This document shows positions 1 through 50,594 of a DNA stretch of 50,594 nt, piece after piece. Every line of letters starts with the position of its first letter. Position 1 is the first letter of the stretch. The notes below the pieces were generated by a model. That model was not told the origin of the DNA and ran no database searches. It worked only from the letters and a program-made list of their open reading frames with translations. The DNA comes from Pseudomonadota bacterium (GTDB lineage Bacteria; Desulfobacterota; Desulfobulbia; Desulfobulbales; SURF-16), in NCBI GenBank assembly GCA_018816555.1, contig JAHIVT010000116.1:1-50594 (forward strand), written 5' to 3'. The position numbers and the translations under genes were made by a program.

Positions 1-217
1 GGGCATTATCGGCAAAAAAGTTCATTGCAACATATACGAAAAGAGGGCCTCGGTCTGTCGTGATTTTCAGCCAGCCTGGCTCGGTGGTGAATCAAACGAA
101 CGGTGCGACAAGGCAAGAATTCAATGGGGCCTGCCGATACTAACTCCGGAAGTCTGGAACCAGCCGGACAACTTCCCCAAAGCTGCTTGAGTTTTTCTTA
201 TTTTTTTGGTGTGGCAG

Positions 218-267
218 CAGCCCGGAAAGCTGCCGGCCCGGGGAGTAAGGCGGCAGCTTGCGGGCTG
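218..267. repeat. Long imperfect inverted repeat downstream of the octahaem cytochrome gene
   Basis: Arms at 218-235 and 251-267 are near-perfect complements (one extra A in the left arm) around a 15-nt GC-rich loop. The hairpin lies 25 nt beyond the stop codon of the octahaem cytochrome gene. On that gene's strand it is followed by A-rich, not T-rich, sequence, so it does not look like a classical terminator; it may be an mRNA 3'-end stabiliser. I see no gene in 1-291. Confidence 0.5.
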
Positions 268-291
268 TGTGCGGCAGGGGAGGATGAAGCA

Positions 292-1650
292 TCAATCCGG
301 AGCTGTACTCATCACATGGCTTAGCTCTTCGATTTTGTTGTTTTTCATGCGCCAGTCATACAGGGCGACCATATCCTTGTAAACCTGCTGCATCTGAAAG
401 AAGCCGTGCCAGTGGGCATAGTCCGGTCCGTTCATGGCGGCACCCTGGCGGGCCCTGCGGCCGGTGTGGTGCCAGAGGAAGTAATACAGTTCCTGGAAGC
501 CGTCCTGCCACGGGTCTTTGCCGAGCAAGCCTTTGGCCTCCAGTGCCTTCTGCATGTCGGTTGCTTTGTCATAATATTTGTTGTACAGCTCCACCACGTT
601 GTCCAGGGTCTGCATCTGCACATCGGTATGGGTGGTGCCGTGACAGTTGGCGCACACCTTGCGCATCAGCATGTCGCCTTTCTCGCCGTCACCCCTTACC
701 CCGCTTCTCAGCTCACTGCGCGGATGGACCAGATCCCATTTGAGGCGCTCGTTGACATTATGGGTGGTGGAAAGTTCGCCAATGCCGCTCATATGGCATA
801 CGGCACAGGTGGGAGCCGAATAATCTCCCGGCTGCCAGGTGTCAGGAGCGGCATCCCAGTTCCACTCCTCGCCGCGTGTCTGGAAGATCTGGCCATGTTT
901 GCTTTCAAGGTAGATTTCGATATCCGGATGATCCGGTCCGAGATGGCAGCTGGCGCAGGCTTCTGGTTTTCGGACCTCTGCTATGGAAAATTGATGGCGG
1001 GTATGGCAGACGGTACAGTTGCCCACCGACCCGTCCGGATACCTGGTGCCCACGCCGCCCGGCCAGGTTTCCTTGATGGGTTTATTGTCCGGCCCCAATT
1101 CAACCTGGGTGCCGTGGCAAATCTGGCAGCCTGAGGCGCGTGGGGCGCGGTTGCTGGGTGAACCCATCTCATTGCCCATAAACCCGCCCCCTTCGTGCTG
1201 GTACATCAGTTTCAGGAATTTTTCCTTTTCCACCACCGGAGCGCCGGAAAGATTGGCATGGCCGCTTTTCAGAAACTGCTCAACCTCGGCGGGATGGCAG
1301 CGTTCACATGTTTTCGACGAAACCATGGGTGAGATATAGGTGTTCGTCCCTTTAATGCCGGAACACTGGCTGGCCATGGGAGATGTTTTTTCAACCACAT
1401 GGCAGTCATAGCAGGTGATATTTGCATGCCCCATTTTCCCCTGCTTCCACGATGCGATGATGCCCGGGGTTTTATTGGCATGGCACTCGATACATTTGGC
1501 GGCCTCTTCAGACATACCTCTTTTGATGACTATATCCTTGGGTGCCAGGTTGGGCATCTCCGCTGCCGGGGCAGTAACTGCACAAACGGTAAAGGCGTTA
1601 AGAAGTATGGTCGAGCTGAGCAGCCCTTTGCAGATGAACTTCTTTCTCAT
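292..1650 (-). CDS. Octahaem cytochrome c, hydroxylamine oxidoreductase (HAO) family; probable periplasmic nitrite reductase
   Basis: 452-residue exported protein with a signal peptide (about residues 1-30) and eight CxxCH haem motifs at about 53, 80, 115, 175, 212, 232, 282 and 333. Eight haems and the His/Trp-rich C-terminal part (GPDYAHWHG near 408-416) fit the HAO-like octahaem family. In anaerobes with a NapC/NrfH partner, such proteins (the epsilon-HAO type) reduce nitrite and hydroxylamine towards ammonium. The fourth haem motif (175-179) would be the active-site haem by position. The start is fixed by a strong AAGGAGG Shine-Dalgarno. The gene follows its likely electron donor, the NrfH-like gene, by 39 nt in one operon. 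Whether the tyrosine that cross-links the P460 haem in oxidative HAO is present cannot be decided without an alignment; that decides between an oxidative and a reductive enzyme. The context supports reductive. Confidence 0.88.
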
Positions 1651-1689
1651 TTTTTTCCTCCTTGCTTATTTTCGCGTATCAAAAATCCA

Positions 1690-2253
1690 TTATGATTTTC
1701 GCTGGAAAAATTTATTTGCCTCTTCAATCATGTCCTTGTGGCCGATATGGGGGTGGCACTCTGTGCATCTTTTCTTTACCTCTCCCAGCAGGTAGGCGCG
1801 GTGGGCAATCAATCCGCCGGACCTGATTCCCTGGGGGGTCAGATTGTGATGACAGCGGCGGCAGGCGCTGTCGAAAGTGAATTCAAGGCGGTTTGCTTCC
1901 GCATTTGCCGCCCAGTCAAACTCGGCAGGTTTCAAGGTCAGATTCTGGATAACATCGCCGGTGCCGGTCCGAGCCTTTGTGGTCAGGTATTCCAGGAAAT
2001 TGCCATGGGGCAGATGGCAGTCCACGCATTGGGCGGCAAAGCCCTGGGGATTTTTGCCGCCATGGGTCGATTCCTTCCATGCCGTGCGGAATGGCGTCAT
2101 GGCGTGACAGCTGACGCAGAAGGTGTCGGTATTTGTTGTTTCGATCATAAAACCGGAGGCCAGCACCGTAATCAACGCCAGGATAATGCCCATGCCCAGG
2201 CCAACCCACCAGGCTTTTTTTCTGCCGGAACTCTTTGTCCCTCCTAAAGCCAT
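1690..2253 (-). CDS. Tetrahaem NapC/NirT/NrfH-family membrane quinol dehydrogenase
   Basis: 187-residue protein with one N-terminal membrane anchor (about residues 15-35) and four CxxCH motifs (CVSCH, CVDCH, CRRCH, CTECH). The first haem motif continues as CVSCHAMT; a Met two residues after the haem His is the NrfH signature for the quinol-proximal haem. Its role would be to oxidise menaquinol and pass electrons to the periplasmic octahaem cytochrome encoded just downstream. The start has a near-consensus AAAGGAGGTGATT Shine-Dalgarno. HaoC/CycX-type proteins of HAO clusters belong to the same family, so an exact symbol is not assigned. Confidence 0.9.
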   Translation of the reverse strand: MALGGTKSSGRKKAWWVGLGMGIILALITVLASGFMIETTNTDTFCVSCHAMTPFRTAWKESTHGGKNPQGFAAQCVDCHLPHGNFLEYLTTKARTGTGDVIQNLTLKPAEFDWAANAEANRLEFTFDSACRRCHHNLTPQGIRSGGLIAHRAYLLGEVKKRCTECHPHIGHKDMIEEANKFFQRKS

Positions 2254-2625
2254 TCAATCACCTCCTTTTGGTTTTATTAGCAAAATTCTCGGTTCGTTTA
2301 TCACGTTCATAGAGCAATTAGTATTCCGCTCGTGAGCCGACTTTTTTGTCCGATGTTTATCTAGCTGAAATAGTTGTAAATAAATGCATTTGTCTTGCTT
2401 GCCATGCCTCGGTGCTTTATGATGGATGGGCTTGATATGTATTTTTTGTAACCGTGCAGTAACGCCTATTTTTTTGCGGCTGTTACCTTGTGGTTACATC
2501 GGCGGACAAAGCTGCTGTTTGAAGGGGACATCTGATCCGCCATACCTTAGAGATGGATGTTTGTGCAGGAGCGGGAATATGTTCCAAAAAATTCCATTGC
2601 AAGCTTATCTTGTGAGATCTCAGAT
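2254..2625. other. Divergent intergenic region between the NrfH-like and hydroxylase genes
   Basis: About 370 bp with no convincing gene. It holds the Shine-Dalgarno of the NrfH-like gene and the symmetrical GTAAC array listed separately. I saw no clear sigma-54 (-24/-12) or strong sigma-70 promoter for the cytochrome operon. Confidence 0.6.
2447..2498. promoter_or_regulatory. Symmetrical array of four GTAAC half-sites
   Basis: The left arm reads TGTAACC, 5 nt, GTAACGCC; the right arm is its mirror, GGCTGTTAC, 5 nt, GGTTACA, around an 11-nt T-rich centre. Within each arm the two GTAAC elements begin about 11 bp apart, one helical turn, as is usual for dimeric response regulators on direct repeats. 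Read as RNA it could also form a two-step hairpin. Which flanking gene it serves is unknown. Confidence 0.5.
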
Positions 2626-3465
2626 ATGAAACCGGAAACATACCGTGTTATTTTTTTCTTTGCTATTCTGGTTCTGGTTGCGATCTGGGAGAGAGTAGCC
2701 CCCAGGCGCAGGCTTACCGTCTCCAAAGCGGGAAGATGGTTTAACAACCTGTCGATCATTATTCTTGATACATTGTTTGCCCGCCTGCTCGTTCCTGTGG
2801 CGGCTGTTGGCGTGGCCGCTGCTGCCCAGCGGCAGGGCTGGGGACTCTTTCATTATCTGCAGTTAAAATTCTGGCCGTCCCTGATCTTTGGCGTGTTGTT
2901 GCTTGATATGATTATATATCTGCAGCATCTGATGTTCCACTCCGTTCCTCTGCTCTGGCGGCTGCACATGGTGCATCATGCCGATCTTGATATTGATGTG
3001 ACCACTGGGCTGCGTTTTCATCCCATTGAAATTCTGATTTCCATGGCCATCAAAATGGCGGCGGTAGCAGCCCTTGGTTTGCCCGTTTTGGTTGTTGTTG
3101 TTTTTGAGGTGACTTTAAACGGCACGGCCATGTTTAATCATGGCAATATCCGGCTGCCCGGCAGGCTTGACGCCCTTCTCCGTCTGCTGGTTGTCACGCC
3201 GGACATGCACCGGGTCCATCATTCTGTGACCATTCGCGAAACAAACAGTAATTTCGGGTTTAATTTTCCCTGGTGGGATAGACTTTTCGGCACCTACCGG
3301 GCCCAACCGGTCATGGGGCATGATGGCATGACCATCGGTCTTTCTCAGTTCAGGGATGCGGCAAAACTGACCCTGCCCCATCTTCTTATCCTGCCGTTTA
3401 CCGGCAATGCCGGCTCTTATGCAATCGACAGCATTGGCCGGGACCCGCAAACATTGAAAAAATAG
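2626..3465 (+). CDS. Sterol desaturase / fatty acid hydroxylase superfamily membrane protein
   Basis: About 279-residue integral membrane di-iron protein. Several hydrophobic segments are visible, plus the histidine clusters of the family: QHLMFH, HMVHHAD with a nearby RFHP, and DMHRVHHS. These bind two irons and catalyse O2-dependent hydroxylation or desaturation of lipid substrates. The ending, NFGFNFPWWDRLFGTY, is typical. The reading frame is open from an ATG at 2557, but the extra 23 residues look unlike the family and neither start has a good Shine-Dalgarno, so the ATG at 2626 is preferred. Substrate unknown. An O2-using enzyme is notable in an otherwise anaerobic gene set. Confidence 0.85.
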   Translation: MKPETYRVIFFFAILVLVAIWERVAPRRRLTVSKAGRWFNNLSIIILDTLFARLLVPVAAVGVAAAAQRQGWGLFHYLQLKFWPSLIFGVLLLDMIIYLQHLMFHSVPLLWRLHMVHHADLDIDVTTGLRFHPIEILISMAIKMAAVAALGLPVLVVVVFEVTLNGTAMFNHGNIRLPGRLDALLRLLVVTPDMHRVHHSVTIRETNSNFGFNFPWWDRLFGTYRAQPVMGHDGMTIGLSQFRDAAKLTLPHLLILPFTGNAGSYAIDSIGRDPQTLKK

Positions 3466-3505
3466 ATTCTTTACCCCCCCAGCCCGTTTGTATTTCTCGC
3501 CATTC

Positions 3506-3534
3506 TTGACAATATTCCCCAGTGTTACTATATA
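3506..3534 (+). promoter_or_regulatory. Sigma-70 promoter of the metalloregulator gene
   Basis: TTGACA at 3506-3511, a 17-bp spacer, then TATATA at 3529-3534. The -35 box and spacing are consensus. Transcription would start near 3541, giving a short leader before the repressor gene. Confidence 0.75.
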
Positions 3535-3554
3535 TGAACATATGCTCAGATATT
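3531..3554. promoter_or_regulatory. ArsR/SmtB-type operator overlapping the -10 box
   Basis: The imperfect dyad ATATGAACATATGCTCAGAT (3532-3551), continuing into ATATT, matches the 12-2-12 form (ATGAACA ... TCAGATATT) known for SmtB/CadC-class repressors. It covers the -10 element and start point, so binding would block RNA polymerase. Expected autoregulation by the repressor encoded immediately downstream. Confidence 0.65.
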
Positions 3555-3579
3555 AATTATGTGCTTCAGGGTGGTGTGC

Positions 3580-3936
3580 ATGGCGGATTATGAAGACCGG
3601 TGTCAGTGTAGGATTATTCATGAAGAGCGGGTTGATGGTGCACGCAGCAAGGCCCTTGCTCCCGATGAGGTTGGCAGGCTTGCCAATTTTTTCAAGGCTT
3701 TGGCGGATACTACCCGGCTCAGCATTATTCTGGCACTCCAGCATGGTGAAATGTGTGTCTGTGATCTGGCGGCCTTTCTTGCCGTTTCCGAGTCCGCGGT
3801 CAGCCATCAGCTCCGTCTGCTGCGGCAGTTGCAACTGGTTACCAACCGTCGCCAGGGGCCGGTTCTCTATTACCGACTTGTTGATGATCATGTAAGTCAG
3901 GTGACCGATCTGGTTCTGGAGCATATTCGGGAGTAA
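3580..3936 (+). CDS. ArsR/SmtB-family metal-sensing repressor (CadC-like)
   Basis: 118-residue winged-helix repressor. It carries the helix-3 metal box EMCVCDLAAFL, the recognition helix SESAVSHQLRLLRQL and a GPVLYYRL wing. Cysteines in the N-terminal extension (CQC) resemble the CadC alpha3N site, which combines N-terminal Cys with the CxC of helix 3 to bind thiophilic ions such as Cd, Pb or Zn; the actual metal is inferred only by class. An ATG at 3559 is in frame, but the ATG at 3580 has a GGGTGG Shine-Dalgarno and gives the usual length. A consensus promoter and operator lie directly upstream and the metal-efflux permease 111 nt downstream, so it probably represses both. Confidence 0.88.
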   Translation: MADYEDRCQCRIIHEERVDGARSKALAPDEVGRLANFFKALADTTRLSIILALQHGEMCVCDLAAFLAVSESAVSHQLRLLRQLQLVTNRRQGPVLYYRLVDDHVSQVTDLVLEHIRE

Positions 3937-4047
3937 GGCATTGCCGCAGGTATCCGGCAAACACATTTGCTGAGGCGGCAGGAAGCAATCGACTGTCTGC
4001 CATTGGTTTAAGAGCTATCGGCAAGATGGCACAGGAAGATAAATATT

Positions 4048-5232
4048 ATGGAAATACTATCATTTTCCCTGTCAGTCATCCGGGAAGCGTGGAATATGCT
4101 GGCGGATTCCTCGGTATATATTCTCTTCGGCCTGCTGGTGGGTGGCATGCTGAAAATGTTTCTCTCGCCGGCATATGTGGCGCACCATCTGGGCAAGGGG
4201 CGGTTCAGGTCGGTGTTGAATGCTGCCTTGCTCGGCATTCCCATCCCTCTCTGCTCCTGCGGCGTGCTGCCGGCTGCCGCCTCACTCAAAAAACAGGGGG
4301 CAAACAATGGGGCTACCGCAGCTTTTCTTATCTCCACCCCGGAATCAGGGGTGGACTCCATTTCCATCAGCTACGCCCTTTTGGATCCCATCATGACAAT
4401 CGCCCGGCCGCTGGCTGCCTTTCTCACGGCCCTGGTGGCGGGTTTCAGTGAAAATATCATGAATCCGCCGCAATCAGCCGGTTTGGCAGCACCGGATTTG
4501 CGCTGCCAGGTTGACAACTGCTGCAGCGGCGAGAATTGTCCGCCGGAAGAACATGCTGCGCATCATTCCTTGTCGGAGAAGATGACTGCGGGACTCCGCT
4601 ATGCAAAAGACGAGATATGGGGGGATCTGGCCGGCTGGTTTTTTCTGGGGCTGCTGGCCGCAGGGTTGATCACGGTGCTGGTGCCGGATGAGCAGATCAG
4701 CCTCTATCTTGGCGGGGGGGTGTCGGCCATGCTGCTCATGCTTGTTTTCGGCATCCCTCTTTATATCTGTGCCACCGCCTCCACCCCCATAGCCGCAGCC
4801 ATGATCCTCAAAGGCGTCAGTCCCGGGGCGGCGCTGGTTTTTCTGCTGGTGGGCCCGGCCACCAATATCACTTCCATGTCGGTTCTTCTCGGTTTGCTGG
4901 GCAAACGGGCCACGGCCCTTTACCTGCTGGCAATTTCTGTTGTCAGTGTGGGGTGCGGACTGTTGCTTGATTTCGTTTATCAGCAAGCAGGCATTTCAGC
5001 AAAGGCTGCAGTTGGGCAGGCTGCAGAACTGTTGCCGGTTGAAGTAAGGATTGCCGGAGCGCTGATTCTGCTTTTCCTTTCCGTAAGGCCTCTGGCAAAA
5101 GGGCTCAGCAAACTTCTGTTTAACAAAAGGGATGGACATTGCACATGTGGCGAATGCTGCTCCTCCTCCCCTTCTACCGTGCCTTTCCCTGTAAAAAACA
5201 AAACGGTTTCAGGTAAAGGGAAAAGATTATAA
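4048..5232 (+). CDS. SO_0444-type Cu/Zn efflux permease (ArsP_1 / DUF318 superfamily)
   Basis: 394-residue polytopic membrane protein with two homologous halves. Each has a hydrophobic block with a conserved Cys/Pro motif (PIPLCSCGVLP in the first half, GIPLYICATASTP in the second) that marks this permease family. A hydrophilic loop between the halves is rich in Cys and His, and the C-terminus holds a second cluster (CTCGECC), both likely metal-binding. Members are predicted to export Cu or Zn from the cytoplasm. The gene is directly downstream of the CadC-like repressor, with an AGGAAG Shine-Dalgarno. Substrate assignment is by family and context only. Confidence 0.85.
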   Translation: MEILSFSLSVIREAWNMLADSSVYILFGLLVGGMLKMFLSPAYVAHHLGKGRFRSVLNAALLGIPIPLCSCGVLPAAASLKKQGANNGATAAFLISTPESGVDSISISYALLDPIMTIARPLAAFLTALVAGFSENIMNPPQSAGLAAPDLRCQVDNCCSGENCPPEEHAAHHSLSEKMTAGLRYAKDEIWGDLAGWFFLGLLAAGLITVLVPDEQISLYLGGGVSAMLLMLVFGIPLYICATASTPIAAAMILKGVSPGAALVFLLVGPATNITSMSVLLGLLGKRATALYLLAISVVSVGCGLLLDFVYQQAGISAKAAVGQAAELLPVEVRIAGALILLFLSVRPLAKGLSKLLFNKRDGHCTCGECCSSSPSTVPFPVKNKTVSGKGKRL

Positions 5233-5244
5233 GAGCGTAGCCAT

Positions 5245-5284
5245 AAAAAAAGCATGCCCGGCTTGAAGCCGGGCATGCTTTTTT
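5245..5284. terminator. Bidirectional rho-independent terminator
   Basis: Perfect 12-bp GC-rich stem (5251-5262 with 5268-5279), loop TTGAA, flanked by A-run and T-run so it can act on both strands. It separates the convergent permease and OmpA-type lipoprotein genes. Confidence 0.9.
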
Positions 5285-5307
5285 GTTACGGATAAAAAAC
5301 TATCTTA

Positions 5308-6420
5308 TTATTCTTTTACTGTTGCTGAGATGACAGCCACAACACGACGGTTTTCCTGGCGTCCCTGCTCTGTTTTGTTGGTGGCAATGGGTCTTGAGAA
5401 TCCATAACCCTTTGTCATCAGTCTTGCCGGATCGATGTTGAATTTTTTCACCAGATATTTTCTCACACTTTCCGCTCTTCGCATTGAAAGACCATCGTTG
5501 TAAGCTTCTGAGCCATAGTTGTCAGTGTGGCCTTCAAGAACGGCGGATGTTTGTGGGTGAGACTTCATAAAGGCGGCAAACTCATCAAGCTGATCCTGTT
5601 CGCGGGGACGGACATTGTCTTTGTCGAAATCAAACAGCACATTGAGGTTCATGGTGATGGTTTTGTCCATAACAGGAGCGGGCACCATCTTCTGAACAAC
5701 GGGTTTGGCAGCCTCTTTTTCCAGGAAGACCTGCTCAACAAACTCGGCCATTCCCTGGCTTGTGGCTACAGCACCTTCCGTGGTGGCAAAGCCGCACTTA
5801 CCTGCTGCAGCAACATCTTCCAGCGTCTTTTTCCCCACCGGGCTGTCGCCGATCAGGATGGTATAGATACAGATCCTGTCGCCAAAGGCATTTTTCAGGG
5901 TTTCGGCAGCCGCAACCGGTGATTGGTTGTAAGTATCCATGCCGTCGCTGACGATAATGACGGCAATTTTCCCGGTGCTGTCTTTCAGGTCATCAACACT
6001 TTTCAGCAGCGGTTTGGCCAATGGGGTCAGCCCGCCGACCTGAACGCTTTTGACTGCGGCAGAGAGATCTGCGGCATTATAGTCTGTCATGCCATAGATC
6101 AGTTTACTGTCTTCCAAATTTGCGCCCAGGGTGGGTCCGAATACATGCAAACCGGCCTGCATCTTAAGAGGCGGCAACGTGTCGTTCATATGCAGAACGA
6201 CATTTTTGGCCTGCACAACTTTTTGGTTGCCAGCCTCCTTGTCATACATGGATGACGAGGCATCCAGGATGATCACGGCATTGTCAACCTTTTGCTTGTA
6301 ACCCTGTGCCAGTTTGCCGGAAAGGTCAGTGGCCGTAAATGGGCTTTCCGTCGCCATGGGGGCGCAACCGGCGACAAAGCCGATCAGAATTAAAATCCAT
6401 AGTGATTTCAAAATGTTCAT
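5308..6420 (-). CDS. Lipoprotein with von Willebrand A domain and C-terminal OmpA domain
   Basis: 370 residues. The signal peptide ends in lipobox FVAGC, with the lipidated Cys at 19. A VWA domain follows (about 47-235) with a MIDAS motif DASSS at 53-57 and a later SDGMDT strand, implying divalent-metal-dependent protein binding. The C-terminal 110 residues are an OmpA/MotB-type peptidoglycan-binding domain (LNVLFDFDKDNVRP, LEGHTDNYGSEAYN, RRAESVRKYL, NRRV). It is probably anchored in the outer membrane, tethering it to the wall while presenting the VWA domain in the periplasm. A strong GAGGAGG Shine-Dalgarno supports the start. It stands alone on its strand; partner unknown. Confidence 0.88.
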   Translation of the reverse strand: MNILKSLWILILIGFVAGCAPMATESPFTATDLSGKLAQGYKQKVDNAVIILDASSSMYDKEAGNQKVVQAKNVVLHMNDTLPPLKMQAGLHVFGPTLGANLEDSKLIYGMTDYNAADLSAAVKSVQVGGLTPLAKPLLKSVDDLKDSTGKIAVIIVSDGMDTYNQSPVAAAETLKNAFGDRICIYTILIGDSPVGKKTLEDVAAAGKCGFATTEGAVATSQGMAEFVEQVFLEKEAAKPVVQKMVPAPVMDKTITMNLNVLFDFDKDNVRPREQDQLDEFAAFMKSHPQTSAVLEGHTDNYGSEAYNDGLSMRRAESVRKYLVKKFNIDPARLMTKGYGFSRPIATNKTEQGRQENRRVVAVISATVKE

Positions 6421-6666
6421 TTTTTCAACTCCTCCTCTTTTCCTCTTGTCTTTTTTAACTTCCGTTACCTAATGCTTTTGTCAGTTGCTCCTATTTATTG
6501 TTTTTGCTCGATATGCTCATCCCGTTGCTGGAATGGAATAGTTCGTCCTCCTTGTCAAAAGTGGTTTTGCTTTTTCTGTCATATCAGAAACCACCGGTAA
6601 TCATCGGATTTTTCCCGGTTCGGCCCAATGAAAGAGACACGGCTGGCTGAAAGTTCGGCAACTGGG

Positions 6667-7006
6667 CATGATGCCCGCAGCTATGCCGGACAGAAAATCC
6701 TTTATGGTAAGGCCTGCCAGCAAAGCTGCAGTACCGATTACGATCTGGCAGGATGTGGTATTGATGCTCAAATGAGTGGTTACTGTTACCAGAACAAGGA
6801 TCAGCAGAATATAACAGTGTAAATTGTCCAGCCAGTGAAAGAGGGTCAATTTAACCCTGTATTTTTCAACAAGCATGGCCACAAACCTTGGAATAAGGCG
6901 GGGATAAGCAGTTACCCACAGAAAAATCAAGCAGCGCAAGTCGCAGTTTCACTAAGTAGCAGGTGAACCAGTATGAAACTGTTTCAATAATATTGTCGAA
7001 ATTCAC
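6667..7006 (-). pseudogene. Frameshifted and truncated small mechanosensitive channel (MscS) gene
   Basis: A GTG at 7006 with a GAGAGGG Shine-Dalgarno opens a frame starting VNFDNIIETVSYWFT, typical of an MscS N-terminus. Near 6920-6935 the similarity jumps to another frame, which continues through PRLIPRFVAMLVEKYRV and the pore helix IGTAALLAGLTIKDFLSGIA. After GIM (about 6667) the MscS similarity stops and the beta and C-terminal domains are absent. At least one frameshift plus loss of the 3' half means no working channel. The pore-helix pattern of alternating small residues is the main evidence. An assembly error could explain the frameshift but not the missing C-terminus. Confidence 0.65.
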
Positions 7007-7314
7007 GGAGCCCTCTCGGCCGCCTGACTTGGTAAAAAATATCGCTTAGTGTGTTAGTTTATAATGGGGGCAAAGGCGTGTCAAGAGAAATGAAAAATGC
7101 AGCGATGTCTTTCAGTTATATTGTGAGGTCAGGCAAGGAGGAAATGATCGGGAGAGTTTGAGGGGCTGCATATGCCGCTCTTGGTTCCGCAAAAAAAATC
7201 GTCGTGCGGTTATGCTTGTCTGCATCATGCCCTGGCCTGGTCAAACTCCGCCTGCACCACTCCGGCAAGGCCTGTTGCAGCGGTGCTGATCAGGGCGTAG
7301 GCGAAGTTCGAGGG
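7007..7314. other. Intergenic region, nothing recognised
   Basis: 308 bp between the MscS remnant and msrB. A TATAAT-like box on the plus strand (about 7061-7066) leads to no visible gene. The frame of msrB stays open for 29 codons past its TAG stop; this is treated as chance. Confidence 0.5.
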
Positions 7315-7854
7315 CTACTTTATCCCGGCCTTTTCGTTAAACAGATGAAGGTAGCTGCCATATCCATTTTTTTCAAGCTGGTCAACAGGGATGAAGCGCA
7401 GGCTCGCTGAGTTCATGCAGTAACGTTTGCCGGTGGGGAGCGGTCCGTCATCAAAAACATGGCCGAGATGGGAATCGGCATACCGGCTGCGTACCTCCGT
7501 GCGTCGCGTAAAAAAGCCGAAATCATCGCGCAGGACAATATTGTCGGCTTCTAACGGTTTGCTGAAGCTGGGCCAGCCCGTGCCGGAATCATATTTGTCC
7601 AGGGAGCTGAAAAGGGGTTCACCTGAAACAATATCCACATAAATCCCCGCTTTTTTGTTGTCCCAGTATTCATTGCGGAAGGGCGGCTCCGTGCCCTCCT
7701 CCTGGGTCACTTTAAACTGCAGAGCAGTCAGCCTTGCCTGCAATTCATCTTTGGTGGAGGTTTTTGTCTGCCATGGTTCCTGGGCCATGAGGACACCTGT
7801 GATAACAAATGAAAAAAGAACAGCAAAGGAGATAACGAAGGCGTATCTGTTCAT
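7315..7854 (-). CDS. msrB: Periplasmic peptide-methionine (R)-S-oxide reductase
   Basis: 179 residues with an N-terminal signal peptide (to about residue 24), so exported, followed by a single MsrB domain. Conserved blocks are [39 protein letters not shown] and the catalytic motif [11 protein letters not shown], whose Cys attacks the (R)-sulfoxide. The two CxxC zinc pairs of zinc-type MsrB are absent, as in many bacterial enzymes, and the CGWPSF resolving Cys position is a Gly here. An upstream in-frame start exists at 7893, but the ATG at 7854 has an AGAGG Shine-Dalgarno and begins the signal peptide. It would repair oxidised methionines in exported proteins, such as the many cytochromes. 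Divergent from the TM2 gene. Confidence 0.92.
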
Positions 7855-7963
7855 AAATAATCCTCTCTTGTTTTGCTGCTTGGGTTTTTGCATAAAAAGA
7901 GTTATTCTCTGTTGATTTTAAGACCAGGCAAGTCCGCAAAATGTTCTGGCGGGAGGCAAATTT

Positions 7964-8374
7964 ATGGATCTGCAAAATGACAGTCACAGTAAAACCATCG
8001 GTTATATTCTCTGGATTTTCGGCTTCACGGGCTCCCACCGCTTTTATTATGGGAAGCCTATTTCCGGTACCATTTATTTTTGCACCCTGGGGCTGCTCGG
8101 CATAGGATGGCTCATTGATTTTTTCCTGATCCCGGCCATGGACCGGCAGGCTGATCTCCGCTTCAAGAAGGGCAAAATCGATTACTCGGTTGCCTGGATT
8201 CTGCTCACATTTTTAGGCCTGTTCGGTATCCACAGGATGTACATGGGAAAATGGCTCACCGGCTTGATCTATTTTTTCACCGGCGCCATATTCGGCGCCG
8301 GCTATATCTATGATTTCTGGACCCTGAACAATCAGGTGAGTTTTCTCAACATGCAACACGAAATGTTGTCCTAG
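7964..8374 (+). CDS. TM2-domain membrane protein (two TM2 repeats)
   Basis: 136-residue protein holding two TM2 units: about 12-52 (GSHRFYYGKPISGTIYF ... GIGWLIDFFLIP) and about 74-120 (GIHRMYMGKWLTGLIYFFTGA ... GAGYIYDFW). Each has two short membrane helices joined by the G-x-HRFY turn that defines the family. The function of bacterial TM2 proteins is not established. GGGAGG Shine-Dalgarno. The MFS gene starts 30 nt downstream and is probably co-transcribed. Confidence 0.85.
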   Translation: MDLQNDSHSKTIGYILWIFGFTGSHRFYYGKPISGTIYFCTLGLLGIGWLIDFFLIPAMDRQADLRFKKGKIDYSVAWILLTFLGLFGIHRMYMGKWLTGLIYFFTGAIFGAGYIYDFWTLNNQVSFLNMQHEMLS

Positions 8375-8404
8375 CCATGCATCCTTTTCCGCCATACGTT
8401 TCCC

Positions 8405-9670
8405 ATGCATGAACCGAAGAGAGACGCTAGCCATATCCATTATGGCTGGTATGTTGTGGCGGCAGGGACGCTCTGCATATTCGCCGGTCTCGGCTTCGGC
8501 CGTTTTGCCCTCGGCATGCTGCTGCCGTCCATGGGGGCGTCGCTGGGCCTTTCTTTTTCCCAGATGGGCCTTATCAGCACCTCGAATTTCGTCGGCTACC
8601 TGGTCGCCGTGCTGTTGTGCGGCAAACTGTCCGCCCGCTTCGGGGCACGAAGACTGATCGGTTTTGCCCTTTTGCTGGTAGGGCTGTCCATGCTCTGTAT
8701 CGGCGCCAGCGCCAAGCTGTTTATGATCATCGTCTTTTATACCCTGACCGGCATGGGTAGCGGCATGTCCAACGTGTCGATGATGGCCCTGGTCTCAGCC
8801 TGGTTTACCAGCCGTTCCCGGGGAAAGGCGGCGGGATTTATCGTCATCGGCAGCGGCTTTGCCATCGTCATTGCCGGTCGGCTGGTGCCGTGGCTGAATG
8901 GCAGGGGCAACGAGGGCTGGCGGATGAGCTGGCTGGTCCTTGGCACCATTGTTACCGTGGTTTCCGTCATCTGTTATCTGATATTGCGTGACAGGCCGCA
9001 TGAGCTTGGTCTGGAGCCGGTGGGCAATAGTCAAGCCTCCACGCCGGGTAAGAGCCAGGACATTTTTGAAACAGAGCCGGTGCGGCCCAGCCTCATTTAC
9101 CACTGTGCCGCCATTTACTTTCTTTTCGGCTTTACCTACGTGATCTATGCGACCTTCGTGGTCACCGTCATGGTGCAGGAGCGCGGCTTTTCCGAAGCTG
9201 TGGCAGGAAACTTCTGGTCATGGGTCGGTTTCTTGAGCCTTTTTTCCGGGCCTGTTTTCGGCGTCATGTCCGATAAGTTCGGCAGAAAGGCTGCCCTGAT
9301 CACGGTTTTTTGCATTCAATCCCTGGCTTATCTGCTTATTGCAGTCAATCTGCCCGGACTTTTTTTATATCTCTCCATCGGCTTCTACGGCATCGTGGCC
9401 TGGAGTATTCCCTCCATCATGGCCGCCTTGATCGCTGATTACGTGGGCCCGCACAGAACGGTTTCCGTTTTTGGCTTCATCACCTTTATTTTTGGTATCG
9501 GGCAGATTGCCGGACCCTATCTGGCCGGGGTGCTTGCCGAGACAACAGGCAGCTTTTCGAGCAGTTTTTACCTCGCTTCAGGCATGGCTGTGCTGGCCGC
9601 GGTTCTGTCCGCCGCCTTACCCCGGCAAAGTCATCCCATGGTTTCCAGAGGCGTTTTAGCGAAGAAGTGA
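8405..9670 (+). CDS. Major facilitator superfamily transporter (YbfB/YjiJ-like)
   Basis: 421 residues with 12 predicted membrane helices. Helix 1 carries GLGFGRFALGMLLPSM, characteristic of the YbfB/YjiJ-type MFS group. The loop 2-3 motif GKLSARFGARRLIG matches the MFS motif A, and FGVMSDKFGRKAAL is its copy in the second half. The central cytoplasmic loop is at about residues 195-225. Substrate cannot be predicted. No good Shine-Dalgarno precedes the ATG, which suggests translation dependent on the upstream TM2 gene. Confidence 0.85.
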   Translation: MHEPKRDASHIHYGWYVVAAGTLCIFAGLGFGRFALGMLLPSMGASLGLSFSQMGLISTSNFVGYLVAVLLCGKLSARFGARRLIGFALLLVGLSMLCIGASAKLFMIIVFYTLTGMGSGMSNVSMMALVSAWFTSRSRGKAAGFIVIGSGFAIVIAGRLVPWLNGRGNEGWRMSWLVLGTIVTVVSVICYLILRDRPHELGLEPVGNSQASTPGKSQDIFETEPVRPSLIYHCAAIYFLFGFTYVIYATFVVTVMVQERGFSEAVAGNFWSWVGFLSLFSGPVFGVMSDKFGRKAALITVFCIQSLAYLLIAVNLPGLFLYLSIGFYGIVAWSIPSIMAALIADYVGPHRTVSVFGFITFIFGIGQIAGPYLAGVLAETTGSFSSSFYLASGMAVLAAVLSAALPRQSHPMVSRGVLAKK

Positions 9671-9685
9671 ACCGCTCCGCGGCGA

Positions 9686-10621
9686 TTACAGTCTGTTTTT
9701 CTGATCAGGGTGACAACGGTTGCAGCCGTTCATCGGAAAAGCGACGGTCATGTGGCAGGTACCGCAATACATGCCGTACAGATTCTTTTCCTTGTCAAAT
9801 TCCACGGTTCCCATCTGGGCAATGGAAAACAGATCGGGATGACAGTTGGAACAGTCCAGCCACAGGATGTGCGATTCATGGGAAAAGACCACCAGGGTTC
9901 TGGGTGAGCGGGTGGTCCAGCGCAGCGGCATTTTCAGATGTTGCGGCAAGGGCATGGACTCCGGGGGATTTTCTGCATTGAGTGAATTACGCGGGGAGAT
10001 TGCCCCGCTTTTGATCGCCTCCACCCAGTTGATGCCGTCTCCATACTCCTGGGTTGGCACATTTTGGCCGCCGAGCATGGCATCTTTTTTGGCCTGGTAA
10101 TGGCCTTGCTTATCAACCTTGACATGACACAGGTTGCATGAGTATTTGACGGAAAAGGCGATGTCCCCGTTGTGGCAGGCCCCGCAATAGAGGCCTTCCA
10201 GATACTCCTCCCTGGTGATGCCTGTTCCTCCTTTTTTCATAGTAAATTCAAGCTCGACATGGCAGACTCGGCAGGTGTATCTGCTGCGGTGGATGCGGTG
10301 GGAGAAAACAACCGGATCCATGCGGTGCTTCTCGCTGCGGTCACGCAGAACGATATCGCCATACTGCTCCGGTGGCCCTTTATACAGGGCCATGTCCAGC
10401 AGCAGGTTCAGTTCGGAACGCGACAGGGATTCGGTGGAGTATCTTTTCTGAAAGATGGGGTTGCCCGGTTCGGCGAGTTCTTTCTGGGTAAGAAAGCGGT
10501 CAAAGTTGTCGCCGCACCCGGCAAGTAGCAGGCACAGCAGCGCCGTCAGCCCGAACCTGTGGAAGGGTTTGTGTTTTTTCTCCATATCGTGGGTTTGCCG
10601 CAGGAAACGCATAGCGATCAT
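9686..10621 (-). CDS. Hexahaem c7-type cytochrome lipoprotein
   Basis: 311 residues. Signal peptide with lipobox LLLAGC, so a lipid-anchored periplasmic or outer-membrane protein. Six CxxCH motifs fall in two c7-like triheme units: CRVCH, CGACH, CNLCH, then CSNCH, CGTCH, CNRCH. Each unit is preceded by FSHxxH, supplying extra haem-ligand histidines. The start ATG overlaps the stop of the upstream paralogue as ATGA, so translation is coupled; the ATG at 10585 is a possible alternative. The pair probably passes electrons across the periplasm. No porin or quinol oxidase partner is visible next to it. Confidence 0.88.
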   Translation of the reverse strand: MIAMRFLRQTHDMEKKHKPFHRFGLTALLCLLLAGCGDNFDRFLTQKELAEPGNPIFQKRYSTESLSRSELNLLLDMALYKGPPEQYGDIVLRDRSEKHRMDPVVFSHRIHRSRYTCRVCHVELEFTMKKGGTGITREEYLEGLYCGACHNGDIAFSVKYSCNLCHVKVDKQGHYQAKKDAMLGGQNVPTQEYGDGINWVEAIKSGAISPRNSLNAENPPESMPLPQHLKMPLRWTTRSPRTLVVFSHESHILWLDCSNCHPDLFSIAQMGTVEFDKEKNLYGMYCGTCHMTVAFPMNGCNRCHPDQKNRL

Positions 10622-11409
10622 GAGCCTGGGTTTAATACCGGTTTCGAATGGCAGCGGGTGCAGTCATTGAGAGCAAAGGCGATGTTCCCATGGCAGCGGC
10701 CGCAGAATTTCCCCTCGGTAATTTCCTTCATGGTTATCGGGGTTTTGCCGCTTTCCAGGGCAAAGGTATCCGGATGGCACATGCCGCAGCCATTCCAGAC
10801 CACATGTTTGGCGTGGGAGAAAATAATGTTCGGTAAGCCCGGCAGGGCTGGTGTGCGGGGCTCTTCTCGGCTGTTGACCATCTTTTCGCTTTTACGGAGA
10901 CTGACACCCTGCAGAAAGTCCTTGGGCTTGATAATGCCATCTTCCTCGGCCTTCATCCAGTCAATCTTGTTGCCATAGGTGGCAGGTGGCAGGGTTTTCT
11001 TAAGTTCCTGAAATTCGCGCTTGGCCTGCTGAGCCAGTTCCTGTTCATGCTGTTTGTCCTTGGGATGGCATCGGGTGCAGGCTTCCAGGGCAAAGGCCTC
11101 TTTGCCGTTGTGGCATGCGCCGCAGTACATGCCGTTGCGGTTATCCTCTTCCATCACTCCTGTACCGTTGGCAAGCTGGGAAAATTCAAGATCAACATGA
11201 CAGAGGCGGCAGGTGTACTTGCCGCGATGGGACCAGTGCCGGAAGGTGACGGGAAGAGCAGTATTGTCTTTCTCGGGTTGGCTCATGAGTACGTTGCCAT
11301 ATTCAAAGCTTTTGACTGCGGCAAAGGCAATTCCTGTTCCGCACAAAGAAATGAATAATCCAAAAACCACTCCTGTTTGAAACGTTTTTGCCGCGGCTCT
11401 TTTCATCAT
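10618..11409 (-). CDS. Hexahaem c7-type cytochrome, periplasmic
   Basis: 263 residues with a cleavable signal peptide (about 1-31) and six CxxCH motifs: CRLCH, CGACH, CTRCH and CGMCH, CGRCH, CTRCH. It has the same two-triheme-unit layout as the downstream lipoprotein: RHWSH or FSHAKH histidines before each unit, and a linker of about 100 residues containing TYGNKIDW, matched by EYGDGINW in the partner. The two are clearly paralogues from a tandem duplication. This copy has no lipobox and so is probably soluble, with the lipoprotein as membrane-bound partner. AAAGGAG Shine-Dalgarno. Confidence 0.88.
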   Translation of the reverse strand: MMKRAAAKTFQTGVVFGLFISLCGTGIAFAAVKSFEYGNVLMSQPEKDNTALPVTFRHWSHRGKYTCRLCHVDLEFSQLANGTGVMEEDNRNGMYCGACHNGKEAFALEACTRCHPKDKQHEQELAQQAKREFQELKKTLPPATYGNKIDWMKAEEDGIIKPKDFLQGVSLRKSEKMVNSREEPRTPALPGLPNIIFSHAKHVVWNGCGMCHPDTFALESGKTPITMKEITEGKFCGRCHGNIAFALNDCTRCHSKPVLNPGS

Positions 11410-11725
11410 TTTTCTCCTTTCCAGGGTTACAGCTTGTCCGTGAATACAATTTTTGATCTCACCTCATCCGCCTCAAAATACGGTGTGATTCCTGAAAAGC
11501 TTATTCGCGGACATGCCTTTATCTCAGGAAGATCAATTTTCATTCTTATTCTTGTTTTAAGATGCCGTCTCTGGTGTGGTCAAGCAAAAGATGTAAAAAA
11601 TAGGTATTATTCCCAGCCTATCCTGTGGAGAGATCGTTTTCGGTGCCTGCCCGGATAAATTTGTCAAGGTGATAATAATTATTGATTTATTGTGAGAATA
11701 TTAAAAAAACATTTTCTTTTCCCGG
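11410..11725. other. Intergenic region upstream of the hexahaem operon
   Basis: No gene seen. It contains an 11-bp imperfect inverted repeat (11435-11445 with 11502-11512) and an AT-rich dyad, GATAATAATTATTGAT at 11671-11686, that resembles a Fur-type box. Both are weak signals. Confidence 0.4.
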
Positions 11726-11754
11726 TTTGTGTGTTATAGAAATAAATCTATACT
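11726..11754 (+). promoter_or_regulatory. Probable promoter of a short transcript ahead of csp
   Basis: TTTGTG (11726-11731), 17-bp spacer, TATACT (11749-11754). The predicted start near 11761 lies only about 35 nt before a strong terminator. Confidence 0.5.
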
Positions 11755-11760
11755 GAGCTG

Positions 11761-11838
11761 TGACTGTTTGAAGTATTAGCAATACAAAAAAAGTTAACCG
11801 CATAATCCTCGAAGACGAGGCAGTGCGGTTTTTTTTTG
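11761..11838 (+). ncRNA. Candidate small RNA or attenuated leader
   Basis: Region between the predicted start and the end of the terminator T-run, about 78 nt with no ORF. It can form a small hairpin (GTATT AGC AATAC) followed by the terminator stem. It may be an independent sRNA or an attenuator controlling read-through into the cold-shock gene 100 nt downstream. Known only from sequence layout. Confidence 0.35.
11796..11838 (+). terminator. Rho-independent terminator upstream of csp
   Basis: Stem AACCGCA with TGCGGTT, topped by a second stem CCTCG/CGAGG, followed by nine or more T. No protein-coding gene ends just before it on this strand. Confidence 0.8.
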
Positions 11839-11940
11839 CTTAATGGTCCAAACCGTCGGCTTGCCGGTCGTTTTTGCATATGTCGGAAAGACCAGATTTT
11901 TAATGGCTCCACGTTGAGCCAGATTCCAGGGAGTTGTAAA

Positions 11941-12141
11941 GTGATTGAAGGTAAAGTGAAGTGGTTTAATGCGGCAAAAGGTTTTGGTTTTATTGAATCT
12001 GATAAAGGCGGTGATGTTTTCGTTCATCATTCTGCCATAAATAGTCAAGGCTATAAATCCCTCGATGAAGGGGCTCGGGTCCAGTTTGAGATCGTAGACG
12101 GTCCCAAAGGTCCGGCAGCAGCCAACGTTGTTCAGCTGTAA
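11941..12141 (+). CDS. Cold-shock protein (CspA family)
   Basis: 66-residue single cold-shock domain with RNP1 (KGFGFIE) and RNP2 (VFVHHSAI), which bind single-stranded RNA or DNA and act as RNA chaperones. The length and the start ([11 protein letters not shown]) are those of the family. The true start is GTG at 11941 with an AGGGAG Shine-Dalgarno; the longer open frame from 11836 is leader sequence. The terminator unit upstream and the RNA helicase downstream suggest a cold or growth-related RNA-metabolism locus. Confidence 0.95.
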
Positions 12142-12310
12142 AAATTGGGGAGTGCCTTGAAAAATTAGGCATCCGGTTCGAGGACGAGAAGCGATGGAAA
12201 TAAGAAGCGCAGCATATATGGCATATGTGAGCATTTTTTTTTCCGGTGCGACGCAGTAATCGGGTCGGAGGACAATTTTTCAAGGTGCCCTGAAGCAAAT
12301 TGATGCTTTT

Positions 12311-12338
12311 GCCCCGCACAGCGCGGGGCTTTTTTTTA
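12311..12338 (+). terminator. Rho-independent terminator of csp
   Basis: Perfect 7-bp GC stem GCCCCGC/GCGGGGC, 5-nt loop, then nine T residues. It separates csp from the helicase gene. Confidence 0.88.
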
Positions 12339-12394
12339 TGCAGTGCCGGAAAACATCCTCTTGCCCTGCAAACATTTATTACAAAGAAGAAAAT

Positions 12395-14176
12395 ATGACT
12401 ACATTTGCAGAGTTAGGCGTTCAGGATAATATTCTCAGAGGGATTCATGCGTTGGGTTTCACTGATCCCACCTTGGTGCAGGAACAGGTCATTCCCATCG
12501 TATTGAACAGGCAGGCCGACCTGGTCGGCCTGGCCCAGACCGGCACCGGCAAAACAGCAGCCTTTGGCATTCCGCTCATTCAGTTGACTGATATCAGCCG
12601 CAGACAGACCCAGGCCCTGGTTTTATGCCCCACCAGGGAGCTTTGCGTGCAGGTTGCCAGGGATATCGGCGATCTTTCAAAATATGTCTCCGGTTTACAT
12701 GTTGTCGCCGTATATGGCGGGGCCAGCATTGACGGTCAGATCAAAGCGCTGCGCAGCGGTGCCCAGATTATTGTGGCAACACCTGGGCGGTTGCATGATC
12801 TGATCCGGCGGGGGGCTGTGGATATTTCCGCAATCAGTCTGGTAGTGCTTGATGAGGCGGATGAAATGCTGCAGATGGGTTTTCAGGATGAACTGAATGC
12901 CATATTGGCCAACACTCCTGCCAGCAAAAATACACTGCTGTTTTCCGCGACCATGCCCAGGGGGGTAGCGGAAATTGCCAGCAAGTACATGAATAAGCCG
13001 GTGGAGATCACCATCGGCCAGCGCAATGCCGGAGCAGAAAACATCCGGCATATTTATTATATGGTGCAGGCGCGCGACAGATTTCTTGCCTTGCGGCGGA
13101 TCGTGGATATGAACCCTGATATCTATGCCATTGTCTTTTGCCGGACACGGCAGGAAACAAATGAAGTCGCTGAGCAGCTGATCCAGAGCGGTTACGGTGC
13201 CGATGCCCTGCATGGTGATCTTTCCCAGGCTCAGCGGGACCAGGTGATGAACAAATTCCGCAGCAAAAATCTGCAGCTGCTGGTGGCAACTGATGTGGCT
13301 GCCCGCGGTCTGGACGTCAATGATCTGACCCATGTCATCAACTACAACCTGCCGGATGAAACAGCAAATTATACGCATCGAAGCGGGCGCACCGGCCGAG
13401 CTGGGAAAGCGGGAATTTCCGTCGCCATCATCCACATGCGGGAAAGACATAAGATCAGAGAAATTGAAAAAATTCTCAAGCGGACTTTTGAGGAAGGACG
13501 CATACCCAGCGGCCATGAAATTTGCCAAAAACAGCTCTTCCGGCTGGTCGAAACCGTAAAAAATGTTGATGTTGCCCATGAGCAGCTGCATCCATTTTTT
13601 GCCACCATTGCTGACGAGCTTGCCGCACTCGACCGGGAAGAATTGATTAAGCGCTTTTTCTCCATAGAATTTAACAGGTTCTTAGAGATGTATCGAAATG
13701 CACCTGATTTAAACATCTCCGATAGGGAGAAAAAACAGGATTCCCGGCAGCAAAGAGATGGGAAATCCCGCAGGCCTGGCAGCGATGAAAAGTTCACCCG
13801 TTTTCTTATCAATGTGGGGAAAAAAGATGGTGTGCACCCGGCGCGACTCATCGGTCAAATCAATGATAATGCCGCTATTTCCCGCATCAAAATCGGCAAG
13901 ATTGAGGTCATGAACTATTCTTCCATACTGGAGGCGGAAAGCAGGTTCGCCCCGCACGTTCTCAAGGCCTTTGCCCACCTGATGATTAACGGTAAAGATG
14001 TTTCAATCGAAATTGCCCCCGAGATTGCCAAGCCAAAATGGCAAAAGGACAATGCCGCGGTTGATGGTAAGTCGTCCCGCAACGCCAGGGCCGTGGGGCA
14101 GAAACCGGAAAAGGGGAAAAAAGCCTCCAAGAAAAGGCTGTGGGAAGCCAAGGACCCTTTTCTCTTTCTGCATTAA
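12395..14176 (+). CDS. DEAD-box ATP-dependent RNA helicase with DbpA-type RNA-binding domain
   Basis: 593 residues. The N-terminal RecA-like domain carries the Q-motif region, Walker A AQTGTGKT (47-54), PTREL, DEAD (153-156) and SAT. The second RecA-like domain carries ARGLDV and HRSGRTGRAG. The C-terminal part has a DbpA-type RNA-binding domain (about 465-540: TRFLINVGKKDGVHPARLIG ... ISRIKIG) and a basic tail. This layout matches CsdA/DeaD helicases, used in ribosome assembly and mRNA unwinding. The frame is open from 12338, but the ATG at 12395 begins the conserved FAELGV and lies just past the csp terminator. Confidence 0.93.
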   Translation: MTTFAELGVQDNILRGIHALGFTDPTLVQEQVIPIVLNRQADLVGLAQTGTGKTAAFGIPLIQLTDISRRQTQALVLCPTRELCVQVARDIGDLSKYVSGLHVVAVYGGASIDGQIKALRSGAQIIVATPGRLHDLIRRGAVDISAISLVVLDEADEMLQMGFQDELNAILANTPASKNTLLFSATMPRGVAEIASKYMNKPVEITIGQRNAGAENIRHIYYMVQARDRFLALRRIVDMNPDIYAIVFCRTRQETNEVAEQLIQSGYGADALHGDLSQAQRDQVMNKFRSKNLQLLVATDVAARGLDVNDLTHVINYNLPDETANYTHRSGRTGRAGKAGISVAIIHMRERHKIREIEKILKRTFEEGRIPSGHEICQKQLFRLVETVKNVDVAHEQLHPFFATIADELAALDREELIKRFFSIEFNRFLEMYRNAPDLNISDREKKQDSRQQRDGKSRRPGSDEKFTRFLINVGKKDGVHPARLIGQINDNAAISRIKIGKIEVMNYSSILEAESRFAPHVLKAFAHLMINGKDVSIEIAPEIAKPKWQKDNAAVDGKSSRNARAVGQKPEKGKKASKKRLWEAKDPFLFLH

Positions 14177-14247
14177 GTCCAGTTTATGATGGTCCTCAGT
14201 TTTTTTGCTGCAGGGCGGGAAATGATATCTGAGTATCAGTCGTGCTT

Positions 14248-14286
14248 AATGGGACAATCACTATGGTGATTGTCCCATTTTTTTTG
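14248..14286 (+). terminator. Rho-independent terminator of the helicase gene
   Basis: 14-bp perfect stem (14248-14261 with 14266-14279), TATG loop, then a T-run. Confidence 0.9.
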
Positions 14287-14337
14287 TCTGAGAAACGATG
14301 GGAAAGAATTATGCAATGATGATGTGGCGGATAGAAA

Positions 14338-14733
14338 CTAGATATTGTGATTGACTTGATATTCAATTCTTGATGCTGAAAAATTTCGGCTGCCAATCGC
14401 GTTCTGCAGTATGAAATTATTTAACTGATGAATCTGATCATCGGTTAATTTCTGAAATTTCAAATGACATATCCTTGTAAATACATTAAAAATTGATGCG
14501 CCACTTGTAATTTCCGTTTCAAGAATATTAATCCCCATTTCCTCTAAACACATATTGTTTTTCAAGCATCGTATATCTATTTTATCCTCTGAACCCGGGT
14601 CGAAATCTTCGTTTATGCATGAGCAGCATAATCCTCCCAGGCTGATATCTTCAATCTTGCCTACATTCCTCGAATGTATAATAAAATGTCCGTTGCCGAC
14701 TTTAAATCTCTGGCTGTTTCTTCTTTCCAGCAT
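14338..14733 (-). CDS. PilZ-domain protein, probable cyclic-di-GMP receptor
   Basis: 131 residues, essentially one PilZ domain. The N-terminus has the c-di-GMP arginine motif RNSQR (RxxxR, residues 5-9) and the second motif DISLGG ([D/N]xSxxG). Both ligand-binding motifs are intact. Stand-alone PilZ proteins usually relay c-di-GMP to motility, polysaccharide or pilus machinery; no target is encoded beside it. The region is more AT-rich than its neighbours. Confidence 0.85.
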   Translation of the reverse strand: MLERRNSQRFKVGNGHFIIHSRNVGKIEDISLGGLCCSCINEDFDPGSEDKIDIRCLKNNMCLEEMGINILETEITSGASIFNVFTRICHLKFQKLTDDQIHQLNNFILQNAIGSRNFSASRIEYQVNHNI

Positions 14734-15510
14734 CTTGTTTATCCTTATTGATTGGCTATTTTTTAAATAGTAATTAAAGTGTTTTTGTGAAAAAAGAAAT
14801 GTGGCAAATTGTCACGCAAAAATTGTTGCTCTTGTTTAAAAAGAATTCTCTTTATTTTTTATAAACGTGACGAGCATGCAGATGGTTCCCTGGAATTATA
14901 TGTATCTCCGGCAAAAAATGGCCTGGGTTTTTCAGTATTGTCTGTTTATCATGCCGTAATCAGGACATTTTTGGTTTGCGGCCTTGGGAAATTCTGACAA
15001 GGCTGATTTTACATTTCTTAACATGCCGCTTTTTTTTCTTTGCCTGACGGGCATGAAAACATTTGTCGGTCGTCATGGACGCCCCCTGGCCCCTGAGGCT
15101 GTTGAAAAGCTGCCCTACTTGCTGATACTTAAGATGCTTTATAAACAGCGCTTTGCTATGAAGTGACCAATTATTACCCAGCAAGGTTTACCCTTCACAA
15201 GCTTTGCTTATGGAGGATGTTCACTTTTGGGTGGTACGGTTTGTGGAGCCCATGGGCAGCTCAAACCATGGAAATAATACGGTTGAATTATTCAGGGAAT
15301 ATGTCAAATTGAAATAATGCTGGGTTCGCAAGAAGGTCCGGCACTGAATTCTTGTGACGATAAATCAAGAAGTTAGCATGCAATGTGCAGCTGTCGAGAG
15401 GGTTTTTGTCCTCATGAGGCATATATACGAGACAGTCAAATAATGTTTTTCCCATTACCCTGGCGCTGGGAAAATCGGTGCCAGCCACATATAAAAACAG
15501 GATGATAAAG
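14734..15510. other. Long intergenic region without a recognisable gene
   Basis: About 780 bp. Short open frames exist (for example 14984-15166), but none has both a Shine-Dalgarno and a family resemblance. A hairpin with arms near 15238-15249 and 15259-15267 has no T-run. Decayed sequence is possible. Confidence 0.5.
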
Positions 15511-15582
15511 ATGCGTAAGCTAATTTCAGGATTTGGCCCCATGTTTTCAGCCATCCAGGATGCAAAGACAGGTATATGCTGA
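15511..15582 (+). CDS. Possible 23-codon leader ORF overlapping the next gene's start
   Basis: ATG at 15511 follows a good AGGATGATAAAG Shine-Dalgarno region and encodes 23 residues (begins MRKLISGFGPMF). Its stop TGA (15580-15582) lies 2 nt past the ATG of the large secreted protein (15576), so the frames overlap. This is the arrangement of a coupled leader peptide. No homology recognised. Confidence 0.3.
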   Translation: MRKLISGFGPMFSAIQDAKTGIC

Positions 15583-18011
15583 TCATGCGCTTATTCTGGC
15601 TGAAATCGTTCTTGACTGTTGTGTTGCTCCTCTCCCTTATTGCTACAGGCTGGGCGGGCGGCGCCATTGAGCGAACCCTGGAGGTGTTGGGGAAGGTTCC
15701 CGGGGTCACTGCAGAACAACTGGAACGCAGCAAGGAAATTATCGTAAAACTTGATTATACGAACATGAGGGTTTTCAGGGCATTATGCACTCTGCCTGAT
15801 ATGACCGCCCCTGAGGCCTTCAAACTGCTGCCTGGTCTTACCGGCGAGCCGATCAATTATGAGCATCTTTTGCTTTTTGAACAGTTCTGTACCCTGCCGG
15901 GAGTTGATCTGCCACTCGCCCTGCAGGCTCTCCAGGAAATAAAAGATCTGGATTACGTATCTGTATGGGCCGGAGTGAGTTTGTGCCGCAATTCCTCGCT
16001 TCATCCTGCCCAGGCCCTGTCCGCCATCCAGCGGCTGCGAGAAATAAATGATCCGGCCCGCTGGGCGGCCAAGGCCTTTTTTGAGATCAATGGTCAGATG
16101 GATGACAGCGTGATTCAGGGGCTCATGATTATCAGGGCTCTTTCCCCTGAGCAGTGTTGGGCCGTGGAGGCTAACAGCAAGATTGAGGCGATCACCGTGC
16201 AGCAGGCCTTGATGAATATGGCCGCCATCCGCATGATCACCCCTGATAACATCCTGACCGTCAAGGCCTTGCTTGCCCTGCCTGAAATGACAGGCGCTGA
16301 TGCCCACGCATGGCTGACCGGTTATTTCGTCAAACCGGAAACAGAGCATGATGCCGACTATCAAATGCTCTCTCCCAGGAAAAAGACGATACTGCTGAAG
16401 GCGTACCTCAATGCCTCGGATCATATTGTGCTGGTGCTCAATAATCTCCATTCCGTCACTAATCAGGAGGGTGATGAGATTTCAGATGCACAGCTTGCCT
16501 CATTTTCTTTTCAGCGTCTGGGTGCTTTTTTTACCCGATTCCCTCCTGAGACCAGAAGCCGGTTTGATGCCAGGTTTGCCAGCTTTGCCAAAAAAGGAGA
16601 TAAACATGGTGCCACCTCCTGCCTGCGCGAGGCTACTGCTTTCGCCCGCAAGGAGTCGGCCAAGAGGCTCAGTACTGCAAATATTTATGCCGTGATGACC
16701 AGGGTTTCCATCCTCTATGACAGCTCGTTTCGTCTTATTCTGATTTCGGAGCTGCAAAAAAGAATTGCCGCCGGTTATCAGGGCAGCCTGCTCCATTTTA
16801 TGCAGGCGGTTGATCCGGAAAATGTCAATGTCGCCAACTTTGTTTCCAGTCTCTCCCTGAAGGCCAGGCTTGCCATGTTCCTCCCTCCCAATGTGCAGGG
16901 GCAGGAAGACATTGTTGATCTGGTTACCGCCTCAGCATTCAAGGATGAAAACAGTCTGGTGCTTTTTGCCGCCACATTTGAAAAATTGCTGGATGGACTT
17001 CTGCCGGCCACCCGTGTTTTTCTCGTCGACAGCATGATTTCCCATGCCCGTGATGCAAGTATTTTCGCCCAGCAGATCAGAACCATCCTGCAGTATTACC
17101 TGGAAGGCAAACCTAAAGTGCTGGGTGCTGAAAATGGGGGACGTATCAGAGAGCTGCTGGTAAAATATGACGCCCCTCCTCTGACCAGCTACATCCGAAC
17201 TCCGTTTACAGAATGGTTGCAGGACGGGACGCTGAGCGGCCTGTCCGTTTTTCACGGCGACGATGATGGCCGCAGTTCATTTATTGCCTTTGGCAACCTG
17301 CTGTTAAACAAAGGATATCTCCCCCGGCCAAGTACAAAATTCAGGGCAAATCAGCCCAACAGTTTTGCCAGAGAGGAACTGGCAGGTTTTCTCATTCCGG
17401 TTACCCGCAAGCAAAACGGCAGCCTGGAGCGGCTTTTCCGGTTTCTCAAGGAAACGCCTCTTGTTGTCGACTTTGTGAAAACCGTCAACAATGTGCTGAT
17501 CTCGCACAGTGTCAGTGTTTTTTATAACGGCGACACCCAACAGAAATTGTTGGGTCAGTTCATTCTGGATGGGCACGAGATGTATGCTCCCCGTGGCCAC
17601 AGTTATTGGCTGAATGATCATATTCTCGATCCCCTGCAGAGTCTGATTAAATCAGAGAAGGTTAGCCCTGAGGAGCTGACAGCCAAACAGCGTTTTCTCA
17701 GCATAGGGGCCTGCGGCGGAATAAAGATTTACTCGGATCTCACCCAGGCGTTCTGTAACAAGCTGGATATGCTGGGAAGTCTTGGGGCAGGAAAAACAAC
17801 AATTAACAATCTGTATAACTTGTTTCTTTTTGAGACAATCGCCTCTGAACCGCAAATACCGACATGGAAGGAGATGGACCGTAAAAACGCCTTCATCTTT
17901 CGCGAGGATACGGATAAGGACTATCAGTTGCCCGGCGAACTTCCAGCCATGCTGTATAAAATTCTCGGGAAACGGAAGTGTTGGTTGAGACCGTTTGAGG
18001 CTGATCTTTAA
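15576..18011 (+). CDS. Large secreted protein with helical repeats and a possible caspase-like C-terminal domain
   Basis: 811 residues, not assigned to a named family. Signal peptide at about 1-27. Residues about 30-260 are a series of degenerate alpha-helical units of roughly 40 residues built on a pattern like ALxxLPxMTxxxAxxLL. The middle is helical. The C-terminal 170 residues read like an alternating beta/alpha domain: VSVFYNGDTQQK, then DGHEMYAPRGHSYW (His 667 and 675), then FLSIGACGGIKIY (Cys 713), then NLYNLFLFE. A His in RGHS about 40 residues before a Cys after a hydrophobic strand is the spacing of caspase/CHAT-type cysteine peptidases. This is a hypothesis; no peptidase has been shown. 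A second ATG at 15585 is possible. Confidence 0.7.
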   Translation: MLIMRLFWLKSFLTVVLLLSLIATGWAGGAIERTLEVLGKVPGVTAEQLERSKEIIVKLDYTNMRVFRALCTLPDMTAPEAFKLLPGLTGEPINYEHLLLFEQFCTLPGVDLPLALQALQEIKDLDYVSVWAGVSLCRNSSLHPAQALSAIQRLREINDPARWAAKAFFEINGQMDDSVIQGLMIIRALSPEQCWAVEANSKIEAITVQQALMNMAAIRMITPDNILTVKALLALPEMTGADAHAWLTGYFVKPETEHDADYQMLSPRKKTILLKAYLNASDHIVLVLNNLHSVTNQEGDEISDAQLASFSFQRLGAFFTRFPPETRSRFDARFASFAKKGDKHGATSCLREATAFARKESAKRLSTANIYAVMTRVSILYDSSFRLILISELQKRIAAGYQGSLLHFMQAVDPENVNVANFVSSLSLKARLAMFLPPNVQGQEDIVDLVTASAFKDENSLVLFAATFEKLLDGLLPATRVFLVDSMISHARDASIFAQQIRTILQYYLEGKPKVLGAENGGRIRELLVKYDAPPLTSYIRTPFTEWLQDGTLSGLSVFHGDDDGRSSFIAFGNLLLNKGYLPRPSTKFRANQPNSFAREELAGFLIPVTRKQNGSLERLFRFLKETPLVVDFVKTVNNVLISHSVSVFYNGDTQQKLLGQFILDGHEMYAPRGHSYWLNDHILDPLQSLIKSEKVSPEELTAKQRFLSIGACGGIKIYSDLTQAFCNKLDMLGSLGAGKTTINNLYNLFLFETIASEPQIPTWKEMDRKNAFIFREDTDKDYQLPGELPAMLYKILGKRKCWLRPFEADL

Positions 18012-18062
18012 GGTTTCATGGGCAATGAAACAGTGGTGAGGGAGAGGTTGTGAGAAGGGCGA

Positions 18063-18842
18063 CTAATTGTATGTTTTGTTGATTTTCCTCTGGTTTTTGG
18101 CAGTTTCCGTGTAGTCTGGGGCGCAGACATATTTTTTTCCTACCACATCGATTTGTGGCGGCATTTTGGTCTTCTCGAAATAGTCATATCCTTCCTTTAG
18201 ATTCTTCCAGAAGCTCAACCAATTGGAATTCTTGTGTTTTCTCATGTTCGCCTCAGTCATTCTGAAGGGGAATATGTGAACGCGGAAAAATCTCTGGCCG
18301 TTGCGCAGGGCCTCTTGGGCCAGGGTGTATATTTCTTCTATCCTGCTGTCTGTCATGGCGAAGCAGCCTACGGAAATACAGTCCCCGTGAATCATCAGGG
18401 CGCTGCCGGTTCTACCGTGCAGTTTGTCGTAGGTGTTGGGAAAACCGATGTCAAAGGAGAGATGATAATGGCTGTTGGGATTGAGCTGTCGTTCGCTTAC
18501 TGAATAAAAACCTTCCGGGCTTTGTTCGTCCCCTTCTCTAAGTTTAGGCCCTAACTTTCCGGATAAACTGCATATTCTATATGTCTTAAAGAGTTGGTAT
18601 TCCTCGTCCTGCTGTACCCACAATTCAAGTTCCTGGGACTCCTTGAAGATTCTGATAAAGATAGGGTTGCCCAGCTCAACGCCCAGCTCGCTCAGCTCCA
18701 TCTCAAGCATAGGAGCAACTCTATTGCACACGGACATTGATGTTTCACTGGTCAGGATTTCTGCCTGAGCAGGGAAAATTGCAAAACAGACCAACAGTGC
18801 GGTGAGAACTGGCAGCAGCCAAGTACGATTGAGTATTTTCAT
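18063..18842 (-). CDS. L,D-transpeptidase-fold (YkuD) protein of the YafK type
   Basis: 259 residues with a signal peptide ending at AQAE (about 28). The YkuD-type catalytic motif is present as HGDCISVGCFAMTD: His of HG, then SxGC with the nucleophilic Cys, as in YafK. The preceding SPEGFYSV and HLSFDIGFPN strands are also typical. YafK (DpaA) of E. coli cuts the bond between peptidoglycan and Braun lipoprotein; whether this enzyme cuts or forms such links here is unknown. Convergent with the large secreted protein gene. Confidence 0.88.
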   Translation of the reverse strand: MKILNRTWLLPVLTALLVCFAIFPAQAEILTSETSMSVCNRVAPMLEMELSELGVELGNPIFIRIFKESQELELWVQQDEEYQLFKTYRICSLSGKLGPKLREGDEQSPEGFYSVSERQLNPNSHYHLSFDIGFPNTYDKLHGRTGSALMIHGDCISVGCFAMTDSRIEEIYTLAQEALRNGQRFFRVHIFPFRMTEANMRKHKNSNWLSFWKNLKEGYDYFEKTKMPPQIDVVGKKYVCAPDYTETAKNQRKINKTYN

Positions 18843-19279
18843 AATTTGCTCTTGTTCTGAGGGGGAAATTATTTAACTACCCAACTTTAAGGCCGGTGAA
18901 AGATGGAGCCTATAGTACTAAATAGCATAAAATATGCTGGAGAAACAACTTATTCCCGCAGGAATTCAGTTAAATTTTGCCCTGACTCTTTCTGCTCTTT
19001 TTGCAAAAGGCTCAATAAATAAGAAATTTACCTTGTTGCGGCAGGACTGGAACCCTGCTGTTCTGCAAGTATGACAGGTCGCAGAAAAATTTTGTTCGAT
19101 ATATTCTTGTTGCATCGGTTAAAAATTTTGTCTGGATCAAGCTGAGCAAATGGGAAGTTTTTTCCATGCGTCCTGAGCAGACTGTTTTTTGCGACGTCAA
19201 CATTGTCTTGATGAGGCTGATGCCGCGGCAGGTTCTGGTTCTTTTCTGTCCTCCCGGACCGGGAGGCGGCTGACTAACG
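18843..19279. other. Intergenic region, with two adjacent palindromes
   Basis: No supported gene; an open frame at 19012-19305 on the minus strand has no family resemblance. The palindrome CCTCCCGGACCGGGAGG at 19250-19266 lies beside GCTGAC TAAC GTCAGC, which overlaps the stop of the monohaem cytochrome gene. No T-run follows. Confidence 0.5.
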
Positions 19280-19681
19280 TCAGCAACTGTCATTGAAATC
19301 CTCACTGTTTAAACCAAAGCGGTAGAGGTAATCGTTAAGCTTGAGCTGCTGATCAAGGGTGATTTTGTCCCATGATCCGTTTTGGGCGCATTTGGGATAT
19401 TTCTGGGCAAATACCCGGTTCCATGCAGCGGGATTTTTTGATTCCGCATACAGAAATGGTGCTCCTTTATCGTTATTGCGGGTATGACAGCCTTTGCATA
19501 CCTCCCTGAAGACCTTGCCACCTTCACCCCAGGGACGGCTGTCCCATTCCAGGGGGCCATATTCGAGAATCCGGCACGTTTTCGTTGTGTCGTCATATCT
19601 GCTTTTCGGGCGGGCTTCTGCCTGCAGGGCAAAAGAAACGGCTAGCAAAAAAACGGTGAAAATGAAAGCTGATCTGGGCAT
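19280..19681 (-). CDS. Small exported monohaem cytochrome c
   Basis: 133 residues with a signal peptide (about 1-21) and a single CKGCH haem motif. It is followed by GAPFLYAESKNPAAWNRVF, consistent with a class I-like monohaem domain, though the distal Met ligand is not evident. Four further cysteines (at TKTC, REVC, PKCA and the C-terminal DSC) could form disulfides. The frame is open from 19879, but the ATG at 19681 starts the signal peptide and has an AGGAAAAGGA Shine-Dalgarno. Electron-transfer partner unknown. Confidence 0.8.
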   Translation of the reverse strand: MPRSAFIFTVFLLAVSFALQAEARPKSRYDDTTKTCRILEYGPLEWDSRPWGEGGKVFREVCKGCHTRNNDKGAPFLYAESKNPAAWNRVFAQKYPKCAQNGSWDKITLDQQLKLNDYLYRFGLNSEDFNDSC

Positions 19682-19975
19682 GAAATTTTCCTTTTCCTCT
19701 GCGGCATTAGTGCCGGAAGGAGACGTTGATGCAAGAAAGGATGAAAAAAAGTAAAGGTGCGTCCGGGCAAGCAACCTCAATAACATTCCCGGTGCTATTC
19801 TGTTAAACAATTGTACAACAACTTCCGTGCCATGAGGTGATATATGCGAATAATAAATGATAATGGCTATTATAAGCATTTGGCAAGGTTTATTTACTGT
19901 AACGGAGGATAAGGTTAATTGAAGAATATTCTGTATTACATTGACGACTATTCTTCAGACGCATTCGGCTTTCAA
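19682..19975. other. Divergent intergenic region, nothing further recognised
   Basis: Holds the inverted repeat GAAGAATA (19921-19928) / TATTCTTC (19949-19956) and an AT-rich stretch. No gene seen. Confidence 0.5.
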
Positions 19976-20004
19976 TTGACTTCCATGGGAAAGCTGTCTA
20001 TATT
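19976..20004 (+). promoter_or_regulatory. Sigma-70 promoter of the TetR-family gene
   Basis: TTGACT (19976-19981), 17-bp spacer, TATATT (19999-20004). Predicted transcription start about 20011, leaving a leader of about 17 nt before the ATG. Confidence 0.7.
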
Positions 20005-20007
20005 TGT

Positions 20008-20017
20008 ACCGAACGGT
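20008..20017. promoter_or_regulatory. Probable TetR-type operator
   Basis: ACCG AA CGGT is a perfect half-site palindrome at the predicted transcription start. Its form is common among TetR-family operators and suggests autorepression. Confidence 0.45.
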
Positions 20018-20027
20018 TGGTTTTGTT

Positions 20028-20612
20028 ATGAGAAAAAGCAAAGGCGAGCTGACTCGCGATTATATTATAAAAACGACCCGGAAAATTTTGGTCGCCCAGG
20101 GATTTCACAATACCAGCATCAATGATATCATCAATGCCACTGGGGTGAAGAAGGGCAATCTGTATTATTATTTTGCCGGCAAGGAAGATCTGAGCTTTTC
20201 GGTTCTGCAAGACGCGAAAGAGGAATTCTTTGCCTTTCTCGAGCAATCATTTCAGGGCAATGACCCTATTGATAAAGTTATTCATTCCTGTGAAGCAATA
20301 TTTAAAGAGCAACAAAAGCAACATTTCGTCGGAGGTTGTTTGTTCGGCAATGTGGCACTTGAGATGAGTGACTGCAACGAGCGTTTTGCCGCGGTCATCC
20401 ATGAAGTTTTCACCACTTGGACCCAAAAATTGGCCATTTTGCTGGAAGAGGCCGGTGAAAACACCATCCCGGTGAGCCGGGTTCCTCCCAGGCAACTGGC
20501 TAAAACGCTGGTGGCCGTCATCGAAGGCGGCATAATGATGTCCCGGGTCAGCAAAAGCAAGGCTGACCTGGAAGATTGCCTGGGGACCCTGCAGATCATG
20601 CTCGGCAGGTGA
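20028..20612 (+). CDS. TetR/AcrR-family transcriptional regulator
   Basis: 194 residues. The N-terminal HTH is clear (ILVAQGFHNTSINDIINATGVKKGNLYYYFAGKEDL, at about 20-55). The ligand-binding half contains HFVGGCLFGNVALEMSD, a segment seen in the AcrR/YcdC-type subgroup. ATG at 20028 is preferred: an upstream TTG in the same frame lies before the predicted transcription start. The leader is very short and has no evident Shine-Dalgarno. No transporter or enzyme follows on the same strand, so its targets besides itself are unknown. Confidence 0.9.
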   Translation: MRKSKGELTRDYIIKTTRKILVAQGFHNTSINDIINATGVKKGNLYYYFAGKEDLSFSVLQDAKEEFFAFLEQSFQGNDPIDKVIHSCEAIFKEQQKQHFVGGCLFGNVALEMSDCNERFAAVIHEVFTTWTQKLAILLEEAGENTIPVSRVPPRQLAKTLVAVIEGGIMMSRVSKSKADLEDCLGTLQIMLGR

Positions 20613-20744
20613 AAGGTTTTGAGGAGTCGTTACGAAATAACCTCTGATTTTTGATCATTTCGTTACGGCTCTATATGCCGTTTAGACCATCGCGTATGGC
20701 GACATCATTTTGTTACAGCGGCTATCCGGCCAATACCACCCTGG

Positions 20745-21728
20745 TCAGGCTAAAATCGGCTGAGAACTGCTGCGGGCGAAGAAAATGCCGGCCCGTTCCC
20801 TGGCCTCTTCAACGGAACTGCTGGTCTGTACTGCCGAGGCAAGCCTCAGCCCGAAAGGATAGGTCTTGCTGAAGTAGTGGGTGAATTCCTTCAGCCGACC
20901 CAGCCTGCGCTCCGGCCGGAAACGTTTTTCGAGCTGGTCGACGAAATAAAAATAAAAGGCCGGACGATCAACGTCCAGCAGGGGCAGGTTGACACCATAC
21001 AGCTCCGAGGCGATCTCATGAAAGAGCCAGGGTCTGATTGCCGCACCCCGGCCGAGCATCAGGCCGTCGGCCCCGGAAAGCTCCAGGCAGCGGCGACCGT
21101 CTTCAACGCTGAAGATGCCGCCATTTGTCACCACCGGGATAGAAAGCCATTTTTTCACCTTACCTACCCATTCCCAGCGCGGTTTCCGGCTGAACGGTTC
21201 TTTGCGCAACCGGGCATGGACGGTGAGAAGATCAATCCCCTCTCCTTCAAGCATCCGGCAAAGGCTTTTCAGGCGTGCTTCATCCAGCTGGTCACCAAGT
21301 CGGATCTTGGCGGTCAGGGGGAGTGAGGTGTGTGCCCGGGCCTCAGCCACCAGCTGCCGCAGATGATCGGTATCATCGACAAGTTTGCTGCCGCCACCGA
21401 AATTTCGTACTTGAGGCGCTGGGCAGCCCAGGTTCAAATCAATGGCATCACCCCCCAGCTGATGCACCCGGTCAATGGCCGCTGCAAGATGGGATTTGTC
21501 TGCCACCAGCAGCTGATAGGAAAGCGGATGCTCTTCCTCGGTGCTGACCAGAAAGGGGGAGACGGCCGCATTTTCCATGGGAAGCCTTCTGGCGGACAGC
21601 ATTTCCGTGGACAAAAGGCCCACTCCGCCCAACTGCATCAGCAGGGATCTAAAAACGGAATGGGTAAGTCCTGCCATGGGAGCGAGCAGCAGCGGCGGAT
21701 TGATGCACAGGTTGCGGATTTCAATCAT
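20745..21728 (-). CDS. dus: tRNA-dihydrouridine synthase
   Basis: 327 residues, FMN-dependent TIM-barrel enzyme reducing uridines in the tRNA D-loop. Seen: the N-terminal LLLAPMAGLTHSVFR, the catalytic region DLNLGCP (Cys at 102), LTAKIRLG (substrate Lys), LTVHAR (FMN-site His), and TNGGIFSVED / GADGLMLGRGA near the phosphate site. Length fits the family. The zinc-ribbon gene upstream on the same strand is 39 nt away and probably shares the transcript. Subfamily (A, B or C) not assigned. Confidence 0.93.
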   Translation of the reverse strand: MIEIRNLCINPPLLLAPMAGLTHSVFRSLLMQLGGVGLLSTEMLSARRLPMENAAVSPFLVSTEEEHPLSYQLLVADKSHLAAAIDRVHQLGGDAIDLNLGCPAPQVRNFGGGSKLVDDTDHLRQLVAEARAHTSLPLTAKIRLGDQLDEARLKSLCRMLEGEGIDLLTVHARLRKEPFSRKPRWEWVGKVKKWLSIPVVTNGGIFSVEDGRRCLELSGADGLMLGRGAAIRPWLFHEIASELYGVNLPLLDVDRPAFYFYFVDQLEKRFRPERRLGRLKEFTHYFSKTYPFGLRLASAVQTSSSVEEARERAGIFFARSSSQPILA

Positions 21729-21767
21729 GATATGACTTCACTAAAACCTTTTGGCAAATCTTTCTGC

Positions 21768-21935
21768 TTAATCGGGGATATCTATATCGCTGTGATCGCA
21801 TTCCGAGCAGCGCAGCATGGGTTCCCATTTTTCAAAGGCTACCCGCCAGCCCTCTTCCTCTATTTTTTTTTCATATTGTTTCTGGCATTCATCACAGAGC
21901 CATCGATCGCCTGCCGGCGTAACCCACAGTTTCAT
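21768..21935 (-). CDS. Small zinc-ribbon protein
   Basis: 55 residues with two CxxC pairs: LCDECQ (about 19-24) and RCSECD (about 44-49), about 25 residues apart, a typical four-Cys zinc ribbon. A much longer open frame exists upstream, but the ATG at 21935 has a strong AGGTGA Shine-Dalgarno. Function unknown; its position directly before dus suggests an RNA- or nucleic-acid-linked role, by context only. Confidence 0.7.
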   Translation of the reverse strand: MKLWVTPAGDRWLCDECQKQYEKKIEEEGWRVAFEKWEPMLRCSECDHSDIDIPD

Positions 21936-22166
21936 ATTTTCACCTGTTGTGTTTTCGTTATTTTTTACTTGAGCAAAATGGCTGGTCTCATAGTATTGTT
22001 TCGCCATAAAAGGTCGACATTCTACACCATGGACGAGATTAATACGATGCTCACCGCAGGTATTTTCTTGTCGAACGCAACAATTTTTCGAATAAACATG
22101 AAAAGCAGAGAAACAGAGAAGGCCGGGCATGATGAAAAAGCCGTGACTGCAACCAATAGGAAGCCT

Positions 22167-23162
22167 ATGACTGATATTTGCCTTGCGCGGAAAACCGCAG
22201 TAGTCATCAAACCGGAGTTTGCCGGTTGCCGGTTGCTGGATTTCATCACCTCCCGTTTCACCTACCGTAGCCGGGAAGAATGGCGGCAGGAGCTCGATGC
22301 CGGCCGTTTTTTGCTTAATGGCGAGCGAGCTGCTTCCCTGTCTCTGCTGGCAGCCGGCGACCGGCTGGTCTATCTGATGCCCATGCTGCAGGAACCGCCG
22401 GTGGACCAGAGTTTTGTCGTGCTTTATGAAGATGAGGATCTACTGGTGGTGGATAAACCGGCCAGGCTGCCCTGTCATCCGGGCGGCTGTTTTTTCCGGC
22501 ATACCCTGTGGGCCCTGCTGCAGGAGCGGCATGGCCTGCAGAAACCCTCACTGATCAACCGGCTGGACCGGGAGACATCCGGTATTGTTCTGGTGGCCAA
22601 GAACAAACAGGCGGCCCGCCTCTGTTATCAGCAGTTTGCCAGCCATCTGGTGCTCAAACGCTATCTGGTGATGGTGGAAGGAGAGTTTCCGTTTCAGGAT
22701 CTGCAGGCTGATGGCTGCCTGGCCCCTGACCCGGAGAGCGCCATCCGCAAGAAGGTGCGCTTTTACCCGCATGATGCGGTGGAGATGGCTCCTGTCGGAG
22801 CCGTTCAATGCAGTACTGGATTTCGGCGGCTACACAGCAGGACTGGTCTCAGTTTGCTTGAGGCCATCCCTGTTACCGGCCGCTGCCATCAGATCAGGGC
22901 CACTCTCTGCAGTCTCGGTTTTCCGGTGGTCGGCGACAAACTCTACGGGGTTGACGAGCAGCTGTTTCTCCGTTTCCGGCTGGGCGATTTGACCACGGCC
23001 GACCAACAGCGGTTGCGGCTGGACCGTCAGGCCCTGCATGCGGCAACCTTGCGCATCCGCCATCCGAGCAGCGGCCGGGAACTTGAGTTTTGCTCCCCCC
23101 TGCCCGCTGCGATGCAGTCCCTGTTGGGCGGCTTTGGCGGGACCGATGACTTCTTTGCTTGA
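22167..23162 (+). CDS. RluA-family RNA pseudouridine synthase
   Basis: 331 residues. An S4-like N-terminal domain (residues about 15-70: RLLDFITSRF ... GRFLLNGE) is followed by the catalytic domain. The motif INRLDRETSGIVLVAK supplies the nucleophilic Asp (134). LLEAIPVTGRCHQIRATL and GFPVVGDKLYG are the later RluA signatures. The reading frame is open from 21330, but that part lies antisense to dus and the zinc ribbon; the ATG at 22167 has an AGGAAG Shine-Dalgarno. Target (23S rRNA or tRNA) cannot be told. Confidence 0.9.
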   Translation: MTDICLARKTAVVIKPEFAGCRLLDFITSRFTYRSREEWRQELDAGRFLLNGERAASLSLLAAGDRLVYLMPMLQEPPVDQSFVVLYEDEDLLVVDKPARLPCHPGGCFFRHTLWALLQERHGLQKPSLINRLDRETSGIVLVAKNKQAARLCYQQFASHLVLKRYLVMVEGEFPFQDLQADGCLAPDPESAIRKKVRFYPHDAVEMAPVGAVQCSTGFRRLHSRTGLSLLEAIPVTGRCHQIRATLCSLGFPVVGDKLYGVDEQLFLRFRLGDLTTADQQRLRLDRQALHAATLRIRHPSSGRELEFCSPLPAAMQSLLGGFGGTDDFFA

Positions 23163-23239
23163 TTCTCCCCAGCAGTAAGGGCAGGAATAATTCTTCTGTC
23201 CTGGTTTTTTATGATCATATTATGATGCAACGATCATTG

Positions 23240-23531
23240 TGCACAGGGCAAGCTGTCTGAAACGGCAAAGGAACAGGTTGAAACAAAGAAAGAACAACCG
23301 GATCATGTCCATACCAGTCAAGACGGTTTCGCCATGTTTCAAGCCGGATTAACGATTGCCCGGATTGCGGAAGAACGCGGCCTTGTCAAATCAACCATCG
23401 AAGGCTACCGACCCTTTGCTGAAAAATGGGCGGCAGAGAGTTTTGCACAGGACATCCCCAACCGAAAATTTTTAAAAAAGTATGATTACCCCGCAACTTA
23501 TCGCCACAATCAAAGCGCAATTTCACATTAA
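23240..23531 (+). pseudogene. Remnant of a C-terminal HTH domain (helicase/RNase D-associated type)
   Basis: The frame from about 23240 to 23531 encodes FAMFQAGLTIARIAEERGLVKSTIEGY, which matches the HTH_40-type domain found at the C-terminus of RecQ-like helicases and related proteins (phase GxsixxIAxxRGLxxsTIExH). No helicase part precedes it: a TGA lies in frame at about 23222 and there is no convincing start. It overlaps the start of the HD-domain gene. Best read as a gene tail left by a deletion, though translation from ATG 23334 as a 65-residue protein is possible. Confidence 0.5.
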
Positions 23532-24000
23532 CTGGTCCGGCCAGCATGGCATAAGTCATTGGGCCCGGGTGTATGCTATCGGCATGAAACTGAGTCGACA
23601 GACCGGAGCAAATCAACACGTTGTCCAGCTCTTCTCACTGTTTCATGATTCGCGACGTTTCAACGAACACCTTGATTCCCATCATGGTCCTCGGGGAGCA
23701 GAGCTGGCAAGCCAACTTCGCGAAGCTCATTTGCCGTTGTTAACCGATGAGGAGTTTGACCTGCTGCATATGGCCTGTTGCCTGCACACACAAGCAGCAA
23801 CGCACGAAAATATCACCGTGCAAACCTGTTTTGATGCGGATCGATTGGATCTCGGCAGAGTTGGAAAAGTTCCGGACCCAGAATACCTCTGCACGGATGC
23901 GGCAAAGTCGGAAGAAATGATTGCCTGGGCCTATCAGAGAAGTATCCAGGGGGTAGTTCCGGATAATGTTCTTGGCAGGTCTATTCTCCAAGTTGGGTAG
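23482..24000 (+). CDS. HD-domain phosphohydrolase-like protein
   Basis: 172 residues. Metal-binding His/Asp are in the expected order: HGISHW (22-27), LFHDSRRFNEHLDSHHG (HD pair at 55-56) and a later DADRLDLGRVG. These fit a compact HD superfamily metal-dependent phosphohydrolase; the DSRR and DLGRVG blocks mark a specific uncharacterised subgroup. Substrate unknown. The ATG has no Shine-Dalgarno and lies inside the HTH remnant. Confidence 0.82.
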   Translation: MITPQLIATIKAQFHINWSGQHGISHWARVYAIGMKLSRQTGANQHVVQLFSLFHDSRRFNEHLDSHHGPRGAELASQLREAHLPLLTDEEFDLLHMACCLHTQAATHENITVQTCFDADRLDLGRVGKVPDPEYLCTDAAKSEEMIAWAYQRSIQGVVPDNVLGRSILQVG

Positions 24001-24033
24001 AACCAGTTTTACGAAGTCAAGACGCCGCGGGTA

Positions 24034-24071
24034 GGGCAAGATCTCTCTTTCATCTTGCCCGGCTTTTCTTG
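24034..24071 (+). terminator. Rho-independent terminator of the HD-domain gene
   Basis: 9-bp perfect stem GGGCAAGAT/ATCTTGCCC with a 9-nt pyrimidine loop, followed by GGCTTTTCTTG. Confidence 0.75.
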
Positions 24072-24145
24072 TTGAACTGATGGAAGCTCGGCAGAGCTGT
24101 CCGCAAGGACGGCGCCTCTTGTCACCGTAGCACATCCGTTGAGCG

Positions 24146-24208
24146 TTAGTTGAGCGTTAAAAGAATGAAGCCTACAAATACCAGGATGATTTTGTTGAAA
24201 ATAGCCAT
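24146..24208 (-). CDS. Putative 20-residue hydrophobic micro-protein
   Basis: ATG at 24208 with a GGAGAG Shine-Dalgarno at normal spacing encodes MAIFNKIILVFVGFILLTLN and a TAA stop. It is one lysine-led membrane helix, like known single-span regulatory micro-proteins. It lies 62 nt downstream of xdhB on the same strand, so it may be the last gene of that transcript. After the stop the octamer ACGCTCAA is directly repeated. Coding status is unproven. Confidence 0.4.
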   Translation of the reverse strand: MAIFNKIILVFVGFILLTLN

Positions 24209-24270
24209 GGTTCTCTCCGTTAATCCAACGAGTTTGCAGAAAAAGCCTTTTTCCGATAACTGGACGTCTC

Positions 24271-26535
24271 CTACTCCGCAGGGGGCAGTCCTTCCAGTTG
24301 CCGCAGGATCTGTTCATTGGTGAGGGGCGCCCGGATCAGATCGCAAGGAATGTCGCGAACGGATCGCATGGCTGCCCGGATAGCGAAAAAAGCGCCGATG
24401 CCATACATGAAAGGAGGTTCGCCGATGGCCTTGCTCTGCATGACGGCGCCGGGGGCGGAGGGGTCTTCCAGAAAATCCACCTCGATCCTGGGAGGAGCGA
24501 AATGAAAGTCGGGAATCTTGTAGCTGCTCAGTGAATCCGACAGCAGCCTGCCTTCCGGACTATGCACCAGTTCTTCGATGGTCAACCAACCGATGCCCTG
24601 CACAACGGCGCCCTCAACCTGCCCCCTGTCGACTAAAAGATCCAGGCTGCGTCCCGCATCGTGAATGATCTGCACCGATTCGATCGCGGCAGTGCCGCGC
24701 AGAGCGTCCAGGCGCGCCTCGACGACCGCAGTACCGCAGACATGATAGGCAAAGGGGTGGCCTTTTTCGTTTTTTTTATCATAGTGGATGTCCGGAGTGG
24801 CATAGAATGCGTGCGCCGACAGATCAACCCGTTGGCTGTAAGCCGTTTGCACCAGGGTATGCCAATCGAGTGGGCCGCATGTGTCACCGATCCACACCCG
24901 TTCCTCCCGGATGGCGATCCGTTCCGGGGTGGTGTCGTGCAGCGCGGCGGCCACCGTCTTGAGGCGTTCCATGATGAGGCGGCAGGCGATGACGGCGGCG
25001 GCGCCATTCAGATCGGTACCCGTGCTGGCCGAAGTAGGCGATATGTTGGCAACACGAGTCGTGTTCGTGCTTTCCAGTCGCACCCGTGTCTCAGCAATGC
25101 CGAGTGCGAAGGCGACGATGCGGCGCAGCTTGGTCAGAACCCCCTGCCCCATTTCAACCGCGCCGGTACTGACGCTTACACTCCCGTCAAAGTAGATGTG
25201 CACCAGTGCACCCGCCTGGTTCAGCGTCGTGTTGGTAAACGAGATGCCGAAACAGATGGGCATAATTGCAAGGCCGCGCTTGAGGTAGGGTGATGTCTCG
25301 TTGTGCCGGGCGATTTCTTCCCGGCGTGCTTTGACATCGAAACGCGCCAGGGCCGTCTCGAAACTGCGCCGGCTGGCGTCCCCCTCGATCCTCATGCCGA
25401 AGGGCAGCTCGTTCCCTGGCCGGAGCAGATTAGCCTGCTGGAGTTGCAAGGCCGGAATATTCAGGATTTCGGCTGCCGCCGCAATTGCCGATTCCATGAC
25501 AAACATGGCCTGGGGAGCGCCGAAACCGCGGAATGCCGTAAAGGGTGGCAGGTTTGTGCGGCAGCACATGCCGGTGATTTGTACGTTTGGGATGAAGTAG
25601 CTGTTGGTGGCGTGAAACAGGCTTCGTTCGAGGATGGCGGGTGAAAGGTCGGCTGCGGCGCCCGAGTTCTGGTAGTAGGTGGCTTCGAAAGCCAGGAACC
25701 TGCCGTTGCCATCGAGCCCGAGGCGGTAGTCGGTGGAGTAAGGATGGCGCTTGCCCGTCATGCGCATGTCTTCATGGCGAAGCAGGACGAGCTTGACCGG
25801 GCGCTGCAGATTTTGCGCTGCGAGAGCGGCCATTGCAGCCCACGGCGTGGCCTGTTCCTCCTTTCCACCGAAGGCGCCGCCCAGGCGTTGGACTTCTACC
25901 TCGATGTTATGCATGGGGCAGGCCAGGATGCGGGCCGCCACACGTTGGACAACAGAGGGGGATTGGGTTCCGGTATAGAGGCGCATGCGGCCGCGCGCCT
26001 CCGGGATCGCCAGGGCAGCCTGTGTCTCGAGATAGAGATGTTCCTGGCCGCCCGAGTCGACGCGACCGGCAACTATGGTTGCGCAACGGGCCCATGCCTC
26101 GTCAACGTTGCCCAGGGACAGGGTGCGCGCCGGGGCAATCAGGTCGCCGCGGGCGGCGGCCCGGCGTGGATCGAACTCCGGCGGTCGTTTATCGATGTCG
26201 ATCGCGATGCGCTTTACTGCCTCGCGCGCCTGGGCCGACGATTCCGCAACGACAACCGCGATGGGTTGGCCGACATAGTGGACCTCATCCTCGGCAAGCA
26301 ATGGCTCATCCTCGATAATGACTCCCAACTGATTCTCACCGGGAATATCGCGGGCCGTGAAGATGGCGATCACGCCCGGCGCCATCGCGGCTGATTCGAC
26401 ATCCATGGCGCGGATGGCACCGTGTGCCACGGGAGAGCCGAACACGGCGGCATGGAGTGTGCCGGCGGGTTCGGGCAGGTCATCCACGAAAAGCGATTCC
26501 GCGCGGACGTGCGCGAAGGTATCCGGTGAACTCAT
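24271..26535 (-). CDS. xdhB: Xanthine dehydrogenase, molybdopterin-binding subunit
   Basis: 754 residues, the molybdenum-cofactor subunit of an XdhA2B2-type enzyme that oxidises hypoxanthine and xanthine to urate. Active-site landmarks are RLGGAFGGKE, PPFTAFRGFGAPQ (the substrate-orienting Arg), VEMGQG and GEPPFMYG (catalytic base Glu near the C-terminus). The start is the ATG at 26535, overlapping the xdhA stop as ATGA, so translation is coupled. Size matches the Rhodobacter-type subunit. The cofactor-inserting chaperone XdhC is not encoded here. Base composition is visibly more GC-rich than the flanks, suggesting acquisition. Confidence 0.92.
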   Translation of the reverse strand: MSSPDTFAHVRAESLFVDDLPEPAGTLHAAVFGSPVAHGAIRAMDVESAAMAPGVIAIFTARDIPGENQLGVIIEDEPLLAEDEVHYVGQPIAVVVAESSAQAREAVKRIAIDIDKRPPEFDPRRAAARGDLIAPARTLSLGNVDEAWARCATIVAGRVDSGGQEHLYLETQAALAIPEARGRMRLYTGTQSPSVVQRVAARILACPMHNIEVEVQRLGGAFGGKEEQATPWAAMAALAAQNLQRPVKLVLLRHEDMRMTGKRHPYSTDYRLGLDGNGRFLAFEATYYQNSGAAADLSPAILERSLFHATNSYFIPNVQITGMCCRTNLPPFTAFRGFGAPQAMFVMESAIAAAAEILNIPALQLQQANLLRPGNELPFGMRIEGDASRRSFETALARFDVKARREEIARHNETSPYLKRGLAIMPICFGISFTNTTLNQAGALVHIYFDGSVSVSTGAVEMGQGVLTKLRRIVAFALGIAETRVRLESTNTTRVANISPTSASTGTDLNGAAAVIACRLIMERLKTVAAALHDTTPERIAIREERVWIGDTCGPLDWHTLVQTAYSQRVDLSAHAFYATPDIHYDKKNEKGHPFAYHVCGTAVVEARLDALRGTAAIESVQIIHDAGRSLDLLVDRGQVEGAVVQGIGWLTIEELVHSPEGRLLSDSLSSYKIPDFHFAPPRIEVDFLEDPSAPGAVMQSKAIGEPPFMYGIGAFFAIRAAMRSVRDIPCDLIRAPLTNEQILRQLEGLPPAE

Positions 26536-27944
26536 GGCAGTAATTCCTCCAAGGCAAGGCGCGGGAAGCACTCGACGAAGTGGGCAATGACCAGTCGCCG
26601 CAAGAGGCTGCGTTTGTAATGGGCCGTGCCGCGTACGTCATCAATGGGTGCAATCTCCGCATCAACGAGCTGGGTTAGTTCCATCACCGTTTCAATGGAA
26701 ACGGGTTTGCCGGACAAATAGGCCGAGCTCCGGGTAAGAAAGAGCGGGGAGGGGGCGACGCCGCCCGCGGAGAGCCGGGCCTTGGTAATGTATCCGTCCA
26801 CCTCTTCCACGAGCATGGCCGTGTTGACACTGGCAATATCGAGATGCTCCCGTCGTGATACTTTCTCGAAGTTAAAGCGGTTTCCGAGTGGGGGGCAGGG
26901 GAACCTGATCTCGGTGACCAGTTCGCCCTCGTTCAGGTCAAACTGTTTATAGCCCCGATAAAATGCATCGAGGGAAACACACCGTACACCGCTCGGGCCG
27001 CGAATCGTCAGGCGCGCGTTGAGCGCCAGCAGAAGAATGGTCAGATCCCCGATGGGGGAGGCGTTGATGATGTTGCCAGCCAGGGTGGCGCGGTTGCGAA
27101 TGAGCGTTGACGATACGAGTCCAAGTGCGCGTTCCCACGCGGGAAGTCTTTCGCGCAGCCGTGTATCGCCTTTGAGCTCCTCCACCGTCGTCGTTGCGCC
27201 GATAATGATAGTGTCCTTTTCGATGCGAATGCCGTGCAGCCGGAGGTCTTTGCTCAGGAAGTACAGCGCATGGTTTTGCAGGCGATCGGCTTGCTGGACG
27301 AAGAGGTCGGTCCCGCCTGCGACGGGCACCGGGGTTTCATGGGCGGTTTTAGGGGATTCGTTTGTTGCAATGTTGTCCAGTCTTGAAGCCATGTCAAGAA
27401 AGTATGCGGGCAGGATCGAGGCCTCGACAAGTGTATGAATGCGATTGAGAGGATCGGCTAAGATGGTGTCGATACTGGCGACGAGCCGCTCAATGGCCCG
27501 GAGAATCGACGTGTAGCCCGTGCATCGGCAGATGTTGCCTTCGACAGCGGCGAGGGCATCTTCCATAGCAAGCGAGGTGCTGGTAAGTAGAAATCCCGTC
27601 AGCGCCACGACGATACCTGGAGTACAGAAGCCGCATTGGGTGGCGCCCTCATCGACGATAGCCTGCTGGACGGGAGAGAGCCCGTCGCCGTTGAGGCCCT
27701 CAATGGTTACAAGGTGTTTGCCGTCCAGGTCGCCGACAGGCAAAAGACAGGATGCCGCGGAACGGTACTGTACGCCGTCGGGGGAGCGGCTGCCGACCAG
27801 GACAGTGCACGCGCCGCAGTCCCCTTCGCGACATCCTTCCTTGGTCCCCTTGAGGTTTCGTTCCCGGCGCAGGAGGTCCAGCAGTGTGGTTCCCGGCGCG
27901 GTGGTTGTGCTGATGAGGTCGCGGTTGAGAATGAATCGGATCAT
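26532..27944 (-). CDS. xdhA: Xanthine dehydrogenase, iron-sulfur and FAD subunit
   Basis: 470 residues. An N-terminal plant-type [2Fe-2S] domain (CREGDCGAC near 38-46) is followed by an alpha-helical [2Fe-2S] domain (QCGFCTPG and ICRCTGY) and a C-terminal FAD domain (PVAGGTDLFVQ, IGATTTVEEL, NRATLAGNIINASPIGD). This single-chain FeS/FAD layout is that of bacterial XdhA. Electrons from the Mo site pass through both clusters to FAD and then to NAD or a ferredoxin. The ATG at 27944 has a GGAGTG Shine-Dalgarno; the frame continues further upstream without one. Confidence 0.92.
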   Translation of the reverse strand: MIRFILNRDLISTTTAPGTTLLDLLRRERNLKGTKEGCREGDCGACTVLVGSRSPDGVQYRSAASCLLPVGDLDGKHLVTIEGLNGDGLSPVQQAIVDEGATQCGFCTPGIVVALTGFLLTSTSLAMEDALAAVEGNICRCTGYTSILRAIERLVASIDTILADPLNRIHTLVEASILPAYFLDMASRLDNIATNESPKTAHETPVPVAGGTDLFVQQADRLQNHALYFLSKDLRLHGIRIEKDTIIIGATTTVEELKGDTRLRERLPAWERALGLVSSTLIRNRATLAGNIINASPIGDLTILLLALNARLTIRGPSGVRCVSLDAFYRGYKQFDLNEGELVTEIRFPCPPLGNRFNFEKVSRREHLDIASVNTAMLVEEVDGYITKARLSAGGVAPSPLFLTRSSAYLSGKPVSIETVMELTQLVDAEIAPIDDVRGTAHYKRSLLRRLVIAHFVECFPRLALEELLP

Positions 27945-28028
27945 GGTCACTCCGTGTGTTTCTGGTCCATACAGAGTATATAGACCGCTCTCCTTTTTTC
28001 CCTCATTAGATACCCTCTCCAATCATTT

Positions 28029-28067
28029 CAAAAAAATAGTCGGGCTACCTTATCAAGTAACCCGGCT
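28029..28067 (-). terminator. Terminator-like hairpin upstream of xdhA
   Basis: On the minus strand, an 11-bp stem (28057-28067 with 28038-28048, one mismatch and one G-U) is followed by ATTTTTTT. It lies 85 nt before the xdhA start on the same strand, so it either ends a former upstream transcript or acts as an attenuator in the xdhAB leader. Confidence 0.6.
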
Positions 28068-28373
28068 TTGATTGTAAATATGTTTGTCTGGCATTTGTCA
28101 ATATCGCTGCACCACTTTTAGTATTTTTATCTATCCTGAGAATCTTTACAAAATGATTAAATAGATGCAAATATGTCAAATTGTCGCGGCTAGTTATGGT
28201 TATGCGCAAAACGAAAGATTCGCAATGGAAACCCTTAATCTTGAACCATATGCTATGAGTTGAGATGACTTCCTGATTCTTCCATGCAGGTAGACATCCT
28301 CACATTTGGCAAACAAATTCTTTAGAGACTTTACCCTTGGCAGCCTTAACCATAAAAGAGGAGGGGAATTACA

Positions 28374-28381
28374 AATGGAAT
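28374..28381. repeat. Target-site duplication, left copy
   Basis: AATGGAAT, repeated at 29434-29441 on the other side of the IS. Because the element ends and the target share bases, the duplication can be read as 8 to 10 bp. Confidence 0.75.
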
Positions 28382-29433
28382 TGTGATTACCAACGAACTT
28401 CAGCCAACTTTAGAAGACGTTGGGGCATAGGCGGAGTACGCATGGACACACAAGCAAGTCGGTCTACAATTTTATGCAGATCAAACCGCCTATTGAAACG
28501 ATAACAAAATTCTGCGAGATAACGAGGCAAATGGCGAGTGCTGACATGGTGATAGGTGCCATGGAGAGCATTCTTCACGTTTCCGATCATGACGTTAACC
28601 CATTTAAAGACTTTATCCACATCATATCCATTTTCCGTATGGGTGATAACAGCTTCATGGTTACACTTTGCCTCTTTGACTCCTGGGAAGCAGTTTAAAC
28701 CATCGGAGACAACCAAGCTAAATGGACTCAGGTGTTTTTTTCCCCATGCGGATATTTCGTCCTTCAAGAAGCCAGTTACACGACTCAATCGCATTTTGAT
28801 GGGGTGGCCTTCTTCTGATAGGGAAACAGAGGCTAAAAAAGGAATTTTGCCGGTTGCTCCCCGTCCGCGTACTCCGTCCTGTTTCTTGCCTCCCCAGTAT
28901 GCATCATCTATCAAAATGAGATTTCTTAATGGTCTGCTGTCATCTTGTTCTTTCATTGTTTGCTGGATTTTGTGCTTGATCCGCAAGGCTGTGTTGGCAG
29001 AAACTCCCAGAGTACGACCAAGGTTCAACGATGAAATTCCATCTTTTGATTGCGTGATGAGATATATGGCGAGGAACCACACTGTTAACGGAAGTTTGGT
29101 AGAGGCAAAGATGGTTCGAGAAAGCAGTGAAGTTTGGGTTCGGCAGTAATGACACTGAAAAACATTTCGAGTTTGAATTTCACAGTGCCCCTTGGAGCCA
29201 CATTTAGGACAAACAAATCCATTGGGCCAGCGGAAGCGTAACAGAGACTGATAGCATTTGTCTTCATCTCCGTATTTGGATAAAAATTCTGTCAAACTTA
29301 AACCTTGTTGAAACTGAATTTTATTCTTCGCCATGATAATCCTCCTTGGTAATGATTTAGGAGCATTATCCCATAACTGGTAGGACAAATAGCGTCCTAC
29401 CATAAATAAGGCTGAAGATTAGTGGTAATCACA
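28382..29433 (-). mobile_element. Complete IS1595-family insertion sequence
   Basis: About 1052 bp, one transposase gene. The terminal inverted repeats are 24 bp: outer 11 bp identical (TGTGATTACCA), 5 variable, then CTTCAGCC identical. The 8-bp direct duplication AATGGAAT flanks it, as expected for IS1595. Intact transposase, matching ends and perfect duplication point to a recent insertion. Confidence 0.88.
28387..29334 (-). CDS. IS1595-family transposase
   Basis: 315 residues. An N-terminal zinc ribbon (CPKCGSKGHC ... CHYC, about 31-57) is followed by an HTH-like segment (SLNLGRTLGVSANTALRIKH) and an ISXO2-like catalytic domain with D of DDAYWGGK, D of SDGLNCF and the N/K position in VNVMIGNVKNAL, the DDN(K) variant of this family. 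The ATG at 29334 has a perfect AAGGAGG Shine-Dalgarno; the frame extends to the IS end without another signal. The stop lies 5 nt from the inner edge of the left terminus. Confidence 0.92.
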   Translation of the reverse strand: MAKNKIQFQQGLSLTEFLSKYGDEDKCYQSLLRFRWPNGFVCPKCGSKGHCEIQTRNVFQCHYCRTQTSLLSRTIFASTKLPLTVWFLAIYLITQSKDGISSLNLGRTLGVSANTALRIKHKIQQTMKEQDDSRPLRNLILIDDAYWGGKKQDGVRGRGATGKIPFLASVSLSEEGHPIKMRLSRVTGFLKDEISAWGKKHLSPFSLVVSDGLNCFPGVKEAKCNHEAVITHTENGYDVDKVFKWVNVMIGNVKNALHGTYHHVSTRHLPRYLAEFCYRFNRRFDLHKIVDRLACVSMRTPPMPQRLLKLAEVRW

Positions 29434-29441
29434 AATGGAAT
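29434..29441. repeat. Target-site duplication, right copy
   Basis: AATGGAAT, identical to 28374-28381. Confidence 0.75.
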
Positions 29442-29527
29442 TGATTTAACGGGGGGTGACTTCGTAAATTCATTCAGGAGGTTAAAAAAATAAAGTTGGA
29501 CAGGGGTTGGACAAAATAACGATAAAC

Positions 29528-29562
29528 AAAAAAAGGGTTTACGGAATTATCCGAAAACCCTT
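29528..29562 (-). terminator. Rho-independent terminator of the tRNA gene
   Basis: On the minus strand the stem AAGGGTTT.CGGA / TCCG.AAACCCTT is followed by a T-run, 9 nt beyond the CCA end of tRNA-Arg. Confidence 0.8.
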
Positions 29563-29570
29563 GGTATTAC

Positions 29571-29647
29571 TGGCGCGCCCGACAGGATTCGAACCTGTGA
29601 CCTACGGCTTAGAAGGCCGGTGCTCTATCCTGCTGAGCTACGGGCGC
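29571..29647 (-). tRNA. tRNA-Arg, anticodon UCU
   Basis: 77 nt with encoded CCA. Acceptor GCGCCCG/CGGGCGC, D stem GCTC/GAGC, anticodon loop CTTCTAA, T arm ACAGG TTCGAAT CCTGT. Positions 34-36 read TCT (decodes AGA). The outermost anticodon-stem pair (27-43) is C with T, a mismatch where A-T would be usual. A TATAAAA box lies just before the 5' end. Confidence 0.95.
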
Positions 29648-29853
29648 ATGAATTTTATAGGCAAAATTTAAAGACGATTTTTAGCATGAGAAACCATAAT
29701 TTGCAACTCAATTTCTCTAGTCGCGCGCACCCTTGGTCATGATTTGACTTGTATGTTGCCTGACGGCTATTGTCCTTGTATCATGTGTTTGGCGTTCCGG
29801 CAGAGCCTGATGTTGTCCCCACCAATTTTTTTAACGAATTTTTTAAGGTCGCC

Positions 29854-30192
29854 ATGTATTCTTCCAGACGTATAGAAAGAGAAGCCAAAACCATTGAGGC
29901 CATGATTCGCATCTACTGCCGGAAGTTGCATCATGGCGGCCAGCCGCTCTGCGCCGAGTGCAGCGAGCTACTGGAATATGCCCGCCTGCGTTTAAGGAAA
30001 TGCCCTTTTCAGCAAGGTAAAACGACCTGCGGTAACTGTGCGGTCCACTGCTACAAAACGGCGATGCGGGAAAGAATCAGAAAGGTGATGCGATATGTGG
30101 GGCCGCGTATGATGCTGTATCATCCCTATCTGGGTTTCATGCACCTGGTGGACGGCTGGCGCAAAAAACCGAAGAAATTCCGGTCTCGCTAA
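29854..30192 (+). CDS. YgbA-like protein (nitrous oxide-stimulated promoter family)
   Basis: 112 residues matching the YgbA_NO family across its length. Blocks: IEREAKTIEAMIRIYC, LCAECSELLEYARLRLRKCP, KTTCGNCAVHCYK, MRERIRKVMRYVGPRMMLYHP. It has seven cysteines, six of them in an iron- or zinc-like arrangement. In enterobacteria ygbA is in the NsrR regulon and helps growth after nitrosative stress; the biochemical role is unknown. The frame opens at 29770, but the ATG at 29854 has an AAGG Shine-Dalgarno and begins the conserved part. It fits a cell that meets NO as a by-product of nitrite reduction. Confidence 0.88.
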   Translation: MYSSRRIEREAKTIEAMIRIYCRKLHHGGQPLCAECSELLEYARLRLRKCPFQQGKTTCGNCAVHCYKTAMRERIRKVMRYVGPRMMLYHPYLGFMHLVDGWRKKPKKFRSR

Positions 30193-30215
30193 GCACTTCA
30201 AGTACTTTAAATACT

Positions 30216-31643
30216 TTAGTATTTCACCCGCACCCGATAGGTCAGGGTGATTGAGCCGAGAGACGGCACCGGCACCTGCCAGACTGCCGTGTTGCTTGCT
30301 GCCTTTTCATGGGGCAGCGACTCTTCCAGCATCTCCCAGTCGCCGGGGATGGGTTCCACCACCTTGACGGTTACCGCTTCCTTCTTGCCGTTTTTCAGTT
30401 CAATGCGAAAGGCGCCTTCATACACGTAGTCATAGCGGGTAAAACCGGCCACTTTTTTAAAATCCGTCTGTTTTCTGTTTGCCGTGACGTCAAAGGAGTC
30501 GCCGAGTTTCAGGCGCAGGGTCTCGTTTTCCGGGGTGTGATCGATGCGGTCTTCGCCGACAAACTGCAGCCTGTCCCGGGAATCCTTTTTGTAGACACGC
30601 ACCACCCCTTTCGGCAGGGGAAGCCCCAGATGGTTTTCCTTGCTGTTGGCGATCTCCACAAAAACGCCGATTTTCATTTTCTGGCCGAGTTCGCCGTACT
30701 GGCTGTGGTAATAATAGTCGGCGCCCTGCAGGATCAGCTCTTTGCGGCAGGGGACCTGGCCGGCCTGCAGCAGAGCCACCTGCTTGGTCTGATTATCCCC
30801 GATAGTGGTTGGCCGCTCCAGGGTGTAAAGATGATACTCGAACATCTGTTCCTCGGCCATGGCATCCATCTCCGCGCTCATGGCCATGGCCTTCTCCCTG
30901 TAGATCATGCGGTTTGGTTTTTCAGACGACACCTGATTGACATCTCCGGCCACCAGCTGCAGGCTGGCATTGTTGTAAGTGGCTCCGCTCTGGTTGGTGA
31001 GGGTGACCCAGCCGTTGATATCCATGGCATTATCCGCCGGGTTGAGCTCCGCCACATAGTCCGCCTGCCAGCCGAGGCCGCTGGTCAGATAACTGAGCTC
31101 CACCTGCTGGGACTTGTCCGTTCCGCTGTCGGCCAACATGGTCAGGGTAGGCCGGTCCCGCAGGTTTTCCGGCACATGGTCAAACACCAGACGGCCGGGG
31201 ATGCCTGTTTCGATATGGTCGCCCAGCTGGAGTACCACCCCGTTATTGGCGCTCAGCACTTTGGCTTTCTCCCGGGTTTCCTCGCCGGTGGTTGGGTGGG
31301 TTCTGATCACCGTCACCTCCTTGCCCACATATTTTTCCAGCAGGGCCTGGGGGGTGAGCAGATCAAACTCAAAGTTCTGCTCCAGGATGTCCAGATTGCC
31401 GCCGGAGAGCAAAGCGGTTTCCGGCTTGATCTGGGCGCTGACTTCCCGGAAGGCAAGGACGTTTTGCCCGGCGGGCAGTCTGATGGTGCGCCGGTCCTTG
31501 ACCAGGGCCAGATTCTGGTTGTAGATGGTGACGCTAACGCCCTGCTGGTCGGCCAGGGTGGTGGTGTATTCCTCGCTCAGGGCGGGCAGGCTGCAGGCCA
31601 GGCAGAGTACGGCTAATGATGCGGCAATGATGTTTTTTTTCAT
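30216..31643 (-). CDS. Exported DUF4139-domain protein
   Basis: 475 residues with a signal peptide (about 1-22, ending PALSEE). The C-terminal two thirds fit DUF4139 (SYLTSGLGWQADYVAELN, GWVTLTNQSGATYNNASLQLVAGDVNQ, TLTYRVRVKY). The N-terminal part is a beta-rich segment with YNQNLALVKDRRTIRLPAG. Function unknown; family members are predicted all-beta surface or periplasmic proteins. The ATG at 31643 has a GGAGAAG Shine-Dalgarno, which sits inside a possible alternative start at 31655. Confidence 0.85.
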   Translation of the reverse strand: MKKNIIAASLAVLCLACSLPALSEEYTTTLADQQGVSVTIYNQNLALVKDRRTIRLPAGQNVLAFREVSAQIKPETALLSGGNLDILEQNFEFDLLTPQALLEKYVGKEVTVIRTHPTTGEETREKAKVLSANNGVVLQLGDHIETGIPGRLVFDHVPENLRDRPTLTMLADSGTDKSQQVELSYLTSGLGWQADYVAELNPADNAMDINGWVTLTNQSGATYNNASLQLVAGDVNQVSSEKPNRMIYREKAMAMSAEMDAMAEEQMFEYHLYTLERPTTIGDNQTKQVALLQAGQVPCRKELILQGADYYYHSQYGELGQKMKIGVFVEIANSKENHLGLPLPKGVVRVYKKDSRDRLQFVGEDRIDHTPENETLRLKLGDSFDVTANRKQTDFKKVAGFTRYDYVYEGAFRIELKNGKKEAVTVKVVEPIPGDWEMLEESLPHEKAASNTAVWQVPVPSLGSITLTYRVRVKY

Positions 31644-31706
31644 TTTCTTCTCCATAGATTTACTGGTGGGGTTTGCCAGGGGAATTTGCTCTTTATTATA
31701 ACCAGG

Positions 31707-31735
31707 TTGACTGTTAAAAGTCCCTCTGTTATTTT
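31707..31735 (+). promoter_or_regulatory. Probable promoter of umuDC
   Basis: TTGACT (31707-31712), 17-bp spacer, TATTTT (31730-31735). The direct repeat CTGTTA, 9 nt, CTGTTA overlaps the spacer and -10. I did not recognise an E. coli-type LexA box. Confidence 0.5.
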
Positions 31736-31801
31736 CTGGAGAGGTTGTCGGCCGTTTTGACCGTTGCCCCTTTCTCCCCTCTCTGTAAAAGGAATGCTCA
31801 C

Positions 31802-32248
31802 ATGACAGCACCCCGCCTTGCTCCCTCCATTGCCGGCATTTACCGTTTTGAAAAAAAAAGCCAGGTGCTGCGCCCTCTTTTTTCCAGCGGCGTTTCCGCC
31901 GGCTTTCCCTCCCCGGCGGATGACTATATTGACCGGGAGCTGGACCTGAACGAATATCTGATCACCAATCCAGCTGCCACCTTTTTTGTCCGGGTTGCCG
32001 GGGATTCCATGATCGGCGCCGGCATCAATCATGATGATATTTTGATCGTTGATCGCTCCATTGAGCCGGTGTCCGGCAGGATTGTCATAGCCATTGTCGA
32101 TGGCGAGCTGACCGTAAAAAGACTGATAAAAAACGGAGACTGCTGCCGGCTGGTGGCGGAGAATCCCCTTTATCCCCCTACGGAAATCGAAAAGGAAATG
32201 GAGCTTGAGGTGTGGGGGGTGGTTACCTGCGCCATTCATCATTTGTAG
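31802..32248 (+). CDS. umuD: DNA polymerase V subunit UmuD (S24 self-cleaving peptidase)
   Basis: 148 residues. Auto-cleavage site Ala33-Gly34 (VSAGFPSP), catalytic Ser69 in GDSMIGAGI and Lys106 in TVKRLI. The spacing (35 and 37 residues) is identical to E. coli UmuD (25, 60, 97), though the cleaved bond is Ala-Gly, not Cys-Gly. After RecA-stimulated cleavage the product joins UmuC for translesion synthesis. ATG at 31802 chosen; an upstream ATG at 31745 lies near the predicted transcription start. The umuC gene follows 58 nt downstream. Confidence 0.93.
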   Translation: MTAPRLAPSIAGIYRFEKKSQVLRPLFSSGVSAGFPSPADDYIDRELDLNEYLITNPAATFFVRVAGDSMIGAGINHDDILIVDRSIEPVSGRIVIAIVDGELTVKRLIKNGDCCRLVAENPLYPPTEIEKEMELEVWGVVTCAIHHL

Positions 32249-32306
32249 CCTGGTGCTTGAAAAACTGCTGCACTGTTGCCTGCAGCCGCCTGAGGATACC
32301 TGTCCC

Positions 32307-33587
32307 ATGAGCAAACTGTTCGCCCTTGTTGACTGTAATAACTTCTATGCTTCCTGCGAGCGGCTTTTTAATCCGCAGCTCATCGGCAGACCGGTGGTGG
32401 TGTTGTCCAACAATGATGGCTGCATCATTGCCCGCTCAAACGAGGCCAAGGCGCTGGGCATTGCCATGGGCACGCCGTATTTCAAATGCGAAAAACTGCT
32501 CAAGGCCCAGGGGGTGAAGGTTTTTTCCTCTAATTACGCCCTGTACGGAGATATCTCCAGCCGGGTGATGTCGCTGCTCAGGCGGCTTGAGCCGGAGGTG
32601 GAAGTCTATTCCATTGATGAGGCCTTTCTGCATCTGTCGGAAATGAGAGGCCGCACGCTCACCGACTATGGCAGAGAGCTCCGCCAGACCCTGCGGCGCT
32701 GTACCGGCATTCCGGTTTCCATCGGCATCGGACCCACCAAGACCCTGGCCAAGGTTGCCGGCCATATTGCCAAAAAGAATGAGGCGCTGCAGGGGGTGTT
32801 TGATATCACCTCCGCCGATGTTGATGCCATTCTCGGCCGATTTCCCGTGGCCGAGGTGTGGGGTATTGGCCGCCGCTCGGCGGAACGTTTGGCGCTTTGC
32901 GGCGTAACCACCGCCCTGGATCTGAAAAATTGTGGGGACGGCTGGCTGCGTAAAAACCTGAGCATCACCGGCCTGCGCACCGCCATGGAGCTGCGGGGCA
33001 TCTCTTGCCTCGGGCTGGAAAACTGCCCGCTCAGCCGCAAATCCATCGCCAGTTCGAAATCGTTTGGCTACCAGGTGGAGTCACTGGCCGAACTTAACGA
33101 GGCTCTGGCCACCTATATCGAACAGGCGGCGGTGAAGTTGCGCGGCCAGCATGCCCTGGCCAACAGTCTGGAGATCTCTCTCACCACCAACCGCTTCAGC
33201 AAAACAGCTGTCCATTACAGCGCCCGCAAGGTTATCACCCTGCCTGAACCAACGGCCAGCAGCACCGTTTTGATTCGCCATGCCCTGCCCGCCCTTGCCG
33301 GCCTGTATAAGCCAGGCCTGCGTTACCAGAAGGCCGGGGTGGTGCTCTTCGGCCTGGTGCCGGAATCCTTTTACCAGTTCAATCTTTTCAGCCCGCGGGA
33401 CCGGAAAGGCAGTTCGCTCATGGCGGCATTGGACCAGATAAACGGCAAGTGGGGCCGCTGCACCATCCAGCATGGTGCGGCAGGCTTTGACAAGCCATGG
33501 AAAAACAGGCAGCTGCAAAAATCCCAGGCCTACACCACCAGTTGGCAGGAGTTGCCGGTGGTCAAGGCGTCCTTGCCGGTACTCTGA
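32307..33587 (+). CDS. umuC: DNA polymerase V catalytic subunit UmuC (Y-family)
   Basis: 426 residues. The palm begins FALVDCNNFYASCERLFNP, with the first catalytic Asp, followed by SNNDGCIIARSNEAKALG; the second catalytic pair is YSIDEAFLHL. The helix-hairpin-helix region is at EVWGIGRRSAERLALCGV and a little-finger domain follows. The C-terminal UmuC-specific tail (about 350-426) is present. Translesion DNA synthesis under SOS conditions. GAGGAT Shine-Dalgarno upstream of ATG 32307; the ClC gene starts 2 nt after its stop. Confidence 0.95.
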   Translation: MSKLFALVDCNNFYASCERLFNPQLIGRPVVVLSNNDGCIIARSNEAKALGIAMGTPYFKCEKLLKAQGVKVFSSNYALYGDISSRVMSLLRRLEPEVEVYSIDEAFLHLSEMRGRTLTDYGRELRQTLRRCTGIPVSIGIGPTKTLAKVAGHIAKKNEALQGVFDITSADVDAILGRFPVAEVWGIGRRSAERLALCGVTTALDLKNCGDGWLRKNLSITGLRTAMELRGISCLGLENCPLSRKSIASSKSFGYQVESLAELNEALATYIEQAAVKLRGQHALANSLEISLTTNRFSKTAVHYSARKVITLPEPTASSTVLIRHALPALAGLYKPGLRYQKAGVVLFGLVPESFYQFNLFSPRDRKGSSLMAALDQINGKWGRCTIQHGAAGFDKPWKNRQLQKSQAYTTSWQELPVVKASLPVL

Positions 33588-33589
33588 CC

Positions 33590-35353
33590 ATGAAGCCGCG
33601 GAGACGTCTGGCCGATATCTTTTATCCCCTGCTCATCGCGGTGCTTATCGGCGCCCTGGCCGGACTCGGGGCCGTCTTCCTGCGCTGGCTCATTCATACT
33701 CTTTTCTCTCTGTTGCAGGTGGCAGGCAATTTTTTCTGCGACGCGAGCGGCGAGCCGCACTGGCTGTGGCGCTTGTTGTTGCCCGCCCTGGGAGGTCTGG
33801 CCATCGGGCCGGTCATTGCCTTCTGGGCTCCGGAAATAAGGGGGCCGGGGGTGCCTGAGGTAATGGAGGCCCTGGCCCTGAAAGGCGGTCATATCCGCCA
33901 TCGGGTCACCCTGATCAAAACCGGGGCCACGGCCATGCTGATTGCGGCAGGCGCATCCGTGGGCCGGGAGGGCCCCATTGTGCAGATCGGCGCGTCAATC
34001 GGTTCAAGCGTCGTGCAGCTGCTCAAGCTTGACCGCGACAAGCGGCGTATGGCAGTGGCCTGCGGTGCCGCTGCGGGCATTGCCGCCACCTTTCAGGCCC
34101 CCATGGCCGGCACCCTTTTTGCCGTGGAGATTCTGCTGCTGGAGATGGAGGCCGCTTCCTTAAGCAATATCGTTATCGCCGCGGTGACGGGCACCCTGGT
34201 GTCCCGCTACTGCTGGCAGGGGGCTGCCGTCTTTCATATTCCCCCTTTTGTCATGCAGCAGTCGGCGGAACTGCTGCTTTATCTCGGTATGGGACTGACC
34301 TGCGGTTTTCTCAGTCTGGTTCTCATGGCGGTTGTCTTCGGGCTGCCGCGGCTGTATGAGCGATACAATGTGCCCATCTGGCTGACGCCGGCTCTGGGCG
34401 GTCTGGTGGTGGGGGGCCTTGGTCTGGTGTGGCCGCAGGTGCTGGGATTGGGCTATGTGACGATCAATGAGGCCCTGGGCAGCAATATCCCCCTGGCCCT
34501 GGCCGCGGCGCTGGTGCTGGGGAAAATTCTGGCCACCGGGCTTTCCATCGGCAGCGGCATGAGCGGCGGTATCTTTGCCCCGTCGCTTTTTATCGGCGCC
34601 ATGACCGGCGCGGTTTTCGGCCATATCGCCCAGTTCATCTGGCCGGCGCTGAGCAATTCCACCGCCTACTTCAGCCTTATCGGCATGGGTGCCATGGTGA
34701 GCGGCACAACCCTTGCGCCGATTACGGCCATCATGACCATTTTCGAGCTGACCTATAACTACGAGGTCATCCTGCCGCTGATGGTGGCCTGTATTCCCAG
34801 CCTGCTGGTGGTCAAGATCCTGCACGGCTATTCGGTGTATGAGACCAATCTGCTGCGCCGGGGTATTAATATTGTCCGCGGCCATGATGTCAACCGGCTG
34901 CGCAGTATGGTGGTGAAAAATTACATGTGCCGGGAGCTGCAGCTGTTGACGGTGGATACCCCGCTGTGCCGCATCGGCGAACTGATGGAGCAGAGCAGCT
35001 TTCCCCATTTTGTGGTGGTGGATCGCTACCAGGAACTGGCCGGCGTGCTTACCCTGCGTGATCTGCGTCACAGGCTGACCCACCCGGAGCAGTTTTCCGA
35101 TGTGACCCCGGCTGCCGCCCTGATGCAGAAGGAGGTGGTGACCGTGACGGAGGATGAGGATCTGGAAACGGCATTCCACCTCTTTGCCGGCAATGAATTC
35201 TCTTTTCTGCCGGTGGTGGCGAAAGGTGCCCCGCGCAAGGTGGTTGGATATCTGAAGAAATCGGATCTGGTGGCAGCCTATGACCAGCAGATTCTCAAGG
35301 AGCGCATTCTCCAGCCTCTTTCCTGGGTTTGCTCCATCGGCAAAAAGCGCTGA
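33590..35353 (+). CDS. ClC-family anion channel/antiporter with C-terminal CBS domains
   Basis: 587 residues: a ClC membrane domain (about 1-430) and two CBS domains (about 445-575) that often bind nucleotides. Filter motifs are present: RGPGVPE (84-90), GREGP with the gating Glu127, and GMSGGIFAPSLFIGA. Two positions stand out. The filter Ser of E. coli ClC (107) is Pro86, as in the nitrate-preferring plant AtCLCa. The internal proton Glu203 aligns with Ile181 (AGTLFAVEILLLE), as in proteins that do not use that glutamate. Ion preference and coupling therefore cannot be assumed to be chloride/proton exchange. It lies 2 nt behind umuC, probably on the same transcript. Confidence 0.93.
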   Translation: MKPRRRLADIFYPLLIAVLIGALAGLGAVFLRWLIHTLFSLLQVAGNFFCDASGEPHWLWRLLLPALGGLAIGPVIAFWAPEIRGPGVPEVMEALALKGGHIRHRVTLIKTGATAMLIAAGASVGREGPIVQIGASIGSSVVQLLKLDRDKRRMAVACGAAAGIAATFQAPMAGTLFAVEILLLEMEAASLSNIVIAAVTGTLVSRYCWQGAAVFHIPPFVMQQSAELLLYLGMGLTCGFLSLVLMAVVFGLPRLYERYNVPIWLTPALGGLVVGGLGLVWPQVLGLGYVTINEALGSNIPLALAAALVLGKILATGLSIGSGMSGGIFAPSLFIGAMTGAVFGHIAQFIWPALSNSTAYFSLIGMGAMVSGTTLAPITAIMTIFELTYNYEVILPLMVACIPSLLVVKILHGYSVYETNLLRRGINIVRGHDVNRLRSMVVKNYMCRELQLLTVDTPLCRIGELMEQSSFPHFVVVDRYQELAGVLTLRDLRHRLTHPEQFSDVTPAAALMQKEVVTVTEDEDLETAFHLFAGNEFSFLPVVAKGAPRKVVGYLKKSDLVAAYDQQILKERILQPLSWVCSIGKKR

Positions 35354-37681
35354 TCAGTTTTTCTCGTTTTCTTTCCACATCGGCCCTTTTGCCGTGTCGA
35401 TCACGGTGATGCCCTGTTCTGCCAGCTTGATGCGAACATCGTCCGCCTTGGCCCAGTCCTTTTCTTTCCGAGCCTTTTCCCGCTCCTGGATCAGCTTATC
35501 GATCTCCGGCGCCAGTGGGCACTCCTCAAGTTTCAGGACATGGAAAACCGAGTCGATTCTTTCAAGGGTTTCCTTGATGTACTGTTTCTGGTCGCGGTCG
35601 AGCTGCCCGTCATTGATGATGGGGTTCACTTTTTTGATGAAATCGAACAGGCTGCCAAAGGCCTTGGACACGTTCATGTCATCATCCATGGCGGCCTGGA
35701 AGCTTTCTTCCATTTCGGTGACATAGGCTGCCACTTTCGGATGGGGCAGGTCCGGCGGCAGGCACTGGATTTTGCGAGTAAATTCATCAAGCCGTCTCAG
35801 GCTTGCCCTGGCCGCATCGATTTTCTTGTAGGAAAAGTTGATGGGTTTGCGGTAATGGTTGCGGATCATGAAAAAACGTATTTCCCGGGGACTATAGCCC
35901 TGTTCGACCAGCTGCCGCAGGGTGATGACATTATTGTTGTCCAGGCTCATTTTTTTGCCGTCCACCAGCAGCAGTTCGCTGTGTATCCAGAACCGTGCCA
36001 GGGGTTTGCCGGTCAGGCTTTCGGCTATGGCGTTTTCATTTTCATGGTGCGGGAAGATGAGATCGCGGCCGCTGGTGTGGATATCCATGGTGTCGCCCAG
36101 ATAATGCAGGGTCATGGCGGCGCATTCAATGTGCCAGCCAGGCCGCATGTTGCCCCGGTCGGTCTGAAAGAAAATACCGCTTTTCAGCTCGGCCAGGGTT
36201 GACCGTTTCATCAGGGTGAAATCCAGCGGGTTGTTTTTATCGTAATTATCCAGGTCAACGGTCTTTCCCACCTGGATTTTGTCCAGCGGCACCCTGGAAA
36301 GCCTGCCGTAATTCTTGAATTTGCTGATGTCGAAATAGACCGAGCCGTGCTGCTCATAGGCGCACCCTTTATGGACCAGCTCATGGGCAATGTTGATCAT
36401 CTCATCAACATGGTCCGAGGCGCGGGGATAGCCGGTGGCCTTTTTTACCCCCAGGGCCTCGATTTCCTTCATGTACTCGCTGATATAGTATTCGGTGAAT
36501 TCTTTCAGCGGTTGGCCCGCCTTGGCTGCGCCGGTGATGGTGTTGTCATCAAGGTCGGTAAAATTCATGTAAAAGTGGACATTGTAGCCCTTGTTGAGCA
36601 GGAGCCGGTGGATAAGATCCGCCACGATGAATCGTCGGCAGTGGGCCAGGTTGGTCTGCTCATAGGCGGTGGGGCCGCAGGCGTAAAAGGTCACTCTGTT
36701 GGGTGAAAGGGGCTGAAAAATTTCCTTTTTACGGTTCAGTGAGTTGAAAAAGCGCAAGCCGGTTGTTCGTGTCTTTTTTTCTTTCTTACGGGTGAACAGC
36801 TCAGTGCTCAGATATTTGTCGCCGCTGTCCGGCAGGATGACGACAATTACCCCCTCTTCGAGCTGTTCCGCCACCGTCAGGGCGGCATAGAGGGCCGCGC
36901 CGGAACTCATGCCGGCAAAAATACCTTCCTTTCTGGCCAGCATCCTGGCGTGACGGAAGGCCTCTTCGTCCGGAATATTGATGATCTGGTAGGGTTTGCT
37001 TTTGTTGAAAATTCCCGGCTTATAGGACTCTTTCATGTTCTTGAGCCCCTGGATTTTATGGCCGAGAAAGGGCTCCACCGCCGTTACCCGTACTTCAGGA
37101 TGGTTGGCGGTGAAATAGTGGCACAGGCCCATCACCGTACCTGACGTGCCCAAGGTAGCCACCACATCGGTTACTCTGCCGCCGGTCTGCTCCCAGATTT
37201 CCGGCCCGGTTGTTCTGACATGGGCCATCCAGTTGGCATCATTATTAAACTGATCGGCGAGAAAAAACTTGTCCGGATGTTCACGGGCCATGGCATAGGC
37301 TTTTTCAATGGCCCCGTCCGTGCCCCTTTTGCCCGGTGTCAAGAGGATTTCCGCCCCGTACGCCTCCATGATCTTGCGGCGTTCAATGCTGGCGGATTCA
37401 GGCATGATCAGCTGGCAACGGTATCCTTTTATTGCGCAGACCATGGAAAGGCCGATGCCGGTGTTGCCGCTGGTCGCCTCCAGCACTATTTTGTCAGGGG
37501 TCAGTTCCCCGGTTTTTTCCGCTGTCTCGATCATTGACAGGGCAACCCGATCCTTTACAGAGCCGCCCGGATTACCTGCCTCGAGTTTGGCGTAGATGGT
37601 GATGTTTTTATGGGGGTTCAACCGGTTGATCGGCACGATTTTCGTGTTACCGATCAGATCAAGAATATTTTTATATTCCAT
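35354..37681 (-). CDS. Fusion protein: cysteine synthase (CysK) domain plus cysteinyl-tRNA synthetase (CysRS) domain
   Basis: 775 residues in one frame. Residues 1-300 are a PLP-dependent O-acetylserine sulfhydrylase: NPGGSVKDRVA with PLP Lys43, the TSGNTG loop at 70-75, GTSGT, SGDKYLST. Residues about 309-775 are a class I cysteinyl-tRNA synthetase with zinc ligands Cys335, Cys520, His545 and Glu549 in place (YACGPT, GWHIEC, FPHHENE). The synthetase signatures are altered: HIGH is NLAH (344-347), with only the last His kept, and KMSKS is KMSLD (577-581). The C-terminal anticodon-binding part (KARKEKDWAKADDVR) is present. It would join synthesis of cysteine to its charging on tRNA. Whether the CysRS half is active, and whether a stand-alone cysS exists, is unknown. 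Confidence 0.93.
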   Translation of the reverse strand: MEYKNILDLIGNTKIVPINRLNPHKNITIYAKLEAGNPGGSVKDRVALSMIETAEKTGELTPDKIVLEATSGNTGIGLSMVCAIKGYRCQLIMPESASIERRKIMEAYGAEILLTPGKRGTDGAIEKAYAMAREHPDKFFLADQFNNDANWMAHVRTTGPEIWEQTGGRVTDVVATLGTSGTVMGLCHYFTANHPEVRVTAVEPFLGHKIQGLKNMKESYKPGIFNKSKPYQIINIPDEEAFRHARMLARKEGIFAGMSSGAALYAALTVAEQLEEGVIVVILPDSGDKYLSTELFTRKKEKKTRTTGLRFFNSLNRKKEIFQPLSPNRVTFYACGPTAYEQTNLAHCRRFIVADLIHRLLLNKGYNVHFYMNFTDLDDNTITGAAKAGQPLKEFTEYYISEYMKEIEALGVKKATGYPRASDHVDEMINIAHELVHKGCAYEQHGSVYFDISKFKNYGRLSRVPLDKIQVGKTVDLDNYDKNNPLDFTLMKRSTLAELKSGIFFQTDRGNMRPGWHIECAAMTLHYLGDTMDIHTSGRDLIFPHHENENAIAESLTGKPLARFWIHSELLLVDGKKMSLDNNNVITLRQLVEQGYSPREIRFFMIRNHYRKPINFSYKKIDAARASLRRLDEFTRKIQCLPPDLPHPKVAAYVTEMEESFQAAMDDDMNVSKAFGSLFDFIKKVNPIINDGQLDRDQKQYIKETLERIDSVFHVLKLEECPLAPEIDKLIQEREKARKEKDWAKADDVRIKLAEQGITVIDTAKGPMWKENEKN

Positions 37682-37982
37682 ATGCCGTCAATATGCGCCG
37701 TTGGGTTAACTGTAAAATTTCAGGAAAATGGTCCAATGAACATACTGACTGATTATAATGCGGGGCACATATTGTCAAGAGGAAAGCCGGGCCGGATAGG
37801 GCGGGCTTATTCAGGCAGGAGAGGGAGCAGCTGTTTGTCATGAGAAGAAGGCACGGAACAGAAAAGACTCCGTGCCTTGCGGAGAGAGAGGAATGAAAAG
37901 GACTTTCTGCTGGTCTCGGTGGTGCCGACCGGAATATCAGAGCACCCTGCGTTCTTAAGCAGAACGGGTACACCATTGCTGA
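37682..37982. other. Intergenic region between rubredoxin and the CysK-CysRS gene
   Basis: About 300 bp. The stem AAGGCACGGA/TCCGTGCCTT (37848-37857 with 37869-37878) could end the rubredoxin transcript, followed on the minus strand only by CTTCTTCTC. A smaller hairpin lies at about 37949-37968. No gene supported. Confidence 0.5.
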
Positions 37983-38144
37983 TTACATCTTGTTAAAGTA
38001 TTCCTTTTCCGCACCGCACTTGGGACACACCCAGTTATCAGGCAGGTCTTCGAAAGCTGTGTCGGGTTCGATCCCGTGTTCCATATCCCCTTCCTCCGGG
38101 TCATACACATAACCGCATGGGCATTCATATTTCGCTTTGGCCAT
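37983..38144 (-). CDS. Rubredoxin (variant CxC first knuckle)
   Basis: 53 residues. The second knuckle is normal ([14 protein letters not shown]), and the central DPEEGD ... [11 protein letters not shown] is typical. The first knuckle reads [10 protein letters not shown], so its two Cys are separated by one residue instead of two. Such CPCG forms seem to occur in some anaerobes but may change the iron site geometry. One-electron carrier to oxygen- or superoxide-scavenging enzymes. GGAGG Shine-Dalgarno; too short to stand out as an ORF because longer frames overlap it. Last gene of a three-gene operon. Confidence 0.92.
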
Positions 38145-38174
38145 CTTGTCCTCCATTTTTCATTGTTATATTGA

Positions 38175-38504
38175 TTAATCCATAAATTCCATAATTTTTC
38201 CGCAGCACAGGGGGAGTTCTTCACCGGCCTTGACATTCATATACTTGTTGCAGATGGCGCAATAATATGCGGCGTCCGCATCGGCATGCTGTTCGGTGCT
38301 CCTTTTGGTGATACCGCCGGGAATGCCCTCTATGACAAAGCGGGCAAGATTTTGTTTTTCCGGGATGTATTCCCCAATGGGGTTCAGCATCTTGTTGTCA
38401 CCCATGCAGTCAAGCAGGATTCGCCACAGCGCGGTGAGCGAGGATGTTTCTTCATTTTTTTCAGGAACAAGTTCAACAACGTTTTTATCTATCGTGATTT
38501 TCAT
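38175..38504 (-). CDS. Protein with a C-terminal desulforedoxin-like iron site
   Basis: 109 residues. The C-terminal 32 residues read YYCAICNKYMNVKAGEELPLCCGKIM: CxxC (82-85), then adjacent Cys (100-101), the pattern of desulforedoxin and the N-terminal domain of desulfoferrodoxin. The N-terminal 75 residues resemble no family I recognise (VELVPEKNEETSSLTALWRILLD). No superoxide-reductase iron site (His4Cys) is present, so it is likely an electron carrier or sensor. ATG 38504 is used; ATG 38510 and GTG 38516 are alternatives. It lies between the wHTH and rubredoxin genes. Confidence 0.65.
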   Translation of the reverse strand: MKITIDKNVVELVPEKNEETSSLTALWRILLDCMGDNKMLNPIGEYIPEKQNLARFVIEGIPGGITKRSTEQHADADAAYYCAICNKYMNVKAGEELPLCCGKIMEFMD

Positions 38505-38533
38505 GGTCATTTCCACCCGTATACTTGCAAAAT

Positions 38534-38764
38534 TTAAAGAACTGCCTTCCCCGCAGAGGTGATTTCATATTTGCATCTCGCAGGGCTGCCGACATAGCCA
38601 TTTGTCTTTAAAGTTTTTAAGTGGCTGCCCACTGATTTGCCGTCGATACCGGTTACTGTTGCTATGTCTTTGCAACCGCAGGGGGTTCCCATGCCGGCAA
38701 TGGCCGTCAGAATTTTTTTCTGTTCATCCGTGATTTCGCTTTTGCAGGAGCATTTGCAACCCAT
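38534..38764 (-). CDS. Small cysteine-rich winged-helix protein, possible redox or metal sensor
   Basis: 76 residues. The N-terminus GCKCSCKS and an internal TPCGCKDI, plus ARCKYEIT, give six cysteines. The rest is a winged helix: EQKKILTAIAGMG, DIATVTGIDGKSVGSHLKTLKTNGYV (recognition helix) and a short wing ending EITSAGKAVL. It resembles minimal ArsR-like or archaeal-type wHTH proteins. First gene of the rubredoxin operon, with a dyad and promoter directly upstream, so autoregulation by iron, metal or redox state is plausible. Function unproven. Confidence 0.7.
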   Translation of the reverse strand: MGCKCSCKSEITDEQKKILTAIAGMGTPCGCKDIATVTGIDGKSVGSHLKTLKTNGYVGSPARCKYEITSAGKAVL

Positions 38765-38794
38765 CTTAACACCTCATTAAATGTTATTCTTGAG

Positions 38795-38838
38795 TGATAA
38801 TTTTTAATAATAATTATCAATAACTGTGGTCTTGTCAA
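38795..38838 (-). promoter_or_regulatory. Promoter and AT-rich dyad of the rubredoxin operon
   Basis: On the minus strand TTGACA (38838-38833), 16-bp spacer, TAATTA (38816-38811). The 25-bp dyad 38795-38819 starts TGATAATT and ends AATTATCA and covers the -10. The half-sites resemble Fur boxes (GATAAT/ATTATC) but the match is loose; the operon's own wHTH is an equally good candidate to bind. Confidence 0.55.
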
Positions 38839-38906
38839 CCCATTTTTTTAATTATGCTGAAAATCAGCTGACAATTCAATGGGTAAAAAGGATGTCATCC
38901 ACACAA

Positions 38907-38942
38907 AAAAAAGAGCAGATCCCGAAGGACCTGCTCTTTTTA
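38907..38942 (-). terminator. Rho-independent terminator of the dsr operon
   Basis: Stem AAAAGAGCAG/CTGCTCTTTT with inner CC/GG and a CGAA-type loop, flanked by A and T runs; 22 nt beyond the dsrP stop. Confidence 0.85.
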
Positions 38943-38963
38943 TAACTCTATGAAAAAAGACAA

Positions 38964-40145
38964 CTATGCTGTTTTTTCATTCTCCAGTTTTACGGAGATA
39001 GCAATTTTGTACAGCACGGTGATGATAAAGAAACCGGTTGCCCAGATACCTGCTGTGATGCCTAATTCAACAAATGTCGGGTAGTACTCGGTGATCTGCT
39101 CAAGACCGTTCGGTACAAAACCGCCGAGGACCAGACCAAGACCCTTATCTATCCAGAAGGAAACAAAGATCAGGATGCAGGACAATGCCAGCAGTTGGTC
39201 AGATTTTAGTGCCCGTGATACAAAGATGAGTCCGATGCCGGCAAAGCCCATAACAACCGAGGCAAGCATGAACGGCACCAGGTTGTTGTATACCTGGCCT
39301 GTGGCATGGTCGGTCAGTCCAAAGTACAGGTAGTCCAGGGTATGCATGTGGCCGGGGATGGTGCTGTAATAAGCGACAAAGATCTCGCAGCCCAGGAAGA
39401 AGAAGTTGAGCAGAGCAGCATAACCGATGATGGTTACCAGTTTGTCCTGGGCCACCCGGCCGATGTCAAATTTGGTGGTTCGCTTCATGATTAAAGCGAT
39501 AACCATCAGCAGACAGGGTCCGGCGGCAAAAGCGGAGGCGAGAAAGCGGGGGGCCAGAATGGCGGTGAGCCAGAAGTGGCGGCCCGGCAAACCGCAGTAC
39601 AGAAAAGCGGTAACGGTGTGGATACTAACAGCCCAGGGGATGGAGATATAGATAAACGGTTTGACCCATTTGGGATATTTGATTCCCTGGTACTCAGAGT
39701 GCAGAACTACCCAGCCGCAAACAACGTTAAGGAACAGATAGCCGCTCAGTACGATCATGTCGTAGAAGAGCATGGAGTTCGGTGTAGGATGAAAGATAAC
39801 ATTTAAAGCCCGCATCGGCTGGCCAAGGTCTGCCATGATGAACAGCATACACATGGCAACTGCGGCGATGGCCATGAATTCACCCAGGATGGTGATCCGG
39901 CCGAAGTCCTTGTAATGGTGAAGATAATAGGGCAGAACCAGCATCAAACCACCGGCAGCGACACCGACCAGAAAGGTAAACTGGGAAATGTATATTCCCC
40001 ATGTTACGTCGCGGCTCATGCCCGTGGCGCCAAGTCCGTAGTTGTACTGGACTATATAACAGATGACGCCCACCCCGATGATACCGAGCAGGAACAGTAC
40101 CCATGCCCAGTATCCTAAGTTACCTTTGAGCGATTTTTCTAACAT
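38964..40145 (-). CDS. dsrP: DsrP, NrfD-like membrane subunit of the DsrMKJOP complex
   Basis: 393 residues, ten predicted membrane helices, NrfD/PsrC type. It is a quinone-interacting integral membrane subunit that exchanges electrons between menaquinol and the periplasmic FeS subunit DsrO. Helix 1 starts after YWAWVLFLLG; conserved GIYISQFTFLVGVAAGG and LGQPMRALNVIFHPTPNSMLFYD are family landmarks. The start has an AAGGTGATC Shine-Dalgarno and lies 11 nt behind dsrO. Last gene of the operon. Confidence 0.95.
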   Translation of the reverse strand: MLEKSLKGNLGYWAWVLFLLGIIGVGVICYIVQYNYGLGATGMSRDVTWGIYISQFTFLVGVAAGGLMLVLPYYLHHYKDFGRITILGEFMAIAAVAMCMLFIMADLGQPMRALNVIFHPTPNSMLFYDMIVLSGYLFLNVVCGWVVLHSEYQGIKYPKWVKPFIYISIPWAVSIHTVTAFLYCGLPGRHFWLTAILAPRFLASAFAAGPCLLMVIALIMKRTTKFDIGRVAQDKLVTIIGYAALLNFFFLGCEIFVAYYSTIPGHMHTLDYLYFGLTDHATGQVYNNLVPFMLASVVMGFAGIGLIFVSRALKSDQLLALSCILIFVSFWIDKGLGLVLGGFVPNGLEQITEYYPTFVELGITAGIWATGFFIITVLYKIAISVKLENEKTA

Positions 40146-40156
40146 AATTGATCACC

Positions 40157-41008
40157 TTAGATTATATAAAATACTGAGGGCATGGTGCCCAAAGAGGGTT
40201 TACGTTGAATAGTGAACCTTGCCTTCAATACCTGTGAAATTTCAGAATTCGGATCATTCAGATCACCAAAAACCATCGCCTTTGTGTCACCGGTAGCTTC
40301 CACGCAGAGCGGCTGGAGGCCTTTTTTTACCCGCAAATCACAGAAGCTGCATTTTTCGACAACACCCCGCATTCTGGTGGGGAATTCCGGATTGATTTTT
40401 TTGATGAACGGCACGCCGTCTTTGGAACCGCGCGGATCACGCCAGTTGAAGCTTCTGGAGCCGTACGGACAGGCCGCCATACAGAAGCGGCAGCCGATAC
40501 AGCGGTGAAAGTCCATCATGATGATACCATCGGCATTCTTGAAGGTGGCCTTAGTGGGACAGGCCCGCACACAAGGCGGATTATCACAGTGATTACAGGT
40601 GACCAGAAATTGCATGCCATGCGTCCTGTCATCCTTTTTGTAGTGGCTTTCATCAGTAGGAAAGGCGTTGGTGAAAGGTACCTGCCACAGCCATTTGATT
40701 TCATCCTTCTTGTTGCCGAAATCCGGCACATTGAAATAGGTGTGGCAGGCTTCAATGCATTTTTCAGCCAACCCGGGATTGTCGTGGAATTTCACCGCGT
40801 CAATCACCATGCCGTACCGTTTGCCGGTTGGAGCTGCTCCGTGGCCGGCTGGTGCACCGTGAGCATCGGGTTGAGCGCCATGACCGCCACCATCTGATGA
40901 TGCCTGAACCTCTTTTTTCATCAGCATATTCAGGGCAGAAGGCGCTCCTATTCCGGCAACAGCTGATATGCCGGCAATCTTAAGGAATTTTCTTCTTGAA
41001 CTATCCAT
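40157..41008 (-). CDS. dsrO: DsrO, periplasmic [4Fe-4S] ferredoxin-like subunit
   Basis: 283 residues. A twin-arginine signal (SSRRKFLKIAG) sends it folded to the periplasm. Ferredoxin-type cysteine motifs are CNHCDNPPCVRACP, CIGCRFCMAACP and CSFCDLRV...LC, with an earlier CIEAC completing the clusters. A His/Gly/Ala-rich linker (GGGHGAQPDAHGAPAGHG) follows the signal. It transfers electrons between DsrP and DsrJ. The start codon shares one base with the dsrJ stop (TAATG). Confidence 0.95.
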   Translation of the reverse strand: MDSSRRKFLKIAGISAVAGIGAPSALNMLMKKEVQASSDGGGHGAQPDAHGAPAGHGAAPTGKRYGMVIDAVKFHDNPGLAEKCIEACHTYFNVPDFGNKKDEIKWLWQVPFTNAFPTDESHYKKDDRTHGMQFLVTCNHCDNPPCVRACPTKATFKNADGIIMMDFHRCIGCRFCMAACPYGSRSFNWRDPRGSKDGVPFIKKINPEFPTRMRGVVEKCSFCDLRVKKGLQPLCVEATGDTKAMVFGDLNDPNSEISQVLKARFTIQRKPSLGTMPSVFYII

Positions 41009-41403
41009 TATCTCGCCTCCTTCAATGCCAAATCTTCCTGGGGTGCGACATGGCAGTCCCAACAGTATGGATATACAGAAGCAAACGTGTGGCACACATC
41101 ACAGAATTTCGTCTTGTTGGTGTGGCAGTGCATACAGCCGTTCTGCAGGCTTTTCTCATACAGTACGCCGCCGGCTTCTACTTGTTCTCTTTTCCCTTCA
41201 CGAATGACTTCATCGCGCCAGACGTTCAGGAGTTCCATGTGTGACTCTTTCATATACTGAACAGGTTTCACACATTCCTTGTACCCAACCGGTTTTTCAA
41301 CCTTGGGCGCCTCAATCTTTTTCCCGGCATTATTAAAGATGGCAAACAGCATGAGGACCACGAAAATAATCAGGCCGGGAATAATTGTTCCTTTGTTGTA
41401 CAT
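41008..41403 (-). CDS. dsrJ: DsrJ, periplasmic trihaem cytochrome c subunit
   Basis: 131 residues: an N-terminal anchor helix (about 7-24), then three haem motifs CMHCH, CDVCH, CWDCH. A conserved non-haem Cys (about 44, GYKECVKP) corresponds in position to the Cys that ligates a haem in purple-sulfur-bacterial DsrJ, giving an unusual His/Cys haem. GGAGG Shine-Dalgarno at ATG 41403, four bases after the dsrK stop. Confidence 0.95.
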   Translation of the reverse strand: MYNKGTIIPGLIIFVVLMLFAIFNNAGKKIEAPKVEKPVGYKECVKPVQYMKESHMELLNVWRDEVIREGKREQVEAGGVLYEKSLQNGCMHCHTNKTKFCDVCHTFASVYPYCWDCHVAPQEDLALKEAR

Positions 41404-41407
41404 AGAA

Positions 41408-43033
41408 TTACCCCTCCACTCCTTCAAGAGGCTCGAAACGGAGTCCCGTTTCCCTCTCTTTTTCGCCGTCCATTATGAGGGCATTGCCCACTAATTCCGA
41501 AAGTCCGCATACGCCGACATTTGGAGTCCAGTATTCCACCAGCGCTGAAAGTGTTGCCCGGTCAATGGCGCAGACGCAGCTGAGCGTGTTGACGCCGAAT
41601 TTCTCTTCAACATGTTTCACCGCATTGGCCCTTGGCAGACCGGAGCGCATCCTGAGCTCCATGATTTCACCGGTGTTGAGTCCGGTGCCGCTGCCGCAGC
41701 AGAAGGTCTTCTCACGGATGCAGTTCTCCGGCATCTCATACCACTTGGGTACCACGTTATCGAGGATGTAGCGGGGCTCATCCAAAAGACCCATGGCACG
41801 GGCCGGGTTGCAGGAGTCATGGAAGGTCGGTATGCGATGCGCGTTGCGCATCGGGTCAAGTTTCAGTTTATTGTTTTTAATCAGGTCAGCCGTGAATTCG
41901 CTGATATGCACCATCTTGGTTGATGCTGCATTCTCAAAGATAGTGCCGGTGATCGGTGATTTGGGCACCTCAAGAAAATCGGCAGGACCGTTCATGGTGT
42001 CCATATACTGGTGCAGTACACGCCACATGTGGCCGCATTCACCGCCCAGTATCCATTTGACCCCGAGCCTCTTAGCCTCGGCATACATCTTGGCGTTCAG
42101 TTTCTTCATCATCTCGTTTGAGGTAAAGAGACCGAAGTTGCCGCCCTCGGATGAGTAGGTCGACCAGGTATAATCCAGACCGATATGCTCAAAGAGCAGC
42201 AGATAGCCCATGGCGGTGTAGATGCCCGGTTCGGCAAAGACGTCCGCCGACGGGGTGATGAAGAGAATCTCCGCGCCCTTGCGGTTCCAGGTCGGTGTAA
42301 TTTTGATACCGGTAATGGACTCGATGTCATCGCAGAGATATTCAACGTTCTCTTTCAGGGTATGGGGCTGGAGTCCCATGTGGTTACCGGTGCGGTTGGA
42401 GTTGGCCGCCGGTTCCAGAATCCAGTTGGTGCCTATCCCGACAAGATGCAGCAGTTCGCGCATCATCATGGTGATTTCCGCGGTGTCAATGCCGTAGGGG
42501 CAAAAGACGGAGCAGCGTCGGCATTCCGTACACTGATAAGCGTACATGAACCATTCTTTGAGAACGCCGACGGTCATGGGGCGACCGCCTGCCAGCTTGC
42601 CCAGCAGTTTGCCGGCGGTGGTGAAATCATTGCGATAAACGGAGCGGAGCAGTTCCGCCCGGAGAACGGGCATGTTCTTCGGATCGCCCGTGCCCAGGAA
42701 AAAGTGGCATTTATCCGCGCAGGCGCCACATCGGACACAGATATCCATGAAGATTTTCAAAGAGCGGAATTTATCCAGCCGCTCTTTCAAGCCATTTAAG
42801 ATGATATCCTCCCAGCCATCCGGAAGTTTCCAGTCCTCTTGATCAGGGCTCCACTCGCGTGGATTAGGAAACTTGTGGTATTCCACCATGGATTTTTTGG
42901 CAGGATAACAGAAGTTGCCCTCCTTGAAGACCGCCGGAACATCCATCCAGTCCCTTTTGGGGACGGACCCGGTCATTAGGGATGGCTCCCTTGCTACACT
43001 TACACCTAATTGAGCTGCTTTTGGAATCGCCAT
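41408..43033 (-). CDS. dsrK: DsrK, HdrD-like cytoplasmic catalytic subunit
   Basis: 541 residues. Two [4Fe-4S] motifs (CVRCGACADKC and CTECRRCSVFCP) are followed by the CCG-type half-motifs (HDSCNPAR and FCCGSGTGL) of the heterodisulfide-reductase catalytic cluster. It is thought to act on the DsrC trisulfide, linking sulfite reduction to the membrane. Full length for the family. Follows dsrM by 5 nt. Confidence 0.96.
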   Translation of the reverse strand: MAIPKAAQLGVSVAREPSLMTGSVPKRDWMDVPAVFKEGNFCYPAKKSMVEYHKFPNPREWSPDQEDWKLPDGWEDIILNGLKERLDKFRSLKIFMDICVRCGACADKCHFFLGTGDPKNMPVLRAELLRSVYRNDFTTAGKLLGKLAGGRPMTVGVLKEWFMYAYQCTECRRCSVFCPYGIDTAEITMMMRELLHLVGIGTNWILEPAANSNRTGNHMGLQPHTLKENVEYLCDDIESITGIKITPTWNRKGAEILFITPSADVFAEPGIYTAMGYLLLFEHIGLDYTWSTYSSEGGNFGLFTSNEMMKKLNAKMYAEAKRLGVKWILGGECGHMWRVLHQYMDTMNGPADFLEVPKSPITGTIFENAASTKMVHISEFTADLIKNNKLKLDPMRNAHRIPTFHDSCNPARAMGLLDEPRYILDNVVPKWYEMPENCIREKTFCCGSGTGLNTGEIMELRMRSGLPRANAVKHVEEKFGVNTLSCVCAIDRATLSALVEYWTPNVGVCGLSELVGNALIMDGEKERETGLRFEPLEGVEG

Positions 43034-43038
43034 TTTAT

Positions 43039-44034
43039 TTATTCCTTTTCAACTGGGATACCGGCATCTTTCATGAATTCCCTGAATTCATCTTCATAAG
43101 CCGCATATGAATGGGGCTTGATCGCCGGATCGTTCCATGGATTAATATGCCTTACTGCACGATTGTTATTTGACATGTTACGTGTGGGACTGAGGAAAAC
43201 ACCGCCCATATGCATCAGTTTGCTGAATGGGAAGTAGATCATCAAGGCGCACACAAGGGTGACATGGACAAAGAAAATGGAATGAATTCCAGCCGGCAGT
43301 ACAGGTGAAAAGGCTGCCAGACCGGCCGTAAGTTGTTTTACCGCAGCGATGTCCACCCGGTAGAAGTACCGCATGAGCAGACCGGTGACGCCGATGGCAA
43401 AGATCAGAAAGAGCGGAAAGTAGTCAGCCGGCAGTGATATGTAGCGAACCTGGCGCGATATCAGCCGTCTGAGGAAAAGGAAAGCAATGGCCGCCAGAAA
43501 GATGCTGTCTGTCAGGTACAGGCGGGGAGCACCGATCTGCAGCATGCCATCCGCGAATTCAATCAGCGGAACAAAAAATGGGATTGGCGCAGTGAAAAGA
43601 CGCAGGTGACGGAGTACGATAACCAGAAATGAGTAGTGAAACAGCAGAGCAAAGAGCCAGAGGTATTTACTGGACCCATAGACCAGTTTCGGTCCGTCAT
43701 GAATTTCTGCCTTTGTGTTTCTGAAGAGTGATCGGAAAAGGAAGATTTCCAAGATCATTCTGCCCAAGACTTCCAGCTTGTTGGATGGACAATCAAGCCG
43801 GTCATACTTGATCCAGGGCAGTGATTTTTCCTGCCCGCATGTGGTTGGAATTCGGAATGGTACCGGAGATTTTGCCCAATTGAGCACACGACTGACAAAC
43901 CCCACGATAAACACACCGAATGCCAGGTAGGGTAGCACCACCCCCAACAGGTACTGCAGACCTGTTACCTTCCCTCCCAAGAAGGCAACCACGATCAGTG
44001 CTAAGACTGCAATGAAGGGATACAGGACTCTCAT
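43039..44034 (-). CDS. dsrM: DsrM, membrane cytochrome b subunit
   Basis: 331 residues, NarI-like dihaem cytochrome b with about six membrane helices. Histidines suited to haem ligation appear in LFHYSFLVIVLRHLRLF and in HSIFFVHVTLVC. A long C-terminal cytoplasmic tail (NPWNDPAIKPHSYAAYEDEFREFMKDAGIP) is typical and probably contacts DsrK. First structural gene of dsrMKJOP. Confidence 0.95.
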   Translation of the reverse strand: MRVLYPFIAVLALIVVAFLGGKVTGLQYLLGVVLPYLAFGVFIVGFVSRVLNWAKSPVPFRIPTTCGQEKSLPWIKYDRLDCPSNKLEVLGRMILEIFLFRSLFRNTKAEIHDGPKLVYGSSKYLWLFALLFHYSFLVIVLRHLRLFTAPIPFFVPLIEFADGMLQIGAPRLYLTDSIFLAAIAFLFLRRLISRQVRYISLPADYFPLFLIFAIGVTGLLMRYFYRVDIAAVKQLTAGLAAFSPVLPAGIHSIFFVHVTLVCALMIYFPFSKLMHMGGVFLSPTRNMSNNNRAVRHINPWNDPAIKPHSYAAYEDEFREFMKDAGIPVEKE

Positions 44035-44114
44035 TTACCGTTACCTCGCCTCACTTTAAGTGTGTATAAAGTTCCCGAAGCGCATGCCTGAAAGGCCTGC
44101 ATCTTGCGGGGCCA

Positions 44115-44738
44115 CTAAAACAGTAACACCTGTGGTTTTGGGCCGCAGGCGTCATCAACCGACATCTTTTCCCTTTCCGGGGCGCCGCCGCTCTCTGCGG
44201 CTGCGTTTGCTGTCTGCATGTTCCGGCGCGCGAGAGCAGAGGGACAGATCGCTCCATCGGTAAGAATGCTTCTTCCATGCTGGATTTCACTTACTCGTAC
44301 CTTATAGATCTGTTCCTTGCTGTCCATGAACATGTCAAATATGACAAGCGCAGCGGCATCAATCCTGGCGTCAAATGCCAGCCATTCATTATATAATTCG
44401 GTCATTCCTTTTTTCAGGAGTTCCTTCCGCACAATCCCTTTCAGCTTGAAAATGAAAGAAACGGCATCTGCAGCTGAAACCTGCTGTACCGCCCTCATTT
44501 TGATGAGCTGCGTGAGGTCCGGGGTGAGAATCTCCTCGTCGCTGGGATCGCAGAGGACTTCATACAGTTCGGCAAGCCCGGTTCTGACTTTGTGACCTAC
44601 GGGATTGGCAAACTGGTCCTTCTGTTCTTTAAAGATATGAAATGCATCCGGAGAGAAGCTGCGTAAAATGCTGTCTTCCCATTTCTCCAAGATTTCAACC
44701 TTTTTTCCCTGCAGCAACTGATGTAGTTTTTTTCCCAT
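44115..44738 (-). CDS. RsbRD N-terminal-domain protein upstream of dsrMKJOP
   Basis: About 207 residues, all-helical, matching the RsbRD_N-type sensor domain (LLQGKKVEILEKWEDSILRSF ... VGHKVRTGLAELYEVLCDPSD ... FKLKGIVRKELL). No STAS, kinase or DNA-binding part follows; the last 50 residues are low-complexity. Similar genes precede dsrMKJOP in other sulfate reducers, so a regulatory or assembly role in this complex is likely but unproven. ATG 44738 starts the domain; the frame also opens at 44783. Same strand as the operon, 80 nt upstream of dsrM. Confidence 0.8.
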   Translation of the reverse strand: MGKKLHQLLQGKKVEILEKWEDSILRSFSPDAFHIFKEQKDQFANPVGHKVRTGLAELYEVLCDPSDEEILTPDLTQLIKMRAVQQVSAADAVSFIFKLKGIVRKELLKKGMTELYNEWLAFDARIDAAALVIFDMFMDSKEQIYKVRVSEIQHGRSILTDGAICPSALARRNMQTANAAAESGGAPEREKMSVDDACGPKPQVLLF

Positions 44739-44783
44739 TGGATACCGTATTTCAGTAAAGATACCTAAAAGATGAATGACCAT

Positions 44784-45444
44784 TCATATAATAAGTGCGA
44801 TGGTTATCACATTTGTTTTCAATTTTCAATGAAAAAAAATGTTTGGACCTCCTCCTTCACCCATGCAAATCGATCAGAATCCCGGCCTCCTGTTGCAGAT
44901 TTTTCAGCATAATGGGCAGATCACTGATATGGATGTGTCTCATATTGAATCTTTGTGGATGAATCTTCTTGTGCAGTTATAGTATGCAGAAGGTCTCCCG
45001 GCCTTTCCTGACCAGCCCTGGGTGGCGAGCGGTATTGCCGTTCTGCGGATTCTGGTTACCTGCAGCACCAGAGAGGAGATGTCTGAATCTGGTGCAGTCC
45101 CCCATCTCCCTGATTGTGAGCGATGATTCACCTGTGAAAATGCAGACTGCAGGGGAAATTTGAATGCATGGATATTAACCATGTCTGTACCGGGCTAAGT
45201 TTCCTAAAGAAAAGATAAAGAAATTAGGCACGAGGCAAGAGGAAAAGGGAAGAAAGGAGGCTGCAGAGCAAGGGCAAGGTCTTTGGCCGCCAGGATGCGC
45301 AGCAGACCTTTGGGATGGTGCTTCTCCCCAGCCCGCAGACTGGTGACAACGATGGGAAGACAGCTGGGGGTGCCGGATTTTCAAGGTGTAAAACCATGGT
45401 CAGTGGTTATGGTTGTGCTGCGGGAGCAGGCAATGAGTTGTGTT
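44784..45444. other. Intergenic region with a stop-split short frame
   Basis: About 660 bp. A plus-strand frame from ATG 44863 runs 39 codons to a TAG (44980-44982) and then stays open 47 more codons to a TGA at 45126. Neither half resembles a family I know. On the minus strand near 45215-45385, overlapping frames are open but lack starts. Likely decayed sequence. Confidence 0.45.
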
Positions 45445-46362
45445 TCAGAGGGTAATTTCCGTGCCCTCCCTGGCAAAGAAGATTTCCGTGGCTCCATTGT
45501 GGTTGCTCTGGCAATGGATTTTTGTCAATTCGTCTATGTGGTTATCGGTGCGCATGGGTTCATGGTGAAACAGGGCCAGGGATTTGACCTTGTTGCGGAT
45601 GGCCATGGGGCAGACATATTCAAAATAGGAATGCCCCCAGCCGGCCTTGCCCCTTTCATATTCGGCCTTGGTGTATTGGCAGTCGTAGATGAGCAGGTCG
45701 GCGCCGGCAATGAATTTTTCCAGCACCTCATTCTGTTCCCGGGCCACCAGCTCGCCCTCCTGGGCCATGGCCTCATCATAGGAGGGGTGGGCCGGATCGG
45801 TGATAAACAGGTTGCGGAAGGGTTCGGTGTCGTAGGCGGTGCACAGGACTTTGCCCTGGTATTCGAAACGGTATCCCAGGCAGAGTATGGGATGATTCAG
45901 GTATTTGGTGGTGAGCTTGATGCCGTCACCCAGGTCGAATTCCCCTTCTTTGAGGTCGATGTAGGTGATTGAGGCGCCGAGTTCCTCCCCTCTTATCGGA
46001 AAATACCGGTAGGTGAGCTGGCCGCCGACAATTTTTTCCAGGGTGTCCTGTTCGTAGGAAACCGGTCCGTAGACCTTCAGTCTGCTGCCGGGAATATAGA
46101 TGGGGGTGAAAAATGGAAATCCCATGATATGGTCCCAGTGGGTGTGGGACAGAAAGATTTCGGTTTGAATAGGTCCTTTGGGCAGGTCGTGTTGCATCAT
46201 GAAATTGCCGAGTTCGCGGATGCCGGAGCCGGCGTCGATGATAATCAGCCGGTTAATATCGGGAAACCGGACCTCCAGGCAGGGGGTATTGCCTCCATAC
46301 TTCATGGTCAGCGGTCCGGGGCAGGGAATGGAGCCGCGTACCCCCCAGAATTTTATTTTCAT
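45445..46362 (-). CDS. Metallo-beta-lactamase-fold hydrolase
   Basis: 305 residues. Metal-binding motif HTHWDH (73-78), with further ligands in LNHPILCLGYRF, YDTEP and the late FHHEP. The opening KIKFWGVRGSIPCPGP is typical of a phosphodiesterase-like branch of the MBL superfamily that includes PhnP-related proteins. Substrate unknown. It lies 3 nt downstream of the HDOD gene, with which it is surely co-transcribed; such MBL/HDOD pairs suggest nucleotide signalling. Confidence 0.9.
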   Translation of the reverse strand: MKIKFWGVRGSIPCPGPLTMKYGGNTPCLEVRFPDINRLIIIDAGSGIRELGNFMMQHDLPKGPIQTEIFLSHTHWDHIMGFPFFTPIYIPGSRLKVYGPVSYEQDTLEKIVGGQLTYRYFPIRGEELGASITYIDLKEGEFDLGDGIKLTTKYLNHPILCLGYRFEYQGKVLCTAYDTEPFRNLFITDPAHPSYDEAMAQEGELVAREQNEVLEKFIAGADLLIYDCQYTKAEYERGKAGWGHSYFEYVCPMAIRNKVKSLALFHHEPMRTDNHIDELTKIHCQSNHNGATEIFFAREGTEITL

Positions 46363-46365
46363 GAG

Positions 46366-47253
46366 TCACTCCTTGGCGATTTGCAGAAAAACCTGCGCTT
46401 TTTCTATTTCGTCCTGAACACTTCCAAGCAGAGCGGCCACCCTGGACCATTGCATGCCTGACGTAGCGATAATCTGATCCACCACCGGTACCTCCTGATG
46501 GATATCTCCGGCCGAACCTATGGAAAAGATATTGGCGAAAAGATTGGCCAGGGCTATAGTGGATACCAGGCCCCGTTTGTCTTCCGTGACGGTTTCCGGG
46601 TTATGGTGGTGGGTGAGGCAGGCGATCATGGCGGGGTTAAGCTGCCATTTTTCCCCGATCATTTTACCGGTCAAACGGTGATCAAAACCAAAAATCATTT
46701 TTTCCGCCCGCAGCAGGCTGCATCGTTGCAGATCGGCAAGATCAAGGGCCTGCTGGTACTGTTCCGGGAAACAGTTTGACAGCGGGATTTTGCCGAGATC
46801 GTGCAGCAGACCGGTGACAAAGTATTCTTCACGGAGTGTCACGGGCACGTTTTTTTCCCCGGCCAGGGCCTTGGCCGTAACCCCGACGCAGATTGAGTGG
46901 ATCCAGAAGGTGTCCATGGAGAAACACTGGGATTTTTCCTTGCCCAGGGTGCCGAGAATGGCGGTGCTCAAGGCCAGGTTCTTTACCGTGTTCAGACCCA
47001 GCATGATGATGGCGCGGGTCAGCGAGGTGACCTGATTGGGCAGAGAGTAATAGGCGGAGTTGATAAGTTTTAAGACATGGCCGGTGAGCACAGGGTCAAG
47101 GGCAATGACACGATTGAGGTCGTTGGGGGAGGTGTTGGGCTGGTTGCATACCTCCATCACCTTCGTTACCGTGGTTGACAGACTGGGCATTCTGTCGATA
47201 AAGTCACGAAGTTGACGAAAAAGTTCTTCTTTGGTGTCTAAAGGATTTGCCAT
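46366..47253 (-). CDS. HDOD-domain signalling protein
   Basis: 295 residues. An HDOD domain covers about 15-215: MPSLSTTVTKVMEVCNQPNTSPNDLNRVIALDPVLTGHVLKLINSAYY, AIIMLGLNTVKNLALS, and GLLHDLGKIPLSN retaining an HD pair. Most HDOD proteins lack hydrolase activity and act as signalling or regulatory partners for motility or c-di-GMP pathways. A second all-helical part follows (THHHNPET ... IALANLFANIF). First gene of a two-gene operon with the MBL hydrolase. Confidence 0.9.
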   Translation of the reverse strand: MANPLDTKEELFRQLRDFIDRMPSLSTTVTKVMEVCNQPNTSPNDLNRVIALDPVLTGHVLKLINSAYYSLPNQVTSLTRAIIMLGLNTVKNLALSTAILGTLGKEKSQCFSMDTFWIHSICVGVTAKALAGEKNVPVTLREEYFVTGLLHDLGKIPLSNCFPEQYQQALDLADLQRCSLLRAEKMIFGFDHRLTGKMIGEKWQLNPAMIACLTHHHNPETVTEDKRGLVSTIALANLFANIFSIGSAGDIHQEVPVVDQIIATSGMQWSRVAALLGSVQDEIEKAQVFLQIAKE

Positions 47254-47428
47254 TGGCTTCTCTTTCTTATAACCTGCGAAAAAAAAATTAAACCATCATA
47301 GTATTTTCCCGGGCAAGGGTCAAGCTGTCAGGGAAGTGTTTGCAAGGTTCTGTTTTTTCGCAGATTGCTCCGCTCTGCGGGGAAGTCGTAAAATCAATAA
47401 ACTATTATAAAACATAAAACAAAAAAAA

Positions 47429-49078
47429 ATGAAAACGGACAATAAATCATACATTATCGGCATTGATACAGGTGGAACCTATACCGACGCGGTGTTGATC
47501 CGGCGGCCGGACAACAAGGTGATAGTCGTTTCCAAGCATCCCACTACTCATCATAATCTCAGCCTGGGGATATCAAAATGTCTGCTGCAGCTGTTTTCCC
47601 AGTCCGAGGTGAGGCCGGCGGAGGTGGAGCTGGTGGCGGTGTCCACCACCCTGGCCACCAATGCGGTGGTGGAGGGCAAGGGCGCGGAAGTGGGATTACT
47701 GGTGGCCGGGCGGGCCAAGCCTTTCCGCTTGCCGGTGGTGTCAACCACCTTTCTGCGGGGCGGGCATAATCATCTGGGAGAGGAGGAAGAACCTCTTGAT
47801 ATGGGAGGGCTGGTGGATGCCGTGCAGCGTTACAAGAGCCATGTGGACGTCTATGCGGTCTGCGCCGCCATGAGCATTGTCAATCCCAACCATGAGAAGG
47901 TCATGGAAAAGGCCATCGGCCTTATTGATCCGAAACCGGTCTTCTGTTCCCACGAGGTAAGTGATCGGCCGGGAATCATGGAGCGGGCGGCAACATCCGT
48001 GCTTAATGCCCGGCTCATGCCTGTTATGCAGGAATTTTTGACCGGTATGCAGGATTCCCTGGCCTCCCTGGGGATCGCCGGCAAGGTCTTTATCATCCGT
48101 GGTGATGCGCAGCCCATGCCCATCAGCGACACCCATAAACAGGCGGCCTCCACGGTGGCCAGCGGTCCTGCCGCCACCGCCTGGTATGGCCTGTCCTTTT
48201 CGCCCGCCCCGGATGCGCTGATTGTCGATGTGGGCGGCACCACCACCGATATCACCCTGATTCGAGAGGGCCGGCCGGTTATTGATGTGGAGGGCAGTCT
48301 CATCGGCGAATGGCTGACCCATGTCGATGCCGTTAAAATGTCGACGGTGGGCGCCGGCGGCGACAGCCATGCCTCGGTCAGTGAGCGGGGCAAGCTCACT
48401 GTCGGCCCGGTACGGGTGCTGCCCCTGGCCATGTCCGACCAGACTCCGGCCCCGGCTGGGTGGATCGGCAAGGGCTTGCAGGACAGATGCCTCATGGCCG
48501 CACCTGATATCTCCCCGGAGGAGGCAGAGCAGGACAAGGTGCTGGCCTATCTTGTTCAGCATGGTCCGTCCACGCCGCAGGTGCTGAAAGACAATTTTGA
48601 CATGGCTGAAATCACCCTGCTGAGCCATCTCAAGGAGTTGGTCAAGCTGCAGTTGATCGTGGAAACAGGCTTTACTCCCACCGATGCCCTGCATGTTCTT
48701 GGCCAGCTTGAGCTGGGCGACCGGCAAAGGGCCGTGGAAGGGGCAGAGCGCCTTGCCGCAGCTCTCGGCATCGGCGTGGAAGAGTTCTGCCGACTGGTTC
48801 TGGCCGGAGTCGAGCAGAGAATTGAGGATGCCATTCTCGATCACATTCTGAAAATGGAGACAGGCAAAACCATGTCTGAGTTTTTCGCGAATTATCGCCA
48901 GAGTTCCTTATTCGATTTACGTTTTGTGGCCAAGGTGCCGATCGTTGGGATTGGCGCCGCCGCCCGCTATCTGCTGCCCGGAATTGCCGCCAGGCTGGGA
49001 ACCGAGGTCTTATTCCCGGAATACTATGAGGTGGGAAATGCCCTGGGTGCTGCTCTGATGGCGGTTACCGGCATATAA
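47429..49078 (+). CDS. Hydantoinase/oxoprolinase-family protein with an internal winged-helix-like segment
   Basis: 549 residues, HyuA-like ATPase fold. ATP-binding motifs are IGIDTGGTYTDAVLI near the N-terminus and LIVDVGGTTTDITLI at 264-278, with STTLATNAV and GAGGDSHA also typical. Family members hydrolyse 5-oxoproline or hydantoin with ATP, or act as acetone- or acetophenone-carboxylase-like subunits. Residues about 366-413 (QDKVLAYLVQHGPSTPQVL ... LLSHLKELVKLQLIVETG) look like an inserted winged helix, not expected in the enzyme fold. No HyuB partner is adjacent. The ATG follows an A-run without a Shine-Dalgarno. Confidence 0.85.
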   Translation: MKTDNKSYIIGIDTGGTYTDAVLIRRPDNKVIVVSKHPTTHHNLSLGISKCLLQLFSQSEVRPAEVELVAVSTTLATNAVVEGKGAEVGLLVAGRAKPFRLPVVSTTFLRGGHNHLGEEEEPLDMGGLVDAVQRYKSHVDVYAVCAAMSIVNPNHEKVMEKAIGLIDPKPVFCSHEVSDRPGIMERAATSVLNARLMPVMQEFLTGMQDSLASLGIAGKVFIIRGDAQPMPISDTHKQAASTVASGPAATAWYGLSFSPAPDALIVDVGGTTTDITLIREGRPVIDVEGSLIGEWLTHVDAVKMSTVGAGGDSHASVSERGKLTVGPVRVLPLAMSDQTPAPAGWIGKGLQDRCLMAAPDISPEEAEQDKVLAYLVQHGPSTPQVLKDNFDMAEITLLSHLKELVKLQLIVETGFTPTDALHVLGQLELGDRQRAVEGAERLAAALGIGVEEFCRLVLAGVEQRIEDAILDHILKMETGKTMSEFFANYRQSSLFDLRFVAKVPIVGIGAAARYLLPGIAARLGTEVLFPEYYEVGNALGAALMAVTGI

Positions 49079-49210
49079 CTTAACAAAATCACTGAAAGAA
49101 TGTGCGGCTATCATGATTGACACGAACGTTTTCCCCGTTATATAAAAAAGGATGATGTCCCTTTCGTCCTTTAGCATGAACATAAAGCCTGGAGATTGTT
49201 AACCCTCCTT

Positions 49211-50594
49211 ATGTTATCTCTTTCCAAGAGTTTTTCCCGCACCCTTCTCCTCAATATGAGCATGCTGGTGGCTCTCGCCATCGGCTTGCTCGGTTCTCTG
49301 TGGATTTTCCAGGAGTATGCAAATTTTGACCGGCAGGCTGAGGCAATGCGGGCTGTGCAGCTCAAGTCCCGCAAGGCTCAATTAAAAACGCAGGTCGAGA
49401 ATGTTGTTGACTGCATCCGCATCAGAAGGGCTCAGACCGAGGATATGTTGCGGGCGGATATCAAAGCACGGGTTATTGAAGCCCACGCCCTGGCTTCCCA
49501 TATCTATAGCACCTATAAGGACAAAAAGAGCAGCGAGGAAATGCAGTCCATGGTGCGTGAGGCATTGCGCGCACTGCGTTTTCATAACGGCAAGGGCTAC
49601 TATTTTGCCATATCCCTGGATGGTATTGACCAGCTTTTCCCTGACAGCCACGGCCTTGAAGGTAAGAACGTATTGGATGTCCAGGACACAGAAGGGCGCT
49701 ATGTCTTCCGGGATATGATCAAGCTGGTGCAGAAGCAGGGGGAAGGCTTTTATGCCTACACCTGGACTAAGCCGCAACGAGAAGGCAACGATTTCAAAAA
49801 GGTTTCCTTTGTGCAATACCTGGCGCCATTCAACTGGCTGATCGGCGCGGGGCTCTATCTTGACGACCTGGAAGAGGAGATCAAGCACGAGGTCCTTGAT
49901 CGCATCACGGAGATGAGCTTTGGCCGGGATGGATACATTTTTGCCGGCCAGTGGGATGGCCTGAGCCTGGCAGGCTTCGGCAAGGGGCAGAATCTGCTCA
50001 CCGGAGGCGACCCTGATTTGGCCCGTGTTGCCCGAGAGCTGATTGATCTTGCCAAGGAGGGCGGGGGCTATATTTATTATGTGATGCCTGATATCGACGG
50101 ACAGCGGCGAGCCCTGAAAACCAGCTATGTCATGGGCATTGATGACTGGCAATGGTATGTGGGGGCCGGTGAATATCTTGATGATATTGAAAAGTCCCTG
50201 GAAGAGGACCGGCAGGCAATGGTAACCCGCATGTGGGAAAATATCGCCGTCACCCTTATCCTGCTTGTCTGTTTACTTATTATCTCTTTTGTGATCACCC
50301 GGCGCATCAGCAACAAAACGAAGAACAATTTTTCCACCCTCAGCTCTTTTTTTCACAAGGCGGCTTTCGAGTCACATCAGCTCGACAGCACCACCCTGGA
50401 ATTTGTTGAGTTTCAGCAATTGGCGGAATCGGCTAACCGCATGGTGACGGAACGAAATCGTGTCATGGGCGAGCTGAGAGAAAATGAAAGGCGTTACCGC
50501 TCCCTGTTTGACTCGGCCAGTGATGCCATCATTATCAGCCAGAATAATATCTGCATCGACTGCAACCAGCAGGCCCTGAAGATGTTTGCCTGCA
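49211..50594 (+). CDS. Cache-domain membrane sensor with PAS domain (incomplete at window end)
   Basis: 461 codons are visible before the window ends, with no stop. The protein begins MLSLSKSFSRTLLLNMSM, with TM1 at about 14-33, then a large periplasmic region with two Cache modules: GKGYYFAISLDGIDQLFPD ... WLIGAGLYLDDLEEEI, and GRDGYIFAGQWDG ... WQWYVGAGEYLDDIEKSL. TM2 follows (IAVTLILLVCLLIISFVI), then a HAMP-like linker and a PAS domain (NERRYRSLFDSASDAIIISQN). The output (histidine kinase or diguanylate cyclase) lies beyond the window. It probably senses a small carboxylate-type ligand. No good Shine-Dalgarno at ATG 49211. Confidence 0.88.
   Translation, partial: MLSLSKSFSRTLLLNMSMLVALAIGLLGSLWIFQEYANFDRQAEAMRAVQLKSRKAQLKTQVENVVDCIRIRRAQTEDMLRADIKARVIEAHALASHIYSTYKDKKSSEEMQSMVREALRALRFHNGKGYYFAISLDGIDQLFPDSHGLEGKNVLDVQDTEGRYVFRDMIKLVQKQGEGFYAYTWTKPQREGNDFKKVSFVQYLAPFNWLIGAGLYLDDLEEEIKHEVLDRITEMSFGRDGYIFAGQWDGLSLAGFGKGQNLLTGGDPDLARVARELIDLAKEGGGYIYYVMPDIDGQRRALKTSYVMGIDDWQWYVGAGEYLDDIEKSLEEDRQAMVTRMWENIAVTLILLVCLLIISFVITRRISNKTKNNFSTLSSFFHKAAFESHQLDSTTLEFVEFQQLAESANRMVTERNRVMGELRENERRYRSLFDSASDAIIISQNNICIDCNQQALKMFAC

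Follow-up and report, generated by a model that had tools for sequence, protein, structure and literature searches.

The open reading frame at positions 15576..18011 (+ strand, ATG start, TAA stop included) of the 50,594-nucleotide stretch of DNA analyzed here, which we call the window, encodes an 811-residue protein of a new sequence family, probably with a caspase-like fold and a layout like that of separase or TPR-CHAT. We consider it somewhat better than an even bet that the product is an exported cysteine peptidase that has the caspase/haemoglobinase fold, forms its own sequence family, cleaves after arginine or lysine under the control of a helical solenoid, and has a housekeeping role. 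The caspase-like reading is the best available, and it is built on predicted structure and an invariant His–Cys dyad, not on sequence relationship. The first-pass annotation had already suggested a caspase-like domain behind helical repeats. The predicted fold and the dyad speak for that suggestion, whereas Foldseek, the profile comparisons, and a His-Ser motif where classical members have His-Gly speak against it.

A conserved gene of the Desulfobulbales

Because homologues are full-length down to 33% identity and dN is well below dS, 15576-18011 is a real gene under purifying selection. Against the closest relative, dN was 0.055 and dS 0.336 (dN/dS about 0.16), and against the next relative the values were 0.10 and 0.53 (about 0.19). 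Close relatives occur in two named records, at 82% identity in a Desulfurivibrio MAG and at 89% in an unclassified one; given where Desulfurivibrio is classified, this would put the window in the Desulfobulbales. Within its own genome the protein is the only match at E ≤ 0.001, the second (E 0.4) being at chance level. Export is predicted, in agreement with the earlier description of a large secreted protein: residues 1-27 (15576..15656, + strand) form a signal-peptide-like hydrophobic segment, helical from 2 to 25 in the model, and such a segment is present in 66 of 69 rows of the homologue alignment. The signal peptide would be cleaved near residue 27.

Of 257 genomes from the order Desulfobulbales searched with a profile of 19 sequences (A1), 136 carry the gene. 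They represent 29 of 69 genera and all fall into three families (f1, f11, and f12). There was one match in 124 of these genomes and two partial matches in 12. Ten of the 12 hold mostly complementary pieces, as expected of contig ends or frame breaks, and in G112 and G220 the second piece is short and overlaps with the first. A search at class level, which likewise covered 257 genomes, recovered the gene in 135 of them by the domain profile. Nine f1 genomes, from genera g2, g4, g5, and g8, are without it. Among 395 genomes sampled across the phylum, the gene was present in 12, all Desulfobulbales, and the domain profile gave two further weak matches (E 0.03 and 0.08). Beyond the phylum, the search consisted of one peptide-pattern scan of GTDB contigs, which found close relatives only. 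Collections of plasmids, phages, and viral contigs, as well as PADLOC and PHROGs, gave no match at the settings used, and we rejected a mobile-element reading on these grounds.

The surroundings of the gene differ between families. In f1, the neighbor is a YkuD-domain gene oriented convergently, both in the window and at eight of the nine other f1 loci; at the ninth, the contig continues for about 1 kb beyond the gene. The YkuD-domain protein of the window (18063-18842, − strand) has a signal-like N-terminus and an IHGDC...SVGC motif that we take to resemble YafK/DpaA. In f11 and f12, the gene is followed at 42 of 51 loci (in 50 genomes, as L076 and L110 come from one genome) by three genes of the same orientation, which from their sequences we presume to be holA, clpS, and clpA. 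The other eight f11/f12 genomes comprise seven from genera g44 and g45 and one whose contig ends 135 bases past the gene (L080). Gene order that is stable within families would fit vertical descent. An operon reading was set aside, and no function is drawn from the neighbors, because the neighborhood changes from one family to another.

Elsewhere in the window, a single open reading frame of 775 residues (35354-37681, − strand) joins a cysteine-synthase-like PLP domain (residues 7-285) to a cysteinyl-tRNA synthetase (322-766). Among the matches listed, 49 of 58 relatives match it in a single frame over at least 740 of the 775 residues, and many relatives also have separate matches to one or each half. 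We found no report of this fusion in the literature searched.

Predicted architecture and an invariant His–Cys pair

The full-length AlphaFold2 model (pLDDT 85, pTM 0.74, 19-row alignment) is helical between residues 30 and 540 and forms an alpha/beta domain between about 541 and 800, so that a solenoid precedes the caspase-like domain. The roughly 230 residues of N-terminal helical repeats noticed in the first-pass annotation are real: about seven repeats with a period of 32 occupy residues 28-266 (15657..16373, + strand). In the profile this period stands 3.9 SD above the mean over lags 8-74, with a harmonic at 64, and it agrees with the helix pairs of the model. A second all-helical region, which the annotation had not described, extends over residues 267-540 (16374..17195, + strand); a clear repeat period was looked for in its profile, and none was seen. 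It includes an N-x-x-H...E loop (residues 289-301, 16440-16478, + strand) in which N289, H292, and E301 are invariant. Model confidence is low there despite the conservation (pLDDT 57 for the block 291-300), and our guess is that the loop may act as an inhibitory or regulatory plug.

The alpha/beta domain, delimited by the AlphaFold2 models and structural alignment (residues 541-800, 17196..17975, + strand), was predicted with higher scores when folded alone (pLDDT 91, pTM 0.90, 69-row alignment). In the local numbering of that model, to which 535 is added to obtain protein numbering, the chain begins with a strand (17-24), the DDD cluster (27-29), and a helix (28-43), and continues with a strand (47-50) and two helices (61-75 and 81-91). 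Two strands (96-102 and 105-113) and a helix (117-129) follow, and then a strand (134-138) that leads to His140 and a helix (141-157). The domain goes on with a strand (171-175) that leads to Cys178, a helix (180-190), a strand (195-200), and a helix (206-222). DSSP placed both residues just after these consecutive strands, as clan CD requires, and the full-length model gives the same picture, with strand 669-673 before His675 and strand 707-710 before Cys713. The first-pass annotation was thus right that the His of RGHSYW and the Cys of FLSIGACGG adjoin predicted strands, and its estimate of about 40 residues between them is close to the actual 38. In caspases the dyad is located at the ends of strands 3 and 4, which in PmC11 become strands 5 and 6 owing to two additional strands (PMC4357240). 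Our domain resembles PmC11 in this respect, with the dyad after strands 5 and 6 and an extra strand pair first, a count that applies to the predicted model.

Conservation was read from an alignment of 70 rows with a median pairwise identity of 38% and a minimum of 26%. This alignment excludes a split copy in genome G002 (L010/L022), a copy in G107 that is missing about 30 residues (L109), and duplicate loci; L012, which is cut by a contig end, is among the 70 rows and absent from the 69-row alignment A2. The dyad was read in 72 of the 136 gene-carrying genomes. The proposed catalytic residues, His675 in RGHSYW (17598..17600, + strand) and Cys713 in S-[LIV]-G-[AS]-C-G-[GA] (17712..17714, + strand), are each present in 70/70 rows, as are the whole RGHSYW motif, E668, and the spacing of 38. 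Poor conservation of the two residues had been named beforehand as a result that would count against the caspase-like reading, and the alignment gave the opposite. Cys713 is the one invariant Cys among eight in the window protein, and His675 and His292 are the only invariant His among 14. The strict dyad, with His before Cys, is the order that clan CD requires. Given the invariant dyad and motifs, the fixed spacing, and the variability of most other Cys and His residues, the conservation pattern of His675, Cys713, and the surrounding loops is, as judged from aligned sequences, that of an active site. An acidic cluster that the earlier reading had not pointed out, D562-D563-D564 (17259..17267, + strand), lies between strand 1 and helix 1 and is proposed, by analogy with enzymes described in PMC4357240, to be a P1-binding pocket; D562 and D564 occur in 70/70 rows and D563 in 69/70.

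Other positions near the dyad can be compared with clan CD, in which Ala or Ser comes before the Cys and Gly adjoins the His. The residue before Cys713 is Ser in 61 rows and Ala in nine, and residue 711, two before it, is Gly in all 70. His675 is preceded by Gly and followed by Ser in every row, and the classical His-Gly is absent; both a Gly preceding the His and the His-Gly motif are among the clan CD signatures named in PMC12445089. Two of the copies left out of the alignment are disrupted. The gene in G002 (contig C47) is split over two frames, and L109 (contig C1 of G107) has the gap noted above; each keeps the His and the Cys, and the damage may be assembly error or decay.

Fold comparison and competing readings

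Sequence comparison connects the protein to no known family among those searched. Pfam has no family for it, and PF00656, PF03415, PF01364, and PF12770 were not among the families listed for 19 and 69 members; matches of one to three members varied between members and were taken as chance. Pfam-A contains a separase model, but no separase (C50) family was among those listed, and no separase chain appeared in the PDB sequence search, in which the domain profile had no match. Three marginal hits were dismissed: NCBIfam PPK2_rel_1 (E 0.026, 13.7 bits against a cut-off of 247.2) and the designed toroid 4yxx in the PDB (E 0.025), both ascribed to helical composition, and a PDB match to mitochondrial DAP3 (E 0.47), which is at chance level. 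With hhalign, the domain reached probabilities of 0.1-0.4% against CHAT, C11, C25, and C14 sets (0.1% for CHAT), the sets being small (19 C14, 8 C11, 6 C25, and 15 CHAT domains). At equal sets and settings, the control linked CHAT with C14 (94.6%), C25 with C14 (61.3%), CHAT with C25 (46.6%), and C11 with C14 (26.7%), and missed CHAT with C11 (0.2%) and C11 with C25 (0.1%). Since hhalign links four of the six known pairs and the domain to none, the domain, if it is a caspase-fold peptidase, is by sequence more distant from these families than they mostly are from one another. The protein should not be filed in C11, C14, C25, C50, or CHAT, as their sequence models do not match it. Its own genome also has CHAT, C25, and C14 caspase-fold matches (contigs C108, C175, C150, C121, and C135); there the domain profile matched only the 811-residue protein at E ≤ 10 and none of the CHAT, C25, or C14 proteins. 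In the literature that we searched on Desulfobulbales and caspase, we found no report of such a protein.

Structural comparison was divided. Foldseek returned no match at E ≤ 0.001 for the full model or the domain alone, and a search of viral structures with the full model was equally negative at this threshold. With the domain as query, GTPase-like chains ranked first (best E 1.6e-3), and no caspase-fold title was among the best 50 matches. A second look with VIA-align covered Foldseek's top 1000 chains. The tool warns that Z under 8 may reflect a common arrangement, and we counted 9.2, 9.0, and 8.5 as support and the others as weak. For the full model we considered rows that start no earlier than residue 425 and extend beyond 737, and the best four in the domain region are all caspase-fold peptidases: C. 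elegans separase (Z 9.0, rmsd 3.3, 163 aligned), human separase (Z 8.5, rmsd 3.5, 168 aligned), SAVED-CHAT (Z 7.8, rmsd 3.6, 163 aligned), and RgpB (Z 7.4, rmsd 3.9, 173 aligned). The scores of 7.8 and 7.4 do not stand apart from those of unrelated folds (7.2 and 7.1), and three importin rows with Z 7.6-7.8 begin in the helical part and extend into the domain. Entry 7y85, the Craspase TPR-CHAT, had Z 6.9; 7zoq, a "CRISPR effector in complex with a caspase regulator" with the same Z, was left uncounted because the matching chain is ambiguous. For the domain alone, SAVED-CHAT was first among the chains compared (Z 9.2, rmsd 3.5, 165 aligned), with the next rows at 7.8, and by title it is the one caspase-fold peptidase among the best 50. 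None of C11, C13, C14, and C80 was among the VIA rows shown, and they may be present further down.

An unlikely alternative is that the domain has another alpha/beta fold, Rossmann-like or GTPase-like, in which the His and Cys have a structural role or bind a ligand or metal. The Foldseek ranking fits this, as does the absence of a profile link to the tested caspase-fold families while the control worked, and in VIA, rows 2 to 50 for the domain are mostly GTPases and periplasmic-binding or receptor domains (Z 6.6-7.8). The window protein even carries a P-loop-like GSLGAGKT (residues 734-741, 17775-17798, + strand) in a strand-loop-helix at 730-757. However, this string lies between the seventh strand and the next helix, whereas the P-loop of GTPases comes after the first strand. 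It is found in only 8/70 rows, and we rejected it as a family feature; Gly737 and Gly739 are invariant, and residue 740 is Lys in 36/70. SAVED-CHAT also stands 1.4 Z above the next row, separases lead for the full model, and in the predicted models DDDG, RGHSYW, and SxGxC each occupy a loop that follows a strand, a position typical of active sites. A predicted fold without the caspase sheet was the other outcome that the first-pass annotation said would undo its reading. The prediction did not undo it: strand order and the placement of His and Cys agree with the caspase fold, and CHAT and separase have the best VIA scores there, while Foldseek prefers GTPases.

Two further readings accept the caspase fold and question the chemistry. 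The Cys might serve amide transfer, ligation, or the handling of sulfane sulfur in sulfide-rich surroundings, which we rate as improbable, marginally more so than a different fold. An invariant Cys and His would suit any thiol chemistry, His-Ser instead of His-Gly departs from classical members, and a MAG of Desulfurivibrio, a sulfur-metabolizing genus, is among the two nearest named records. Nevertheless, the best structural rows are peptidases, and because no neighboring gene is kept across all families, there is no pointer to a sulfur pathway. The protein could also be a pseudo-enzyme, an exported scaffold that binds partners and has lost its activity. Non-catalytic caspase-fold domains do exist, such as the pseudo-caspase CHAT1 described for Csx29 (PMC10028731), but a pseudo-enzyme would not be expected to keep both putative catalytic residues and their loops wholly invariant at a median identity of 38%, and we regard this reading as very improbable.

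Proposed mechanism and known systems compared

In the peptidase reading that we prefer, the protein would be exported by its N-terminal signal peptide, of which the hydrophobic segment is observed and the cleavage presumed. His675 and Cys713, modeled after two consecutive strands, would come into contact as a catalytic dyad, with Cys713 attacking the peptide bond. The loop that joins strand 1 to helix 1 carries D562-D564, which would line the S1 pocket and direct cutting after Arg or Lys. We suggest this P1 preference because residues with such a role sit at a similar place in two known enzymes: in caspase-7, Arg87 of loop L1 serves to recognize Asp, and in MALT1, an enzyme that cleaves after Arg, the residue is Asp365 of helix 1 (PMC4357240). 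The same source describes basic P1 specificity as the commonest in clan CD. MALT1 has, in addition, Asp462 in loop L4 and Glu500 in L5 (PMC4357240), and the invariant Gly at residue 711, where MALT1 has the L4 Asp, counts against the idea. The helical part of 500 residues may bind a substrate or regulator and gate the active site, as in TPR-CHAT (Csx29). The likely role would be housekeeping, the enzyme cutting at specific sites in the periplasm or on the cell surface; we found no substrate or partner gene for the protein.

A bolder version, to which we give tentative credence well short of that for the peptidase reading as a whole, is that this is a new clan CD family outside the cytoplasm, a solenoid-gated Arg/Lys peptidase with an essential or central job in envelope processing. 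Bacterial proteins that combine helical repeats with a caspase-fold domain are known mainly as intracellular defense proteins. If this one is exported and kept across three families, the layout would also be used for routine envelope biology. Clan CD would gain one more sequence family, and the protein would offer a compact system for studying the control of a caspase-type active site by a helical solenoid.

Several known systems share part of this design. Separases (MEROPS C50) have a helical ARM/HEAT-like N-terminus, a C-terminal caspase-like domain, and a His–Cys dyad (PMC4626109), and two of them gave Z 9.0 and 8.5 to the model of the 811-residue protein, to which Pfam and PDB sequence searches found no sequence relation. 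The bacterial peptidases gingipain R (C25) and clostripain/PmC11 (C11) have the caspase fold and Arg or Lys specificity (PMC4357240), and RgpB reached Z 7.4 to the full model, but no C25 or C11 profile matches the protein. YabG, likened here by description, is a precedent: this His–Cys peptidase has been proposed as a member of clan CD although its sequence does not resemble those of the others, but it is a sporulation peptidase with a spacing of 46 (His161/Cys207 and His172/Cys218) (PMC12445089). TPR-CHAT/Csx29 and SAVED-CHAT are prokaryotic and have a helical-repeat or sensor part before the caspase-fold domain, as our protein does, but Pfam CHAT does not match it and the CHAT profile set gave the 0.1% mentioned above. 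Csx29 is linked to CRISPR, its helical-repeat region relays activation to the CHAT2 active site, and its dyad (H615/C658) has a spacing of 43 (PMC10028731), near the 38 found here.

Cellular location and domain content also separate these systems from the predicted exported protein. Separases are eukaryotic, intracellular, and larger, and gingipain R and clostripain/PmC11 are not known to have a helical-repeat N-terminus. The CHAT peptidases, TPR-CHAT and SAVED-CHAT, are intracellular and CRISPR-linked.
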